Source: Acidobacteriota bacterium
GTDB taxonomy: Bacteria; Acidobacteriota; Terriglobia; Terriglobales; Acidobacteriaceae
Reading direction: 5' to 3'
DNA length: 56,783 nt
Assembly: GCA_021810625.1 (NCBI GenBank)
Contig: JAJZIJ010000017.1
Coordinates: 1 to 56,783 of the forward strand
Part shown: in pieces, positions 1 to 56,783 of the stretch
How the letters are laid out: every line of letters starts with the position of its first letter
How positions within the stretch are numbered: the stretch's first letter is position 1
The notes under the pieces: generated by a model
Database searches by the model: none
The model's input: the letters and a program-made list of their open reading frames with translations, nothing else
What the model was told of the DNA's origin: nothing
Program-made: the position numbers and the translations under genes

Positions 1-570
1 TGTGCTGGAGGCTCCCCACACGGCCACCAGAAGCTGGCGATGCGTGAGAACTTTTCCCGGATGCTGCGCCATAAAATGCAGCAGGTCAAACTCCTTTGGC
101 GTCAGGCGAACCGGCTCACCGGAGACAAGCGCCTGATGTGCCTCCCGATCAATGCGAAATTTGCCGACCTCCAAAACGGTCGTCGCGGCTGGTTCTGGCG
201 TGACGACGGTACGTCGCAAATTTGCCCGCACACGCGCCAGCAGTTCTCCAGTGCTGAAGGGCTTGGTGACAAAATCGTCCGCGCCTGCGTCCAGAGCTTC
301 CACCTTGACGTGCTCCTGATCTCGCACGGAGAGCACCAGCACGGGAACCTGCGAACGCATACGAATCTCGCGACACAACGCGACACCATCCATCTTCGGC
401 ATGGCCAGATCGGTGATGACCATGTCGGGACACCACTGCTCAAACAGGCGCAGAGCCGCCGCGCCATCTTCGGCAATCTGAATATCGTAGCCTTGGATGG
501 TGAGCGCGGTGCGCAGCACGCGCAAAATCTGCGGCTCATCATCCACCAGAAGCAGACGGGGCTTATTCAT
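1..570 (-). CDS. kdpE: KdpE-like OmpR-family response regulator (3' end outside window)
   Basis: The minus strand opens with ATG at 570 and stays open to base 1, giving 190 codons without a stop, so the C-terminus lies outside the window. Residues 1-120 form a receiver domain with the acidic pair D10-D11, the probable phospho-acceptor D54 (VITDLAMPKMDG) and the conserved Lys in TKPF. The rest is the start of an OmpR/PhoB winged-helix domain (RLTPKEFDLL, then LTHRQLL). The ATG overlaps the stop of the upstream KdpD-like gene in an ATGA junction, indicating one transcript and coupled translation. By family this regulator would activate kdpFABC potassium-pump genes under low K+; those genes are not in the window. 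The pairing with a KdpD input domain supports the name. Confidence 0.85.
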   Translation of the reverse strand, partial: MNKPRLLLVDDEPQILRVLRTALTIQGYDIQIAEDGAAALRLFEQWCPDMVITDLAMPKMDGVALCREIRMRSQVPVLVLSVRDQEHVKVEALDAGADDFVTKPFSTGELLARVRANLRRTVVTPEPAATTVLEVGKFRIDREAHQALVSGEPVRLTPKEFDLLHFMAQHPGKVLTHRQLLVAVWGASST

Positions 571-1733
571 CGCGCATCCTGGGTAACGATGTGGAGATCC
601 ACCTGCGGAGCGCCTTTCAAGAGCTTCTGAACAGCGGAGTAGTAGAGATATTTCTTGATCCCATGCACGGCCTTGCGTCCAAGAATGATTTGCGTGATGC
701 GTTTCTCCTGCGCGAAGGCTGCCACGGCGCTGGCTACCGTTCCACTCTTCAAGTAGACAACCTGCGCCGAAAGATTTTCTGCGAAACGAACATTTGCCTG
801 CAAGGCGCGGCGCTCTTCCGGCTCCAGAGCGGACTCGTCTCCAACATGAAGGACGAACAACTCCGCGTCGATGCCTTCGGCGATGCGCGCGCCCCGCGCA
901 ATCAATTGCTGCGCCATCGGGCTGGCGCTGATGCAGACAGCGACCCGCTCCTGCACCTGCCAGTGATCGCCGAAGCGTTTGCGCCGCAGATAGGCATCCA
1001 GGCTGCGATCCACGGCGCGTGTTACCTGACGCAGCGCAAGCTCACGCAGCGCCATCAGATTGCCCCGGCGAAAGAAGTTGGAGAGCGCGCGCTCCACTCG
1101 ATCCTGAGGATAAATATCTCCGCGGCGCATCCGGGTTTGCAGCGCTTCCGGCGTCAGATCGGCCATGACCACCTCATCGGCGCGCTCCATCACCCAGTCC
1201 GGCACCGTTTCGCGGATCGGAATTCCGGTAATGCTCTGGACGGTCGGGCCAAGGCTTTCGATATGTTGAATGTTGACCGTCGTCAAAACGTCGATCTTCG
1301 CGGCCAACAGCTCCAGAACATCTTCGTAGCGCTTGCGGTGCTTGCTGCCTTCTATATTCGTGTGAGCGAGTTCATCGACCAGAACGACCGCAGGCTTGCG
1401 CGCCAGGATGGCATCGACATCCATTTCCTTGAACATCGTGCCCTTGTACTCCAGCGACTGCAAGGGCACGGCCTCCAATTGTGCCGCCAGATCTGCCGTT
1501 CCTTTGCGCCCATGCGTCTCGATAATGCCGGCAACCACGTCCTCGCCGCGCCGCGCCCGCCGCAGCGCTTCGCTGAGCATATTGCAGGTTTTCCCCACCC
1601 CTGGAGCGTAGCCAAGGAAGACCTTGAAAATTCCTGAGGCCTTCTCTTCCGCAGTTTGCTCCATCTCTGTGGCCTGCTCCAGCCAATCCTCCGGGGTTTT
1701 CACCGGAGGTTCCTGTTCTCTTTGTGGAGCCAT
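567..1733 (-). CDS. kdpD: KdpD N-terminal half: KdpD domain plus Usp domain, no kinase
   Basis: This 388-residue protein matches only the cytoplasmic N-terminal input region of KdpD. Residues about 30-240 are the KdpD domain, with Walker A GYAPGVGKT at 41-49 and a Walker-B-like VVLVDELAHTN near 115-125. Residues about 250-380 are a universal-stress-protein (Usp) domain. It ends before the DUF4118 transmembrane region and the histidine-kinase core that complete ordinary KdpD (about 890 residues). The missing parts are encoded on the opposite strand from 1764. A strong ribosome-binding site, AGGAGG on the minus strand, precedes the ATG, so this looks like a real free-standing gene and not a frameshift remnant. 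It is probably a regulatory partner of the split kinase and of KdpE, with which it overlaps. Confidence 0.88.
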   Translation of the reverse strand: MAPQREQEPPVKTPEDWLEQATEMEQTAEEKASGIFKVFLGYAPGVGKTCNMLSEALRRARRGEDVVAGIIETHGRKGTADLAAQLEAVPLQSLEYKGTMFKEMDVDAILARKPAVVLVDELAHTNIEGSKHRKRYEDVLELLAAKIDVLTTVNIQHIESLGPTVQSITGIPIRETVPDWVMERADEVVMADLTPEALQTRMRRGDIYPQDRVERALSNFFRRGNLMALRELALRQVTRAVDRSLDAYLRRKRFGDHWQVQERVAVCISASPMAQQLIARGARIAEGIDAELFVLHVGDESALEPEERRALQANVRFAENLSAQVVYLKSGTVASAVAAFAQEKRITQIILGRKAVHGIKKYLYYSAVQKLLKGAPQVDLHIVTQDAR

Positions 1734-1763
1734 ACACTACCTCCTATCCGTACAATACGTTTC

Positions 1764-3203
1764 ATGGAAAAGCATCGGATCTTTCATTTCGCGCAATACT
1801 TGGCTGGAATCATTATTGTTGCCTGCGTGACTTTTCTTGATTATCGTCTGTTGCACGTCAACCTGACCACTGTAGCCTTGTCTTATTTGCTGGTGGTGTT
1901 GTTCTCTGCGGCCAGTTGGGGATTGCAGCCCGCTATTTTTCTCTCCATATTGTCCACTTTGGCGTTCAATTATTTTTTCCTGCCCCCCGTGTTTACCTTC
2001 ACCGTGGCGGATACGCGCAATTGGGTGGCGCTGTTCACATTCCTGGCAACGGCAGTGATCGCCAGCCATCTGGTGGAACGCGCGCGGAAGGAAACCCATA
2101 AAGCGAATCTGCGCCGCCATGAGGTCGAGCGTCTCTATGGATTCAGTCAGCAATTGCTGGTGACGGAAAATCCCACAGAGCTGCTTACGCGCATTCCCGG
2201 CGATATGACCCTCACCTTCGGATTTGCAGAGGTCGCGCTCTTTGCCGGGGAACGCAATCGCATTTATCGTTCCAGCGGAAATTCCCTGGATTTGCCGGCA
2301 GATCGCCTGCGGGTCACGGCGCAGCGCAGGGATGTTGTCATGGAAGATGCACACATCTGTTACGCGCCGTTGATGATGGGTGTCCGCTCAATGGGCGCTC
2401 TTGGACTGAGTGGAACTCTGCCTTCCCGCGAGACCGTGGAGGCCCTGTCCAGTCTGATCGCCATTGCTGTCGAGCGCGCCGATGCGCTGGAAAAGCTGAC
2501 TCGCGCCGAGGCAGCGCGTGAAAGTGAGCGTCTGCGCACGGCGCTGCTGGATTCCATTACGCACGAACTGCGCACCCCGTTAACGTCCATCAAGGCTTCC
2601 ATCGCCAGCGTGCGCGAAAATCCCACGATGGACGCGGCCCAGAAAGATGAAATGTTTGCCGTAATCGAAGAGGAGGCTGATCGGCTCAATCGCCTGATTG
2701 CCGAGGCTGTGGAGATGGCGCAGCTTGATGCCCGCGAAGTAAAGATGGATATGCGCCCTCATTCCATTCGCAAGGCCGTGGACGCTGCGTTGGCGGAACT
2801 CGCTGAGACGCTGCGGAAGAATCCCGTCGAGGTGCGTCTTCCGGAATCGTTACCGCAGACCCGCATGGATCTAACCTACATCACAAAAGTGCTGCGCCAT
2901 CTGCTGGAAAATGCCGTCAAGTATTCTCCAGAGGGCAGCCCCATCTACATCAGCGCGGAAGCTGGAGAGGGAACGTTGACCGTCAACGTTGCTGACCGTG
3001 GCACAGGTATTGACGATTTGGAGCAGGCCATGATCTTCGATAAGTTTTATCGTGGCCGGGAGCGTCGCGGTCTGATTCCCGGTACAGGAATGGGTTTGGC
3101 CATCGTTCGCTCCATCGTGGAGGCTCACCACGGCAAGATCACCTGCACCAGCCAGATAGGCCACGGCTCCGTTTTTTCTTTTACCCTGCCGATTGTTTAC
3201 TGA
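1764..3203 (+). CDS. DUF4118-GAF sensor histidine kinase (KdpD C-terminal half)
   Basis: The protein has 479 residues from ATG 1764; an in-frame upstream extension lacks coding character and would run into the divergent gene. Four membrane segments at about 10-105 make a DUF4118 domain, including FFLPPVFTFTVAD. A GAF-like region spans about 130-240. HisKA follows with phospho-acceptor H267 (SITHELRTPL), then HATPase_c with the N box (LLENAVKYSPEG), DRGTGI, and GTGMGLAIV. This is the domain order of the C-terminal half of KdpD. It starts 30 bp from the divergent KdpD-N/kdpE operon, so the two transcripts may share control. It most likely phosphorylates KdpE; whether it needs the separate KdpD-N protein as a sensor is inference. 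Confidence 0.87.
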   Translation: MEKHRIFHFAQYLAGIIIVACVTFLDYRLLHVNLTTVALSYLLVVLFSAASWGLQPAIFLSILSTLAFNYFFLPPVFTFTVADTRNWVALFTFLATAVIASHLVERARKETHKANLRRHEVERLYGFSQQLLVTENPTELLTRIPGDMTLTFGFAEVALFAGERNRIYRSSGNSLDLPADRLRVTAQRRDVVMEDAHICYAPLMMGVRSMGALGLSGTLPSRETVEALSSLIAIAVERADALEKLTRAEAARESERLRTALLDSITHELRTPLTSIKASIASVRENPTMDAAQKDEMFAVIEEEADRLNRLIAEAVEMAQLDAREVKMDMRPHSIRKAVDAALAELAETLRKNPVEVRLPESLPQTRMDLTYITKVLRHLLENAVKYSPEGSPIYISAEAGEGTLTVNVADRGTGIDDLEQAMIFDKFYRGRERRGLIPGTGMGLAIVRSIVEAHHGKITCTSQIGHGSVFSFTLPIVY

Positions 3204-3312
3204 AGCGGCTTATTTGTCGTTATGGACATACGCATTTCCGGGAGTGTCTGTCCCAGAAATGCGCGAATGGGGAACAGCGCCGAGAGGGTTTTTTGTCGTC
3301 CGACGCTGCGGT

Positions 3313-3340
3313 TTGACTCTTGCCGCCGACGCTGTATGAT
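3313..3340 (+). promoter_or_regulatory. Sigma70-type promoter for tRNA-Leu
   Basis: TTGACT at 3313-3318 and TATGAT at 3335-3340 are separated by 16 bp, five of six matches to consensus in each box. The predicted start near 3347 lies about 43 bases before the mature tRNA 5' end, a normal leader length. Confidence 0.6.
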
Positions 3341-3389
3341 GAACAGAGCGCTGCTCGTTCAACGGTTCTGTTGGACGGTCTTCCCGGTT

Positions 3390-3476
3390 GCCGAAGTGGC
3401 GGAATTGGCAGACGCGCATGGTTCAGGTCCATGTACTCGCAAGGGTGTGGGGGTTCAAGTCCCTTCTTCGGCACCA
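3390..3476 (+). tRNA. tRNA-Leu (anticodon CAG)
   Basis: A class II tRNA with acceptor stem GCCGAAG / CTTCGGC, D arm containing GGCGGAATTGGCAGAC, anticodon stem CATGG/CCATG with loop TTCAGGT (anticodon CAG), a long variable arm, and T-loop GGTTCAAGTCC. Discriminator A and CCA are encoded. The long variable arm and CAG anticodon identify leucine. No integrated element is seen at its 3' end. Confidence 0.97.
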
Positions 3477-3694
3477 ATGTTTTAGAATCAATAGGTTGCG
3501 GCGATGGCTATCGGGCGCGGCTGCACGGCGCCGCCCGGAATCCGTGTTTGCCTGAGGCGCGCTGCTCCCGGCCCCGTTGTTCTTAAATACTGTCTCTAAA
3601 TTCTGCTTCCAAATCCAACTTTTTAGTACATAATGTATCCAGGTAGAAAACCCTGTGGCTGTTCTGGGACTCTAGGCTATAAGGAGGTTCCGCC

Positions 3695-3865
3695 GTGCAG
3701 ATCCTATATTTTGCCCTCGTCTCTCCTTGGACGCACCATGCGGCGGCTTTGCTGTCGCTGGCAGCGGGCCTGCTCAGCATGGTCATCCTGTTGGGGTGTG
3801 CTGTCGCGACCTGGCTCTCTCCTTCGGAAGATGAGGATCGCCTCTTTCATCGCGAAGTCTACTAG
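3695..3865 (+). CDS. Small single-span membrane protein (56 aa), hypothetical
   Basis: A GTG-started ORF is preceded at ideal distance by a near-perfect ribosome-binding site (AAGGAGG at 3681-3687). The product is MQILYFALVS..., with a hydrophobic stretch at about residues 17-41 (LAAGLLSMVILLGCAVA) and a charged tail rich in Asp, Glu and Arg ending in REVY. That is a plausible topology for a one-pass inner-membrane miniprotein. It fills most of an otherwise empty gap between tRNA-Leu and thiE. I do not recognise a family. The evidence is the Shine-Dalgarno sequence plus topology; conservation in relatives is unknown. Confidence 0.5.
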   Translation: MQILYFALVSPWTHHAAALLSLAAGLLSMVILLGCAVATWLSPSEDEDRLFHREVY

Positions 3866-3984
3866 GTAGGGCGCTCTCTCTCGATAGCCTTCGACCGTAG
3901 ACCGTATCCCATTCATGCTTCAATGTTGAAACGCGGGGGCTGCGGTGTCCGCGTGGACGCAGACAGTACACTGCCGATATTCGG

Positions 3985-4677
3985 ATGCTTCTTTATGCCA
4001 TTACAGATCGTTACCTTGTTGGGGATCAGCCTGCCGCGCAGCGCGATGGATTGATTGCGCTGGCGCGTGTCTGGGCTGAAAATGGCGTGGCGCTGGCGCA
4101 ACTGCGGGAAAAAGATTTGCCCGTCGAGGAGTTGATCGCGCTGGCGCAGGCGATGCAGCGGGCCGTCCGCGATGTGGGCGCGACGACGCGGATTCTCCTC
4201 AACGCTTCTCCTGCGGTGGCGCGGGCTGCCGGGGCGGATGGCGTTCACCTGCCTGCGAGCGCAGCCGCCCAACGATTCGACGAAATTCGCAAATTCAACG
4301 AAATTCGCAGCCAGTCCATTTCGGATGCCGCGTCTTCGACCCTTCGATCGCTTTGGATCAGCGTGGCCTGCCATACCCAGCGGGAGGTCGAGCAGGCCCG
4401 CGACCAGAATGTCGATTGCATTCTGTTTGCTCCGGTCTTTGAGAAGCGAATTTCTTCCCGATTCCGTGGAGAGTATTCGGAAGACATGGACACTCTTCCC
4501 GGCGTGGGGCTGGCGGCGCTGGCAGCCGCTTGCAGCGCGGCGCATCCGGTTCCCGTGTTGGCGCTGGGAGGCGTGACGGCCCACAACGCAGCATCATGTG
4601 TCGCTGCCGGAGCCAGCGGCATTGCTGCCATCCGTCTCTTTCATGGTTCGCCGCGTGACTGGAGCGCGCTTCGTTAA
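3985..4677 (+). CDS. thiE: Thiamine-phosphate synthase family protein (ThiE/TenI)
   Basis: This 230-residue protein shows the TIM-barrel pattern of the ThiE/TenI family: YAITDR at the N-terminus, QLREKDLP, GADGVHLP, VDCILFAPVFEK, LALGGV and AAIRLF. ThiE joins HMP-pyrophosphate and thiazole phosphate to give thiamine phosphate; TenI is a related aminotransferase/isomerase, so the substrate is not certain. No other thiamine gene is nearby. An 18-bp tandem duplication at 4276-4311 encodes FDEIRK-FNEIRS between beta strands and slightly lengthens the protein. The ATG at 3985 has no strong Shine-Dalgarno sequence. Confidence 0.83.
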   Translation: MLLYAITDRYLVGDQPAAQRDGLIALARVWAENGVALAQLREKDLPVEELIALAQAMQRAVRDVGATTRILLNASPAVARAAGADGVHLPASAAAQRFDEIRKFNEIRSQSISDAASSTLRSLWISVACHTQREVEQARDQNVDCILFAPVFEKRISSRFRGEYSEDMDTLPGVGLAALAAACSAAHPVPVLALGGVTAHNAASCVAAGASGIAAIRLFHGSPRDWSALR

Positions 4678-4778
4678 AGCCGCCGTAACAGCGGCGCGGA
4701 GAGCGCAGAGCGCGTTCGGCCATTTGCATGAGCAACGTCCAGCCGTCTATAAGTGGTACCAGGTGCCGATTCTCTCTC

Positions 4779-6137
4779 ATGCGAACGAAACTCATTCCTC
4801 CAGCCTCCGAATCCGGCTCCGAATCCAAACGTGAATCCGATTTTGAATCCTGGGGGCGCTATCCAAAGGTGAAGTCTTCGTTGCGTCCGCTTCACTGGAT
4901 GGGAGACTTTCCTCTGCGCCCTGCGGTTTCGCCGCAATTGCCAGTGGGCATGGGGCGCAGCTATGGCGATGTCTGCCTGCTGGAGGGTGGAACGTTGCTC
5001 GGTACACGCGGGCTGGATCGGCTGCTTGCCTTCGACGCCCAGACCGGCCTGCTGCGCTGCGAGAGCGGCGTGACGCTGGCGGAGATTCTGCGTTTCGCCG
5101 TGCCGCTGGGCTGGTTTCTGCCTGTTACTCCGGGCACGAAATACGTCACCGTCGGCGGAGCGATTGCCAATGATATTCACGGGAAAAATCATCATGTTGC
5201 GGGAACCTTTGGTTGCCATGTCCCGCGCTTCGAGCTGGTACGCTCCGACGGCACGCGCATTTCCTGTAGCGCATCTGAAAATTCAGACTGGTTCGCGGCC
5301 ACCATCGGTGGCATGGGCCTGACCGGGCTGATCGCCTGGGCGGAGGTGCAGTTGCGGCCCATTGTCAGCCGCAACATTTGCTATGAGGGCATCCGCTTTC
5401 ATGGCATGGATGAATTTCTTGCGCTTTCGGCGGCCAGCAGTCACGCGGAATATACCGTGGCCTGGATTGACTGCATCTCGCGTGGTCGCAATTTTGCCCG
5501 CGGCATTTTTATGCTGGGCGACCATTCGCATCTCCCCGATCCGCTGCTGCCTACGCCGGAGCCGCGCCTGTCGGTGCCCTTTGATTTTCCCGGTTGGGCG
5601 CTGAACCGTTTTGCGATGCGAGTCTTCAACGGAGCGTACTACCACAAGCAGCGGCATCGGCACGTCAGCGCGCTGGTGGATTATGAGCCATTCTTCTATC
5701 CGCTGGACAAGGTGCTGCACTGGAATCGCATCTACGGCAAGCGCGGCTTTCTGCAATTCCAATGCGTGCTTCCCTTCGCGCACGGTCGCGAGGGCATGGA
5801 GGCCATTTTGCAGGCGATTGCCGATTCCGGCCTGGGATCATTTCTGGCGGTGTTGAAGGTGATGGGTAATCCGGCATCGCCGGGGAGCATGTCCTTCCCC
5901 ATGCCCGGCATCACGTTGGCGCTGGATATTCCCATTCATTCTGATGTGACGTTTCGACTCTTCGATCGGCTGGCGGAGATGACCCGCGAACTGGGTGGCC
6001 GCCTCTATCCGGCCAAGGATGCCCGCATGACCGCAGCACAGTTTCAATTCTTCTATCCACAGTGGCGGGAGTTTGCCGCCTATCGCGATCCAGATTTTAC
6101 CTCTTCATTTTGGGAGCGAGTGACGCATGGCGCATAA
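4779..6137 (+). CDS. FAD-linked oxidoreductase, DprE1-like
   Basis: A flavoprotein of the vanillyl-alcohol-oxidase/ALO fold: GMGRSYGDVCLLEGG and the FAD-contact segment with GGAIANDIHGKNHH in the first 170 residues, then a substrate domain with SFPMPGITLALDIP. Start 4779 gives 452 residues; an in-frame start at 4728 adds a weakly coding leader. DprE1 oxidises decaprenyl-phosphoryl ribose to the 2'-keto form, and the overlapping downstream SDR would be the DprE2-like reductase that completes epimerisation to arabinose. The exact polyprenyl-sugar substrate here is unknown. The N-terminus carries a short Ser/Glu/Asp-rich repeat (SESGSESKRESDFES). An Ala sits where mycobacterial DprE1 has the benzothiazinone-reactive Cys. 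Confidence 0.8.
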   Translation: MRTKLIPPASESGSESKRESDFESWGRYPKVKSSLRPLHWMGDFPLRPAVSPQLPVGMGRSYGDVCLLEGGTLLGTRGLDRLLAFDAQTGLLRCESGVTLAEILRFAVPLGWFLPVTPGTKYVTVGGAIANDIHGKNHHVAGTFGCHVPRFELVRSDGTRISCSASENSDWFAATIGGMGLTGLIAWAEVQLRPIVSRNICYEGIRFHGMDEFLALSAASSHAEYTVAWIDCISRGRNFARGIFMLGDHSHLPDPLLPTPEPRLSVPFDFPGWALNRFAMRVFNGAYYHKQRHRHVSALVDYEPFFYPLDKVLHWNRIYGKRGFLQFQCVLPFAHGREGMEAILQAIADSGLGSFLAVLKVMGNPASPGSMSFPMPGITLALDIPIHSDVTFRLFDRLAEMTRELGGRLYPAKDARMTAAQFQFFYPQWREFAAYRDPDFTSSFWERVTHGA

Positions 6138-6885
6138 AAACGCAATTCCGCAAACGGTGTTGGTGTTGGGAGCGACCTCGGCCATCGCGCAGGCCTGGAT
6201 GCGCCTGCTGGCTCCCCACGGGACGCAGTTTTTTCTTGTCGCTCGACAGGAAGAGCGCCTGCGGGCCGTTGCCGCCGACCTGCAAACACGCGGAGCGACT
6301 GCCGTGCATATCGAAGCGCTGAACCTTGACCGGACGGACGAGCATCCGGCGATGCTGGAGCGGGCCGCGCGCGTTCTGGGCCGCATCGACTGCGCGATGA
6401 TCGCCCACGGCGTTCTGGGAGATCAGTCCCAGGCCGACCGGGATTTTTCCCACGCCGCGATGCTGCTGCATACCAACCTGATCTCCGTTGTTTCGCTGGG
6501 AACATGGCTGGCCAATTATTTTGAGGCGCAAGGGCAGGGAACGCTCGCCGCTATTTCCTCTGTGGCCGGAGATCGTGGCCGCTGGAAAAACTGCGTCTAT
6601 GGCGCGTCCAAGGCGGGGATGAACATGTTTCTGGATGGTCTGCGCAACCGACTGGATCGTCGCGGCGTGCAGGTGCTCACCATCCGGCCCGGTTTTGTGG
6701 CCACGCCGATGACGGCGCACATGCCGCAGGGGCCGCTCTTTGCCCAGCCGGAGCGCGTGGCGCGCGATATCCAGCGGGCCATTGAGAAGCGGCGCGACAT
6801 TGTGTACACGCCGTGGTTCTGGCGCTGGATGATGCTGGCGGTTCGGCTGATTCCAGAGTGGAAATTCAAGCGCATGGACGTGTAA
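6127..6885 (+). CDS. SDR-family reductase, DprE2-like
   Basis: This 252-residue short-chain dehydrogenase overlaps the end of the DprE1-like gene by 11 bp, indicating translational coupling. It has the nucleotide-binding N-terminus VLVLGATSAIAQAW, the catalytic Ser in AISSVAGDRGR, and the YxxxK pair in YGASKAGMNMF, followed by IRPGFVATPMT. The last residues (RWMMLAVRLIPEWKFKRM) resemble the amphipathic C-terminus of DprE2 proteins. By analogy it would reduce the keto-sugar intermediate made by its neighbour. The family and pairing are clear; the substrate is inferred. Confidence 0.8.
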   Translation: MAHKNAIPQTVLVLGATSAIAQAWMRLLAPHGTQFFLVARQEERLRAVAADLQTRGATAVHIEALNLDRTDEHPAMLERAARVLGRIDCAMIAHGVLGDQSQADRDFSHAAMLLHTNLISVVSLGTWLANYFEAQGQGTLAAISSVAGDRGRWKNCVYGASKAGMNMFLDGLRNRLDRRGVQVLTIRPGFVATPMTAHMPQGPLFAQPERVARDIQRAIEKRRDIVYTPWFWRWMMLAVRLIPEWKFKRMDV

Positions 6886-7053
6886 TGCGGGAAATTTTGC
6901 TTGGCCGCGCACTATTTTATAAGCGTATGTATTTGATTTTAAGTTAGATAAAAGGATAACCCCAACTAAGATCAAAGGATTGATCTTAGCTGGGCATTCT
7001 GTCCTGACCACGGCGAAGGTGGAAGGGCGAAAAATTCAGGATGACTAACGCGC

Positions 7054-7482
7054 ATGACCAGACGTATGACCAAGACACAGAGGAATGCTCTTGGAAAACT
7101 TCTCATCTTCGGTGTAGTGATCGTGGGGATCGGAAAGATTCTTGATGCTACAGGCTTTGCTGCCCCGTTGATAATTTGCATTATGGGGATCGGCCTGTTC
7201 GCCTGGTACAAGCACAGTCAAAAAAATAAACGTATCGAATACCTTCGTAATAAATATGCGGATGAAGCGCTGGTACAGCGCATCCTTCGGCATGAATTTT
7301 GGCAGGCACAAACGTCCGAGCAGCTTGCCGACTCGCTTGGAAATCCCGATTGCATTGATAGAAAGGTGTTTAAGGCAAAGACGCGAGAAATCTGGAAGTA
7401 CGACCGTCGCGGAGTCAATCGTTATAAACTTCGCATCACTTTGGATGAGGATATTGTGGTTGGATGGGATGAGAAAGCCTGA
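7054..7482 (+). CDS. Hypothetical membrane protein with C-terminal soluble domain
   Basis: This 142-residue protein has two predicted membrane segments (about residues 14-30 and 34-50: LLIFGVVIVGIGKIL and APLIICIMGIGLFAWY). A charged soluble region follows, with EQLADSLGNPDCIDRKVFKAKTREIW-type sequence and then KYDRRGVNRYKLRITLDEDIVVGWDE. The second part resembles SmpA/OmlA-like small domains that test SNP linkages, but I cannot assign it. Base composition is more AT-rich than the neighbours, which suggests it is accessory. It stands alone between the SDR gene and the permease genes. Confidence 0.6.
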   Translation: MTRRMTKTQRNALGKLLIFGVVIVGIGKILDATGFAAPLIICIMGIGLFAWYKHSQKNKRIEYLRNKYADEALVQRILRHEFWQAQTSEQLADSLGNPDCIDRKVFKAKTREIWKYDRRGVNRYKLRITLDEDIVVGWDEKA

Positions 7483-7548
7483 CCATCGGCTATATCCGAG
7501 ATGATTAGGGCGGGTTCATAGATGCTGTGATTGGAAAAATAAGGTTTG

Positions 7549-7655
7549 TCATTCTGAGCGCAGCGAAGAATCCAGATGATTTTGGCTCAATCTATTCAGC
7601 CAGTATTCTCTGGATTCTTCACTTCGGTCGCCGCAGCGACCTTTGTTCAGAATGA
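7549..7655 (+). repeat. Palindromic repeat element, TCATTCTGA...TCAGAATGA ends
   Basis: A 107-bp intergenic element is bounded by TCATTCTGA (7549-7557) and its exact reverse complement TCAGAATGA (7647-7655). Inside are AGAATCCAG near the left and CTGGATTCT near the right, so most of it can fold into a long imperfect hairpin. It resembles the short non-coding palindromes common in acidobacterial genomes. It lies just before the first permease gene. Confidence 0.65.
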
Positions 7656-7737
7656 CTCACTTTAGCAATCTGCTTACACTTGCCATGAAAACGTCTGAAC
7701 GAGAATACAGATGGCCGGGACAACGGCGAGGAGCGGC

Positions 7738-8964
7738 ATGGGGTTTCGTGAGGCGGTTAGAATCGCGCTGCAATCGCTGTGGGCGAACAAGCTGCGCTCC
7801 ATGCTCACGCTGCTGGGCGTGGTGATTGGCGTGGCCTCGGTGATCGCCGTGGTCACGATGATTCACGGCGCGGACACTTTTGTCGCCACCAAAATCTATC
7901 GCTATGGGGCCGATGTTTTTACCGCCAGCAAGATTCCGCGAACCTGGACGAGCGCGGAGGAGTACCTGCGCTATACCAAGCGCAAAGACCTGACGATGGA
8001 AGACTACCGGGCGGTGGAAGACCAATGTACGGCTTGCATCGCCACCGGAGCCATGCTGGATGCAACGGGCAGTGTGGTGAGCGGGAACCGCTCCGCCACC
8101 GGAGTGGATATTCGCGGCTGGACCTGGGCCATGCCCGATATGTACAACGTCGATATCGCACAGGGCCGCATGTTCACGTCGTCGGAGCAGGCGCGGGATG
8201 CGCATGTCGTGGTGATTGGCGATGACGTTGCGGAGAACATTCTTGGGCCGGGCAACCCGCTGGGCAAGGAGTTGCGCGTTGATGGCCAGCCGTATACCGT
8301 CCTCGGTGTCGCGGAGCGGCAGGGCAAGACGCTCGGCCAGAGCCAGGATAATTTTGTGGCGATTCCACTGACGACATTCATGCAGACCTACGGGGCGAAC
8401 CAGAGCATCACCATCTACGCGCGCGCGCGCGGCGTGGGCCTTCCGCTGGAGCGCGCCGTGGATCAGATGCGCGTGATTCTGCGTGCGCGAAGGCACGATG
8501 CGTTGGGCGCGGCGGACAGTTTTTCGCTGGACACCAATGGGAGCTTCGTCAGCCTATGGAAGAGCATCTCCGCCAGCTTTTCTGTTGTGGCCGTGGGCAT
8601 TGCTTCCATTTCGCTTCTCATTGGCGGCATCGTCATTATGAACATCATGCTGGTTTCGGTCACAGAGCGCACACGCGAGATCGGCATTCGCAAGGCTTTG
8701 GGGGCGCGACGTTCTGATGTGCTGTTGCAGTTCCTTATTGAATCGGCAACGATGGCGCTGGTCGGCGGCATCCTCGGCGTGATGGGCGGAATTGTCATCG
8801 CCAAGACGGTGACGCTGCTGATTGGATTTCCCACCACCATCGCCGTATGGTCGGTGCTGGCCGGCCTGTTGGTGGCCACGGCGGCCGGAGTTTTCTTTGG
8901 CGTGTATCCGGCGCGCAAGGCGGCCCTGCTGGATCCCATCGTGGCGTTGCGGTCGGAGTTGTAA
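7738..8964 (+). CDS. MacB-like FtsX-domain ABC transporter permease
   Basis: From the ATG at 7738, which follows GAGGAG, the protein has 408 residues; an alternative start at 7711 lacks a good ribosome site. The order is typical of MacB-type permeases: an N-terminal membrane segment (LTLLGVVIGVASVIAV), a periplasmic MacB_PCD domain at about 45-260, then the FtsX domain with three helices and the signature SVTERTREIGIRKALGAR. It lacks the ATPase domain that MacB carries at its N-terminus, and no separate ATPase is in the window. It would act in efflux or lipoprotein/peptide export with an ATPase encoded elsewhere. The next gene encodes a paralogue. Confidence 0.85.
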   Translation: MGFREAVRIALQSLWANKLRSMLTLLGVVIGVASVIAVVTMIHGADTFVATKIYRYGADVFTASKIPRTWTSAEEYLRYTKRKDLTMEDYRAVEDQCTACIATGAMLDATGSVVSGNRSATGVDIRGWTWAMPDMYNVDIAQGRMFTSSEQARDAHVVVIGDDVAENILGPGNPLGKELRVDGQPYTVLGVAERQGKTLGQSQDNFVAIPLTTFMQTYGANQSITIYARARGVGLPLERAVDQMRVILRARRHDALGAADSFSLDTNGSFVSLWKSISASFSVVAVGIASISLLIGGIVIMNIMLVSVTERTREIGIRKALGARRSDVLLQFLIESATMALVGGILGVMGGIVIAKTVTLLIGFPTTIAVWSVLAGLLVATAAGVFFGVYPARKAALLDPIVALRSEL

Positions 8965-9022
8965 GGAGTTCGGAGATGTAAAGGATGTAAAGATGGATGG
9001 GTGATTTCTATGCCCAGAGGGG

Positions 9023-9153
9023 TGTCATCCCGAGCGGAGCAACTCGCTACAAGCGAGTTGCACAGTCGAGGGACCTGCGTTTTCCTCTTGACCTGGAAAA
9101 TAAACCGCAGGTTTCTCGACTCGTCCGCCACGGCGGACTTGTTCGAAATGACA
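9023..9153 (+). repeat. Palindromic repeat element, TGTCAT...ATGACA ends
   Basis: A 131-bp element between the two permease genes begins TGTCATCCCGAGCGGAGC and ends with the inverted ATGACA (9148-9153). It contains an internal perfect palindrome, CAACTCGCT/AGCGAGTTG. Related sequence occurs at 55064-55135. The reading frame of the downstream permease is open across it, but the element is clearly non-coding in type. Confidence 0.65.
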
Positions 9154-9215
9154 GTTCTGTTGTGCGATTCTCCCATGCGGACACGGCGATCTTGAATTGC
9201 CGTCAAGGAGCAAAG

Positions 9216-10472
9216 ATGCGAATGCGAGATTCCAAAGAGGCTGTTCGCATGGCGATGGATACGCTGCGCGCCAATCGACTGCGCTCCGGGCTGACCATTC
9301 TCGGCATCGTGATTGGCATTACCACGGTGATTACAATCTCCTCCTTCATTAACGGGCTGGATCGCAATGTGAGTACCCTGGTGGAATCCTTTGGCACCAA
9401 TGTGCTGTGGGTCTTTCGCTTTCCGGTTATCGGCGTGCGGCCCACCACGGAGATGCTGGCGCGCAAACAACTGACGGCGGAAGATGCCTATGCCATGCGG
9501 ACATTGCCCCATGTGGTTGCCACCTCCCCCAGCTTGAGGTATGAAAACTTTGAACTGCGTCTGGGTAATGTCTCGGTTAAATACAAGGGCCGCAAGCTGC
9601 AACACACCATCCTGGGGGGGAATGACGCCTCCGCGCAGCAGGTGTACGACTGGCCGGTGGCCCAGGGAAGATTTTTTACCGATTACGAAGAGGCGCATCA
9701 CTCCAACGTTGTGGTTCTGGGCCATGACACGGCGCAGGGGTTGTTCCACGGCGAAGACCCGCTGGGCAAGGACGTGGAGATCGACGGGGATGTCTTCCAG
9801 GTGATTGGCGTGCTGGGCAAACTGAAGCAGGCCTTTGGCAGCGGCAGGAATCCGGCGGACAACGCCGCATATTTTCCGCTGGGAACCTTCCAGAAGATTC
9901 ACCCGGAGATCAAGGACTTCTGGCTGTCGGTGAAGTATGACGACGCAAAAAACGAAGGCCTCGTCTCCGATGAGATGGAACAGATGCTGCGTGTTCGGCG
10001 CAAGGTGCGCGTGGACAAGCCGGATGATTTTTATATCTTCGGCCCGGATTCCATCACACGGTTGTGGAATGAAATTACCGGCGGCCTGTTTCTTTTTATG
10101 TTTGCCGTCTCCAGCGTGGGCTTGATCGTGGGCGGCGTGGGCGTGATGAACATTATGCTGGTCTCAGTGACGGAGCGGACGCGGGAGATTGGAGTGCGCA
10201 AGGCCGTTGGCGCGACCAAGCGCAATATCAGAATGCAGTTTACCTTGGAGGCGGTGACGCTCTGCGCCGTAGGTGGCGTGCTGGGGATTGCCGTGGGCGC
10301 GCTGCTTACGCTGATCCTGCGCCTGTCCATCTCGACGATTCAGACTACGCTGTCGGGTTTCTGGGTGGGCGCGGCCTTCATTATTTCCTGCCTGATTGGG
10401 CTGGTCTTTGGCATCTATCCGGCATGGAAGGCCGCCAATCTCGACCCGATTGAAGCGCTGCGGTATGAGTAA
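9216..10472 (+). CDS. MacB-like FtsX-domain ABC transporter permease (second copy)
   Basis: The start is placed at ATG 9216, behind AAGGAG, giving 418 residues (MRMRDSKEAVRMAMDTLRANRLRSG...). The frame extends upstream to 8997 only because it runs through a repeat element. The architecture equals the preceding gene: TM1 (LTILGIVIGITTVITI), MacB_PCD periplasmic domain, then the FtsX membrane region with SVTERTREIGVRKAVGATK. The two permeases may form a heterodimer served by a remote ATPase. Divergence between them is substantial, so they are old paralogues and not a recent duplication. Confidence 0.85.
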   Translation: MRMRDSKEAVRMAMDTLRANRLRSGLTILGIVIGITTVITISSFINGLDRNVSTLVESFGTNVLWVFRFPVIGVRPTTEMLARKQLTAEDAYAMRTLPHVVATSPSLRYENFELRLGNVSVKYKGRKLQHTILGGNDASAQQVYDWPVAQGRFFTDYEEAHHSNVVVLGHDTAQGLFHGEDPLGKDVEIDGDVFQVIGVLGKLKQAFGSGRNPADNAAYFPLGTFQKIHPEIKDFWLSVKYDDAKNEGLVSDEMEQMLRVRRKVRVDKPDDFYIFGPDSITRLWNEITGGLFLFMFAVSSVGLIVGGVGVMNIMLVSVTERTREIGVRKAVGATKRNIRMQFTLEAVTLCAVGGVLGIAVGALLTLILRLSISTIQTTLSGFWVGAAFIISCLIGLVFGIYPAWKAANLDPIEALRYE

Positions 10473-10532
10473 TCGAAAATTTCTGCAAAATAAACTGCGC
10501 CGCACTGGCAATTTCCGCGTATTCTGTGGCGG

Positions 10533-11699
10533 ATGATCTTCGCACATTGGGTGGCGGATGCCACAACGCTTTTGACGGTTGCTGGTCTGGCGTACTGCCT
10601 GCTTGCTCTGCGGGCGGCGCGGGCCTACAGTCACTCTCGCCGCGTGCCGCAGCCTTCGGTCTATCCTCCGGTCAGCATTCTCAAGCCGATCAAGGGCATC
10701 GACCCTGGCATGTACAAGGATTTCGTCAGTCACTGTAGCCAGGAGTATCCCGGCGAGTATGAAATCCTCTTCGGCGTGCGGCGGATGGACGATGAGGCCG
10801 TGCCGATGATTCAGCGTTTGCAGGCTGAATTTCCTGGGCACAACCTCCGCCTGGTGGTATGCCCGGAGACGCTTGGCCCCAACGGAAAAGTGAGCACGCT
10901 GATGCAGATGCTGCCCCAGGCGCGCTTCGACCATCTGCTCATCAACGACAGTGATATTCGCGTTTCGCCACGGTATCTGCGCAACGTGATGCTGCGGTTT
11001 TCCTCCAACAGCAGCAGGCGGCCTGTTGGGATGGTGACGGCGCTCTATCGCGGACGCTCGCATCGCACGCTGGGATCGCGGCTGGAGGCGATGGGCATTG
11101 CCACGGATTTTATGGTGGGCGTGTTGATGGCGCGCTGGATGGAAAATGGGCTGCGCTTTGGCATGGGATCCACGCTGGCCGTGACGCGCGCGGCGCTCGA
11201 TGCCATCGGTGGGCTGGAGCCGCTGGTGGAGTATCTGGGCGATGATTACGAACTGGGCGCGCGCATCTCTCGCGCCGGATTTCGCGTGGCGCTGAGTCGC
11301 GAGGTGGTGGAGACTTCCATTCCGGCCTATCGTTTCGGCCAGTTTCTCGATCATCAATTGCGTTGGGCGCGCAACCTGCGCGATGCGCGCAAGGCGGGCT
11401 ACTGGGGCATGGGAGTGACCTTTGGCCTGGCCTGGGCGCTGGCCAATGTGGTGGCCAATGGAGCCAGCCTCGGCAGTCTCGCGCTGTTTAGCCTGACGCT
11501 GCTGGCTCGCGTTGCGCTGGCGCTGTCGGTGGGTGTGGGCCTGCTGAAGGATCGCGGCGTACTGCGAAATTTATGGCTGCTGCCGCTGCGCGATTGCATC
11601 GCCCTGGCTATCTGGTTCTGGAGCTTTGCCGATGACCATGTGGTTTGGCGCGGGGAGCGCTATCGACTGCGCGCTGGTAAATTGACACCAGTAAGCTGA
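10533..11699 (+). CDS. hpnI: HpnI-like hopanoid glycosyltransferase (GT family 21 type)
   Basis: This 388-residue membrane glycosyltransferase resembles ceramide glucosyltransferase and HpnI. It has an N-terminal membrane segment, then SVYPPVSILKPIKGIDPGM, YEILFGVRRMDD, LGPNGKVSTLMQM, the DxD motif LLINDSDIRVSPRYL, LGDDYELGARI, and the QxxRW motif in DHQLRWARNLRDA. Hydrophobic C-terminal helices follow. HpnI adds N-acetylglucosamine to bacteriohopanetetrol in composite hopanoid synthesis. No other hpn gene (hpnG, hpnH, hpnK, hpnJ, shc) is in the window, so assignment rests on sequence pattern. A Rieske oxygenase follows 49 bp downstream and may share the transcript. Confidence 0.78.
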   Translation: MIFAHWVADATTLLTVAGLAYCLLALRAARAYSHSRRVPQPSVYPPVSILKPIKGIDPGMYKDFVSHCSQEYPGEYEILFGVRRMDDEAVPMIQRLQAEFPGHNLRLVVCPETLGPNGKVSTLMQMLPQARFDHLLINDSDIRVSPRYLRNVMLRFSSNSSRRPVGMVTALYRGRSHRTLGSRLEAMGIATDFMVGVLMARWMENGLRFGMGSTLAVTRAALDAIGGLEPLVEYLGDDYELGARISRAGFRVALSREVVETSIPAYRFGQFLDHQLRWARNLRDARKAGYWGMGVTFGLAWALANVVANGASLGSLALFSLTLLARVALALSVGVGLLKDRGVLRNLWLLPLRDCIALAIWFWSFADDHVVWRGERYRLRAGKLTPVS

Positions 11700-11748
11700 C
11701 GCGGCGGGTCGCCCACGCTATGGAACAATAGAGGTGCGGAGGAGTTTT

Positions 11749-12843
11749 ATGTCTCCCGACACGCCAAGCTCATCGACGGCCACGCTGCTCTACGACGATT
11801 GGTATCCGGCGCTGCGCAGCGATCTCCTGCGCGGACGACAGACGGCCACTGCGCTGCTGCTGGGCATTCCCTTGCTGCTGGGCCGTACCGAGGCAGGCCA
11901 GCTCTTCGCGCTGCGCGACAGTTGCCCGCATCGCGGTATTCCACTTTCCTGCGGAGGCTTCGAGACCGGGGCCGTCACCTGCAAATATCATGGCTGGCGC
12001 TTTGCGGCGGTCAGCGGCCAGTGTTTGGAGATTCCCTCACTCACCCGGCACGACACGCTGGATTGCAGCCGCATCTTTGCCACCGCCTACCCCTGCGAGG
12101 AGCGGGATGGCCATGCCTGGGTCTATCTTCCTGCGCCCGGTTCCGGGCGGCTGGATATTGCAGATCGCTCCAATTTGCCTGCCGTGCCGGAACTGCAAAA
12201 ATTCAGCGCGCGCTTTCGCTCGGCGCACCTGACCGCCGATCTTCCCTGCAACGTCGATCACGGCATCATTGGATTGATGGATCCGGCGCATGGCCCCTTT
12301 GTTCATCAATCCTGGTGGTGGCGCGCGCGACGGAGCATCCACGAAAAAGAAAAACATTTTGAGCCGATTCCGCAGGGATTTCGCATGTCCGCGCACGCGC
12401 CATCGGGCAACAGCGCGCCGTACAAATTGCTGGGAGTGTACGGCCATCCCATCACGACGACCATCGACTTTGTGCTGCCCAATCGTCGGTACGAGACCAT
12501 TCGTTGCGGCGACAAGTGGTTCAGCAGCCTGACTACGGTAACTCCGGTGACGGCCACGCGCAGCCGCATTGATGTTGTGGCTGCGTGGAATGTTTTTTAT
12601 CGCGTGCCATTTGTTCCGGCCATTGCGAAGTTCTTTGGCGCTCGGTTTGTGGAGCAGGATCGCGTGACGATGGTGCAACAGGCGGCAGGGCTACAGCACG
12701 ACCCCACGTTGATGCTGATTGACGATGCCGACCGTCCGGCCAAATGGTACTTTGCGCTGAAGCAGGCGCGGCTCCATGCCGCCAACGGCGGGGAGTTTGT
12801 CCATCCAATGACCGGGCCGGTTACGCTGCGCTGGCGGAGTTAA
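11749..12843 (+). CDS. Rieske [2Fe-2S] aromatic-ring/terpenoid-type oxygenase
   Basis: ATG 11749 follows AGGAGG and gives 364 residues. The N-terminal Rieske domain has C59-x-H61 (CPHRG) and C78-x2-H81 (CKYHGW), the ligands of the [2Fe-2S] cluster. The catalytic domain has a ligand region at 168-186 (NVDHGIIGLMDPAHGPFVH) suitable for mononuclear iron. The closest recognisable type is the pheophorbide-a-oxygenase/VanA-like monooxygenase group. Position directly after hpnI suggests a polycyclic lipid substrate, by analogy with Rieske enzymes that demethylate bacterial sterols; this is inference. The redox partner is not encoded nearby. Confidence 0.82.
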   Translation: MSPDTPSSSTATLLYDDWYPALRSDLLRGRQTATALLLGIPLLLGRTEAGQLFALRDSCPHRGIPLSCGGFETGAVTCKYHGWRFAAVSGQCLEIPSLTRHDTLDCSRIFATAYPCEERDGHAWVYLPAPGSGRLDIADRSNLPAVPELQKFSARFRSAHLTADLPCNVDHGIIGLMDPAHGPFVHQSWWWRARRSIHEKEKHFEPIPQGFRMSAHAPSGNSAPYKLLGVYGHPITTTIDFVLPNRRYETIRCGDKWFSSLTTVTPVTATRSRIDVVAAWNVFYRVPFVPAIAKFFGARFVEQDRVTMVQQAAGLQHDPTLMLIDDADRPAKWYFALKQARLHAANGGEFVHPMTGPVTLRWRS

Positions 12844-12921
12844 GAAAATCCTGATTTGCAAGAATCAGATTTTTCTTGCGTCTTCTCTTTTTATTCGTAT
12901 ATAGTGGTGGTCATTCTTAAA

Positions 12922-14244
12922 ATGAACAATCAGAATTCCCAATGTGAGATTCGCTGCCCCGTTCATGGGTTCATTGCGGTGAGTGATTGGGAGAAGAAAA
13001 TTATTGACCACCCAGTTTTCCAGAGGCTGCGGCGTATTCGACAACTGGCCTGGACGGATGAGGTGTATCCGGGTGCAATGCATACTCGATTTGAGCACTC
13101 GCTTGGGGTGATGCATACAGCCACCAGGCTCTACGATGCAATTCGGGCGAATTCGATTGATGTGCTGAAAAATGAATTGGACTATAACGATGCTGGTTTG
13201 GACAAAGATAGGCAGAGGGTGCGTTTCGCAGCCTTATTGCACGATGTAGGACACTCTCCCTTTTCCCATGCTTCCGAAGACTTGTTTCCCGAACAAAATG
13301 GAAAGAAATTCAAGCACGAACAATACTCCGCAGAAATTATTCAAACGCAACTTAAAGATGTGATTGAAAATTACCATAGCAACAAAAACTTGGATATTAA
13401 GGCCGAAGATATTGCTGCGCTCTTGGAGGGAAGCGCGGGCGCTAAACGGAGTTTATTTTGGAGGGAACTTCTCGACGGACAAATGGATGCGGATCGAATG
13501 GATTATCTGCTCCGAGATTCCCATCATCTTGGCGTGCAGTACGGAAGATTTGATCTCAATAGAATTATCAACACGATTCGAGCCATTCCAGGAAAAGATG
13601 GGAGTGCGCCTCGGCTTGGCTTTGCCGAGAGTGGATTGCATGCAGTGGAAGGTCTCGTGCTCGCGAGGTACTTTATGTTTACGCAGGTATATTTTCACAA
13701 AACCCGCGTTGCCTACGATCTGCATCTCAAGGAAGCGCTTGCTGCAATTCTTCCTAAAGGGAAATTTCCTCCACCAACCGGAGAGCAATTGGAAGAATTC
13801 TTAAAGTGGGATGATTGGAAGGTTCTAGGTGCATTGGCAAATGGAGAAGGAGGCGAGCATGGGAAACGCCTTTGCGCGAGAAACCATTATCGACTCGTGT
13901 ATAAAAGTCCGGAAGTGCTTGGGCCTCAAGGCGGGGTGTTTGTCAATAAGCTGCGGAAGGAACTTGGTGGATTGCTTGCAGAAGAGTTTGAGGCTGCTAA
14001 AAGCTGGTACAAAGCAGAACTCGCAGATATTTCAATTGTTAATGATCTCAATCCAGAGGATGTGCGTCCTCTATCCAGCTATTCTAATATTGTGAAGAAG
14101 ATGGTGCCCAACAATCAGATTATGTTCTATGCAAAACGTGAAAACGTGGATGAAGCAAAATTGAAGATAAAGGAGGTTGAGGGCAATGAGCGAAATTCGC
14201 AAGGAACGCTTGACTTTGATTCCAATTCTGGCAGAAAAACATAA
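12922..14244 (+). CDS. HD-domain (dNTPase-type) phosphohydrolase
   Basis: A 440-residue HD-superfamily protein starting at ATG 12922; the upstream extension to 12856 has poor coding quality. It shows the dGTPase-like series QRLRRIRQL, HTRFEHSLGVMHTA (H59), LLHDVGHSPFSH (H107-D108) and DADRMDYLLRDSHHLG, which supply the metal ligands. Relatives hydrolyse deoxynucleoside triphosphates. Codon use is clearly more AT-rich than in flanking genes. The downstream YwgA-like gene overlaps its end by 59 bp, so the two form a two-gene unit. A similar neighbour pair (ywfO-ywgA) occurs in Bacillus subtilis as far as I recall. Possible roles are dNTP pool control or phage defence. Confidence 0.85.
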   Translation: MNNQNSQCEIRCPVHGFIAVSDWEKKIIDHPVFQRLRRIRQLAWTDEVYPGAMHTRFEHSLGVMHTATRLYDAIRANSIDVLKNELDYNDAGLDKDRQRVRFAALLHDVGHSPFSHASEDLFPEQNGKKFKHEQYSAEIIQTQLKDVIENYHSNKNLDIKAEDIAALLEGSAGAKRSLFWRELLDGQMDADRMDYLLRDSHHLGVQYGRFDLNRIINTIRAIPGKDGSAPRLGFAESGLHAVEGLVLARYFMFTQVYFHKTRVAYDLHLKEALAAILPKGKFPPPTGEQLEEFLKWDDWKVLGALANGEGGEHGKRLCARNHYRLVYKSPEVLGPQGGVFVNKLRKELGGLLAEEFEAAKSWYKAELADISIVNDLNPEDVRPLSSYSNIVKKMVPNNQIMFYAKRENVDEAKLKIKEVEGNERNSQGTLDFDSNSGRKT

Positions 14245-14743
14245 AGAGAAATTCATTGGCCGAACCGCGCTTATGAAGTATATGTACTTCCTGCAAACTT
14301 TGCGGGACGTCCCGCTTGGATACAATTTCTCTCTTTATACATATGGGCCATTTGATCCCGATGTGCTTTCCGACTTGGATCTCTCCGTAGCAATGAAAAT
14401 CAGTAGATCGACTCTTGAACAGTATCCGGGGGGGTATGGTTACAAAATTGGGGCGGGGGAGAATGCTAACGGGATCAAGAAAGAAAAAAAGAAATTTATA
14501 AGCAAATACCAAAAAGATATCGATTGGCTATTTGAGAAATTTGGCACATACAGTAGTGCTGAATTGGAACTAGTTAGCACAATCGTTTACGTTGACCGTG
14601 AATTTTCAGCCAAGAAAACAAAAGACAAAAACGATGCGCTTTTGGAGAGTGTTCGAGAGATCAAGCCACATTTTGACAAGGAGAAAATCAGAAAATTTAT
14701 AGAAAATTTGAATGGAAACGGACTGCTTAAATCAAAAAAATAA
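14186..14743 (+). CDS. YwgA-like protein, possible Panacea/DUF4065-type fold
   Basis: The ATG at 14186 sits 9 bases after AAGGAGG and inside the end of the HD gene, giving 185 residues. The N-terminal half has IGRTALMKYMYFLQ and LGYNFSLYTYGPFDPDVLSDLD, the pattern seen in B. subtilis YwgA. It is reminiscent of Panacea-domain antitoxins (KLLY...YGPV). The C-terminal half is lysine-rich and helical (NGIKKEKKKFISKYQ). Function is unknown. Overlap with the HD hydrolase and shared AT-rich composition argue that the pair moves and acts together, with this protein as a candidate regulator or antitoxin. Confidence 0.7.
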   Translation: MSEIRKERLTLIPILAEKHKEKFIGRTALMKYMYFLQTLRDVPLGYNFSLYTYGPFDPDVLSDLDLSVAMKISRSTLEQYPGGYGYKIGAGENANGIKKEKKKFISKYQKDIDWLFEKFGTYSSAELELVSTIVYVDREFSAKKTKDKNDALLESVREIKPHFDKEKIRKFIENLNGNGLLKSKK

Positions 14744-14752
14744 CGGCGGGTC

Positions 14753-17305
14753 TCACGGCGCTTCCACAATCAGGTCGTCCACTTCAAGGTCGAGCTTTCT
14801 GCCTAGCTCCAGGAACATTTCCATCCACTCGCTCTCCTGTTCCACCGTCGATGGAGTATGCAGCAGGGTGTTCCAGGTATTCTGTGCCTGCCAGAGGTTC
14901 ACCTCGAACGGCAGTTGATGGAAGGCTGTCGTTAACTCCAGTACGGATTCCAGAATTGCCATGTCTCCAGGATGCTTCTGCACGTCAAGCATGGCGCGCT
15001 TGAGGCGCTGGCTGGCGAGATAGCCCAGGTCGGAACCATGCAGCGGAACTTCATCCGACGTGGCCTGGGTCAGCAACTCGCGCAGCCGCACCGCGTCCAG
15101 CGGGTCTTTTTCCAGCACATGGCGCAGGTCGGCATTCAACACAAACTCTGCGGCCAGCATCAGAGCCTGCGGCTTGGGCATTCCGCTCAGGCTTAAAAAA
15201 TGCAGCAGCGAGGTGTGATCTTCATACAGCGTGCGCAGGTGACCTTCCATCTCATCCAGCGTGGAATCCAGAATGCTTTGCAGAATGCGCCGCTGCTCGT
15301 CACGGAAGAGGGAAGTGAGCGAGTAGGCCGTATCTCCAAAGTAGCGGTCGAAGAGGCGAATGACCTCCGGCAGATGGGCGCGGGCCACGGCGGAGCGCAC
15401 CTCCTCCGCAAACCCGGCGAAGGTGCCTGCATCCCGCTGTGCGGGCGTGGAGGGATTCGTGCGGCGGACGGCAGCGGAGAGATTCTGGTCGCCCAGATGA
15501 AGAACCGCAAAATCGACAGGCTCGCACTCCTCCGTAATGTGGGAACGTATCTCTACCTGCCCGATGGCGATGCGTCCGCGACCAGAGCTGAAAACTTCAA
15601 AAGCATTGCGCTGGATGTCAAAGCAGAAAAGCTGTCCTTTATCGGGATATGCCTCAAAAATAGAACGGATGGCGTAGTGGGCACCGACTTGCTCCAGTCC
15701 AATCCGCTGGTTTTGTACATATCGCCGATAGATTGCCGCGCCATCTTTTTGCTCTGGCACATTGCTTTTGGCCGCTTGGAGCTGCGTTAGAAATTCTTTC
15801 TCCAGCGCCACGCCAGCGTTGCCAAACAACTCGGCGGCCAGTTGCAGCACGCGCCCGGCGTAGGCGATAACCTGTACAGTTTCGATGCCGGAAATATCAT
15901 CGAAGAACCAGCCGCAACTGGTGTACATCAGCAGGGCGTGGCGTTCCATCTCCATCAGTTTGAGAGAGAGCGCGCGTTCCGCAGGGCTGAGCGGATGCGT
16001 GGCGTGCTCATCCAGAAAATGCTGCACAGTCTCTGTCGAGCGATGGAGAATGACGTCAATATACGCATTGCGCGCGGCCCACATATCTTTTAGCAAGGGC
16101 TTTGCCATTGCTTCGGCCAGTGGCGCGATGGCATCGCGCAGCCAATCCAGAGACTCCCGCAGGGGAGTGCGCCATTTTTGATTCCATCCGGCGCGACCTC
16201 CGTTGCAACCGCAATCGGAGCGCCAGCGCTCCACGCCATGCGCGCAGCTCCAGGAACTATTCTCGTTGATTTCCGCCTCCCAAGTGGGCGGAAATTTTTC
16301 CAGAAACTCCGCATAGTTGGTCAGCTTGGCATCACTATGTTGCTCCAGCCATTCCAGCGCGTAGGAGAGAGCCATTTCGCCATACTTGTGATGATGGCCG
16401 TAACTTTCGCCATCGGTGGCGATGTGAACCAGTTGGGCATCGGCGCTCTGCTCACCAAAGCCGGAGAGCAGGCGCTGCGCGAAGCTTTTGCCACTGTTCA
16501 GGATTCCTTCAAAGGCGACGGCGCGGGCGATGGGGCCGTCGTAAAAGAAGACTGCGATGCTGCGTCCTTCGTTCAGGGCGATGCGATAGGGCCGTGTCGG
16601 GGGAACCGTCCCGTTGGGCGTTTCGATCCAGGGATCTTGGGGTTCGTCATCCCAGGGGTGGTGGAGTGGTCCCTCATCAGCCTCTTCGGGCAAAGGTGGC
16701 ACTGGGGGTGGTGTCGATGGTTCTGGCGTGGAGGCTGTCAGCGGACGGATGCGCGCGCATTGGTGTGGGGCCAGAATTGTGAAGCGAATGCCCTGCTGCG
16801 CCAGCAGGTCAAGGCTTTCGAGATCCACGGCGGTTTCGGCCAGCCATATGCCCTCTGGCTTGCGGCCAAAACAGTTTTCAAAATCCGCGATGCCCCAGCG
16901 AATCTGCGTGATGCGGTCGCGTGTGTTCGCTAGCGGCAGAATGATGTGGTTGTAGACCTGCGCCAGCGCGGAGCCATGCCCGCCAAAACGTTCGCGGCTG
17001 GTTCGATCCGCATCCAGAATCGTCTGGTGCGCGCCCCCGGCATTTTCCTGGAGCCAGCAGAGCAGCGTGGGGCCAAAGTTGAAGCTGATGCGCGAGTAAT
17101 TGTTGACGATGCGGATGATCTTGTCTTCTGCATTTAGAATGCGCGAAGCTCCGTTCGGCGCGTAGCATTCGGCGGTGATGCGTTCGTTCCAGTCGTGATA
17201 CGGGGCAGCGGAATCTTGAATCTCCACGGTTTCCAGCCAGGCGTTCTCTCGTGGCGGCTGGTAGAAGTGGCCGTGGATGCAGATGTAGCGCTCGCCGGAT
17301 GCCAT
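14753..17305 (-). CDS. Glycoside hydrolase family 57 protein (DUF3536)
   Basis: The start at 17305 is chosen because MASGERYICIHGHFYQPPRE is the conserved GH57/DUF3536 N-terminus and GGAGGAAA precedes it; the frame is open upstream but that part overlaps the alkA-like gene. The 850-residue product has the catalytic (beta/alpha)7 barrel at about 1-400, with HIATDGESYGHHHKYGEMAL, and the hallmark CAHGVERWRSDCGCNGG near 375. It has a long helical C-terminal DUF3536 region. GH57 enzymes are alpha-amylase, branching-enzyme or alpha-galactosidase types; the exact substrate is unknown. It probably acts in intracellular glycogen or maltodextrin metabolism, since no signal peptide is visible. Confidence 0.87.
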   Translation of the reverse strand: MASGERYICIHGHFYQPPRENAWLETVEIQDSAAPYHDWNERITAECYAPNGASRILNAEDKIIRIVNNYSRISFNFGPTLLCWLQENAGGAHQTILDADRTSRERFGGHGSALAQVYNHIILPLANTRDRITQIRWGIADFENCFGRKPEGIWLAETAVDLESLDLLAQQGIRFTILAPHQCARIRPLTASTPEPSTPPPVPPLPEEADEGPLHHPWDDEPQDPWIETPNGTVPPTRPYRIALNEGRSIAVFFYDGPIARAVAFEGILNSGKSFAQRLLSGFGEQSADAQLVHIATDGESYGHHHKYGEMALSYALEWLEQHSDAKLTNYAEFLEKFPPTWEAEINENSSWSCAHGVERWRSDCGCNGGRAGWNQKWRTPLRESLDWLRDAIAPLAEAMAKPLLKDMWAARNAYIDVILHRSTETVQHFLDEHATHPLSPAERALSLKLMEMERHALLMYTSCGWFFDDISGIETVQVIAYAGRVLQLAAELFGNAGVALEKEFLTQLQAAKSNVPEQKDGAAIYRRYVQNQRIGLEQVGAHYAIRSIFEAYPDKGQLFCFDIQRNAFEVFSSGRGRIAIGQVEIRSHITEECEPVDFAVLHLGDQNLSAAVRRTNPSTPAQRDAGTFAGFAEEVRSAVARAHLPEVIRLFDRYFGDTAYSLTSLFRDEQRRILQSILDSTLDEMEGHLRTLYEDHTSLLHFLSLSGMPKPQALMLAAEFVLNADLRHVLEKDPLDAVRLRELLTQATSDEVPLHGSDLGYLASQRLKRAMLDVQKHPGDMAILESVLELTTAFHQLPFEVNLWQAQNTWNTLLHTPSTVEQESEWMEMFLELGRKLDLEVDDLIVEAP

Positions 17306-17309
17306 ACAG

Positions 17310-18053
17310 TTATTGTTTCCTCCGTGAAACGGGCTTGGAATCTTTTTGTTCAGCGGCCAGATCGCAGGCGCGCCCCAAGTCGCAGGCGCGCCACAGATAC
17401 CAACTGGCGACACTGCACCAGGGCTGCCAGCGCGCAGCGCGACGGCGCATCGTGGCGGCATCGGGCAGGTTCTCCGCCTGGACGCGCTCACCGGGACGCA
17501 ATGTGCCGAAGGTCAGCGCGAAGCCTTTACGCACTCCATAATCGCCGACGGGCAGCACGTTGGGTCTTCCCAGACGAAAGATCAGTAGCATCTCAACCGT
17601 CCAGATGCCGATGCCGCGTACTTGAGTGAGATGCGCGATAACGTCCTCATCGGGCGTGCGCCGCAAAGTGGAGAGAGTGGGAACGATGCCGGAGATGGTT
17701 TTTTCCGCAAGATCACGGAGCGCGGCCTGCTTGCCCGCTGACAGGCCAGCGGCGCGGAGTCGCTCTTCCGGCAGCCGCAGCAAGGTCTCCGGCGTGGGCG
17801 CGTTTTTCTGAAACAACGCCAGCACACGGTCATGGATGGTCTTGGCTGCGCGTCCATTCAGTTGCTGGTGAACGATGGATTCCAGCAGCGCCTCGAAGGG
17901 AGATTCTGTTGGCTGGAGTCGCAAGGTGAACGGGCCAGCGCGCTCGATCAGTTGGCCCAGCTTGCGATCCTTGGCGGCCAGCGTGCTGCAAGCCAAGCCG
18001 GAATCGTAGCGAACGGGGCGTGGGCGAGCAGCAGGTCGCGGGCGAAGCGTCAT
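17310..18053 (-). CDS. AlkA-like DNA-3-methyladenine glycosylase (HhH-GPD)
   Basis: This 247-residue HhH-GPD protein has ESIVHQQLNGRAA at 58-70, the helix-hairpin-helix LTQVRGIGIWTVEM at 142-155, and catalytic D171 in LPVGDYGVRKG. It lacks the four-Cys [4Fe-4S] loop of MutY/Nth and the AlkA N-terminal beta domain, so it is the short AlkA type that removes alkylated purines. The stop is only 4 bases before the GH57 start, so the two are probably co-transcribed although functionally unrelated. The C-terminal tail contains an 18-bp in-frame duplication (17362-17397) encoding RACDLG twice, and ends in a basic stretch. Confidence 0.85.
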   Translation of the reverse strand: MTLRPRPAARPRPVRYDSGLACSTLAAKDRKLGQLIERAGPFTLRLQPTESPFEALLESIVHQQLNGRAAKTIHDRVLALFQKNAPTPETLLRLPEERLRAAGLSAGKQAALRDLAEKTISGIVPTLSTLRRTPDEDVIAHLTQVRGIGIWTVEMLLIFRLGRPNVLPVGDYGVRKGFALTFGTLRPGERVQAENLPDAATMRRRAARWQPWCSVASWYLWRACDLGRACDLAAEQKDSKPVSRRKQ

Positions 18054-18145
18054 TGTCCCAGTTTATACACTGCGGCGTGATGGCGAGCTTGGCGGCCTTG
18101 GCGCGTATACTGGGGTGTCGGCTTTCTGCGAATTTTCCAGGGTGA

Positions 18146-18967
18146 ATGGCAATGTATCTGGTTTGGCTGCGCATCGCGCTTGCACTGTATGGAGCCTCCT
18201 GTGTTGCCATCGTGCCGGATGTAATCAGCGGAGGCTCCCGATGGCGTCGAGTTGTGCTTCCCGCCTGTGTTTCCGCATGTTTTTTTCATCTGGTTGCGCT
18301 GGTGGAGATGCTGAATCTGTCGCATCATTGGGTGCCATCCACGGTGCATGAGATCGACACGTTGCTGGCTTTTCTGCTGGCCGTGGCCTTTTTGCTGGTC
18401 TACTGGCGCTATCGAGCCATTTCCTTGGGAGTTTTTGTTTTGCCCTTGATTTTTCTGTTGCTTTTACTGCCGGCAGCGGGGCCGGATCGCGGCGTTCTTT
18501 CTGTACCGTGGATGCGCAATGGCTGGCTCTTCGTGCATATCTCTCTGGTGTTGGCCGCCTACACCGCGCTCACGCTGAGCCTGCTGGCCAGCCTACTCTA
18601 CCTGATGCAGGAGCGGCGTCTCAAGCACAAGCAGGTGGATGGAATCTTTCGCCATCTGCCGCCGCTCGACACCATTGACCAGATCGCATACAAATCTCTG
18701 CTGGTGGGATTCCCCTGCATGACGGCGGGCCTGCTGGCCGGATCGCTGATTGCGCAGGAGAGCGTTGGCGCGACGTATTTTCTCGATCCCAAGGTGCTGC
18801 TTTCCATCGGCATGTGGGTGCTGTATGTCGGAATGCTCTATGTTCGCAGGCATACGGGCCTGCGTGGCAGGCGGGCCGTGTATCTGTCATCGCTCATCTT
18901 TCTATTTGCGCTGACGGTGTGGGTCGCCAATCAGTTCAGCACCGTCCATCGTTTTGTGACGCCATGA
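18146..18967 (+). CDS. hemX: HemX/CcsA-type cytochrome c assembly membrane protein
   Basis: This 273-residue integral membrane protein has about eight helices and the CcsA/HemX signature around residues 130-160 (NGWLFVHISLVLAAYTALTL, then SLLYLMQERRLK). Conserved His residues that could bind heme lie in that segment and near HHWVP. It is first in a four-gene heme operon and its stop overlaps the hemA start as ATGA. Short proteins of this type next to hemA are called HemX and affect glutamyl-tRNA reductase level in Bacillus; longer ones export heme for cytochrome c maturation. Which role applies here is open. An ATG at 18152 is an alternative start. Confidence 0.8.
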   Translation: MAMYLVWLRIALALYGASCVAIVPDVISGGSRWRRVVLPACVSACFFHLVALVEMLNLSHHWVPSTVHEIDTLLAFLLAVAFLLVYWRYRAISLGVFVLPLIFLLLLLPAAGPDRGVLSVPWMRNGWLFVHISLVLAAYTALTLSLLASLLYLMQERRLKHKQVDGIFRHLPPLDTIDQIAYKSLLVGFPCMTAGLLAGSLIAQESVGATYFLDPKVLLSIGMWVLYVGMLYVRRHTGLRGRRAVYLSSLIFLFALTVWVANQFSTVHRFVTP

Positions 18968-20316
18968 ATCTTGTTCTTGTCGGAGTGAACCACAAATCGG
19001 CGCCGCTGGAAGTGCGGGAGCGACTGGCGATTCCGCTGGCTCGGCTGCCGGAAGCAACGCAGTCGTTGCTGAGCGTGCCGTGCGTGCGCGAAGGCTTGAT
19101 TCTCTCCACCTGCAACCGCGTGGAGATCGTCACCTATCAAGAGCCAGCGCAGGCGAAGCTGCTGGATTTTATCCATGATTATTTTGCCGTTGATCCGGCA
19201 ACGGTGCGGCCATATCTCTACGAATTTCGCGCCAGCGAAGTGGTGCGCCACTTATTTCGCGTCGCGGCCAGCCTCGACTCGCTGGTCGTAGGCGAGTCGC
19301 AGATTCTTGGACAAGTGAAGGAATCCTACACGGTGGCGCGGGCCGTTGGGGCCGTGCAGTCGAATCTCGATCCCCTGTTGCAGCGCACCTTTACGGTTGC
19401 AAAAAAAATTCGCACAACGACCAGCATTGGAAGCTCCTCTGTCTCCATTGCGTCGGTGGCTGTGCAACTGGCCAGTCGAATCTTTGGCTCCCTGCACAAC
19501 AAGACGGTGTTGCTGGTTGGCGCAGGCAAGATTGGAGAACTGGCTGCGCGCAGCCTGATGCAGCAGGGCGCGGGAACCATGTATGTCTGCAACCGAACCT
19601 ACGAGCGGGCCGTGCCGCTGGCGCAACAATTTGGCGCGCAGGTTGTTCCCTTCGAGAGCCTGCATGAGTTTGCCGCCAAGGCCGATGTCGTCATCAGCTC
19701 GACCGGTTCGCAGCAGCCCATCTTTGGGCCGGAGCATGGACACCTGTACGCGCAGCAGCGCAAACAGCGGCCCATGTTCTTTATCGACATTGCCGTGCCC
19801 CGCGACGTCGATCCTGCCATGAATCGCGTAGAGGGAATTTTTGTTTACACCATCGACGATTTGCAATCCGTGGCGGCCACGCACATCTCCAATCGGCAGA
19901 AGGAAGCGCAGGATGCCGAGGCCATCATCCGCAAGGAAGTGCAGCGGTATGAAGATCGTCAGCACTCGCTCGACGGCGTTCCGGCAATTGTGTCCTTGCA
20001 GCAGACGCTGGAGTCTCTACGTCAGAGCGAGTTGCAGCGCTTGAGCGCTCGTCTGACGAATCTTTCGTCGGAGCAGCGGCAGGCGGTGGAGGCATTGACC
20101 CGCTCATTGGTCAATAAAATGCAGCATGCGCCCATTCAGGCGATCAAGCGCGCGGCGCGGGAGGGCGACCGCGAGACACTGGCCGTGCTCCAGAATCTCT
20201 TCGATGCGCCAGAACGACACTGCGGCAACGATTCCGGCGCTGCCTGTTCCAACAGCGTGAAAAGCGAGTCGGATGGAGATACGGCGCGTGCGCTAAAAGA
20301 GGATGAACCCGCTTGA
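18964..20316 (+). CDS. hemA: Glutamyl-tRNA reductase
   Basis: The start at 18964 (MNLVLVGVNHKSAPLEVRE) overlaps the stop of the preceding gene; the open frame further upstream is inside hemX. The 450-residue enzyme reduces glutamyl-tRNA(Glu) to glutamate-1-semialdehyde, the first step of the C5 heme pathway. Visible features are nucleophile C50 in STCNRVEIV, VGESQILGQVK near 115, the NADPH-binding LLVGAGKIGELAA, and the C-terminal dimerisation helices (LVNKMQHAPIQAIKRAA). The C-terminus has an extra acidic/polar tail beyond the family core. It overlaps hemC by four bases (TTGA). Confidence 0.96.
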   Translation: MNLVLVGVNHKSAPLEVRERLAIPLARLPEATQSLLSVPCVREGLILSTCNRVEIVTYQEPAQAKLLDFIHDYFAVDPATVRPYLYEFRASEVVRHLFRVAASLDSLVVGESQILGQVKESYTVARAVGAVQSNLDPLLQRTFTVAKKIRTTTSIGSSSVSIASVAVQLASRIFGSLHNKTVLLVGAGKIGELAARSLMQQGAGTMYVCNRTYERAVPLAQQFGAQVVPFESLHEFAAKADVVISSTGSQQPIFGPEHGHLYAQQRKQRPMFFIDIAVPRDVDPAMNRVEGIFVYTIDDLQSVAATHISNRQKEAQDAEAIIRKEVQRYEDRQHSLDGVPAIVSLQQTLESLRQSELQRLSARLTNLSSEQRQAVEALTRSLVNKMQHAPIQAIKRAAREGDRETLAVLQNLFDAPERHCGNDSGAACSNSVKSESDGDTARALKEDEPA

Positions 20317-21284
20317 TCCGCATCGGCAGCCGAGGATCGCAGCTTGCCCGCTGGCAGGCGCAGCACATCGCCGAGCGCTTGCAGCAGGTGGGCTGCCCGT
20401 CCTCCATTGAGATCATCACGACCACGGGCGACCGCATCCAGAACGCTCCTTTTACGCAGGTTGGAACCAAAGGAATGTTTACCAAGGAGATTGAAGAAGC
20501 CTTGTCTGCGGGCCGCATTGATCTTGCCGTCCATAGCATGAAAGATCTGCCAACGGAGTTGCTGCCGGAGTTTTGCATTGCCGCTGTTCCGCAACGCGCC
20601 GATGCGCGCGATGCGTTTGTTTCGGTGCAGCACGACAGCCTGCGTGATGTGCCTGCAAAGTCCACGATTGGCACCAGCAGTCTGCGGCGTCAGGCGCAGG
20701 TACGCGCCTTGCGGCCCGATGTCCGCGTCCACGAACTGCGCGGCAATGTGGATACACGGCTGCGCAAGCTGGTCAGCGGGCAATACGATGCCATCATTCT
20801 GGCCGCCGCCGGGCTGGAGCGTCTGGGGTATACGCAACATCTGCGTGGGCATTTCGAGGTGGAAGAGATGTGCCCCGCAGCCGCGCAGGGCGCGCTGGCC
20901 ATCGAATGTCGCAGTGACGACCAGCAGACGCAAAAGATTTTATCTGCATTGCATCACGCGCCCACGGGCTTCGCAGTTGCGGTGGAACGCGCAGTGCTGG
21001 CCCAGTTGGGCGGCGGCTGCCATCTTCCCGTTGGCGTGTATTGCGAGCCGCAGGATGCAGCGCATTGGAAGATCACGGCGATCGTGGCGCGTCCAAATGG
21101 AACGGCCATTCTGCGTGAGCAGAGAACGGAATCAACAACGGAGTTGTCCGATGCCGCCGCGCAAAGCCTGGGAGATTCCATCGCCCAGAGCTTGCTGGCG
21201 CAGGGAGCTGGGGGAGTGCTCGCTGCAATGGCTCTCGCAGCAGGCAACGAGGAGACGGACAACGGAGACAAGGCGGGCGCATGA
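20313..21284 (+). CDS. hemC: Hydroxymethylbilane synthase (porphobilinogen deaminase)
   Basis: A TTG start at 20313 overlaps the hemA stop (TTGA) and gives MIRIGSRGSQLARWQA, the conserved N-terminus; no ATG fits. The 323-residue enzyme polymerises four porphobilinogens. Key features are the active-site Asp region (KDLPTEL), GTSSLRRQAQ, LRGNVDTRL, and C236 in QLGGGCHLPVG that carries the dipyrromethane cofactor. It overlaps hemD by four bases (ATGA), so hemX-hemA-hemC-hemD are coupled throughout. Confidence 0.96.
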   Translation: MIRIGSRGSQLARWQAQHIAERLQQVGCPSSIEIITTTGDRIQNAPFTQVGTKGMFTKEIEEALSAGRIDLAVHSMKDLPTELLPEFCIAAVPQRADARDAFVSVQHDSLRDVPAKSTIGTSSLRRQAQVRALRPDVRVHELRGNVDTRLRKLVSGQYDAIILAAAGLERLGYTQHLRGHFEVEEMCPAAAQGALAIECRSDDQQTQKILSALHHAPTGFAVAVERAVLAQLGGGCHLPVGVYCEPQDAAHWKITAIVARPNGTAILREQRTESTTELSDAAAQSLGDSIAQSLLAQGAGGVLAAMALAAGNEETDNGDKAGA

Positions 21285-22066
21285 AACCTCTCGCTGGTCG
21301 AAGAATTCTCATCACGCGCGCGCGGCATCAGGCGGGATCGCTCCACCAGGCTTTGCAAGCTCTGGGCGCGGAGGTGGTGGTCGCGCCCATGATCGAAATT
21401 GCTCCGCCGGATTCCTACGCGCCGCTCGACGACGCGCTCCGCAATCTCTCTCAATATGACTGGCTGGTGTTGACCAGCGCGAATGGCGCTGCCGCGCTCT
21501 GGAGCCGCATGGAGGCGCTCGGCCTTTCCGTCCGCGAGATGCCCGCCGTGCAGGTGGCCGCTGTTGGCTCCGCAACCGCGCACGCATTGGAGCAGCAGGG
21601 ATGGACGATACACGCTCTGCCCAAGGCGTATATTGCCGAGGCCGTTGTGGACGCGCTACGAGACAAAGTTGCAGGCAGGCGCGTCCTGCTGATTCGCGCC
21701 AAAGTTGCGCGGGACGTGATCCCGGAGGAACTGGCGCGTCTCGGTGCCCGCGTGCAGGTTGTTGATGCGTATCAAACCGTGATCCCAGTCGATGCCCGCC
21801 AGCAGATGCAAGCCATTTTTGCAGATGTGATGCAATTCCCGCAGGTTGTTATGTTCACCAGTTCTTCCACCGTGAAGCATTTTTTTCTGCTCTTCCATGC
21901 GGCGGGATGGGCCTTGTTGCCGAAGGGAATTGTTGTGGCTTCCATTGGCCCCATCACCAGCCAGACGCTACGCGAGCATGGCGTTGAGCCGGAGATCGAA
22001 GCGGAGGAGCACTCCGTTCCCGGACTGGTGGAGGCAATGACCGCGTATTTTTCTGGAAGACCGTAG
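21281..22066 (+). CDS. hemD: Uroporphyrinogen-III synthase
   Basis: A 261-residue bilobed HemD-family protein: MKPLAGRRILITRARHQAG at the start, YDWLVLTSANGAAALWSR, VAAVGSATAHAL, and VMFTSSSTVKHFFLL with ASIGPITSQTLREHG in the second lobe. Sequence conservation in this family is low, so the call also rests on position at the end of the hem operon. It cyclises hydroxymethylbilane to uroporphyrinogen III. hemB and later genes are not in the window. Confidence 0.93.
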   Translation: MKPLAGRRILITRARHQAGSLHQALQALGAEVVVAPMIEIAPPDSYAPLDDALRNLSQYDWLVLTSANGAAALWSRMEALGLSVREMPAVQVAAVGSATAHALEQQGWTIHALPKAYIAEAVVDALRDKVAGRRVLLIRAKVARDVIPEELARLGARVQVVDAYQTVIPVDARQQMQAIFADVMQFPQVVMFTSSSTVKHFFLLFHAAGWALLPKGIVVASIGPITSQTLREHGVEPEIEAEEHSVPGLVEAMTAYFSGRP

Positions 22067-22125
22067 CCACTTGCATCGGCGGAATCTCGTCAGAGAATGC
22101 CAGCAAAATGCAGGCGCAATCGCTG

Positions 22126-22512
22126 CTATGCCCGATGTACAAACAGGCTGTACAGCAGGACGACGAGAACAATGCCTGAAATCGCAACATACAGATAGTC
22201 GCGTTCCATCCAAAAGGCAATCACGGAAAAAAGAACCCGCGCCACGGGCGTGGCAATCAACAGCAGCAGTCCAAACTGGATGATGCCGAGATCGTGCCCA
22301 TGCAGCGCCTCCTGCACGATGCCCGATACGTTGTTGAGCGGTGCCTGGACTCCATGAAAAACACGATAGTCGGGAATGGAACGCCCATGATGGAGCAGAA
22401 ACAGCGCCCCTCCAATGAAGATGACGATGGCGGAAAGGATCATGCCTGATCGCAGAAGCACGCTGATACGCGCATCAATTACAGTGTCGTCCATTTCTTG
22501 TATAGCGGGCAT
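22126..22512 (-). CDS. DUF1634 membrane protein
   Basis: This 128-residue protein has three predicted membrane segments (about 24-41, 78-98 and 106-124), in the DUF1634 arrangement: RISVLLRSGMILSAIVIFIG, then GIIQFGLLLLIATPVARVLF, then YVAISGIVLVVLLYSLFV. Its start abuts the TauE/SafE stop (22513), and this gene pair recurs in many bacteria, suggesting an accessory subunit of the anion exporter. Biochemical function is unknown. Confidence 0.8.
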   Translation of the reverse strand: MPAIQEMDDTVIDARISVLLRSGMILSAIVIFIGGALFLLHHGRSIPDYRVFHGVQAPLNNVSGIVQEALHGHDLGIIQFGLLLLIATPVARVLFSVIAFWMERDYLYVAISGIVLVVLLYSLFVHRA

Positions 22513-23349
22513 TTATAGCCTCCCGGTAAAGCCGTTGTAGATCATTTCGATTCCAAGAAACGCAATCACAATGGCAAAAATGATGCGCAGGGCATGGGTC
22601 TTGGCCTGAACCAAAAAACGCGCTCCGAGGAGCGAGCCTGCCAGAACGCCCAGCGTGACCGGCATGGCCAGGCCGGGGTCGATGTAGCCTCGGCTCAGAT
22701 AAACTCCAGCGCTGGCGGCGGCGGTAACGCCGATCATGAAATTGCTTGTCGTGGTGGAAACCTTGAAGGGAATCTGCATGGCTTCATCCATCGCCAGCAC
22801 TTTGACTGCGCCAGAGCCGATGCCGAGCAACCCGGAAAGTGTTCCTGCGCCGAACATGATGCCAAAGCCCAACGGAACGCGGCGAACCAGATAATGCTGC
22901 TTCTCATCTCCGACAGGATAGCTTCCATTCATGCGCAGCGCGGAGGCGATGGGATCTGGCGCGCGTCCCAGATGCGCATCGGTGCGCTTGCGATTCGACA
23001 TTGCCGCTGAATACAGCAGAACCAGGCCGAAGATGATGGCAATGGCTGCCGCAGGTGTCTTGGTAGCGAGAAAAGCGCCGCAGATCGCGCCAATGGTCGT
23101 GGCGATCTCCAGAAACATGCCGATGCGGATGTTGGAAAATCCCTCCTTGACATACGCGGCGGCGGAGCCGGAGGAGGTTGCGATGACGGACACCAGCGAG
23201 GCTCCGATGGCGTAGCGAATATCCACGCCAAAGGCGAGCGTCAGCAGCGGAACGATGACCACGCCTCCGCCTAGCCCAGTCAATGCTCCCAGAAATCCTG
23301 CGAGAAGCGCTCCGGCTCCAAGAATGGCGGTAAACTCTGCACTGTTCAT
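22513..23349 (-). CDS. TauE/SafE-family sulfite/anion exporter
   Basis: From ATG 23349 the protein has 278 residues and about eight membrane helices, with the two duplicated TauE/SafE motifs: GFLGALTGLGGGVVIVPLL at the N-terminus and GTLSGLLGIGSGAVKVLAM in the middle, followed by PFKVSTTTSNFMIG. The family exports sulfite, sulfoacetate or other organic sulfur anions. A TTG four codons upstream (23361) is a possible alternative start. It forms an operon with the DUF1634 gene. The substrate cannot be told from sequence. Confidence 0.87.
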   Translation of the reverse strand: MNSAEFTAILGAGALLAGFLGALTGLGGGVVIVPLLTLAFGVDIRYAIGASLVSVIATSSGSAAAYVKEGFSNIRIGMFLEIATTIGAICGAFLATKTPAAAIAIIFGLVLLYSAAMSNRKRTDAHLGRAPDPIASALRMNGSYPVGDEKQHYLVRRVPLGFGIMFGAGTLSGLLGIGSGAVKVLAMDEAMQIPFKVSTTTSNFMIGVTAAASAGVYLSRGYIDPGLAMPVTLGVLAGSLLGARFLVQAKTHALRIIFAIVIAFLGIEMIYNGFTGRL

Positions 23350-23424
23350 GAACGATTCCAATTTGATGATAGATGAAAGTTGGGCAGCGAAGCATTATGG
23401 AGCTTCGTTGAGGCGTGCAAGCGT

Positions 23425-25686
23425 TTATTGTGGTTGTGGCTGCGCGGCCTGTGCGGGCGAAGCGGCTGGCGCGGACGAAGCTTGCGGCAGACTTTCGCTG
23501 GGAAAATTCTCCTGCGGTTGCCCGGTGATGGCGGCCCGCATGAACTGCATCCAGATGGGCAGCGCAGCGCGCGCGCCTGTTTCCTTATTGCCCAGGCTTT
23601 GGCGATTGTCATATCCCACCCACACGCCGCAGGTGTAGGACGGAGAAAATCCAAGAAACCACGCATCGGTAAAGTCATTTGTGGTTCCGGTTTTCCCTCC
23701 CAGCGGATGATGGAGTTGGCTGGCTGCCGCTGCGGTGCCTCCGGGCTGCGTGACGGCTTCCAGCATTTGCATCATCTCTCGCGCGGATTTCTGGTCAGTG
23801 GACAGATGTACCTCTGTGGCCGCTCGATATAGTGTCTCGCCGTCAGCATTGGTGACGCGACGAATAAAGTACGGTGTCAGGCGGATGCCGTCGTTGGGAA
23901 AGCTGCTGTAGGCGGCCACCTGCTCGTACAAGCTGACTCCGGCAGAACCAAGCGCAAGGGGCAGATAGGGAGGAAGACTGGATGTCACGCCGAAGCGGCG
24001 CGCCGTTGCAATAACTTTCTCTATTCCCAATTGATTGGCCAGCTTCAGCGCCGGGACGTTGCGCGAGTCGGCAAAGGCGCGCAGCAGCGAGATGTTTCCC
24101 AGATAGCGATTGTCGTAGTCATGGGGAACATACGGGCCGGACGGGGTGGAAAATGTGATCGGCGCATCCAGAATCTTGCTCTCCGGCATCTCTCCAGCTT
24201 CCATTGCCGCCGTGTAGACGTAGGCTTTGAATGAGGAACCAGTCTGCCGTTCTGCCTGCGTGGCGCGGTCGTATTGCGACAGATTGAAGTCGCGTCCGCC
24301 CACCATCGCCAGCACTTCTCCGCTGGCGTTATCCACGGCCAGCAGCGCGGCTTGCGCTCCGGAGTCCTGTTCCAGCGTGGCGTGCAGCAGCGTTCCGTTG
24401 GCATCGGTCGGCTGCGTAATTTTGACGTAAACAATATCGCCAACGTGGAGAAAATTCGTTGCTGTCGCGTGTTTCGTCCAGGCCCAGCCGTCGGAATCGA
24501 TCAGTACGTTTCGCTGGCCCACGCGAACCGTCACTTCGTAAGGCAGCACCTCCGTCACCAGGCCGTGGATGTAGGTTCCCGGCGCTAATGGAAGGCTCCA
24601 GTCGGGATGGCGAAAGGCATTCAGGGAACTGCCTCCGGCAATTACGTTCAGCAATTGTCCCTTCCATCCCTGCCGACGCTCGTATGCGGCCAGTCCGTCC
24701 AGCGTGGATTGGTTGGCCACCTGTTGCAGGCCCAGATCGAGCGTGGTGTAGACGCGCAAGCCTCCTCGGTGAACCATCTCCGCGCCAAAGCGCTTGTCGA
24801 GTTCCCTGCGAACCTCTTCTACAAACCATGGTGCCACGGTGTTCGGTGGTGGCTCAATGCGCAGGCCCAGCGGAGCGGCCTTGGCCGCCTCCGCCTGTTG
24901 CTGTGTGAGGATGCCGTCCTCCAGCATGGCGTTCAGAACGCGATTTCTGCGATGCAAGGCCCGTTCTGGATAGGTGATGGGCGAATAACGGGAAGGCCCG
25001 CGCGGCAACGCGGCCAGCAACGCGGCCTCTGGCAGCGTCAGGTCGCGCGCCCGTTTGCTGAAGTAGTATTCCGAGCCGGCTTCAAACCCATAGACACCCT
25101 GACCCAGATAAATCTGGTTGGCGTAGAGCGTAAAAATTTGTTCCTTGGTAAAGTTTCGCTCGATCTGGATGGAGAGAAAAACCTCCTGCAATTTACGGCG
25201 AAAGGTGCGATCCGGAGAGAGAAAAAGATTGCGCGCCAGTTGCATAGTCAGGGTCGAAGCTCCCTGGGCGCGGCTGTCCCGCGTCAGGTCGCGATAGGCT
25301 GCTCCGGCCACGCGAAAGAGGTTCACCCCCCAGTGGCGCTCAAAATTCTTGTCTTCGATGGAGAGCACGGCATAGCGCAGAATCGGTGGAATATCGTCAT
25401 AACCAACCACCACGCGCCGCTCCAGCGCAAAGGAACCGATGATCGCGCCGTGGATGTCGTAGAGTTCTGTGATGGCGCTGGGGCGGTAGCGCTCCAGGTC
25501 GTCGATCTGCGGCAGATCAACGGAATAGATCAACACGAGTCCGCCGAGTGCTCCAAACAGGGCAGCCAGAAGCGCCAGAACCAAAAATACGGCGCGTCCT
25601 GCCAATTTTCTTCGTCGGGGAACGAAGGGGCGGAATCCATGTCGGTCGTTTTGAAATTTGCCTTGCGATGGAGTGGGATATTTCAA
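23425..25686 (-). CDS. Class A penicillin-binding protein (PBP1A-type)
   Basis: A bifunctional peptidoglycan synthase of 753 residues. After a basic cytoplasmic tail and one membrane anchor (about 31-53) comes the GT51 glycosyltransferase domain, with catalytic E111 in LSIEDKNFERHWG and GASTLTMQLARN at 142-153. An OB-like insert lies at about 370-440. The transpeptidase domain has SxxK at 484-487 (TGSSFK), SRN at 541-543 and KTGTT. The C-terminus is a low-complexity Ala/Pro/Gln tail. All catalytic motifs are intact, so it should polymerise and cross-link glycan strands at the periplasmic face of the inner membrane. Confidence 0.95.
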   Translation of the reverse strand: MKYPTPSQGKFQNDRHGFRPFVPRRRKLAGRAVFLVLALLAALFGALGGLVLIYSVDLPQIDDLERYRPSAITELYDIHGAIIGSFALERRVVVGYDDIPPILRYAVLSIEDKNFERHWGVNLFRVAGAAYRDLTRDSRAQGASTLTMQLARNLFLSPDRTFRRKLQEVFLSIQIERNFTKEQIFTLYANQIYLGQGVYGFEAGSEYYFSKRARDLTLPEAALLAALPRGPSRYSPITYPERALHRRNRVLNAMLEDGILTQQQAEAAKAAPLGLRIEPPPNTVAPWFVEEVRRELDKRFGAEMVHRGGLRVYTTLDLGLQQVANQSTLDGLAAYERRQGWKGQLLNVIAGGSSLNAFRHPDWSLPLAPGTYIHGLVTEVLPYEVTVRVGQRNVLIDSDGWAWTKHATATNFLHVGDIVYVKITQPTDANGTLLHATLEQDSGAQAALLAVDNASGEVLAMVGGRDFNLSQYDRATQAERQTGSSFKAYVYTAAMEAGEMPESKILDAPITFSTPSGPYVPHDYDNRYLGNISLLRAFADSRNVPALKLANQLGIEKVIATARRFGVTSSLPPYLPLALGSAGVSLYEQVAAYSSFPNDGIRLTPYFIRRVTNADGETLYRAATEVHLSTDQKSAREMMQMLEAVTQPGGTAAAASQLHHPLGGKTGTTNDFTDAWFLGFSPSYTCGVWVGYDNRQSLGNKETGARAALPIWMQFMRAAITGQPQENFPSESLPQASSAPAASPAQAAQPQPQ

Positions 25687-25768
25687 TGGACGACCCTGCT
25701 GGTTTCCGCGTGCTGCAACTCCGGGGAGCGATCTTGTTGCGATTGCATCTGGCTCGCGCTCGCAGCGG

Positions 25769-26995
25769 TTAGAGTGTCTTCTGGCGCAGCAACGTCAACG
25801 CCTTGTCCAACTGCTCGTCGGAGATGGCTGGCGCAGGCGCATTCGCGCTTCCTGTTGGCGCGCCAGTTCCAGAAGCGGATGCCGCAGCGGGTGTCGTGTT
25901 GCTGGCTGCCACCTCCACATTGGGAGTGACGCCCTTTTCCTGAATTATGATGCCCGATGGACTCTGGTACTTGGCTACCGAGAGAAACAGCATGTCGCCA
26001 TTCGGCAGAGGAATTTGCTTTTGTACCACCCCGGAACCGAAGGTGGGATTGCCCACAACATCCGCCCGCTTGTTGTCGAGCAATGCGGCGGCAACGATCT
26101 CCGCCGGGCCGGAGGTTCCCCGATTCACCAGCACGGCGAGCGGGGCAGCGGTCATAAATTTCTTCGGATCGGCGGTGAAGGTCTGCTTGGGTACGGTCTG
26201 GCCTTCCAGGATGGACAGGGTTCCGGTTCGCAGAAAGGCATTGGCCAGCCGTAGCGCGGAATCCACATCTCCATCAGCAACGTCCCGCAAATCCAGCAGG
26301 ACTTTCTGGTTGCCATTCTTCTGCATGGCGTGCAGTCGTTCGATCATCAGATGCACGCGATCCTTGGATAATTTGTAGGGCCGCAGATACAGAATGCTGT
26401 TGTTTTCAAACTGCTCAATGCCGACGGCGGGGTACGGCAGTGTCTCGCGGGTCAGCGTTAGCATGTCGGGCGCGGCGGTAGCTGGCCGAATCACCGTAAA
26501 GGTGACTTGCGATCCGGGCTGCCCCTGCAACAGAAGACGAAGAATTGCTGGCGACATTACCCGCGTGCTTTTTCCGCCGACGGATTCAATCACGTCGCCG
26601 TCTTTGATGTTGGCTTTTGCGGCGGCGCTTCCCGGCTCCACGGTGACGATGGTGGCGTAGCCGAAGCGCTTGGAGACATCGACACCAATCTGGGCCGTCC
26701 CGACATGTTGCAGCGCCTGGTACTCTTCATAATCTTTGGCGGTCAGGTAGCTGGAGTCAGGGTCCAATCCCTCCAGCAGGCCGCGCAACGCGCCTACAGA
26801 GACGCGATGAATGTTCGGCGTGACCACATAGTCATTTTGGATGTGCTGCAACACTTCGCTGTAGACCTCGATCTGCCGATAGGCATTGTCATCGCCAGCG
26901 GCGCGAACGCCACCGGGCATGAACCCGCCGAGGAACACGAAGACGACCAACACGACAGAGATGGCGAGGATGGAGAGCTTAAAAGCCTTGGGCAT
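25769..26995 (-). CDS. PDZ/S41 (CtpA-like) protein lacking the usual Ser-Lys dyad
   Basis: This 408-residue exported protein has an N-terminal membrane/signal segment (about 8-26), a PDZ domain at about 90-185, and an S41 tail-specific-protease core. The nucleophile motif normally reads G-S-A-S-A-S-E but here is GTSGPAE (293-299), placing Gly296 at the catalytic Ser position. The general-base Lys, 25 residues on in TFGKG, is Ser321 (TFGSG). Both catalytic residues are therefore altered, although Ser295 lies one position away. It may be a pseudoprotease, scaffold, or non-canonical enzyme. The C-terminus has an Ala/Thr/Pro-rich linker and a short helix. It is transcribed on the same strand as the PBP gene, 82 bp upstream of it. 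Confidence 0.82.
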   Translation of the reverse strand: MPKAFKLSILAISVVLVVFVFLGGFMPGGVRAAGDDNAYRQIEVYSEVLQHIQNDYVVTPNIHRVSVGALRGLLEGLDPDSSYLTAKDYEEYQALQHVGTAQIGVDVSKRFGYATIVTVEPGSAAAKANIKDGDVIESVGGKSTRVMSPAILRLLLQGQPGSQVTFTVIRPATAAPDMLTLTRETLPYPAVGIEQFENNSILYLRPYKLSKDRVHLMIERLHAMQKNGNQKVLLDLRDVADGDVDSALRLANAFLRTGTLSILEGQTVPKQTFTADPKKFMTAAPLAVLVNRGTSGPAEIVAAALLDNKRADVVGNPTFGSGVVQKQIPLPNGDMLFLSVAKYQSPSGIIIQEKGVTPNVEVAASNTTPAAASASGTGAPTGSANAPAPAISDEQLDKALTLLRQKTL

Positions 26996-27068
26996 ACGCG
27001 CAATGCGGCCCTTCAGAACCGCTGCCAGTAGTGTACATCGGTTGCGGCGTGGCGTTGTGGAGATTCTT

Positions 27069-27336
27069 AGGGCGTGTTCACGCTACCCGGACGGCAGCGA
27101 CGGGAGGGGATTTTTTCGAGTTCAAGGAGCGAGGAGTGACGCATACTGGACGTAAGCAAGCGACGAGCGACGAAGAAATCGAGAAAATCCACCCCGTCCC
27201 TTCGGGTTGCGGAGAAAATTGGGCCAGACTTTGTTCTCGTCCTCGAACTTGGAACCACCAAGCCCATCGGACTCCGCCTCGTCTGACCCAATTTTCTCTT
27301 GCAACGCTGCCTGCCCGCGTAGCGTGAACACGCCCT
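27069..27336. repeat. MITE-like element with 18-bp perfect terminal inverted repeats
   Basis: Sequence AGGGCGTGTTCACGCTAC at 27069-27086 is exactly inverted at 27319-27336, and imperfect pairing continues inward (CGGCAGCG against CGCTGCCTGCC). Internal inverted repeats are present (GAGAAAATTGGGCCAGAC near 27213 and GTCTGACCCAATTTTCTC near 27284). No credible protein is encoded in the 268 bp. It sits between the S41-type gene and tRNA-Met. It could be a non-autonomous transposable element or a large structured repeat. Confidence 0.65.
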
Positions 27337-27351
27337 GGCAACGCATGGGTT

Positions 27352-27428
27352 TGGTGGCGGCGAGTGGGATCGAACCACCGACCTACGGGTTATGAGTCCG
27401 TCGCTCTAACCATCTGAGCTACGCCGCC
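27352..27428 (-). tRNA. tRNA-Met (anticodon CAT, elongator type)
   Basis: Read on the minus strand, the acceptor stem is GGCGGCG/CGCCGCC with encoded ACCA. The D arm is AGCTCAGATGGTTAGAGC, the anticodon loop CTCATAA (CAT), and the T arm GGTTCGATCC. A first base pair G1-C72 and overall likeness to E. coli elongator metT argue against initiator tRNA, which has an unpaired first base. An Ile2 (lysidine-modified CAT) identity is less likely but not excluded. Confidence 0.92.
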
Positions 27429-27744
27429 GGAAAGCCTTCTACAAAGAGTACAGGAGGGCGAGGGAAGAATGTCCCCGTCGCGGAGACCGGAGGCTATTCG
27501 GACGATGACGGGACGCGGACGCGCTCCCAGTCGTCGTTCTGTCTCAATGATACGGAGTGTCAAAATGCAGTGTCAAATCCTGGCCGCAAAGATCAGACTT
27601 TGCCTGCGAAAAACAGGTGCGCCCATCCATGCCGCCCATCCATGCGCCGTGTACGGTGCTGCGCGCGGGGGAGCAGGACGCGCATTTTCTGTCGCGCTGC
27701 TGATGTATTCCAATCCCGCAGGATGGTACTCTGGGGCCAGACGT
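27429..27744. other. Gap without recognised gene
   Basis: The 316 bp between tRNA-Met and the DUF6599-like gene keep the downstream frame open to 27469. The translation there is rich in Arg, Ser and Ala, lacks a domain pattern, and would bury the clear signal peptide, so I treat it as untranslated. No terminator, promoter or RNA motif is convincing. Confidence 0.4.
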
Positions 27745-28914
27745 ATGTCATCGCCCCTCCATTTTTCCAGTTCCAGATTTCGCGCGCTTCCGGGCATTGC
27801 GCGTCTGCTGGCCTGCGTGCTGCTTGCAACGGCTTCTGCGGGCGCGCGTTCCAAAGCGGAAGCAGCGCCCACTCCGCCGCCGCTGTTGCCGGTGACGTTT
27901 TCCGCGTGGCAGCAGGTGGGAACTCCGCAACGCAGCGACAGCCCTGCCGCTGCCGATGCAGGGAATGCTGCTGTCTTGCAGGAGTGTGGCTTCCAGCGTT
28001 TTGCTGCGGCCAACTACGCGCGCGATGATGGCAAGCTGGCGCTACGAGCGATGCAGTTTGAAGATGCCAGCGGAGCCTTCAGCGCGTTCACCTTCTATCG
28101 GCATCCGAACATGCTGCCGGAGAGCATCGGCGCGGGAGCAGCCTACGACGGCGCGCACATTCTTTTCTGGAGCGGAAATTTGCTGGTCGATGCGACCTTC
28201 AATCATCTGACGGCCATGTCCGCCTCCGAGCTGCGCGATCTGGCGCAGCAGTTGCCGCGGCCTGTGGGCAGCGCCGCCATTCTTCCCAGTCTCGATGGCT
28301 ATCTGCCCGCGCAGCACTTGCAGCGAAGATCGTTGCGCTATGCGCTTGGGCCGCAGACCTACGCGCTTGGTGGAGGCGCGCTGCCCCCAGCGCTGGTGGA
28401 TTTTGCGCGTGGCGCCGAAGTGGTGACGGCGCAGTATGAAGCCGCCGACGGTTCGGGCCTGCTAACCTTGGTGGGGTATCCAACGCCGCAGATTGCGATG
28501 GATCGCGAGCGCGCCATGCAGTCATATCTGAAGGCAGGGAATACCGCGCAAAGCAACTGGTCGCAAGCGCTGGTCAGCAGCAATGCTGCCGCGCTGCAAG
28601 TGCGACGCTCCGGGCCGCTGGTCGCCGTCACCGCTGGAGATTTTTCCGCTGCCGAAGCGCAGAATGTTCTCGACCACCTGCACTATGAAGCGGATGTGAC
28701 CTGGAACGATCCCAAGGGGTACATCAGCGATGCCTCCAAACTGGGGCGGCTGATTGTCGGCATCTTCACTCTCGTGGGCATTCTGGCAGGCACAGCGGTG
28801 CTCATTGGATTTTTCTTCGGTGGCGGACGCGCGCTACTGCGACGGCTGCGCGGAAAACCGGCTTCTGCACTCGACGAAACGATGGAAATTATTACGCTGA
28901 ATTTAAGAAATTGA
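27745..28914 (+). CDS. DUF6599-like exported membrane-anchored protein
   Basis: From ATG 27745 the product has 389 residues with a signal peptide (RLLACVLLATASAGARS, cleavage near residue 37). A conserved-looking extracytoplasmic region follows (LQECGFQRFAAANYARD, AFSAFTFYRHPNMLPE, FWSGNLLVDAT, LVGYPTPQIAMDRER). It ends in a C-terminal membrane helix (IVGIFTLVGILAGTAVLIGFF) and a short cytoplasmic tail. I associate this pattern with DUF6599, a family I recall mainly from Acidobacteriota; function unknown. The longer upstream frame is rejected because it would hide the signal peptide. Confidence 0.65.
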   Translation: MSSPLHFSSSRFRALPGIARLLACVLLATASAGARSKAEAAPTPPPLLPVTFSAWQQVGTPQRSDSPAAADAGNAAVLQECGFQRFAAANYARDDGKLALRAMQFEDASGAFSAFTFYRHPNMLPESIGAGAAYDGAHILFWSGNLLVDATFNHLTAMSASELRDLAQQLPRPVGSAAILPSLDGYLPAQHLQRRSLRYALGPQTYALGGGALPPALVDFARGAEVVTAQYEAADGSGLLTLVGYPTPQIAMDRERAMQSYLKAGNTAQSNWSQALVSSNAAALQVRRSGPLVAVTAGDFSAAEAQNVLDHLHYEADVTWNDPKGYISDASKLGRLIVGIFTLVGILAGTAVLIGFFFGGGRALLRRLRGKPASALDETMEIITLNLRN

Positions 28915-29040
28915 CGAGAGACAGCAGACAATTTTGAATGTGGAACGCGGGGCGCTTCGGTAGAAACTGAACCATTTCTAGTGCAAATCCACTCTAACTC
29001 TCTAAGAAAAGAGGCAATTGGGAGACAAAGAACTCAAAAT

Positions 29041-29086
29041 GGCGAATGCCTGGCGAATCTGCAAAATGGCATTTCGCCTTTTGTTT
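29041..29086 (+). terminator. Rho-independent terminator after the DUF6599-like gene
   Basis: GGCGAATGCC at 29041-29050 pairs with GGCATTTCGCC at 29068-29078 with a one-base bulge, followed by TTTTGTTT. It lies about 125 bases after the stop at 28914. Confidence 0.55.
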
Positions 29087-29136
29087 ACAATTTATCCTGT
29101 TGATTCATAACGACTTATTTTGATTCTTAAATTGAC

Positions 29137-29165
29137 TTGACACCCTCGAACGCGGCCCATAAGAT
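29137..29165 (+). promoter_or_regulatory. Strong sigma70-type promoter
   Basis: A perfect -35 box TTGACA at 29137-29142 is followed after exactly 17 bp by TAAGAT at 29160-29165. Transcription would start near 29172, about 130 bases before the SdpI-family gene. Confidence 0.65.
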
Positions 29166-29171
29166 TTCGCC

Positions 29172-29254
29172 AGAAAGTTCTGATGGCTTTGCCTCCGTTG
29201 GAACTATTCTCCCTAAAGAGGAGGCCGCCCTGTTGCCGGGTGGCCTTTTCGTTT
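29172..29254 (+). ncRNA. Candidate small RNA or attenuator leader
   Basis: Between the strong promoter (29137-29165) and the SdpI-family gene lies an untranslated stretch of about 80 bases. It ends in a GC-rich hairpin (GGCCGCCC at 29223-29230, loop TGTTGCC, GGGTGGCC at 29238-29245) and then TTTTCGTTT. Promoter plus intrinsic terminator define either a free small RNA or a leader whose terminator is conditionally bypassed. No known riboswitch consensus was recognised. Confidence 0.45.
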
Positions 29255-29301
29255 GTGCCGCAACACTTCGTTTGCGCCGCAATGCTTTTGATAGGTGAGA
29301 T

Positions 29302-29637
29302 ATGTTCGTACTTCTTTGCATCCCGATCATCACCACGCTCTACGCCTTGCCGCTTGTATTTGGGTGGGTGGCTCCGAATCGCTTCTATGGTTTTCGCCAT
29401 CCCCGGACGCGCGCGAATCCAGGTCTCTGGCGTCGGGCCAACCGGATCGCCGGAATTCATCTGATTGCGGCAATGGCGCTCTGCGTGGGCATTGAGTTTG
29501 CCGTGCCGAGCCTGCATCGCGGAACAGGGGCGCATGTGGCCGCTCCCCTAGTGCAGATCAGCGGCCTGATTATTGCGAATGCGCTGACGCTGCTGCGCGT
29601 GCTCCGCATGAGTTCCATGCGTGGCCAGCGGCGCTGA
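29302..29637 (+). CDS. SdpI-family small membrane protein
   Basis: This 111-residue protein has three hydrophobic segments and the SdpI-family core YGFRHPRTRANPGLWRRANR, comparable to the G-R-T-P-x-T-x-x-x-x-x-W-x-x-x-x-x-x-G pattern of the SdpI C-terminal module. Bacillus SdpI gives immunity to the toxin SDP; most relatives are uncharacterised membrane proteins. A weak AGGTGAG precedes the start. It lies downstream of a promoter and a terminator-like hairpin, so its expression may be controlled by read-through. Confidence 0.7.
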   Translation: MFVLLCIPIITTLYALPLVFGWVAPNRFYGFRHPRTRANPGLWRRANRIAGIHLIAAMALCVGIEFAVPSLHRGTGAHVAAPLVQISGLIIANALTLLRVLRMSSMRGQRR

Positions 29638-29640
29638 GCA

Positions 29641-30792
29641 TTACGGGGTTCCCGGCGCGCTGTCCCGCCGGGCAGGATCGTGAAACTGCGCCGCCAAAGA
29701 CTCCGAAGGATTTTTTCCGAAAGGATTTTCGTTTGTAACGGTCAGTTCTCCCAGGCGTTGCAGCGGCAGGCTCTGCGGATAGGTCTTCCGAATGAAGTCA
29801 ATCATTTTTTCCCGAACATAGCAGCGCAAATTCCACAGATCCAAGGAGTCGCGCGCACTCATCAGGCAGCGTAGCTGCATACAGCGCTCGTTTAACTCCG
29901 TTACCTGGAGACTGCATACCTTTTTGGTGGTATCCCAGAAGGGCGTGCTTTCAAGCACTCTTTGCAGTTCCTCGCGCAGCGGCTCAACGGGGACGGTGTA
30001 GTCCACATAAACAAAGCAGGTTCCCATGAGCGCCGTGCCTTTTCTTGACCAGTTCTGGAATGGCTGATCAATGAAATAGCTCAGAGGCACGATCAGGCGA
30101 CGCCAATCCCAGATGCGAACCACCACGTAGGTCGTGGTGATGTCCTCAATCCATCCCCATTCGTTATCTACAATCACCACGTCTTCGATGCGGATGGATT
30201 CGCTGATCGCGATCTGCAATCCGGCCAGAACATTGGAGACGCTGGATTTTGCCGTCGCCGCCAGCGCCAGACTGACGATGCCGGCAGAGGCCAACAGCCC
30301 AGCCCCATATTTGGCCAGCTTATTATCGAAGCTGTACAGCATCATGCCGAGGGCGGCGATCACAATCAGGATAATGGCCAGCCGACGGATGACCTTCATC
30401 TGCGTATGGATGTGCCGCGCACGGGCATTGTCTGCCTGGGTGATGTCATAACGGCGCATCAACATATCTTCAAGGGCGTAGATGCTGGCAATGGCGATCC
30501 AGGCCAATTCCCCGATAAAAATCAACTGCACTGCATGGCGCAGCAAAATGTGGGAATGCTTTGTAATGGGAAGGTATGCGGATGCCAGCATGGCCCCGGA
30601 GGTAAGAAATAACCAGAAAGCCGGCTTGCGAAAACGCCGGACGATGTGTTGTGTATTCGGCGTATCCACTGCGTTCCCACGCAGGATATAGCGAAAGACA
30701 AGCGCGTGTACGGCGTAGCCAGCCAGGATCGCTCCGCTAATGAGGATCGCGCCGACAAGCAAGGGGTGCTGGTGCAAATTGAAATTATGCAT
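29641..30792 (-). CDS. MscS-family mechanosensitive channel protein
   Basis: Start at ATG 30792 gives 383 residues (MHNFNLHQHPLL...); an upstream frame extension is unlikely coding. Four membrane segments precede the MscS pore helix region (KYGAGLLASAGIVSLALAAT followed by KSSVSNVLAGLQIAISESIR). The beta domain follows, with IEDVVIVDNEWGWIEDITTTYVVVR in pieces and FIDQPFQNWSR, then a C-terminal cytoplasmic alpha/beta region. Such channels open under membrane tension on hypo-osmotic shock. The tail after 365 is polar. It stands 3 bp from the convergent SdpI-family gene. Confidence 0.9.
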   Translation of the reverse strand: MHNFNLHQHPLLVGAILISGAILAGYAVHALVFRYILRGNAVDTPNTQHIVRRFRKPAFWLFLTSGAMLASAYLPITKHSHILLRHAVQLIFIGELAWIAIASIYALEDMLMRRYDITQADNARARHIHTQMKVIRRLAIILIVIAALGMMLYSFDNKLAKYGAGLLASAGIVSLALAATAKSSVSNVLAGLQIAISESIRIEDVVIVDNEWGWIEDITTTYVVVRIWDWRRLIVPLSYFIDQPFQNWSRKGTALMGTCFVYVDYTVPVEPLREELQRVLESTPFWDTTKKVCSLQVTELNERCMQLRCLMSARDSLDLWNLRCYVREKMIDFIRKTYPQSLPLQRLGELTVTNENPFGKNPSESLAAQFHDPARRDSAPGTP

Positions 30793-30878
30793 GGTCAAGG
30801 AAATCTTCTCCACCCTCCAAATAGATGCAACTTCCCTCACGGAATTTGCCTGGAGAGAAATTTTTCGGTGCAGCGCAA

Positions 30879-31349
30879 TTACGAAGATGCGCGTCGATAC
30901 TCCCCGCTTTTGCCGCCGGACTTATGCTCCAGCGCAATTTCGCGGATCAGGATGCCCTTGTCGAGCGCCTTGCACATATCGTAGAGGGTGAGCGCTGCAA
31001 TCGAAACCGCCGTCATGGCTTCCATCTCCACGCCAGTGTTGGCCGTGGTGGCTGCTGTGGCGTGGATGCGCACGCCATCGGGACGCATCTCCATCGCTAC
31101 ATCAATAAAGCTGAGCGGCAGCGGATGACACATCGGGATCAGATCGCTGGCGCGCTTGGCCGCCTGAATTCCAGCGATGCGAGCCACCTCCAGCGGATTG
31201 CCCTTCGAGTTATGGGGTAGCGCGTTCAGCACGGCAGGCGAGAGCGCGACAAAGGCTGTTGCTGTTGCCTCGCGCCGCGTCGCCACCTTGTCGCTGACAT
31301 CGACCATGCGCGCGCGACCCTCAGAATCGTAATGCGAGAGCGGAGCCAT
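30879..31349 (-). CDS. moaC: Cyclic pyranopterin monophosphate synthase accessory protein MoaC
   Basis: A 156-residue protein of normal MoaC length, with [14 protein letters not shown] near the N-terminus, [15 protein letters not shown] at about 68-82, and [21 protein letters not shown] followed by KALDKG, the conserved hexamer and active-site segments. It converts the MoaA product to cyclic pyranopterin monophosphate in molybdenum cofactor synthesis. No moaA or other mo gene is within the window. Confidence 0.95.
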
Positions 31350-31432
31350 GTTCCCAGCCTAGCAGCCAGAGATGCAAATGCGGAAATGGTTGCGTCGGCG
31401 AAAAAGGCATCGGGGCGTGTGGGCGGGGGAAA

Positions 31433-33601
31433 TCAGGAGACAACCTTGCTCAACAACTCAACCAGCGCGTCCACACTGCGAACCGATGGCTGGCAGCTTG
31501 TGCCCGCGCATATCACGGCAAAGCTGGTGTCATCTGCCAGTTCCGGCAGATGCGGCAACGTCTCGGCCAGCAGTGGCGGCAACGCGCCTTGCTGCATCGC
31601 GGCGCGAGGAATGCGCAGCACGGTCTTGTTGATGGCATACCGCGCCATTGCCGCCACCGCCAACTGTTCCGCTGCGGCATCTTCTCCGATGACGCAGACC
31701 TGTATCGGCGGCAGTAAAAATCGCTGTAGCGCCAGCCCGTAAGCTCCGGCGTAGAGGCCAAAGTGCTCCACTACGCTGGCAAAGGTTTCCAGCGTATCCT
31801 GCGTTTTCTCGCGCCAGTCTGCGCGTCCGTTGTATGCCTCCAGACGTAGCAGCAGCGTTGCAGCCACTGGGTTTCCTGCCGGAGTGGGCGCATCCTGTAG
31901 CGGCTTGCGACGCGCTCCCAGCACGCCCAGCGGCATCGCGCCCGGCTCTGGTGTCGCCGTGTCGAAGAAGCCACCGCCAGTCGCGTCATAAAAACGCGCA
32001 ATCATCGCTTCGGCAATCGCCTCGGCAGCGTGGAAGTAGCGCATCTCCGCCGTACACTCCCAGGCATCGACGCAGGCTTGACCCAGCATGGCGTAATCGT
32101 CCAACATGCCGACGACAAAGTTGGCAGGAGGCTGGCCATCGGCTGCGGCAACTACGCGGCGCAGCGTTCCCGTCGGGGAACTCTCGATCTGCCACGCCTC
32201 GCGCAAAATGCGGTCAAGCGATTGCAAGGCGAATTGCTTCGCGCTCTTCATCCCAAGAACACGCGCCGCTTCCAGGTACGCGGAGATGCACATTGCATTC
32301 CAGTTCACGTACAGCGTGGTATCCACATACGGCGAGGGGCGCTGCAATCGCGCTGCGTAGAGCTTCTGCCGCGCAGCCACAAGCAGCCGCTGCGCTTCTT
32401 CGACGTTGATCGCAGCCCGCCGCGCCACTTCGCTGAGCGCGTACTGCACATGCAGCACATTCTTTGCCGGATTGTGGTGCATGTCGCCAAGTTCGCCAAT
32501 GTCGTAATAGATCGCGGCCACGTCCATCTCGCTGGAGGTCAGCACGGCAGCGGCCTCCTCGCGTGTCCAGGTAAAGTAGTCGCCGTCGTCGTCGAGCGAG
32601 ACATCGGCATCCTGCGAGGCATAAAACCCGCCGCGTTCCCGGTCGCTGAGGCAGGCATCCATCCAGCGAACAATATCTTTCGCGACGCGGGCATGTTCGG
32701 GATCGACGAAGCTCTGGAAGCTGTGGACATAATTCTTCAGCAGCTCGGAGTTGTCGTAGGCCATCTTCTCAAAATGCGGAACCACCCAGCGCTCATCGAC
32801 GGAGTAGCGATGGAAGCCTCCGGCAAGCTGGTCGTAGATGCCGCCACGCGCCATCTTGTCCAGCGTGATCTGTGCGACGTTGCGCGTGCCCGCATCGCCG
32901 GTGCGCGCGGCGTGGTCGAGCAGCAAATCCATCGCCGCCGAGTGGGGGAACTTTGGCTGCGCGCCAAAGCCGCCATTGCGCGGATCAAATTGCTGCACGG
33001 CAGACTGAATCAGCTTTTCCACCAGGCTCGCGTGCAAGTCGCCAGAGCGCCCGGAGAAGGTCTCGTTGTACTGGATCGCGCTTACCACGCTCTCGGCGGA
33101 TTCCATTACTTCGTCGTACTTATTGCGAAAGACATCCACCATCGTCAGCAGCACGCGCGCGAATCCGGGCCGCCCATAGCGCTCTTCTTTGGGGAAATAG
33201 GTTCCGCCAAAATAGGGCTTGCCCTCCGGCGTGAGAATTACGGTTAATGGCCATCCGCCGGTTCCGCTCATGGCAGAGACCGCAGCCTGATAGCGACTGT
33301 CCACATCGGGTCGCTCGTCACGATCCACCTTGATGGCGATGAAGTGTTCATTCAGAATCGCGGCGATCTCGGCATCCTCGTAGCTCTCGCGATCCATCAC
33401 ATGACACCAGTGGCACCACACCGCGCCAATGTCGAGCAGGATCGGCTTATTCTCCTGCCGCGCCAGGGCAAAGGCTTCCTCGCCCCACTCATTCCACGCA
33501 ATCGGCTGGTGCATCGCCGAGCGCAGATAGGAGGACGATGCCTGCGCCAGCGCGTTGGTCGCGTGGGTGTGCGTGTGCGATGTGCTGGTATGCGATTCCA
33601 T
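31433..33601 (-). CDS. Thioredoxin-domain protein of the YyaL/DUF255 (SSP411) family
   Basis: ATG 33601 follows AAGGAAG; a TTG directly upstream is the alternative. The 722-residue protein has an N-terminal DUF255 thioredoxin-like domain with WCHWCHVM (Cys about 63 and 66) and [15 protein letters not shown]. An (alpha/alpha)6-barrel region resembling sugar epimerases follows, with [20 protein letters not shown] and [14 protein letters not shown]. The family is widespread in bacteria and in animals (spermatogenesis-associated protein 20), but its reaction is unknown. It begins with a His/Thr-rich tail ([10 protein letters not shown]). Confidence 0.9.
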
Positions 33602-33625
33602 CAAACTTCCTTACTGGGAAAATGT

Positions 33626-34636
33626 TTAGCTGACCAGTCGCGTTGCAATCTCAGTGTAGAGATCAATGGCCTCGAAGAGTTCCTTCTTGGACAGCCGCTC
33701 CTGCGGGGTGTGCGCTACGTGGATCGATCCCGGCCCAATCAGCAGTGGCTCGCCCCAGGCTGTCAGCGCGGGAACATCCGTGGAGAAGGCCGCAATCATC
33801 GTCGGCAGACCTTCGATCTTGCGAAAGCGCTGGAAGGGAATATCGAGCGTGAAGTTTACGCTGGCCGATGCTCCAACCGCAGTCGTTACCGCTTCGCGCA
33901 CGGGCTGCGATGGCCCCACCAACCGAATGAGAACCAGCGCTGCGGCTTCGTCGGCGATTACATTGGGCGCGCGTCCGCCTTCGATCCAACCGATGTTCAA
34001 TGTTGATGGCCCAACTTCTTCATTCGCAGGCAATGGAGCCTGGAGCAGGCGATCAAGCGCTGGCACAAGTTTGTGAATCGCCGACTCGCCTAATTCTGGA
34101 TAGGCCGAGTGTCCCATCTTTCCCGTGGCGCGAACCTCGGCGCGCAATGCGCCTTTGGAGGCAAGCGCCAGTCGATTGTCCGTCGGCTCCCCGTTAATGA
34201 GAAAGCGGCTGCCCTTGGGATGCAGGTTGGCTACGCGAGCGCCAGCGCTATCGCGCTCCTCGCCCGCGACGAAGAGCAATCCCACGCGCGCGCCCGCGTC
34301 GCGCAGTCGTTCGGCGGCGCAAATCTGCGCGGCGATGATGCCCTTGGCATCGCAGGCTCCGCGCCCGTGGATGAACTCGTCATCCTCCGAGCTGGCAAAG
34401 AATGGCGGCACCGTATCCATGTGCGTGGAGAGAACCACGTCCGGCGTCTGCCCGCTGATGCCCGCATAGACGTTGCAGCGCTCGCCGCCAGCCGATTGCG
34501 TGACTGGCATTTTCTCTACAACAAATTTTTTCGCAGCAAGATATTCGGCCAGAAATTCCCCCACGGCTGCTTCATGGAAGGTGATCGACGGAATGTCGAT
34601 CAATTGGCGCGTTAGTTGAATCGGATTGGTAGGCAT
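33626..34636 (-). CDS. M20-family metallopeptidase (ArgE/DapE-like deacylase)
   Basis: This 336-residue protein carries the M20 zinc ligands and catalytic acids: H72 and D74 in STHMDTVPP, D97 in GRGACDAKG, and E126-E127 in AGEERDS. A dimerisation domain follows (KGALRAEVRATGKMGHSAYP). It resembles acetylornithine or LysW-lysine deacetylases, but substrate assignment is not possible from motifs alone. An acetylornithine-aminotransferase-like gene lies 2.3 kb away, which mildly favours arginine or lysine metabolism. It precedes the DUF255 gene by 24 bp and probably shares its transcript. Confidence 0.85.
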   Translation of the reverse strand: MPTNPIQLTRQLIDIPSITFHEAAVGEFLAEYLAAKKFVVEKMPVTQSAGGERCNVYAGISGQTPDVVLSTHMDTVPPFFASSEDDEFIHGRGACDAKGIIAAQICAAERLRDAGARVGLLFVAGEERDSAGARVANLHPKGSRFLINGEPTDNRLALASKGALRAEVRATGKMGHSAYPELGESAIHKLVPALDRLLQAPLPANEEVGPSTLNIGWIEGGRAPNVIADEAAALVLIRLVGPSQPVREAVTTAVGASASVNFTLDIPFQRFRKIEGLPTMIAAFSTDVPALTAWGEPLLIGPGSIHVAHTPQERLSKKELFEAIDLYTEIATRLVS

Positions 34637-34704
34637 TCTCTTCCAGCATATCGTGTCGCGCCCGAAATCGCGCTTACAATGGAGGGTTGCAGACCATATT
34701 TTCC

Positions 34705-35379
34705 ATGCCCCAAACTCTTCCTCCTGTCCTCTCCACCGTGCGCGCGCTTGATCTGGACGGCCCTGCGGGTCGCCTGGAAGCCCTGTTGAACACTGGCCAG
34801 CCGGATGCTCCCTACGCCGCGTTGGTTTGCCATCCGCATCCGCTGGGTGGAGGGACGATGCACAACAAGGTCGTCTACCACGCGATGAAGGTGCTCCACG
34901 GATTTGGATTGCCCGTGCTGCGCTTTAACTTTCGCGGTGCCGGGCGCAGCGAAGGCGCGCACGACAACGGCCACGGTGAGCAGGAGGATGTTCGCAGCGC
35001 GCTCGACTGGCTGGATAATGAATTCCATCGGCCCATTTTGTTTGCAGGGTTTTCCTTTGGCGCGAATGTGGGCCTGCGCGCCTGCTGCGGCGATGCGCGT
35101 GTGCGCGGCCTGATGGCGCTGGGACTGCCCGTACAGGCCGAAGGTCACGCCTACACATATCTCGATCTGCCAGCCTGCGCGCAGCCCAAGCTTTTTGTCA
35201 GCGGCGATCAGGATGCGTTCGGGCCTGTCGATGCCATTGCGGAGATTGTGGCCACGGCCCCAGAGCCGAAGCAACTGGTTTGGATCGAGGGTGCCGATCA
35301 CTTCTTCGCAGGAAAACTGGACGCGCTGCAAGCCGTCCTGCGCGAATGGATCGCGCATAATTTTTTCAGCAATCTATAA
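34705..35379 (+). CDS. Alpha/beta hydrolase, CocE/NonD-like
   Basis: From ATG 34705 (an in-frame TTG at 34687 is possible) the enzyme has 224 residues. It shows LVCHPHPLGGGTMHNKVVY, VLRFNFRGAGRSEG, the nucleophile elbow GFSFGANVG, a late acid in VSGDQDAFG, and His in EGADHFFAGK: a complete Ser-Asp-His triad. This arrangement is typical of the small cytoplasmic alpha/beta hydrolases annotated as dienelactone-hydrolase-like. The substrate is unknown. The glycerate kinase ORF opens immediately at its stop codon, so the two are probably co-transcribed. Confidence 0.87.
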   Translation: MPQTLPPVLSTVRALDLDGPAGRLEALLNTGQPDAPYAALVCHPHPLGGGTMHNKVVYHAMKVLHGFGLPVLRFNFRGAGRSEGAHDNGHGEQEDVRSALDWLDNEFHRPILFAGFSFGANVGLRACCGDARVRGLMALGLPVQAEGHAYTYLDLPACAQPKLFVSGDQDAFGPVDAIAEIVATAPEPKQLVWIEGADHFFAGKLDALQAVLREWIAHNFFSNL

Positions 35380-35394
35380 ATGGAGCAAATGCCA

Positions 35395-36906
35395 ATGTCC
35401 ACACTTTCTGATGCGCTCGGCTCCCAACAGGAATTTCCCCAACAAGAATTTTCCGAACTGGAATTTCTGAAGCGCGCTGCTCGCGACATCTTTGCCGCCA
35501 CGCTGGCGGAGTGCAGCGTCGAACGAGCCTTTGCCCGCAACGTCATGGTTGAGGGTTCTGAGATTCGCTTCGACAACGAGGCTTTTGACCTGGAGTTGTA
35601 TGATCGCATCCGCATTCTTGCTGTCGGCAAGGCCGCGACGCCCATGCTGGATGCGATGCTGGCGCGCCTTCCTGCGCGCGCAGATTGCGACATTGCCGGA
35701 ATTTTGGCAACGCCGCAGCCGCCGGAAAATCTGCCGCCGGGCTTTGTACACTTCGCCAGCGATCATCCCTTGCCCAATCAGGCATCTCTCGATGCCGCGC
35801 GCGCAGCCCGCGCCATGCTTGCCGCGCTGCCACGCGACGGGGAGAGCGCAGAACGGAGCTTGTGTATTTTTCTGATCAGCGGTGGAGCCTCCGCCATGAT
35901 GGAAGAGCCGCTGGATGCCGCGATTTCGCTGGAAGACATGCAGGCATTCCATCGCGCGCTGGTTCACTCTGGCGCTTCCATTGCGGAGATTAACTGCGCG
36001 CGCAAACACTTCTCCGCCGTAAAGGGCGGGCGATTGGCGCTTGCCGCGCCGCGTGAAAGCGCGTTGCTGGCGTTTTTTGTCTCCGACGTGCCGGGCCTTC
36101 ATCTTGCCGATCTCGGCTCCGGGCCTGTTCTGCCCGACCCAACCACAGTGGAGCAGTGCCGCGCCGTGCTGGAGCACTACGCGCGGGTGGAACAATTTCC
36201 TGCTTCCGTGCAGCATTTCTTTCAGCAGCCTTCTCTGCCGGAAACTCCCAAGCCCGGAGCCTTCCCGTTAAGCGCCTGCACGCTGCTGGATGCGAACAAT
36301 CTTATCCAGGCCGCGCGCGCACGCGCCGCAGAACTCGGCTTTCGCGTGGGCGTGGACAATACCTGTGACGATTGGGAGTACATGGCGGCGGCCCGTTATT
36401 TGCTGGAGCGACTGCACGCGCTGCGCCAGCCGGGAATCGCCGATTCTGCAGCGCTGGACTTGCCCCAGCCAAAATATGTTTGCCTGCTCTCCGCAGGCGA
36501 GGTGACGGTGCGCGTGCAGGAGCCATCTGGAGTTGGCGGGCGCAACCAGCAGTTGGCGCTCTACGCCGCCACGCAGATGAAGGTTGCGGACGCGCCGATT
36601 GTTCTGCTCTCTGCTGGTTCCGATGGCGTGGATGGCAACAGTCCCGCAGCCGGCGCCCTGGTGGATACGGAAACTCTGGCCCGCGCCGCGCAGCTTGGCC
36701 TGGATGCGGAGCTTGCGCTCGCCCGCTTCGATACCTATCCGCTCTTCGATGCCTTGGGCGACACCGTAATGACCGGGCCAACAGGAAACAATCTGCGCGA
36801 TCTGCGTATTCTGCTGACGACGGCACAAGAGAGAATTCCACCCGCCGCAAAGCCTGCGCCAGTAAAGCCACTACGCAAGCCGCGTCAGCCAAGAATCATG
36901 CGGTAG
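35395..36906 (+). CDS. Glycerate 2-kinase (GckA/TtuD, DUF4147 family)
   Basis: Start 35395 is preferred because GGAG lies at proper distance; ATGs at 35380 and 35389 are alternatives. About 503 residues include the DUF4147 N-terminal region (ILAVGKAATPMLDAML, FLISGGASAMMEEPL, CARKHFSAVKGGRLA) and the MOFRL C-terminal domain (LSAGEVTVRVQ, GGRNQQLALYAA, LSAGSDGVDGNSPAAGA, TGPTGNNLRDL). It phosphorylates D-glycerate at C2, feeding glyoxylate or serine-cycle carbon into glycolysis. The N-terminus contains a threefold 15-bp repeat (35425-35469) encoding QQEFP-QQEFS-ELEFL. The last 25 residues are a basic Pro/Lys-rich tail. Confidence 0.9.
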   Translation: MSTLSDALGSQQEFPQQEFSELEFLKRAARDIFAATLAECSVERAFARNVMVEGSEIRFDNEAFDLELYDRIRILAVGKAATPMLDAMLARLPARADCDIAGILATPQPPENLPPGFVHFASDHPLPNQASLDAARAARAMLAALPRDGESAERSLCIFLISGGASAMMEEPLDAAISLEDMQAFHRALVHSGASIAEINCARKHFSAVKGGRLALAAPRESALLAFFVSDVPGLHLADLGSGPVLPDPTTVEQCRAVLEHYARVEQFPASVQHFFQQPSLPETPKPGAFPLSACTLLDANNLIQAARARAAELGFRVGVDNTCDDWEYMAAARYLLERLHALRQPGIADSAALDLPQPKYVCLLSAGEVTVRVQEPSGVGGRNQQLALYAATQMKVADAPIVLLSAGSDGVDGNSPAAGALVDTETLARAAQLGLDAELALARFDTYPLFDALGDTVMTGPTGNNLRDLRILLTTAQERIPPAAKPAPVKPLRKPRQPRIMR

Positions 36907-36912
36907 AGTCTG

Positions 36913-36959
36913 CGCGGGCATCCTGTCCTACGCCAAGGATGGGGCACCCGGTGCCCGCG
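36913..36959. terminator. Palindromic repeat, probable bidirectional terminator
   Basis: CGCGGGCA at 36913-36920 is inverted at 36952-36959 (TGCCCGCG), with an inner ATCCT/AGGAT pair and the GGATGGGGCACC segment shared with other repeats in this window. It lies between the convergent glycerate kinase and argD-like genes. Confidence 0.5.
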
Positions 36960-36984
36960 TTCACTGAATTTTCTGGCCGCTTGG

Positions 36985-38244
36985 CTATTTCTGATCGGTG
37001 GGCACGCTCGAAGCGCAGGCCTTTTCTGCATCGGAGGCAATCGACAACAATTCATGCAGAATTGTGATCGCCTGATCGACGTGTTCCTGCTCCAGAATGT
37101 ATGGAGGCAGGAAGCGAAAAATGTTGCCCTGGGTCACGTTGAGCAACAGGCCCCGTTGCAACGCGGCTTCCGCCAAGGGTCGTCCGGGGATCGACATCTC
37201 CAGCCCTTGCAGCAGGCCGCGCCCGCGCACGGCTGTTGCCACGGGCAATTCCTTGGTGAGCATCAGCAATTGCTGGCGCAGGTAGTTGCCTGTCTGATGA
37301 ATGCGATGGAGCATGCCTTCTCCCTCCATGATGGAGAGAAACTCCAGCCCCAGACGGCAGGCCAGCGGGCCGCCTCCCAGCGTGCTGCCATGCTGGCTGA
37401 GACGGAAAACATGAAATAACTCTTCCGTCACAAGAAATGCGCTAAGAGGAAGTCCTCCGCCCATGGGCTTGCCAATCACCAGCACATCGGGACGAACGCC
37501 CGCAGTCTCGTAGGCAAACCAGTCTCCGGTGCGACCCAGGCCGCACTGAATTTCGTCATAGATCAGGAGCGCATGATAATCGTCAGCCAGACGACGCGCT
37601 TCGGCCAGATACTCCGGCGTACACTCCCAAATACCGCCTTCGCCCTGCAAAGGCTCAATCAGAATGGCGCATACCTCATCGCTCATCGCGGCGCGCAGTC
37701 CGGCGATATCGTTCCGCTCGACAAAGCGAATATCGGGCAATCCCGGCGCAAAGCCCTCGCGATAGCGCTCCTGTCCGGTAACGGAAAGGGAGCCAAAGGT
37801 GCGGCCATGATAACTGCCCTGCAAGGACACGAAGGCATGTTTGCGACCGCCAAAGCCATCCCAGGCCGCCAGACGAGCCAGCTTCATCGCGCCCTCAACG
37901 GCCTCGGTTCCGCCAGTGGAGAAGAAGACCCCGGCCATCCCGGTCAGATCGCAGAGCCGATCCGCGAACGCGGTTGTGTGGCGATTGTCGTAATGGTTCG
38001 ACAGATGAACCAGACGGCCCGCCTGCTCCCGGAAAATGGGAACCAGGCGGGGATGAGCATGGCCCATCGCATTCACGCCGAGGCCGGAGACCAAGTCCAG
38101 ATAGGCGCGGCCTTTGTCGTCGTACAAAAACACTCCTGCGCCCGTCTCAAACGCCACAGGATAGCGAGGATAGATCGGAAGCAGGTGGTGGCCGTCGCGG
38201 GGAGAAGTTGAATCCACAGAGTCCTTCTGCGGGATATCGTTCAT
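36985..38244 (-). CDS. argD: Class III aminotransferase, acetylornithine aminotransferase-like
   Basis: The protein has 419 residues from ATG 38244 (a GTG two codons upstream is also possible). It shows the class III pattern: YLDLVSGLGVNAMGHAHP, FFSTGGTEAVEGAMKLAR, SYHGRTFGSLSVTG, the PLP-contact Asp in LLIYDEIQCGLGRTG, the Schiff-base Lys in VIGKPMGGGLPLSAF, and HGSTLGGGPLACR. ArgD converts N-acetylglutamate semialdehyde to acetylornithine; other class III enzymes (ornithine, GABA) share these motifs, so the symbol is provisional. No arg genes adjoin it. Confidence 0.8.
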   Translation of the reverse strand: MNDIPQKDSVDSTSPRDGHHLLPIYPRYPVAFETGAGVFLYDDKGRAYLDLVSGLGVNAMGHAHPRLVPIFREQAGRLVHLSNHYDNRHTTAFADRLCDLTGMAGVFFSTGGTEAVEGAMKLARLAAWDGFGGRKHAFVSLQGSYHGRTFGSLSVTGQERYREGFAPGLPDIRFVERNDIAGLRAAMSDEVCAILIEPLQGEGGIWECTPEYLAEARRLADDYHALLIYDEIQCGLGRTGDWFAYETAGVRPDVLVIGKPMGGGLPLSAFLVTEELFHVFRLSQHGSTLGGGPLACRLGLEFLSIMEGEGMLHRIHQTGNYLRQQLLMLTKELPVATAVRGRGLLQGLEMSIPGRPLAEAALQRGLLLNVTQGNIFRFLPPYILEQEHVDQAITILHELLSIASDAEKACASSVPTDQK

Positions 38245-38627
38245 CGTCACAGTATTGTCGGGAGCCAGCCCGCCTCGTCAGGAAAAAAATCGGTATTCGT
38301 TTGGCACGGATCCAAGTATTCCATCTTTCCGGGAAACATTTTTCAAGAATCCCTTTGAAACAGTATCCTCTGCCGAATGCAGAGCCAAAGACGCGAAAAG
38401 CAATCGTTCTGCCTATTATATTTCATATAAATGCGCGACAATGAATTGGAGAAATTTTCATCCGGGCAAATGCGAAGAAGCATCCGGTTCACCGCCGGGA
38501 TATTGCCCTCCATGCGTCGCAGTCGGCACGCGATACATTTTGCTAGAGTATTCGTTGCGGAAGTTTGTGGTTCGCTTGCTCTCACACGGCGCAAACAGGT
38601 GCTAGGTAGAAAGAATCTCTGAGACCA
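38245..38627. other. Divergent intergenic region upstream of the histidine kinase
   Basis: The 383 bp between argD and the histidine kinase gene are AT-richer than the surroundings and hold no credible ORF. AT-rich blocks around 38410-38435 (TATTATATTTCATATAAA) could be promoter sequence. I looked for a sigma54 site because an NtrC-type regulator follows, and found only a partial TGGCAC at 38299 without the GC box, so no regulatory call is made. Confidence 0.35.
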
Positions 38628-41468
38628 ATGCTGAGCAACTTTCAAGTGCGCGTTACAGCCGTTCTGCTGGCGTTTCTCACGCTGGCCGCTGTCATTCTGG
38701 CATCAGTCAACTACACGCGCGAAAGTGAATTCCAGGTTCCCACCGATGGCATTCTGTGGCGGGAAACTTCTGGCGGTCTGGTCGCGCAACAGGTGTTGGC
38801 GGGCGGCCCCGGCGAGCGCGCCGGCGTTGCAATCGGCGACCTGCTGACAGCCGTGAATGACCAGCCTGTCACCAGCGATGCTTTGCTGCAACAGCAACTC
38901 TTCCGAACCGGAATTTACAGTCGCGCCACCTACACGCTGGTGCGCTCCGGCATCCATCTCGACGTACCGGTCATTCTGGTTCCACAAGATCGCAGCATCA
39001 ATCCTGGACTTCGGCTGATTGCGCTGGTGTATCTGCTCATTGGACTTTATGTTTTGTTTCGCCGCTGGACGGCTCCGCGCGCGACGCATTTTTATATTTT
39101 CTGTTTAACCTCATTTGTTTTTTATGCCTTCATCAACACCGGAAGTCTGGACATGTTTGACTGGATCGTTGATTGGGGCAATGTTGTTGCAGGAGCGTTA
39201 CAGCCCGCGCTATTGCTGCACTTCGCGTTGACCTTCCCGGAGGAAAAAGCAGCGCAGCGCAGGCAGCGCTGGCTGGTTGGATTGACCTATTTGCCCTGCA
39301 CGGCGCTGATCACATTCAACATTGTTGCTGTTCGGACAGGGTCTGCCAGCGAGTCGTTGGCCAACCGGATGAACCAACTGAGCCTGGCGTATCTGGCATG
39401 TTTCTACGTGCTGGCATCGGCTGCTTTTTTCGTCAACTATCGCCGCGCCAATAATCCTTTAATGCGCCAGCAGCTCAAATGGCTGATGCGGGGCACCATC
39501 ATCGCCGTTGTTCCATTCACTGCGTTTTATGTCATCCCCTACCTTGCCGGCGCCTCGACCAACGGCATTCTGAATCACATTTCCGTGTTGTGTCTGGTGC
39601 TGCTGCCGCTGACCTTCAGCTATGCCATTGTTCGGTATCGCCTGATGGATGTGGATCTCATTTTCAAGCGGGGCGTCACCTATACGCTGGCTACGGCGGC
39701 GCTGGTGGGTTTGTACTTTGGCGCGGTCGCCGTTGCCGGGGAACTTGTTGGCAATCGCCTGCCCGCTGCCGGTGGATGGGGGCTGGCGGCGGCCATCGCC
39801 ATTTTCGCGTTGCTCTTTGACCCGATGAAGCGCGCCATCCAGGATCGCGTGGATCGCATCTTTGACCGCAGGCGCTACGACTACCGGGAAACCCTGATTG
39901 AATTTGCGCGCGATTTGAATTCGCAGACCAATCTTGACACGCTGCTTGGAGCCATTGTGGATCGCCTGCCGCGCACCCTGCTGGTGGCCCGCGTGGCTGT
40001 TTTTTTGGCGGAGGAAAAAACTCCAGACCTCTATACCTTTGCCGCCGCGCAGGGAGTTCCCGCCTCGCTTCGTTCTGATTCCTCCGCGCTGGATCTAAGC
40101 TTTCTCAACTTCAATCCAGCCGATACCGCAACACATATTTTCTTTGAGAGTCCCCAACATGCGCCGCACCTGACCCCCACGCAACAACGCGCAGTGCGAC
40201 AACTGGATTTGAATTACTATCTGCCCTGTTATGTGCAGCGGCGTCCCATTGCCGTCCTTGGCCTGGGGCGTACCACTGGAGGAGATTTTCTTTCCAGCGA
40301 AGATGTGGAATTGCTGGAGACACTGGCCGGATATATCGGCATCGCGATCCAGAACGCGCAACTCTACGCCAGCCTGAAAGAAAAAATCTCCGAGTACGAA
40401 CGGCTGAAGGAATTCAACGAAAATATCGTCGAGTCCATCAACATCGGCATTCTTGCCGTGGATCTGGAAGACCGCGTCGATAGCTGGAATGCGCAGATGG
40501 AGGCCATGTATGCCGTGCCGCGTTCCGAGGCGCTGCGTCAGCCGTTGTCCTCTTTATTTCCCTCCGACTTCATGGCGGAATATGAGCGCGTCAAAAATGA
40601 TTCCGCAGTACACACGCTGTATAAATTTCGCCTCATCACCCGTGCTGGAGAGGTATGCACAGCCAATATCGCGCTGGCTCCGCTGCTCGATAAAGACCTC
40701 GTGACCGTGGGCCGCATCATTCTGCTGGATGACATCACGGAGCGCGTGCATCTGGAAGCGCAGTTGATGCAGGCCGACAAGCTCTCTTCGATTGGCCTGC
40801 TGGCGGCGGGCGTGGCGCATGAGGTGAACACGCCGCTTGCTGTTATCTCCTCGTATACGCAGATGCTGGCCAAGCAGGTGCATCAGGACGAGCGCCTGAG
40901 CCAGTTGCTCCATAAAATTACGCAGCAAACCTTTCGCGCCTCGGAGATTGTCAACGGCCTGCTGAACTTCTCCCGCACCAGCGGGACAGAGTTTGCGCCG
41001 CTCAACATGAATCGAGTGCTGCAGGAGACGCTTGCACTTCTGGAGCATCAATTCCGCACCGCCAGCATCACGCTTCTGCTCGATCTGGATGCAACCCTGC
41101 CAGAGATTCTGGGCCACGCGGGAAAATTGCAGCAGGTGTTCCTGAACCTCTTTCTGAACGCAAAGGACGCGATGACCAATGGTGGCGTGCTGCATGTGTC
41201 CACGGCGGCCAATGGCCACGTCTCGGTTGTGATCTCCGACAGCGGCTCCGGTATCGCCCAGGAGAATTTGCGGCGCATCTACGATCCCTTCTTCACCACA
41301 AAATCTTCTCTGCGGGATGGTCAGCGTCGCGGTACGGGCCTGGGGCTTGCGGTCAGCTATGGCATCATTCAGGAGCACGCAGGAAAGATTCATGTGGAAA
41401 GCGAAGTGGGCCACGGAACAACATTTCATCTGGAATTTCCTGTGTTAAGAAAGGTTGTCCATGCCTGA
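38628..41468 (+). CDS. Membrane PDZ-GAF-PAS sensor histidine kinase
   Basis: A 946-residue kinase. One N-terminal membrane segment is followed by an extracytoplasmic PDZ domain (about 35-117, GERAGVAIGDLLTAVNDQPV), then about seven membrane helices (about 125-395). Next come a GAF domain (about 425-575), a PAS domain (about 590-700), HisKA with H731 in AAGVAHEVNTPLAV, and HATPase_c with N box (FLNLFLNAKDAMTNGG), DSGSGI and GTGLGLAVS. A PDZ sensor in front of a multi-spanning module suggests detection of exposed C-termini or envelope damage. Its end overlaps the next gene, its probable cognate NtrC-type regulator, by 8 bp. Confidence 0.92.
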   Translation: MLSNFQVRVTAVLLAFLTLAAVILASVNYTRESEFQVPTDGILWRETSGGLVAQQVLAGGPGERAGVAIGDLLTAVNDQPVTSDALLQQQLFRTGIYSRATYTLVRSGIHLDVPVILVPQDRSINPGLRLIALVYLLIGLYVLFRRWTAPRATHFYIFCLTSFVFYAFINTGSLDMFDWIVDWGNVVAGALQPALLLHFALTFPEEKAAQRRQRWLVGLTYLPCTALITFNIVAVRTGSASESLANRMNQLSLAYLACFYVLASAAFFVNYRRANNPLMRQQLKWLMRGTIIAVVPFTAFYVIPYLAGASTNGILNHISVLCLVLLPLTFSYAIVRYRLMDVDLIFKRGVTYTLATAALVGLYFGAVAVAGELVGNRLPAAGGWGLAAAIAIFALLFDPMKRAIQDRVDRIFDRRRYDYRETLIEFARDLNSQTNLDTLLGAIVDRLPRTLLVARVAVFLAEEKTPDLYTFAAAQGVPASLRSDSSALDLSFLNFNPADTATHIFFESPQHAPHLTPTQQRAVRQLDLNYYLPCYVQRRPIAVLGLGRTTGGDFLSSEDVELLETLAGYIGIAIQNAQLYASLKEKISEYERLKEFNENIVESINIGILAVDLEDRVDSWNAQMEAMYAVPRSEALRQPLSSLFPSDFMAEYERVKNDSAVHTLYKFRLITRAGEVCTANIALAPLLDKDLVTVGRIILLDDITERVHLEAQLMQADKLSSIGLLAAGVAHEVNTPLAVISSYTQMLAKQVHQDERLSQLLHKITQQTFRASEIVNGLLNFSRTSGTEFAPLNMNRVLQETLALLEHQFRTASITLLLDLDATLPEILGHAGKLQQVFLNLFLNAKDAMTNGGVLHVSTAANGHVSVVISDSGSGIAQENLRRIYDPFFTTKSSLRDGQRRGTGLGLAVSYGIIQEHAGKIHVESEVGHGTTFHLEFPVLRKVVHA

Positions 41469-42903
41469 AATTTTCTCCACGGCTCCCGAAGACAAGACGC
41501 TCGCGCCAGACACGCTCCATACCGAATCGCGGGTGTTGATTATTGACGATGAATCCATGATTTGCGAATCGCTGGAGACCCTGCTGCGACTGGAGGGATT
41601 TGTGGTTGCCAGCGCAGCCGATGGCGAGCAGGGCCTGCACAAGCTGGACGAAGGCGTGTACGATCTGGTGCTGCTCGATCTTGCCTTGCCGGGGCAGAGC
41701 GGTTTGGAGATTCTCCATTCCATTCGCGAGCGGCAGCCCCAGTTGCCCGTCATCATGATTACCGCCTACGGCACGGTGCAGAATGTCGTCGATGCGATTC
41801 GCGCCGGGGCCAACAACTTTACGCAAAAACCCTGGGACAACGAAAAACTTCTTGCCGACATTCGCTCGGCTATTGGGCGCTATCGCACGGAGCAGGAGAA
41901 TATCCATCTGAAGCGCGCGCTGAAGCAGCGCTACAGCTTTGAGAACATCGTGGGCAAAAGCGAGGCGATGCTGTCGGTGCTGGACTTGGTGGGTCAGGTC
42001 GCTCCCAGTCGCTCCACGGTAATGATTCAGGGCGAGAGCGGCACGGGCAAGGAGTTGATCGCCAAGGCCGTGCATTCGCATTCGCCTCGGCGCGACAAGC
42101 CGTTCGTGCCCGTCAATACCGGAGCCATTCCCTCTGACCTGCTGGAGTCCACGCTCTTTGGTCATGTCAAGGGCGCGTTCACCTCGGCCAACGCCACGAA
42201 AAAAGGACTCTTTGAGGTCGCCCACACGGGTACGCTGTTTCTGGATGAAATCGGCACCATGAGCCTGGACATGCAGGCCAAGATGCTGCGCGTGTTGCAG
42301 GATCGCCGTTTTATGCAGGTCGGCGGCACGCATGAGATTCAGGTGGATGTACGCATCATCGCCGCCACCAACGTCGATCTGCGTCAGGCAGTGCGCGATG
42401 GGCGTTTTCGCGACGACCTCTTCTACCGCCTGAACGTGATTACCGTGGATTTGCCTTCCCTGCGAAATCGCAGGGAGGATATTCCGCTTCTCGCCATGCA
42501 CTTTCTCAAGCGATATTGCGAGGAGAACGGCCTGCCCCTGCGCGTGATTACGCAGGATGCGCTGCGCATTCTGGTGGATTATGACTGGCCGGGAAATGTT
42601 CGGGAGTTGGAAAACATCATCGAGCGCTGCGTGGTGCTCTCCACCGGGCCGACGATTGGCGTCGAGCTACTGCCGGGTCACATCACCGGGCAGAGCTACT
42701 CCGCCAGCATGTTGGAACACACGCCCAATGCCTCGCTCTTCGACATTCTCGAAGAGGTGGAGCGGCGCATCATTACCGATCGTCTGGAACGTTGCAACTG
42801 GAACCAGACGGAGGCGGCGGAGCATTTTCATATTCCGCTGTCTACGCTCAATCAGAAGATCAAGCGCCTGAACATTGAAATCAAGAAGAAAAATAAAGAA
42901 TGA
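41461..42903 (+). CDS. NtrC-family sigma54-dependent response regulator (GAFTSA variant)
   Basis: ATG 41461 gives 480 residues. The receiver domain (about 24-140) has D29-D30, phospho-acceptor D73 and K123. The AAA+ domain has Walker A GESGTGKE at 191-198 and Walker B LFLDEI at 259-264. The sigma54-contacting loop reads GAFTSA (238-243) in place of GAFTGA. A Fis-type helix-turn-helix lies at the end (NWNQTEAAEHFHIPLSTLNQKIK). It is translationally coupled to the histidine kinase, so the two form a classic two-component pair. The fifth loop residue change may weaken sigma54 activation. Confidence 0.92.
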   Translation: MPEIFSTAPEDKTLAPDTLHTESRVLIIDDESMICESLETLLRLEGFVVASAADGEQGLHKLDEGVYDLVLLDLALPGQSGLEILHSIRERQPQLPVIMITAYGTVQNVVDAIRAGANNFTQKPWDNEKLLADIRSAIGRYRTEQENIHLKRALKQRYSFENIVGKSEAMLSVLDLVGQVAPSRSTVMIQGESGTGKELIAKAVHSHSPRRDKPFVPVNTGAIPSDLLESTLFGHVKGAFTSANATKKGLFEVAHTGTLFLDEIGTMSLDMQAKMLRVLQDRRFMQVGGTHEIQVDVRIIAATNVDLRQAVRDGRFRDDLFYRLNVITVDLPSLRNRREDIPLLAMHFLKRYCEENGLPLRVITQDALRILVDYDWPGNVRELENIIERCVVLSTGPTIGVELLPGHITGQSYSASMLEHTPNASLFDILEEVERRIITDRLERCNWNQTEAAEHFHIPLSTLNQKIKRLNIEIKKKNKE

Positions 42904-43037
42904 CCGCACCATTTCCAGCACACTGCAGGTGCGAAGGTGGGACATCCGCTTCTCATACTTTGGAGATATAGACCACTAGCCGACTGGATTTAATGTGATA
43001 GGGTATGCAGTAATACCAACAGGGAATCTGAGCGCCT

Positions 43038-45479
43038 ATGAAATCTTCTCCTCTCAATCCGTTCGATCATGCACTCGTTGCGCGTGGGCATACGTCTATG
43101 TACGTGATGCACAAATACTGGGCAAGAAAGCCACACAACGTGGTTGCCGAGTATATCAAGCACTATTCACGACCCGGCGAAATCGTTTTTGACCCATTCC
43201 TCGGTTCTGGAGTAACGGCGTTAGAGGCCATGAAGTTGGGTCGCAAGGCAGTCGGTACCGATCTTAGCCCAGTATCTATCTTCATCACCCGTGCGACCGG
43301 CAGCCCCGTCTCATTGGAACTTGTTAAGGAAAGCTTTGAAAAGATACGTAGTCTCATCTGGTCAGACATAGAAGCTCTTTACCGGACGACATGTAGGGCA
43401 TGCGGTGAGACCGCAACGCTAATTGCAAGTTGCTGGGATCGCGATACAAAAACATTGAAGGATGTCAGATACCATTGTGTACGATGCATGAAGCGGTATA
43501 TCGATGTGCCAAAATCGCAAGACCTTGATCTGTTAAAAGCAATAGAAGGGAGACCAATTCCGCACGGGCTCCCAGACATGGAGTTCCCAGAAGGCATTAC
43601 TTTCAACCAAGGAAGGCGAGAAGCAGGTCCAAGATTTTCAAATCTTTTTACTCGCAGGAATCTTTTAGCGCTGTACACACTCTGGAATGCTATCCAGACT
43701 GAATCAGAGAAATCGACAAAAAGCATCCTCACCTTTGCCTTTACTAGCATGCTGCACTTGGCGAGCAAGATGACACCTGTGCGTCCCAGTCGCCCGTTCA
43801 GCTCATTTTGGGCAATAAACAGCTACTGGGTGCCTCCTGAATTCATGGAACAGAATGTCTGGGAATTATTCGATAGCGCCGTTCAAGGCAAACAAGGAAT
43901 TCTAAAGGGTAAGGAAGAAAGTAACGAGTCAATTCGTAATTGGGAACTTGCCAAGAAGTTCAATGACCTAGGAAAAAACGCAAATTGTCTACTTGGGAAT
44001 CTGAACGTATTGGAGCTAGACAAGCTGATACCAAACAACAGCATTGACTACGTATTCACAGATCCACCATACGGTGGATCTGTCCCATACGCGGAATTAA
44101 GCACGCTTTGGGCACTTTGGCTTGGCTTAAAAATGAATTTTGAAGACGAGATCACGATCAACGACGACAAAGATTTTGAATACTACCATAAGATGCTACT
44201 AGCGGCCTTCAAGCAAGTGTATAGGGTGCTGAAACCTGATCGGTATCTTACGGTTACATTCCATAGTACAGAAATTCGAGTCTGGAACTCAATCATCAAG
44301 GCTGTTGCATCTTCTGGCTTTGATTTAGAAAAAATCATCTACCAACCACCAGCCCGCGCTTCGGCAAAGGGATTGCTTGTTCCTTATGGTAGTGCTGTCG
44401 GAGACTACTATATTCGATTTCGGAAGCCAAAGACCCCTATTAGTTTTAGTTCTGGAGAAACAGTAAGCAGAATCGAGTACGAGCGTGCCGTGTTAACCGC
44501 AGCCAAGACTATTCTTGCTGAGAGGGGTGAGCCAACAGCGTACACATTTATTCTAAATGGCATAATTGTTCATCTAAAAAAAGCTGGTGCATTACTTTCT
44601 GGAACCAGAAGCCCAGAAAAAGTAATGAGGGACTATTTAGGGAAGGAGTTCGTTCTGATTGACGACCACGAGTCGAAAGGTAACGGTGGTCAAAGATGGT
44701 GGTTTAAGGATCCAGCATCCATCCCCTACCTTGATGTGGTTCCTCTCACGGAACGCCTTGAAACCGCCATTGTTGGCGTACTTTCTCGCATGGTTAAAGT
44801 CAGCTTTGATGATGTGCTACAAGAGATATTTATAAATTTTCCAAATGCTATGACACCCGAAACAGAAAGAGTATCTACAATATTAGAGGAATATGCTAAG
44901 CAAACTTCTGATGGAATGTGGACCCTAAAACCAATAGTCAAGGTGAGAGAAGGCGAGCACACGACGATGATTGGAATGCTTGCTGAGTTGGGACGGTCAG
45001 AAAAGTACTCAATACAAATTGGTCTCCGGGAACAATCCGAGAACTATCGAGGTAAAAAACTAAAGCACTTCAATTCGGGTAAGGTTCCACTGCCGACATC
45101 TGTCACCAAGACCAACATAGATCGCATTCGGCAGATCGATCTGATATGGGCGACAAAAGAGACAATCACCGCCATCTTTGAAGTGGAGAATACCACTGCT
45201 ATTACTGAGGCACTTGTACGCGGGTCAAATTTAACGGTGCCAAATATTGATCGATTCGTTGTGATACCCAAAGAGCGTGAACGACTACTATTCCGGAAAT
45301 TACAGGAGCCGATGTTTGCAGAGAAGGTGCAACGAGATGGTTGGAAGTTTATATACTACAGTGAGTTGGAAAAAGCTTTGTCCAAAAAACGAACAAGGCC
45401 CGCCCTCGATCTCTTGCGTTCGATTACACAAACCCCTACAAATAAAGTGCCGGATCAACAGACTGAGCTTTTCGATTAG
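43038..45479 (+). CDS. DNA methyltransferase fused to a PD-(D/E)xK-like C-terminal domain
   Basis: This 813-residue protein starts like DUF1156-type DNA methyltransferases (HKYWARKPHNVVAEYI). SAM motif I is FDPFLGSGVTALEAM (51-65) and the N6-adenine/N4-cytosine catalytic motif DPPY is at 342-345. Between them a four-Cys zinc ribbon (C119, C122, C147, C150) is inserted. After about residue 470 a second part ends in a nuclease-like domain: HTTMIGMLAELGRSEKYSIQIG, IDLIWATKE and FEVENTT (E715-x-E717), then a region resembling IVxPxxRxxxxxxxxRPxF. The gene is AT-rich and stands alone, without a separate restriction or specificity subunit. It may be a single-protein restriction-modification or other defence factor; the target sequence is unknown. 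Confidence 0.82.
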   Translation: MKSSPLNPFDHALVARGHTSMYVMHKYWARKPHNVVAEYIKHYSRPGEIVFDPFLGSGVTALEAMKLGRKAVGTDLSPVSIFITRATGSPVSLELVKESFEKIRSLIWSDIEALYRTTCRACGETATLIASCWDRDTKTLKDVRYHCVRCMKRYIDVPKSQDLDLLKAIEGRPIPHGLPDMEFPEGITFNQGRREAGPRFSNLFTRRNLLALYTLWNAIQTESEKSTKSILTFAFTSMLHLASKMTPVRPSRPFSSFWAINSYWVPPEFMEQNVWELFDSAVQGKQGILKGKEESNESIRNWELAKKFNDLGKNANCLLGNLNVLELDKLIPNNSIDYVFTDPPYGGSVPYAELSTLWALWLGLKMNFEDEITINDDKDFEYYHKMLLAAFKQVYRVLKPDRYLTVTFHSTEIRVWNSIIKAVASSGFDLEKIIYQPPARASAKGLLVPYGSAVGDYYIRFRKPKTPISFSSGETVSRIEYERAVLTAAKTILAERGEPTAYTFILNGIIVHLKKAGALLSGTRSPEKVMRDYLGKEFVLIDDHESKGNGGQRWWFKDPASIPYLDVVPLTERLETAIVGVLSRMVKVSFDDVLQEIFINFPNAMTPETERVSTILEEYAKQTSDGMWTLKPIVKVREGEHTTMIGMLAELGRSEKYSIQIGLREQSENYRGKKLKHFNSGKVPLPTSVTKTNIDRIRQIDLIWATKETITAIFEVENTTAITEALVRGSNLTVPNIDRFVVIPKERERLLFRKLQEPMFAEKVQRDGWKFIYYSELEKALSKKRTRPALDLLRSITQTPTNKVPDQQTELFD

Positions 45480-45785
45480 ATGTAGGGTGGGGGGCGAAAC
45501 TACGCCGAGTGCCCCACGCTTGTCGCATTTTGCCATGTGTGGGGCGGAACGAGAGAGTATGATTCAATCAGGGATCGTGGTATTGGCAGCGTACCGTTGA
45601 CCCTCCCACACTTCGCAAATAATGCGAAGTGTGGGCCACCTGTGATCTTTCAATATGTTGTTCCTCTCCTAAAGAGAAAGAAAGAACGGTCGTCGGGGAG
45701 GTGCGAAAGTGGAAATCGGTTGTTTCTATTTTCAAGACGCGGGTTCCCCCACGATCCTCTGACAGCCGAACTTGTTTCGAGCTTC
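45480..45785. other. Intergenic region with two palindromic repeats
   Basis: This 306-bp convergent gap between the methyltransferase and gatB contains an imperfect hairpin around 45507-45545 (TGCCCCACGC... GTGTGGGGCG) and a perfect one at 45605-45635. No protein-coding stretch is credible. The hairpins probably stop transcription from both sides. Confidence 0.5.
45605..45635. repeat. Perfect 13-bp inverted repeat, CCCACACTTCGCA hairpin
   Basis: CCCACACTTCGCA (45605-45617) and its exact complement TGCGAAGTGTGGG (45623-45635) are separated by a 5-base loop and followed by CCACC. It belongs to the GTGGGGCACC-type palindrome family seen elsewhere in this window. Confidence 0.65.
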
Positions 45786-47261
45786 CTATGCGTCCAGCTT
45801 TTTAGTCACCAGTTCATTGAGGAGTGCCGGGTTGGCCTGACCCTTTGATAGCCGCATCACCTGGCCGACGAAGAATGCGGCGACGGTCTTTTTGCCGCCA
45901 CGGTATTGCTCCACCTGCTTGGGGTTGGCGGCGATAATTTCGTCGATCATGGTTTCCAGCGCAGCGGGGTCACTGATCTGCTGTGGTTTTTCGCGTTCAT
46001 AGACGACGGGAAAATCCTCGCTTGTCTCAAAGCAGTGGTCGAAGAGTTGCTTGAGCATCTTGCTGGAGAGTTCGCCGCTTTCGGTCAGGTCGGCGGCCTG
46101 CGCGATGCCGCGCATGGAGATGGGCGATTGCGTCAGCTCCAACCCAGCGGCTTTGAGGCGGCCCATCAACTCCCCTTGCACTAAATTCGCCACGCGCTTG
46201 GGACTTTTCGTGGCCTTGGCCGCAGCCTCGAACTGATCGGCAAATTCTCGTGTTCCCGTGAGCACCTGCGCGTCCTGCTCGGTGATGTCATAGTCGGCGA
46301 CCATGCGCTTGCGCCGCGCTTCGGGCAGCTCCGGCATGTTGGCGCGAATCTCATGCTGCCATGCGGCAGAGACGACGAGTGGCGGCAAATCCGGCTCAGG
46401 AAAATAGCGGTAATCGTGCGCCTGCTCCTTGGAGCGCATGGAATACGTCCGCCCCTCGTTCGCATTCCACAGGCGCGTCTCCTGCTGCACGCGCCCGCCG
46501 GATTCGAGGACTTCAATCTGGCGTGCAATCTCATACTCCAGCGCTGCGCGAACAAAGCGGAAGCTGTTGACATTTTTTACTTCGGCCTTGGTGCCGAACT
46601 TCTCCGCGCCCTTCAAACGCACACTGACGTTGGCATCGCAACGCAGTGAACCTTCTTCCATATTGCAATCGCTGACGCTGGTGTAGAGCAGAATCTCCTT
46701 GAGTCGCGCCAGATACTCGTATGCCTCGTCCGCAGTGCGGATGTCGGGTTCGCTGACAATCTCCGCCAATGGCGTGCCGCAGCGGTTCAGGTCGAGATAG
46801 GTGCGTTCCCGCGAATCGGCAAAGCCATCGTGCATGCTTTTGCCTGCGTCCTCTTCCAGGTGCAGGCGCGTAATCCCGATGCGCTTGCTGCCGTTGGGTG
46901 TGGGGACGTCGATCCAGCCATGCTCGGCCAGCGGCTTGTCGAACTGCGAAATCTGGTAGCTCTTGGGCAGATCGGGATAGAAATAATTTTTGCGCGCGAA
47001 GATGGACGTCTCGCGCACCTGGCAGTTGATGGCCATTGCGGCGAGCGCGCCAAACTCCACGGCGCGACGGTTCAGCACGGGCAGCGCGCCGGGCAGTCCC
47101 AGGCAGACGGGACAGACCTGCGTGTTGGGCGCTGCGCCAAATCGCGATGAGCAGCCGCAGAAGGCTTTGGTTTCAGTCTGCAATTGGACGTGAACTTCCA
47201 GGCCGATCACCGGCTCATACTTGGCGAGAATCTCAGGGGAAAGCGCAGTTGTGGATGCCAT
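45786..47261 (-). CDS. gatB: Aspartyl/glutamyl-tRNA amidotransferase subunit B
   Basis: A 491-residue GatB of normal length: YEPVIGLEVHVQLQTETKAFC, the Zn-cluster Cys pairs (CGCSSRFG ... CPVCLGLPGALP), RKNYFYPDLPKSYQISQ, RLHLEEDAGK, DLNRCGTPLAEIVSEPD, and a C-terminal GatB_Yqey helical domain ending in VGQVMRLSKGQANP. With GatA and GatC it amidates Glu-tRNA(Gln) and/or Asp-tRNA(Asn). gatA and gatC are not adjacent. The start is 75 bp from the divergent RelA/SpoT-type gene. Confidence 0.97.
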   Translation of the reverse strand: MASTTALSPEILAKYEPVIGLEVHVQLQTETKAFCGCSSRFGAAPNTQVCPVCLGLPGALPVLNRRAVEFGALAAMAINCQVRETSIFARKNYFYPDLPKSYQISQFDKPLAEHGWIDVPTPNGSKRIGITRLHLEEDAGKSMHDGFADSRERTYLDLNRCGTPLAEIVSEPDIRTADEAYEYLARLKEILLYTSVSDCNMEEGSLRCDANVSVRLKGAEKFGTKAEVKNVNSFRFVRAALEYEIARQIEVLESGGRVQQETRLWNANEGRTYSMRSKEQAHDYRYFPEPDLPPLVVSAAWQHEIRANMPELPEARRKRMVADYDITEQDAQVLTGTREFADQFEAAAKATKSPKRVANLVQGELMGRLKAAGLELTQSPISMRGIAQAADLTESGELSSKMLKQLFDHCFETSEDFPVVYEREKPQQISDPAALETMIDEIIAANPKQVEQYRGGKKTVAAFFVGQVMRLSKGQANPALLNELVTKKLDA

Positions 47262-47336
47262 GCTGGCTTTAATTTTAGCAGCGATAAGGACAATTATACA
47301 CTTGATGAATCAATAGAGGAGGTCTACCGTTATGGT

Positions 47337-48395
47337 ATGGCGTGGACAACTCCGAACTATAGCCGAAAGCGCGTGAACGAGGCAGGGAAATATCTCACTA
47401 TAGCTCCTCTCTGGGGACGGGATAGGGATGCCGCGCTGGATGTTATCAACAACTGGCGGGCGGCGCACAGTTACCCTCTCCATGTTATAAAGATGAATCT
47501 GTTACAGAGGGCGCGGCGGTTGGATCCAAATGCCATTATCGCTCAACGTCAGAAGCGGCTCTCTTCCATCCGATCCAAACTTCTTAGCAAACCCGACATG
47601 AAACTGTCGCAAATGCAAGATATAGGAGGCTGTAGGGCTGTGATGGTCGATATGCGCCGCGTCACTCAGTTAGTTGACCTTTACCGGGATGCAAACGCGC
47701 GCAATCCCAATAGGCACACACTCGCAAAAGAGAAGAACTATATCGCGGAGCCTAAAACGGATGGATACCGAAGTTACCACTTCGTTTACAAATATAAGAG
47801 TAGAGCCGAGGAATACAAGATATTCAATGAGCAGAAAATTGAGATTCAGATTCGTTCGCGCTTGCAGCACGCATGGGCGACTGCTGTAGAAACCATTTCT
47901 ACTTTCACTGGCCAAGCCCTCAAATCAAGCATCGGGCACGACATCGGACATGACGATTGGTTACGATTCTTTGCTCTGATGTCGAGTTCAATAGCACTCC
48001 GGGAGAAGTGTCCCCCAGTTCCAGGAACCCCGGACGACAGGAAGGAACTCAAGCAAGAGTTGAAGGCTCTCAGCGACTCATTGCGAGTCCAGGAGGTATT
48101 GCAGGGATGGGGAACAGCCGTCCGACATGTTGTGACCAATGCGGCGAACGCTCACGCATTCCTGCTCGTGTTGGATCCAAACAAAAACACCCTGCAAGTG
48201 GTTCCTTATCTGAAGGATGAATTGGTAAGAGCGAATGATGACTATCTCATCGCAGAAAAGAGAACTGAAGTTGAAACAAATGTGCAGGCGGTTCTTGTTT
48301 CAGTTGACTCCATTGCCACACTAAAGAGTGCATATCCTAACTACTATCTCGACACAACCGCCTTTGTGAAGGCTTTACAAGAGGCGACTAAGTGA
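47337..48395 (+). CDS. RelA/SpoT-synthetase-domain protein with extra C-terminal domain
   Basis: ATG 47337 is placed 14 bases after AGAGGAGG; the longer frame back to 47184 runs through antisense gatB. The 352-residue protein has the alarmone-synthetase nucleotidyltransferase core: R/K at 79-86, D95 in MQDIGGCRAVM, the G-loop TDGYRSYHFVYKY at 141-153, and E169 in EIQIRSRLQHAWATAVE. It lacks the HD hydrolase, TGS and ACT domains of long RelA/SpoT. About 150 C-terminal residues form an unassigned domain (AHAFLLVLDPNKNTLQVVPY...). It could make (p)ppGpp or, like toxSAS proteins, modify nucleotides or tRNA. It is AT-rich and coupled to a tiny downstream ORF. Confidence 0.82.
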   Translation: MAWTTPNYSRKRVNEAGKYLTIAPLWGRDRDAALDVINNWRAAHSYPLHVIKMNLLQRARRLDPNAIIAQRQKRLSSIRSKLLSKPDMKLSQMQDIGGCRAVMVDMRRVTQLVDLYRDANARNPNRHTLAKEKNYIAEPKTDGYRSYHFVYKYKSRAEEYKIFNEQKIEIQIRSRLQHAWATAVETISTFTGQALKSSIGHDIGHDDWLRFFALMSSSIALREKCPPVPGTPDDRKELKQELKALSDSLRVQEVLQGWGTAVRHVVTNAANAHAFLLVLDPNKNTLQVVPYLKDELVRANDDYLIAEKRTEVETNVQAVLVSVDSIATLKSAYPNYYLDTTAFVKALQEATK

Positions 48396-48529
48396 GCAAA
48401 AGCACACTGGAATACGATAGGTTCAATGCAGCAATGGACACTATTCTCCGCGCCGCTCCTAAAACTGTAAAAGCCAAAACTAGTTTTCCTATTTTGAACG
48501 TGGCGGCAGCGGCACTTTCACTGGCTTAG
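48392..48529 (+). CDS. Small ORF (45 aa) coupled to the RelA/SpoT-type gene, possibly truncated
   Basis: GTG at 48392 overlaps the preceding stop (GTGA). The product begins MSKSTLEYDRFNAAMDTILR and continues APKTVKAKTSF, resembling the N-termini of small (about 60-residue) proteins with the pattern YDRFxxAMxxxLxVxxxxxKxK. After about residue 32 the sequence becomes Ala/Leu-rich and stops, so the gene may have lost its original 3' end to a rearrangement. It is a candidate antitoxin or partner of the RelA/SpoT-type protein; this is inference from position only. Confidence 0.45.
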   Translation: MSKSTLEYDRFNAAMDTILRAAPKTVKAKTSFPILNVAAAALSLA

Positions 48530-48653
48530 GCTGGACGTAGTTGATTGGCACTGAAGGCGTGAATTTGCGTGAACCACTGGACATAAAATCTTCCTCTTCA
48601 ACATCACCACGTTTGCGTAACTTTTCAATAAGGATTTTTTTACTCAACGTCAT
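48489..48653 (-). CDS. Hypothetical 54-aa ORF, doubtful
   Basis: A minus-strand ORF starting at ATG 48653 encodes a Lys/Arg-rich, Pro-ending product (MTLSKKILIEKLRKRGDVEE...KVPLPPRSK). It overlaps the end of the plus-strand 45-aa ORF by 41 bases, so at most one of the two ends is probably functional. No strong ribosome-binding site is visible. Composition looks more protein-like than chance, hence its listing. Confidence 0.25.
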   Translation of the reverse strand: MTLSKKILIEKLRKRGDVEEEDFMSSGSRKFTPSVPINYVQPKPVKVPLPPRSK

Positions 48654-48661
48654 CGGAATGC

Positions 48662-48697
48662 CTGGTGCCCCATTCAAGCCTTGCTTTTGGCTTGAGT
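48662..48697. repeat. Palindromic repeat, GTGCCCCATTCAAGCC hairpin
   Basis: CCCCATTCAAGCC is followed after an 8-base loop by GGCTTGAGTGGGG, 12 of 13 positions pairing. It begins with GGTGCCCCA, the reverse of the TGGGGCACC tail found on the other palindromes in this window. Confidence 0.55.
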
Positions 48698-48810
48698 GGG
48701 GGAGAATCCAGACGGTTCCGGCATTGTCATCGCAACCCGCACCCTCGGCACCCTTCGCTCCGCGCAAAATCCGCCTCTTAGAAATCTGCCCAACCCTGCG
48801 TTTTGAAGGG

Positions 48811-48868
48811 GCGGGACTTTAGTCCCGCCGTTAGCCCTGACATCGCCATCCGGCTTTAGCCGCTGAGG
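48811..48868. repeat. Two GGCTTTAGCC-type palindromes
   Basis: GCGGGACTTTAGTCCCGC lies at 48811-48828 and CGGCTTTAGCCG, followed by CTGAGGG, at 48851-48868. They are variants of the GGGCTTCAGCCC family clustered at 54.4-54.65 kb. The rest of the 48530-48952 gap holds one other hairpin (48662-48697) and no clear gene. Confidence 0.55.
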
Positions 48869-48952
48869 GAATCCTTAGCTCTTATGCAGAGCTTCCTCGT
48901 CTAAATTTCTAGCTGAATTATTTCTAGCTGAATTTCGGCTGCACCGCGTGTT

Positions 48953-49864
48953 TCACCTGCGGCGGTAGACAATCTTCAGGTGTTCACTTTCGAGCGCCTT
49001 CTGCGCCTGGGCGCGAGCATGGTCGGCCCAAGGGCCAGCGGGGTCGAGCCGCGTGTAATAGACCCAGTGCCAGAGCGCCCGGCGCGACTCCCCCTGACGC
49101 TCATAGGCCAGCGCCAGATTGTAATGCGCGTCGCCATAATCGGGCACCAGATGAATCGCCTGTTTGTAGGCGTCGATGGCCTCCGGTAGGCGCTTCATTT
49201 CATCCAGCACATTGCCCAGATCGAAGAAGGCCAGCGCGTAGCGCGGATCGGCCTCGGTGGCGCGGCGATACATCTCCTCGGCGCGGGCATACTGGCGCAG
49301 GTTGTAATACATGGTGCCGAGATTGATGCAGGCGGGCGCATGATTCGGCTGGAGTTCGAGAATGTGATGGTATATCTCCATGATCTGCTTGACGGCTTGT
49401 TTTACAACCTGCCTGCGCGTGCCGCGCTCGTCCTCGCGTCGCACAGCCTCCATGAACAGTCCGGCGATATACGCATCGCGGCTGCGCTGGCTGATTCCCA
49501 TGTGGGTCACGCTGCACATGGGCCGCTGTACATGATTTTCAAAATCGAACAGGAGCTGACGAGAAATAGGATCGACAACGGTACCCGCATGGCGGAAGAC
49601 CACGCGGGAGCCAGTGGTGACGGGGGAGGATTCCTGTAATGGGTTTGCCATGCCGGAGACACGCCGCATGGCTGCCACCGAAGCATGAATGCTCGATGCC
49701 CGGATGCGCCGGGAAGAAAGATCGCGCACCGTGCGTACCTGAGAGAGATGCTGGAAGGTGTAGGTCTCCAACGCATCGACAAGGCCGACGCGCTCCCACC
49801 CGCTCAATTGGCGAGCGGTGATGTGCAGGATGCGAAGAACGTCTTGACGACTATATAGAGTCAC
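48953..49864 (-). CDS. MerR-like HTH plus TPR-repeat protein
   Basis: The 303-residue protein opens with a MerR-type helix-turn-helix (YSRQDVLRILHITARQLSGWERVGLV at about 4-29, in two helices) and a linker. At about 165-295 it carries three to four tetratricopeptide repeats (ACINLGTMYYNLRQYARAEEMYRRA, AFFDLGNVLDEMKRLPEAIDAYKQA, AHYNLALAYERQGESRRAL). DNA-binding plus TPR suggests a transcription factor controlled by protein contact. I do not know a characterised orthologue. A basic tail (HLKIVYRRR) ends it. Confidence 0.8.
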   Translation of the reverse strand: MTLYSRQDVLRILHITARQLSGWERVGLVDALETYTFQHLSQVRTVRDLSSRRIRASSIHASVAAMRRVSGMANPLQESSPVTTGSRVVFRHAGTVVDPISRQLLFDFENHVQRPMCSVTHMGISQRSRDAYIAGLFMEAVRREDERGTRRQVVKQAVKQIMEIYHHILELQPNHAPACINLGTMYYNLRQYARAEEMYRRATEADPRYALAFFDLGNVLDEMKRLPEAIDAYKQAIHLVPDYGDAHYNLALAYERQGESRRALWHWVYYTRLDPAGPWADHARAQAQKALESEHLKIVYRRR

Positions 49865-49973
49865 AGTCCTGAGCGCGATATTTCCACCTACTATCGCTCA
49901 TTATGCGGATTTTTCGCGTCCGCTACAAGGGAAATTCCAGATTTCCTGAGGAAAATCCGTCCAAAACCGAAAA

Positions 49974-50007
49974 AAACAGGTGAAACCGGGAATAAATTGA
50001 CCTGTTT
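49974..50007 (-). terminator. Rho-independent terminator of the GyrI-like gene
   Basis: On the minus strand AAACAGGT (50007-50000) pairs with ACCTGTTT (49981-49974) across an 18-base loop, followed by a further run of T. It starts at the stop codon of the gene at 50007-50453. Confidence 0.6.
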
Positions 50008-50453
50008 CATTTCATTCCGACATAGACTTCGACCGCCATCGGCCCCCAATGAACCTCGAAATCGCAAATGTAGCTGCGCGCCAACGTGGAAGTCCAGACG
50101 TGCTCCCACGCTGAGATCAGGGCATCTGGCTGTTCTCCGCGCGCTTCAATCACGGCATATTGGGCGGCGGGTATGTTGGCCACCACCAGCCCCTCTGGAG
50201 TATCCTCCACCGCCGCCGCAGTGGCCGGAATTTCATACCCAAGCACGAACGTGTACTCGCCGGTATGGTCGCTGTCGTACTCACAGTAGACCGCATACAC
50301 GGCATCGCTGACGCGCTCCAGGACATGTGCAGCAATATTTTCCTCACGGAAACGCTGCCACAGCCCGTAGATGGTATCGGGCTGCGCGTTCGATGCCCGA
50401 CAGGCGATGCCGAGGACGGTGAACGCGGGGCGGTAAATTTTCTCGTAATGCAT
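50007..50453 (-). CDS. GyrI-like / AraC effector-binding-domain protein
   Basis: This protein of 148 residues from ATG 50453 consists of one GyrI-like small-molecule-binding domain: FTVLGIACRASNAQPDTIYGLWQRF at the start, AVYCEYDSDHTGEYTFVLGYEI in the middle, then VVANIPAAQYAVIEARG and ending FEVHWGPMAVEVYVGMK. Stand-alone members bind or hydrolyse lipophilic cations or macrocycles, or inhibit gyrase in E. coli. There is no DNA-binding part. An in-frame TTG at 50462 is an alternative start. Confidence 0.85.
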   Translation of the reverse strand: MHYEKIYRPAFTVLGIACRASNAQPDTIYGLWQRFREENIAAHVLERVSDAVYAVYCEYDSDHTGEYTFVLGYEIPATAAAVEDTPEGLVVANIPAAQYAVIEARGEQPDALISAWEHVWTSTLARSYICDFEVHWGPMAVEVYVGMK

Positions 50454-50515
50454 GGTTAACAATTACCGTTGCAACATCTGGATTGTTCAGAACTATTCCA
50501 TGCTGAGTGTTTGCG

Positions 50516-50591
<76 letters not shown>

Positions 50592-51015
50592 CCTTCTGTC
50601 CGATTGTAATGGTGTGTTCGACTTCGGTAAAGCGCCCGGCCCGTTTATCCACACGCTGCACACCTGTCCACCGAGACTGCACCATTCCTGCGCCTTGCCT
50701 CAGACGCGCGCGGCGCGTAGCGTCAGCATTGTGTGAAGCGAAAATTTCCATGCAGCGATTTCCCAAAGGGCGGGCCGAAACGGGAAGATGTAAAATAAAA
50801 ATACCAGATGTTGTGGTTATCTCTTGACATCCACAACCGACAGCGGTAGCTTTCCTCTTGCGGGCTTATATTTGCCTCGCTGGAACGGTAGCCCCTCACC
50901 GGAATATCTTCCGTGATGGTGGCCTGTTTTTCGGCGGGCATGTGCGATCCGGCGGTACATAAAAATGCAGGCTCCAGACGCAAGGCCAGGCATCAAACCA
51001 ACACAGGAGGCCGAC
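50592..51015 (+). promoter_or_regulatory. Leader region of nrdJ with a possible promoter
   Basis: This 424-bp gap has no credible gene. TTGACA at 50824-50829 is followed after 17 bp by the weak TAGCTT (50847-50852), a possible promoter about 165 bases ahead of nrdJ. An inverted repeat GTTGTGG/CCACAAC spans the -35 box and could be an operator. I searched for a cobalamin riboswitch (B12 box) and NrdR boxes and found neither. Confidence 0.35.
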
Positions 51016-54000
51016 ATGGTCGAAAGTATCCAGAAAAAAGCATCTGCAACGAGTGGCGCTGCCACAATCGTGGCGAAACCCTCTATCGCGGAGCCTGCCT
51101 CCGTCCTGACTGCATCCCCGGTCAAAAATGTTGATGGTCTCACCTGCCCGCGCTACTTCACCCGGCCCGGTGTTTCGCCTTATGACGAAATCACCTGGGA
51201 GCGCCGCGCGGCCAGCATCACCGACTCCAAGGGCAACAGCATTTTTGAGCAGAAAGATGTCGAGGTTCCTGCTGACTGGTCAATGACTGCGACCAACATT
51301 GTGGCCAGCAAATACCTGCACGGCCAGGTGGGCACGCCGGAGCGGGAAACCGGAGTGCGCCAGTTGATTGCGCGCGTGGCCGAGACCATTCGTGACTGGG
51401 GCATGGCAGACGGATACTTCGCCACGCCGGAGGATGCCGCCATCTTCCACGACGAACTGGCGCATTTGCTGGTGAATCAGAAGGTCGCCTTCAATTCTCC
51501 GGTCTGGTTCAACGTGGGCTGTGATCGGCTGGAGCCGAACTCCGACGCGCAGAACTGGCACTGGAATCCGCACACCTGCGCGGTGGAATTTTCCGTCACG
51601 GGCTATCGCAATCCGCAATGCTCGGCCTGTTTCATCAACGCCGTGCAGGACTCGCTCGATTCCATTTTGACGCTGGCGAAAACCGAAGGCATGTTGTTTA
51701 AGTGGGGTTCGGGCACGGGGAGCAACCTGTCGGCCATTCGCGGATCGACGGAGAATCTCTCCGGCGGTGGCGTGGCCAGCGGCCCGCTCAGCTTTATGCG
51801 CGGCTTTGACGCTTTTGCCGGAGTGATTAAATCCGGCGGCAAGACGCGCCGCGCCGCCAAGATGGTCATCCTCAACGTGGATCATCCAGACATCGTGGAC
51901 TTTATCGAGTGCAAATCCAAAGAAGAGGCCAAGGCCTGGACGCTGGTGCAGGCGGGCTATGATGGCTCCGGGCCGGACTCCGAGGCATTTACTTCGATCT
52001 TTTTCCAGAACGCCAACAACTCCGTGCGCGTGACCGATGAATTTATGCGCGCGGTGGAGCGCGACGAGGAGTTCTCCACGCGCAAGGTGAAGGATGGAAC
52101 GCCCTTCAAGAGCTACAAGGCGCGCGATCTGATGCGCAAAATTGCCGAGGCGACCTGGCAGTGCGGCGATCCGGGGATGCAGTATGACACCACCATCAAT
52201 CGCTGGCATACTTCCAAAAACACAGGTCGCATCAACGCCTCCAACCCCTGCTCGGAATACATGTTTCTGGATGATTCAGCCTGCAACCTGGCCAGCTTCA
52301 ATCTGATGAAATTTGTAACCGCGACAGGTGCCTTTGACGTGGCCGCCTACCGCCATGCCGTTGATGTGATGATTACGGCGATGGATATTTTGATCGACAA
52401 CTCCGGCTATCCGACCGAGGCCATTGGCAAAAACTCGCATGATTATCGCCCGCTGGGATTGGGTTATGCCAACCTGGGCGCGCTGCTGATGTCCTTCGGC
52501 CTGCCCTATGATTCCGATGCCGGACGCGACTTTGCCGCCTGCCTGACAGCCATCATGTGTGGCGAGGCATATCTGCAATCGGCGCGTCTGGCCGAGCAGT
52601 GCGCGGCGTTGCCTTCGGCCACGCCATTAACGCAATCGGTCAGTCGCGCAGGTGGAGCCTGCCCCGGCTACTACGTCAACCGCGAACCGTTTCTGGACGT
52701 AATTCGCATGCACCGCGCAGAAGTCAACAAGATTGGGGCTTCGCGCGCCAGCAATGAACCTTTCAGCGTGCCGCAGTTGGATGCGTTGATTGACGCCAGC
52801 CGCGATTGCTGGGACAAGGCGCTGGCGCACGGAGAGAAATTTGGCTATCGCAACTCGCAGGTGACGGTGCTGGCTCCAACGGGCACCATTGGCTTTATGA
52901 TGGACTGCGACACCACGGGCGTGGAGCCGGATTTGGCGCTGGTGAAGTACAAAAAACTGGTCGGCGGCGGCATGATTAAGATCGTGAACAACACCGTGCC
53001 CGCAGCGCTCTTCAAGCTGGGCTACAACAACGATCAGGTGGATGCCATTGTCAGCTACATCGACGCCACGGGCACCATCGAAGGCGCGCCCGGCATCAAG
53101 CCGGAGCATCTTTCGGTCTTCGATTGCAGCTTCAAGCCGGCCAAAGGCACGCGCGCCATTCATTACATGGGCCATGTACGCATGATGGCCGCCACGCAGC
53201 CCTTTCTCTCCGGCGCAATTTCCAAGACCGTCAACCTGCCCAACGACGCGACGGTCGATGACATTGCCGAGGCATACATCGAATCCTGGCGGCAGGGTTT
53301 GAAATCCGTGGCCATTTATCGCGATGGCTCCAAGGGCGTGCAGCCGTTGAACGTTGGCGATGGCAAGGATGCCAGGGATCCGAAGACCTCGCGCAACAAT
53401 ACTGCGCTGGATTCCGTTGCGGCGCAGGCGCTGTCCGCGCTGTCCAGCGCTCCGCTGGATGCCGCAGCCTTCGAGTCGCTGCTCGCGCAGCTTGCGCCCA
53501 ACGCTGCGGCCACCGTCTCGGTTCCGGCAGGCTCCGTGGAAACGGCGGCGCGCGCCGCGCTGCAAATGGCCGCCGCAACCTTCCAGACGCAGCAGGATCC
53601 CAGCGCTCCGCCTCGTACTGTGCGTCATCGCCTGGCCGAGGAACGCGCATCGTTGACGCACAAATTCTCCATCGCCGGACATGAGGGCTACATCACCGTT
53701 GGGCTGTACCCCAATGGCCAGCCGGGAGAAATTTTCATCAAGATGGCCAAGGAAGGCTCGACGGTCAGCGGGTTGATGGATGCCTTTGCCACGGCAATTT
53801 CGCTCTCGCTGCAACATGGCGTGCCGCTCAAGGTGCTCTGCGAGAAGTTCGCGCACACGCGCTTTGAGCCATCCGGCTGGACGGGTAATGAGCAGATCGG
53901 CTTTGCCAAGTCCATCATGGATTACATCTTCCGCTGGCTGCAACTGCGTTTCCTCTCCGGCCACCAATTGCCGCTCTTCGCGGGATTGGCGGGCGCGGGA

Positions 54001-54366
54001 TCGGCAGGGAAGGGCGCGGCCAATACGGATCCCGCAGCGACTTCCGTGGATGTCCCGCAGCTTCCGGCGCAGGGTTCGGTGGCCCAGGCAGCGTCCTTTG
54101 TCGGAACCTCGGCTCCGCTGGCCGGGGTTGTTCCAGAAATGCGCGCCAAAGCGGCGGAGACAGATGGCCTCCGCGCCGATGCCGCCTCCACATCGTCCGG
54201 CGGCGTGCATCTGGAGGATCGCGGGCTGTACCATGCCGCCGATGCCATGCGCTCGTTGGTCGATATGGGGGATGCTCCAAGCTGCCACACCTGCGGCGCC
54301 ATTATGATTCGTAACGGTAGCTGTTACAAATGCGTGGAGTGCGGCAGCACCAGCGGCTGCAGCTAG
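51016..54366 (+). CDS. nrdJ: Adenosylcobalamin-dependent (class II) ribonucleotide reductase
   Basis: ATG 51016 follows AGGAGG and yields 1116 residues. Class II features are NQKVAFNSPVWFNVG, the first active Cys region CSACFINAVQDS, FKWGSGTGSNLSAIRGS, SGGKTRRAAKM, NPCSEYMFLDDSACNLAS with the catalytic Cys, and LAPTGTIGFMMDCDTTGVEP. The C-terminus has a TSCPD domain (about 870-960) and a Cys-rich tail (CHTCGAIMIRNGSCYKCVECG) that re-reduces the active site. Two Ala/Ser-rich linkers flank the TSCPD domain. It makes dNTPs without oxygen and needs vitamin B12. No class I or III reductase is in the window. Confidence 0.97.
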   Translation: MVESIQKKASATSGAATIVAKPSIAEPASVLTASPVKNVDGLTCPRYFTRPGVSPYDEITWERRAASITDSKGNSIFEQKDVEVPADWSMTATNIVASKYLHGQVGTPERETGVRQLIARVAETIRDWGMADGYFATPEDAAIFHDELAHLLVNQKVAFNSPVWFNVGCDRLEPNSDAQNWHWNPHTCAVEFSVTGYRNPQCSACFINAVQDSLDSILTLAKTEGMLFKWGSGTGSNLSAIRGSTENLSGGGVASGPLSFMRGFDAFAGVIKSGGKTRRAAKMVILNVDHPDIVDFIECKSKEEAKAWTLVQAGYDGSGPDSEAFTSIFFQNANNSVRVTDEFMRAVERDEEFSTRKVKDGTPFKSYKARDLMRKIAEATWQCGDPGMQYDTTINRWHTSKNTGRINASNPCSEYMFLDDSACNLASFNLMKFVTATGAFDVAAYRHAVDVMITAMDILIDNSGYPTEAIGKNSHDYRPLGLGYANLGALLMSFGLPYDSDAGRDFAACLTAIMCGEAYLQSARLAEQCAALPSATPLTQSVSRAGGACPGYYVNREPFLDVIRMHRAEVNKIGASRASNEPFSVPQLDALIDASRDCWDKALAHGEKFGYRNSQVTVLAPTGTIGFMMDCDTTGVEPDLALVKYKKLVGGGMIKIVNNTVPAALFKLGYNNDQVDAIVSYIDATGTIEGAPGIKPEHLSVFDCSFKPAKGTRAIHYMGHVRMMAATQPFLSGAISKTVNLPNDATVDDIAEAYIESWRQGLKSVAIYRDGSKGVQPLNVGDGKDARDPKTSRNNTALDSVAAQALSALSSAPLDAAAFESLLAQLAPNAAATVSVPAGSVETAARAALQMAAATFQTQQDPSAPPRTVRHRLAEERASLTHKFSIAGHEGYITVGLYPNGQPGEIFIKMAKEGSTVSGLMDAFATAISLSLQHGVPLKVLCEKFAHTRFEPSGWTGNEQIGFAKSIMDYIFRWLQLRFLSGHQLPLFAGLAGAGSAGKGAANTDPAATSVDVPQLPAQGSVAQAASFVGTSAPLAGVVPEMRAKAAETDGLRADAASTSSGGVHLEDRGLYHAADAMRSLVDMGDAPSCHTCGAIMIRNGSCYKCVECGSTSGCS

Positions 54367-54419
54367 GAAAATCCTGCCCGATCCCGGTTTTTGAATGGGC
54401 GCGGCGTTAGAGCGTGAAG

Positions 54420-54646
54420 GGGACGGGCTTCAGCCCGTCCCAGGCTGCTGAAAAACCCACTATTGTTCGAGGATGTTGCCGCGTTTTGAAAGGTACGGGC
54501 TTCAGCCCGTACATAAGTCCTATTAAAACCAGGTGGGCTTCAGCCCCCGAGGGGCAGTCTTTTTCCGCCTTACACCTTTGTCAGCAATCTGGGACGCGGC
54601 TCCAGCTCGTCCGGTATTTCAGCAAAAACAACGCGGGCTTCAGCCC
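54420..54646. repeat. Cluster of four GGGCTTCAGCCC palindromes
   Basis: Copies are at 54420-54441 (arms extended to GGGACGGGCT/AGCCCGTCCC), 54493-54512 (GTACGGGCT/AGCCCGTAC), 54535-54546 and 54635-54646. The last two are followed by CCGAGGGG or CTGAGGG. The arms outside the shared core differ while still pairing, indicating that the hairpin and not just the sequence is conserved. The whole gap 54367-54908 has no gene. Confidence 0.75.
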
Positions 54647-54908
54647 CTGAGGGCGGTTCTCTTCAACTGCCCCATTTCCCCTTCTTTCGCTGCGGATTCG
54701 CCCATGAAAATAGTGATATTTTCATGGAAAAACCTGCGAATCCGTGGTACAAAGATACGGGCATCATTTTCACGTGCTGAGTGTCACGTCTTCGCGTGAC
54801 GAGGAACACGTTCCCCTCGCCCCATCCAAGTTTGAGTGGGAGGCTGCGTGTGGATGCAGCGGGTTCGATCCGAGCGTTCCAATTTTTGATTTCTGGGGGA
54901 TTTTTTCC

Positions 54909-56783
54909 ATGACAACGTCAACCTTCGCGTCGCGCATTCTCGCGCTCTGCTCTGTCGTTCGTAGGCAGAGCTTTCCCGCGCAAGCCCAAAGAGGTCTGGA
55001 ATGCATGGAAGCGATCCCAGGTCTCAAAAACGAGACCTGGGGCACCCGGCGTACATCTCTGTCATCCCGACCCCTTCGGCTGCGCTCAGGGCAGGCTGGA
55101 GTGGAGGGATCTGCGTTTTCTGTCCTGTCATTCGCATCCGGCCTGTTGCTGACCGTCTTCATGCTGGCGGCGGTGAGCGCCCACGCCACCACCTACACGG
55201 TGACGGACTTGACGGATAACGCCAGCGATACTGGCTCGATTCGATATGCGGTCAACAACGCAGCCAATGGCGACACCATTGACTTCTCTGGCGCGGGAGC
55301 ATCGGGCACCATCACGCTGACCAACGGCGCGCTGCTCATCAAACAGAGTGTGACCATCGTCGGGCCGGGCGCGAATCTGCTGACCATATCGGGAAACAAT
55401 CAATGTCCGGTCTTCCTCCTTAATGGCGGTCTTACGGTGAGCCTCTCCGGGCTGACCATCGCCAACGGCAACAGCAGCATCGGCGGCAGCGGCTTCGGCG
55501 GCGGCATTGCGAACGGTAGCGGCACCACATTGACGGTGAGCAACAGCACCTTCTCCGGCAATTCGGCTGGCAGCAGCGGCGAAGGCGGCGGCATTGCCAA
55601 CACTGGCACATTGACGGTGAGCAACAGCACCTTCTCCGGCAATTCGGCCAGCAGCGGCCAAGGCGGCGCCATTGCCAACGGTAGCGCGTCGGCGACATTG
55701 ACGGTGAGCAACAGCACCTTCTCCGGCAACACGGCCAGCGGCGGCCAGGGCGGTGCCATTTACAGCGGTGGCACATTGACGGTGAGCAACAGCACCTTCT
55801 CCGGCAATTCGGCCAGCAGCGGCGGCGGCATTCTCAACTACAACAGCGGCGCTACGGTGACGATCACCAACAGTGTTGTGGCGGGCAACACGGATACTGC
55901 TTCAGGACAGGCGGGCAACGACTGCTCTGGCTGCGGCACGCAGAGCAGCAACAATCTCATCAGCACGTCGTCGTCCAGCCCCAGTCCGAATCTCGGCCCG
56001 CTGCAATACAACGGCGGCCCCACGGAAACCATGATGCCGCTGCCAAACAGTCCGGCCCTGAACGCAGGGTTGTCCAGCACTCTGGCCACCGATCAGCGCG
56101 GATTCCCCCGGCCCACGGGCACTGGCGTGGTGAGTGATCTGGGAGCGGTGCAGCTTGGCCCACTCACCGTGACCACCACGGCGGACAGTACAGACTCCAG
56201 CGCCGTGTGCGGCGGCAGCGATGTCTGCTCCCTGCGCGATGCCATTACGCTGGCCAACAGCCAGGGTTCCGGGGACATCAGCTTTGCCTTCAACGTAACG
56301 GGAACGATTACGCTGAGCAGCGCGTTGCCTGCCCTTGCCGCGAGTATCACCATCACCGGGCCGGGAGCGAATCTGCTGACCATATCCGGGAACAAGCAGT
56401 ATCCGGTCTTCAACATCAACTCCGCCTCTACGGTGAGCCTCTCCGGGCTGACCATCGCAGACGGCGGCGGCAGCGGCGTTGTCAACAGTGGCACATTGAC
56501 GGTAAGCAACAGCGCCTTCTCCGGCAACACGGCCAGCGGCAACGGCTACGGCGGCGGTGGTGGCATTTATAACAACGGTGGCACGGTGGTGGTGAGCGAC
56601 AGCACCTTCTCCGGCAATACGGCCAGCGGCAACGGCTTCGGCGGCGGTGGTGGTATTTACAACTTCTTTGGTGGCACGTTGACGGTGAGCAACAGCACCT
56701 TCTCCGGCAATATGGTCAGCTACGGCGGCGGCGGCATTTTCAACGGCGGCGGCACGTTGACGGTGAGCAACAGCACCTTCGCG
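54909..56783 (+). CDS. Exported beta-helix repeat protein (choice-of-anchor Q/CSLREA type), 3' end outside window
   Basis: ATG 54909, behind GGGGGA, opens a frame that runs to the window end (625 codons, no stop). The first 72 residues cover two palindromic repeat elements. A signal peptide follows (SVLSFASGLLLTVFMLAAVSAHA), so the true start may be as late as GTG 55101. The mature part has TYTVTDLTDNASDTGSIRYAV, then right-handed beta-helix coils built on TLTVSNSTFSGN followed by a Gly/Ser/Asn segment. There are four coils at 55526-55810 and at least four more from 56490. Between them lie a choice-of-anchor-Q segment (NLGPLQYNGGPTETMMPLPNSPA) and CSLRDAITLANS. It is probably a large secreted adhesin-like or polymorphic surface protein. 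Confidence 0.82.
   Translation, partial: MTTSTFASRILALCSVVRRQSFPAQAQRGLECMEAIPGLKNETWGTRRTSLSSRPLRLRSGQAGVEGSAFSVLSFASGLLLTVFMLAAVSAHATTYTVTDLTDNASDTGSIRYAVNNAANGDTIDFSGAGASGTITLTNGALLIKQSVTIVGPGANLLTISGNNQCPVFLLNGGLTVSLSGLTIANGNSSIGGSGFGGGIANGSGTTLTVSNSTFSGNSAGSSGEGGGIANTGTLTVSNSTFSGNSASSGQGGAIANGSASATLTVSNSTFSGNTASGGQGGAIYSGGTLTVSNSTFSGNSASSGGGILNYNSGATVTITNSVVAGNTDTASGQAGNDCSGCGTQSSNNLISTSSSSPSPNLGPLQYNGGPTETMMPLPNSPALNAGLSSTLATDQRGFPRPTGTGVVSDLGAVQLGPLTVTTTADSTDSSAVCGGSDVCSLRDAITLANSQGSGDISFAFNVTGTITLSSALPALAASITITGPGANLLTISGNKQYPVFNINSASTVSLSGLTIADGGGSGVVNSGTLTVSNSAFSGNTASGNGYGGGGGIYNNGGTVVVSDSTFSGNTASGNGFGGGGGIYNFFGGTLTVSNSTFSGNMVSYGGGGIFNGGGTLTVSNSTFA
55015..55042. repeat. CCCAGGTCTC hairpin with GGGGCACCC tail, inside an ORF
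   Basis: CCCAGGTCTC pairs perfectly with GAGACCTGGG across AAAAAC and is followed by GCACCC. It belongs to the same palindrome class as those near 36.9, 45.6 and 48.7 kb, but here lies in the open N-terminal frame of the beta-helix protein. Confidence 0.65.
55064..55135. repeat. TGTCATCCCGA-type repeat element, inside an ORF
   Basis: The segment starting TGTCATCCCGACCCCTTCGG and containing GGGATCTGCGTTTTCTGTC resembles the element at 9023-9153 (TGTCATCCCGAGCGGAGC, GGGACCTGCGTTTTC). It is read in frame as RPLRLRSGQA, a translation typical of intergenic repeat DNA. Confidence 0.6.

What the first reader, a model, noticed from the sequence alone, without database searches (positions are those of the whole stretch)
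47337..48529. RelA/SpoT-synthetase protein with unassigned C-terminal domain and coupled small ORF
The synthetase core is intact but the roughly 150-residue C-terminus is not TGS, ACT or HD. A 45-codon ORF overlaps its stop (GTGA). Fused or paired alarmone-synthetase toxins guard against phage, so this may be a new toxSAS-like unit; the truncated-looking small partner could mean decay or a minimal antitoxin.
Basis: partly seen in the sequence, partly recalled or inferred. Interest (0 to 1): 0.65.

Follow-up and report, generated by a model that had tools for sequence, protein, structure and literature searches.

The report
Phage-defence toxin in a decayed transposon
The gene encodes a CapRel-type protein, a known kind of self-inhibited toxin that stops protein synthesis when a phage attacks, and it sits in the remains of a small transposon, while the tiny gene beside it is a broken piece of that transposon rather than an antitoxin.

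Summary
In detail: an intact 352-codon RelA/SpoT-synthetase gene (47337-48395) whose stop overlaps a 45-codon ORF (GTGA). The C-terminus is not unassigned. Over its length the protein matches CapRel, the fused toxin-antitoxin phage sensor (PDB 7ztb, E 6e-38; structural Z 24.2 over 325 residues). ATP-site R71 and R100, G-loop Y144 and the YXXY self-inhibition motif (Y333, Y336) are kept; the residues that sense capsid in CapRelSJ46 differ.

The small ORF is probably no antitoxin. Its first ~29 codons belong to a small-protein family that, in 27 of the 34 best loci examined, is convergent with an IS1595-type transposase, behind varied cargo genes. Its last ~16 codons are read-through antisense to a chromosomal ORF. 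A diverged IS1595-type terminal repeat lies at 47289-47314, where homology to a sister genome stops. Transposase and right end are gone. A second CapRel of this genome and one of a related genome sit in such elements with repeats, 8-bp duplications and the small ORF; a third, in another family, lacks the small ORF.

So: a new CapRel member left by a decayed passenger-gene transposon. Activity is untested.

The parts
47281..47288 (.). putative left target-site duplication copy (GCGATAAG); no second copy in the window
   Evidence: position just outside the terminal repeat; the 8-mer occurs once in the window; 9 of 10 delimited elements of this type show perfect 8-bp duplications
47289..47314 (+). 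left terminal inverted repeat of an IS1595-type element (cargo end), diverged
   Evidence: best hit of the whole 56.8-kb window, both strands, for a matrix built from transposase-side repeats of 11 other elements: 17.1 against 11.6 for the next; sister-genome homology ends at 47290; 5 of 200 simulated windows reach this score somewhere
47317..47322 (+). AGGAGG, possible ribosome-binding site, 14 nt before the ATG
   Evidence: read from sequence
47337..48395 (+). CapRel-type fused toxin-antitoxin gene, 352 aa
47544..47882 (+). RelA_SpoT synthetase core (toxSYNTH; Pfam match, residues 70-182); R71, R100 and G-loop Y144 kept
48156..48302 (+). region aligned with the CapRel pseudo-zinc-finger sensor/antitoxin domain (residues 274-322; predicted strand-strand-helix-strand, no cysteines)
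48333..48344 (+). YPNY = YXXY neutralisation motif (Y333, Y336)
   Evidence: motif defined in PMC9712102 (passages read)
48392..48478 (+). 5' remnant (about 29 codons) of the IS1595-associated small ORF
   Evidence: profile without the window member ranks this frame first of 1351 (E 0.001, next 0.05); pairwise 0 of 2000 shuffles against the L062 member
48479..48529 (+). read-through codons past the inferred deletion junction (about 48479-48488); antisense to the chromosomal small ORF
48489..48653 (-). chromosomal small ORF, homologous to a 60-aa ORF beside the same TPR gene in the sister genome
   Evidence: local alignment score 102, 0 of 5000 shuffles

Best explanation
47337-48395 is a CapRel-type fused toxin-antitoxin gene. 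Inferred mechanism, from the named family: the N-terminal toxSYNTH domain transfers pyrophosphate from ATP to tRNA and blocks translation. In the resting cell the C-terminal pseudo-zinc-finger domain folds back, and the YPNY motif plugs the ATP site between R71 and R100. A phage protein that binds the variable C-terminal domain opens the enzyme, and infection is restricted. Shown here: homology over nearly the full length, kept catalytic and self-inhibition residues, and matching predicted topology. The gene arrived as the passenger of an IS1595-type transposon inserted upstream of gatB. A later deletion (inferred) removed the transposase, the right terminal repeat and the 3' part of the element's small accessory ORF. 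The 45-codon ORF is that remnant plus read-through; it is not CapRel's antitoxin.
For: Matches over residues 7-347 to 7ztb/9erv, 1-350 to PDC-S33 and 6-350 to phrog_4773. Foldseek ranks 1-3 are all CapRel, E 1.4e-22 to 2.7e-22; VIA Z 24.2 against 10.8 for the best non-CapRel row. A77/R79/R116/Y155/V338/L339/A351/Y352/Y355 of CapRelSJ46 are identical in the window protein, A341 is S, and the sensing positions L280/L307 differ. Terminal repeat in the expected place and orientation, with the sister-genome break at the same base. Elements with repeat pairs and perfect 8-bp duplications carry CapRel in L067 (own genome, CAGAATCG), L068 (CAGGCTTG) and L146 (GGTAGCGA). Small-ORF family convergent with an IS1595 transposase in 27 of 34 distinct loci, these being the best-scoring ones fetched, against 0 of 39 control loci.
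Against: No activity, toxicity or phage sensing can be tested here. The window's terminal repeat scores lower (17.1) than the opposite ends of the 10 delimited elements (19.1-33.7), and a score that high turns up somewhere in 5 of 200 simulated windows. No transposase match (E 0.1, whole window), right repeat or second duplication exists in the window. The sister contig on the gatB side runs only ~300 bases past the break, so the empty site was not seen end to end. PDC-S33 at E 1e-20 also rings in 3 of 14 control genomes (B. subtilis, C. glutamicum, L. lactis), so that profile alone is not specific at that level. The structure model is of middling confidence (pLDDT 66, 3 sequences). No promoter-like site was found on the + strand, so expression is uncertain.
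Confidence: 0.87

Rival explanations
1. The 45-codon ORF is a separate minimal antitoxin or regulator of the RelA/SpoT toxin, making a two-gene unit.
For: GTGA overlap is typical of translational coupling. A related 45-aa ORF follows the second CapRel of the same genome, and a member follows the CapRel of G618.
Against: The same ORF family follows AAA-ATPase, DUF3800 and unnamed cargo. 25 of 28 CapRel-type loci put to the profile lack it, including the IS1595-borne one in G341. The window copy has lost its 3' part, and CapRel already carries its antitoxin domain.
Confidence: 0.06
2. The protein is a housekeeping or stress small alarmone synthetase making (p)ppGpp rather than a tRNA-directed toxin.
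For: It contains the common PF04607 core, and YjbM/RelQ- and RelP-type synthetases are the next structural matches. The PDC-S33 profile also rings in B. subtilis, C. glutamicum and L. lactis at 1e-20.
Against: The RelQ/RelP matches cover only residues ~27-227 (Z under 11), while CapRel covers 7-352 at Z 24. The self-inhibition motif and interface are kept. It was found in few genomes (19 of 396 of the phylum hit PDC-S33 at 1e-20, some of them partial or long Rel-type hits) and in mobile contexts.
Confidence: 0.07
3. The CapRel gene is intact but silent or inactive, a fossil of the decayed transposon.
For: The right half of the element is gone. No promoter-like site was found on the + strand in 47100-48960.
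Against: The frame is intact, with every tested catalytic and self-inhibition residue kept except A341 to S.
Confidence: 0.2

Closest known systems
CapRelSJ46 (Salmonella phage SJ46; PDB 7ztb, 9erv; PMC9712102, outline and passages read; PMC11578894, listing only)
   Same: single-gene toxSYNTH plus pseudo-zinc-finger architecture, R79/R116/Y155, YXXY motif, interface residues A77/V338/L339/A351
   Different: 31-33% identical; capsid-sensing residues L280 and L307 are T267 and T285 here; in a transposon remnant, not in a phage genome
CapRelEbc (Enterobacter chengduensis; PMC13423816, passages read)
   Same: same family and autoinhibition logic; the paper gives its C-terminal domain as only 47% identical to that of SJ46, so the sensor varies fast
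   Different: its trigger is T7 Gp0.4 together with FtsZ; the window protein's trigger is unknown
IS1595-family insertion sequences with passenger genes (recalled: Siguier, Gagnevin, Chandler 2009, not seen in any call)
   Same: Zn_ribbon_IS1595 (L067, L068) and DDE_Tnp_IS1595 (L068) transposases, terminal inverted repeats, 8-bp target duplications in related elements
   Different: the window element has lost its transposase and right end; cargo is CapRel plus a small ORF whose window and C13 members match no Pfam family
bicistronic toxSAS systems (FaRel2/ATfaRel2; PMC11782079 and PMC10565793, start of abstract in a listing; PhRel, passages of PMC9712102)
   Same: same toxin domain family
   Different: separate antitoxin gene there; fused antitoxin here

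Membership tests
CapRel (fused toxSAS) | toxSYNTH core with ATP-coordinating arginines and G-loop tyrosine | tested here: met
   R71, R100, Y144 aligned to R79, R116, Y155; columns invariant in 7 of 7 rows
CapRel (fused toxSAS) | C-terminal pseudo-zinc-finger domain (three strands and a helix, no metal cysteines) with anchor helices in the same polypeptide | tested here: met
   predicted E274-280, E285-291, H293-312, E317-322, helices 323-332 and 336-351 (moderate confidence); no cysteine in residues 270-352; aligned 7-352 with 7ztb
CapRel (fused toxSAS) | YXXY neutralisation motif | tested here: met
   Y333-P-N-Y336; two transposon-borne relatives vary: YPSF in L067, FPNY in L127/L146
CapRel (fused toxSAS) | tRNA pyrophosphorylation and toxicity of the N-terminal domain alone | not testable with these tools
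   needs expression and assay
CapRel (fused toxSAS) | activation by a phage protein and protection from phage | not testable with these tools
   needs host and phage
IS1595-type passenger-gene transposon (window element) | terminal inverted repeat at the cargo end | tested here: met
   47289-47314, best matrix hit of the window; same base as the sister-genome break; weaker than the repeats of delimited elements
IS1595-type passenger-gene transposon (window element) | IS1595 transposase | tested here: not met
   no tblastn match in the whole window at E 0.1; in 48301-50500 the best is E 0.18. Present in L068 and L146, shortened to 163 aa in L067
IS1595-type passenger-gene transposon (window element) | second terminal repeat and 8-bp target duplication | tested here: not met
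   no right repeat among the 12 best matrix hits downstream of the gene in reach; GCGATAAG once only. The window holds a remnant, not a complete element
bicistronic toxin-antitoxin pair (toxin plus small ORF) | antitoxin gene conserved beside the toxin in homologues | tested here: not met
   small-ORF profile at E 1: 25 of 28 CapRel-type loci lack it; the three that have it are the window and IS1595-type elements L067 and L146 (flanks of 0.7 to 5 kb, weaker and partial loci L015-L022, L024, L145 not put in)

The most novel reading that the evidence does not exclude
A lineage of IS1595-type mini-transposons in this bacterial family, with a conserved 45-70-aa protein encoded tail to tail with the transposase, spreads interchangeable single-gene or two-gene cargo, including phage-defence genes (CapRel in three elements plus this remnant; an AbiLi/PDC-M38-like pair in L072). 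The small protein would be a shared accessory factor of the element, for example a transposition regulator or a general neutraliser of cargo, and other unnamed cargo would be undiscovered defence genes.
Probability: 0.35. Interest if true: 0.58.

Novelty: new member of a known kind. Interest (0 to 1): 0.42.

Why it matters
It turns a vague 'RelA/SpoT plus unknown domain' into a member of a named family of phage sensors with a testable trigger. It also shows a route by which such immune genes can move: very small transposons, besides prophages and plasmids. If the small ORF's link with IS1595-type transposases holds, the cargo genes of these elements become a short list of candidate defence genes, and the small protein a handle for finding them.

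Tried and rejected
Small ORF as CapRel antitoxin: rejected as unlikely. Direct search of the window's small ORF gave, outside its own genome, only weak hits (best E 0.06) and none in plasmids; the second CapRel's small ORF was the useful query, also without plasmid hits. Pfam gave nothing for either. PF23326, DUF4384 and pertussis S5 hits of the protein are below cut-off and taken as noise. IMG/VR gave no relative with a single-protein query. Search for transposase remnants and a right repeat in the window: none. Promoter scan: nothing on the + strand.

Results that weaken or limit the transposon story: seven of 34 small-ORF loci have no transposase within the fetched flank. Four of the seven were looked at more widely: L147 and L149 show repeat pairs, L148 one repeat of 17.7, L109 nothing above 9.8 in 17 kb. 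The other three (L125, L137, L140) were not extended. The 34 loci are the best-scoring ones that the tools returned, not a random draw, and the controls were not matched for transposon density. Most CapRel-type loci are not IS1595-borne: 4 of the 27 rows of the tree are. A single origin of IS1595-borne CapRel is neither shown nor excluded: window and L068 pair at 88/90, not starred; 3 changes needed, 86 of 500 shuffles as low. The search with A2 includes the window's own small ORF, so its hit there (E 2e-9) is circular; the independent test is. Pairwise support varies by member: 13 of 5000 shuffles for C13, 4 of 2000 for G618, 0 of 2000 for L062 and L064.

Searches for print (listings, partial library): IS1595 with CapRel/toxSAS/RelA (20 of 24 papers listed), and IS1595 with passenger, defence or cargo terms (20 of 214, 20 of 6,201, 15 of 58, 15 of 20). 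No listed paper showed both IS1595 and CapRel counts. In the VIA list the C-terminal part was tested almost only through the CapRel rows.

Full report
Observation. The ORF 47337-48395 encodes 352 aa, with PF04607 RelA_SpoT at residues 70-182 and no TGS, ACT or HD domain listed. GTG at 48392 overlaps the TGA, opening a 45-codon ORF to 48529. AGGAGG lies 14 nt before the ATG. The facts in the finding are correct.

What the protein is. It matches PADLOC candidate family PDC-S33 over residues 1-350 (E 6.3e-117), phrog_4773 over 6-350 (E 2e-93) and the CapRel crystal structures 7ztb and 9erv over 7-347 (E 6e-38). An AlphaFold2 model from three sequences (pLDDT 66, pTM 0.56) finds CapRel as its three best Foldseek matches (E 1.4e-22 to 2.7e-22) and as the two best VIA rows (Z 24.2, rmsd 5.4, 325 residues; Z 22.4), with RelQ-type synthetases next at 10.8 over residues 34-227. 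PMC9712102 (passages read; outline) gives R79, R116 and Y155 as active-site residues, and the YXXY motif Y352/Y355 with A77, V338, L339, A341 and A351 as self-inhibition residues. In the alignment of seven proteins (A1) the window protein has A69, R71, R100, Y144, V319, L320, S322, A332, Y333 and Y336 at these places; only A341 differs. L280 and L307, needed for capsid sensing in CapRelSJ46, are T267 and T285. The predicted C-terminal order strand 274-280, strand 285-291, helix 293-312, strand 317-322, then two helices agrees with the published pseudo-zinc-finger and its C-terminal anchor.

Relatives. PDC-S33 hits 19 of 396 genomes of the phylum at E 1e-20, some of them partial or in long Rel-type frames; the same search rings in 3 of 14 control genomes, so the profile alone is not specific at that level. 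tblastn finds 98 plasmid records (67 of them Escherichia) and 3 phage records. The nearest relatives are 51% (L068) and about 45% (L001, L002) identical.

The second gene. The own genome holds a second CapRel-type gene on contig C13 (38% identity), also followed by a 45-aa ORF. With that ORF as query, 9 of 396 genomes give 12 loci at E 0.01 (L055-L066). In 11 of these 12 an IS1595-type transposase lies within 1.5 kb. A profile search finds members in 112 of 300 genomes of the family. Its best-scoring matches gave 29 loci besides L055, of which 7 repeat earlier ones; 16 of the 22 new ones have the transposase. In total 27 of 34 distinct loci have it, and in 27 of those 27 the two genes are convergent. 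Controls: 0 of 11 TPR-gene loci, 0 of 19 chance matches and 0 of 9 own-genome repeat loci have such a transposase nearby. Of the seven loci without it, four were looked at more widely: two show repeat pairs (L147, L149), one a single repeat (L148), one nothing (L109). Pfam calls the L067 and L068 transposases Zn_ribbon_IS1595, with DDE_Tnp_IS1595 in L068.

Elements and cargo. Ten elements were delimited by terminal repeats at this stage, and 9 of the 10 have perfect 8-bp target duplications (the one in L078 lies inside a tandem repeat, and L079 has none). Cargo: CapRel (L067, L068), an AbiLi/PDC-M38-like AAA ATPase with a weak PDC-M38B-like partner (L072), DUF3800 (L079), and no family at E 0.001 for L074, L077, L078, L080, L081 and L082. 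Of ten further upstream genes scanned, five are DUF3800, one is CapRel (L127) and four have no hit; the remaining new loci were not scanned. The L127 element, read in L146, is complete: repeats at 3916 and 7291, duplication GGTAGCGA, 3376 bp, CapRel, small ORF and a transposase matching 323 of 324 residues of the L056 one at 70%. Its motif reads FPNY, and that of L067 YPSF, so the first or last tyrosine can vary.

The window element. A matrix from the transposase-side repeats of 11 elements has its best hit of the whole window at 47289-47314 (17.1, next 11.6), ending 22 nt before the CapRel ATG and reading inward. This is lower than the opposite ends of the ten delimited elements (19.1-33.7), and 5 of 200 simulated windows reach 17.1 somewhere, so position carries much of the weight. 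Independently, homology to the sister genome G396 upstream of gatB (92%) stops at 47290. On the other side, sister homology beside the TPR gene starts at 48959 by blastn, and its 60-aa antisense ORF is homologous to the one at 48489-48653 (score 102, 0 of 5000 shuffles). The small-ORF profile built without the window member ranks 48392-48526 first of 1351 frames, E 0.001, next 0.05. The match to the L062 member runs through codon 29 (0 of 2000 shuffles); against C13 it is 13 of 5000. In the L062 locus the small ORF, with a GTG start, also overlaps the cargo gene's end by four bases. The junction is therefore put at about 48479-48488, and codons 30-45 are read-through. No transposase match, right repeat or second duplication is present.

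Why the small ORF is probably not the antitoxin. Of 28 CapRel-type loci put to the profile, 25 have no member, the IS1595-borne L006 among them; L067, L146 and the window have it, and L146 was found through the small ORF. It follows varied other cargo genes, and CapRel has its antitoxin built in. What the intact small protein does is unknown to me; a role for the element as a whole is an inference from its fixed place beside the transposase.

Mechanism. Inferred from the family: autoinhibited tRNA pyrophosphokinase, opened by a phage protein that binds the variable C-terminal domain, then translation arrest. CapRelSJ46 senses capsid protein (PMC9712102) and CapRelEbc senses T7 Gp0.4 with FtsZ (PMC13423816, passages). 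The trigger here cannot be predicted, since the sensing surface differs.

Novelty. CapRel is known: PMC3153485 (passages) names the subgroup in Proteobacteria, Cyanobacteria and Actinobacteria, and PMC9712102 adds Spirochetes, Bacteroidetes and Firmicutes (passage). IS1595 elements with passenger genes are known (recalled). In the listings no paper showed both IS1595 and CapRel; the library is partial and most lists were cut. Most CapRel-type genes seen here are not IS1595-borne (4 of 27 tree rows are), and the tree does not settle how often such elements took up CapRel.

Noticed in passing
window 43038-45479 (+): An 813-aa N6/N4 DNA methylase-like protein (PF01555; PADLOC PglXI-like, E 7e-60) sits on the other side of gatB; its C-terminal ~360 residues match no Pfam family above cut-off.
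   Followed up: partly
L067 493-2471 (own genome, contig C13): A second CapRel in the same genome lies in a delimited IS1595-type element with a perfect 8-bp duplication and a transposase frame shortened to 163 aa.
   Followed up: yes
L072 3845-7044: An IS1595-type element carries an AbiLi/PDC-M38-like AAA ATPase and a 228-aa gene with a weak PDC-M38B match, plus a small ORF.
   Followed up: partly
L125, L130, L131, L133, L138, L079: DUF3800 is the commonest named cargo among the upstream genes scanned beside the small-ORF family (6 of 20 proteins given, two of those 20 being transposases).
   Followed up: no
L068 2267-2340, L072, L078, L080: The terminal repeats contain TTGACA, and a TATAAT-like hexamer follows at about 17 nt before the transposase start in these elements, so the repeat may carry the promoter (read by eye).
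   Followed up: no
window 48660-48708 and 48785-48897: Two short repeats with many copies in the own genome (45 DNA matches to 48440-48960 in all, itself included).
   Followed up: no
L084 2-503 (sister genome G396): The 60-aa ORF beside the TPR gene is followed by a DUF6338-like gene (E 0.001, below cut-off) that does not lie next to it in the window, so the deletion may have removed it too.
   Followed up: partly
L109 (G084:C15): One strong small-ORF member (L057) has neither an IS1595 transposase within its fetched flank nor a good terminal repeat in 17 kb.
   Followed up: partly
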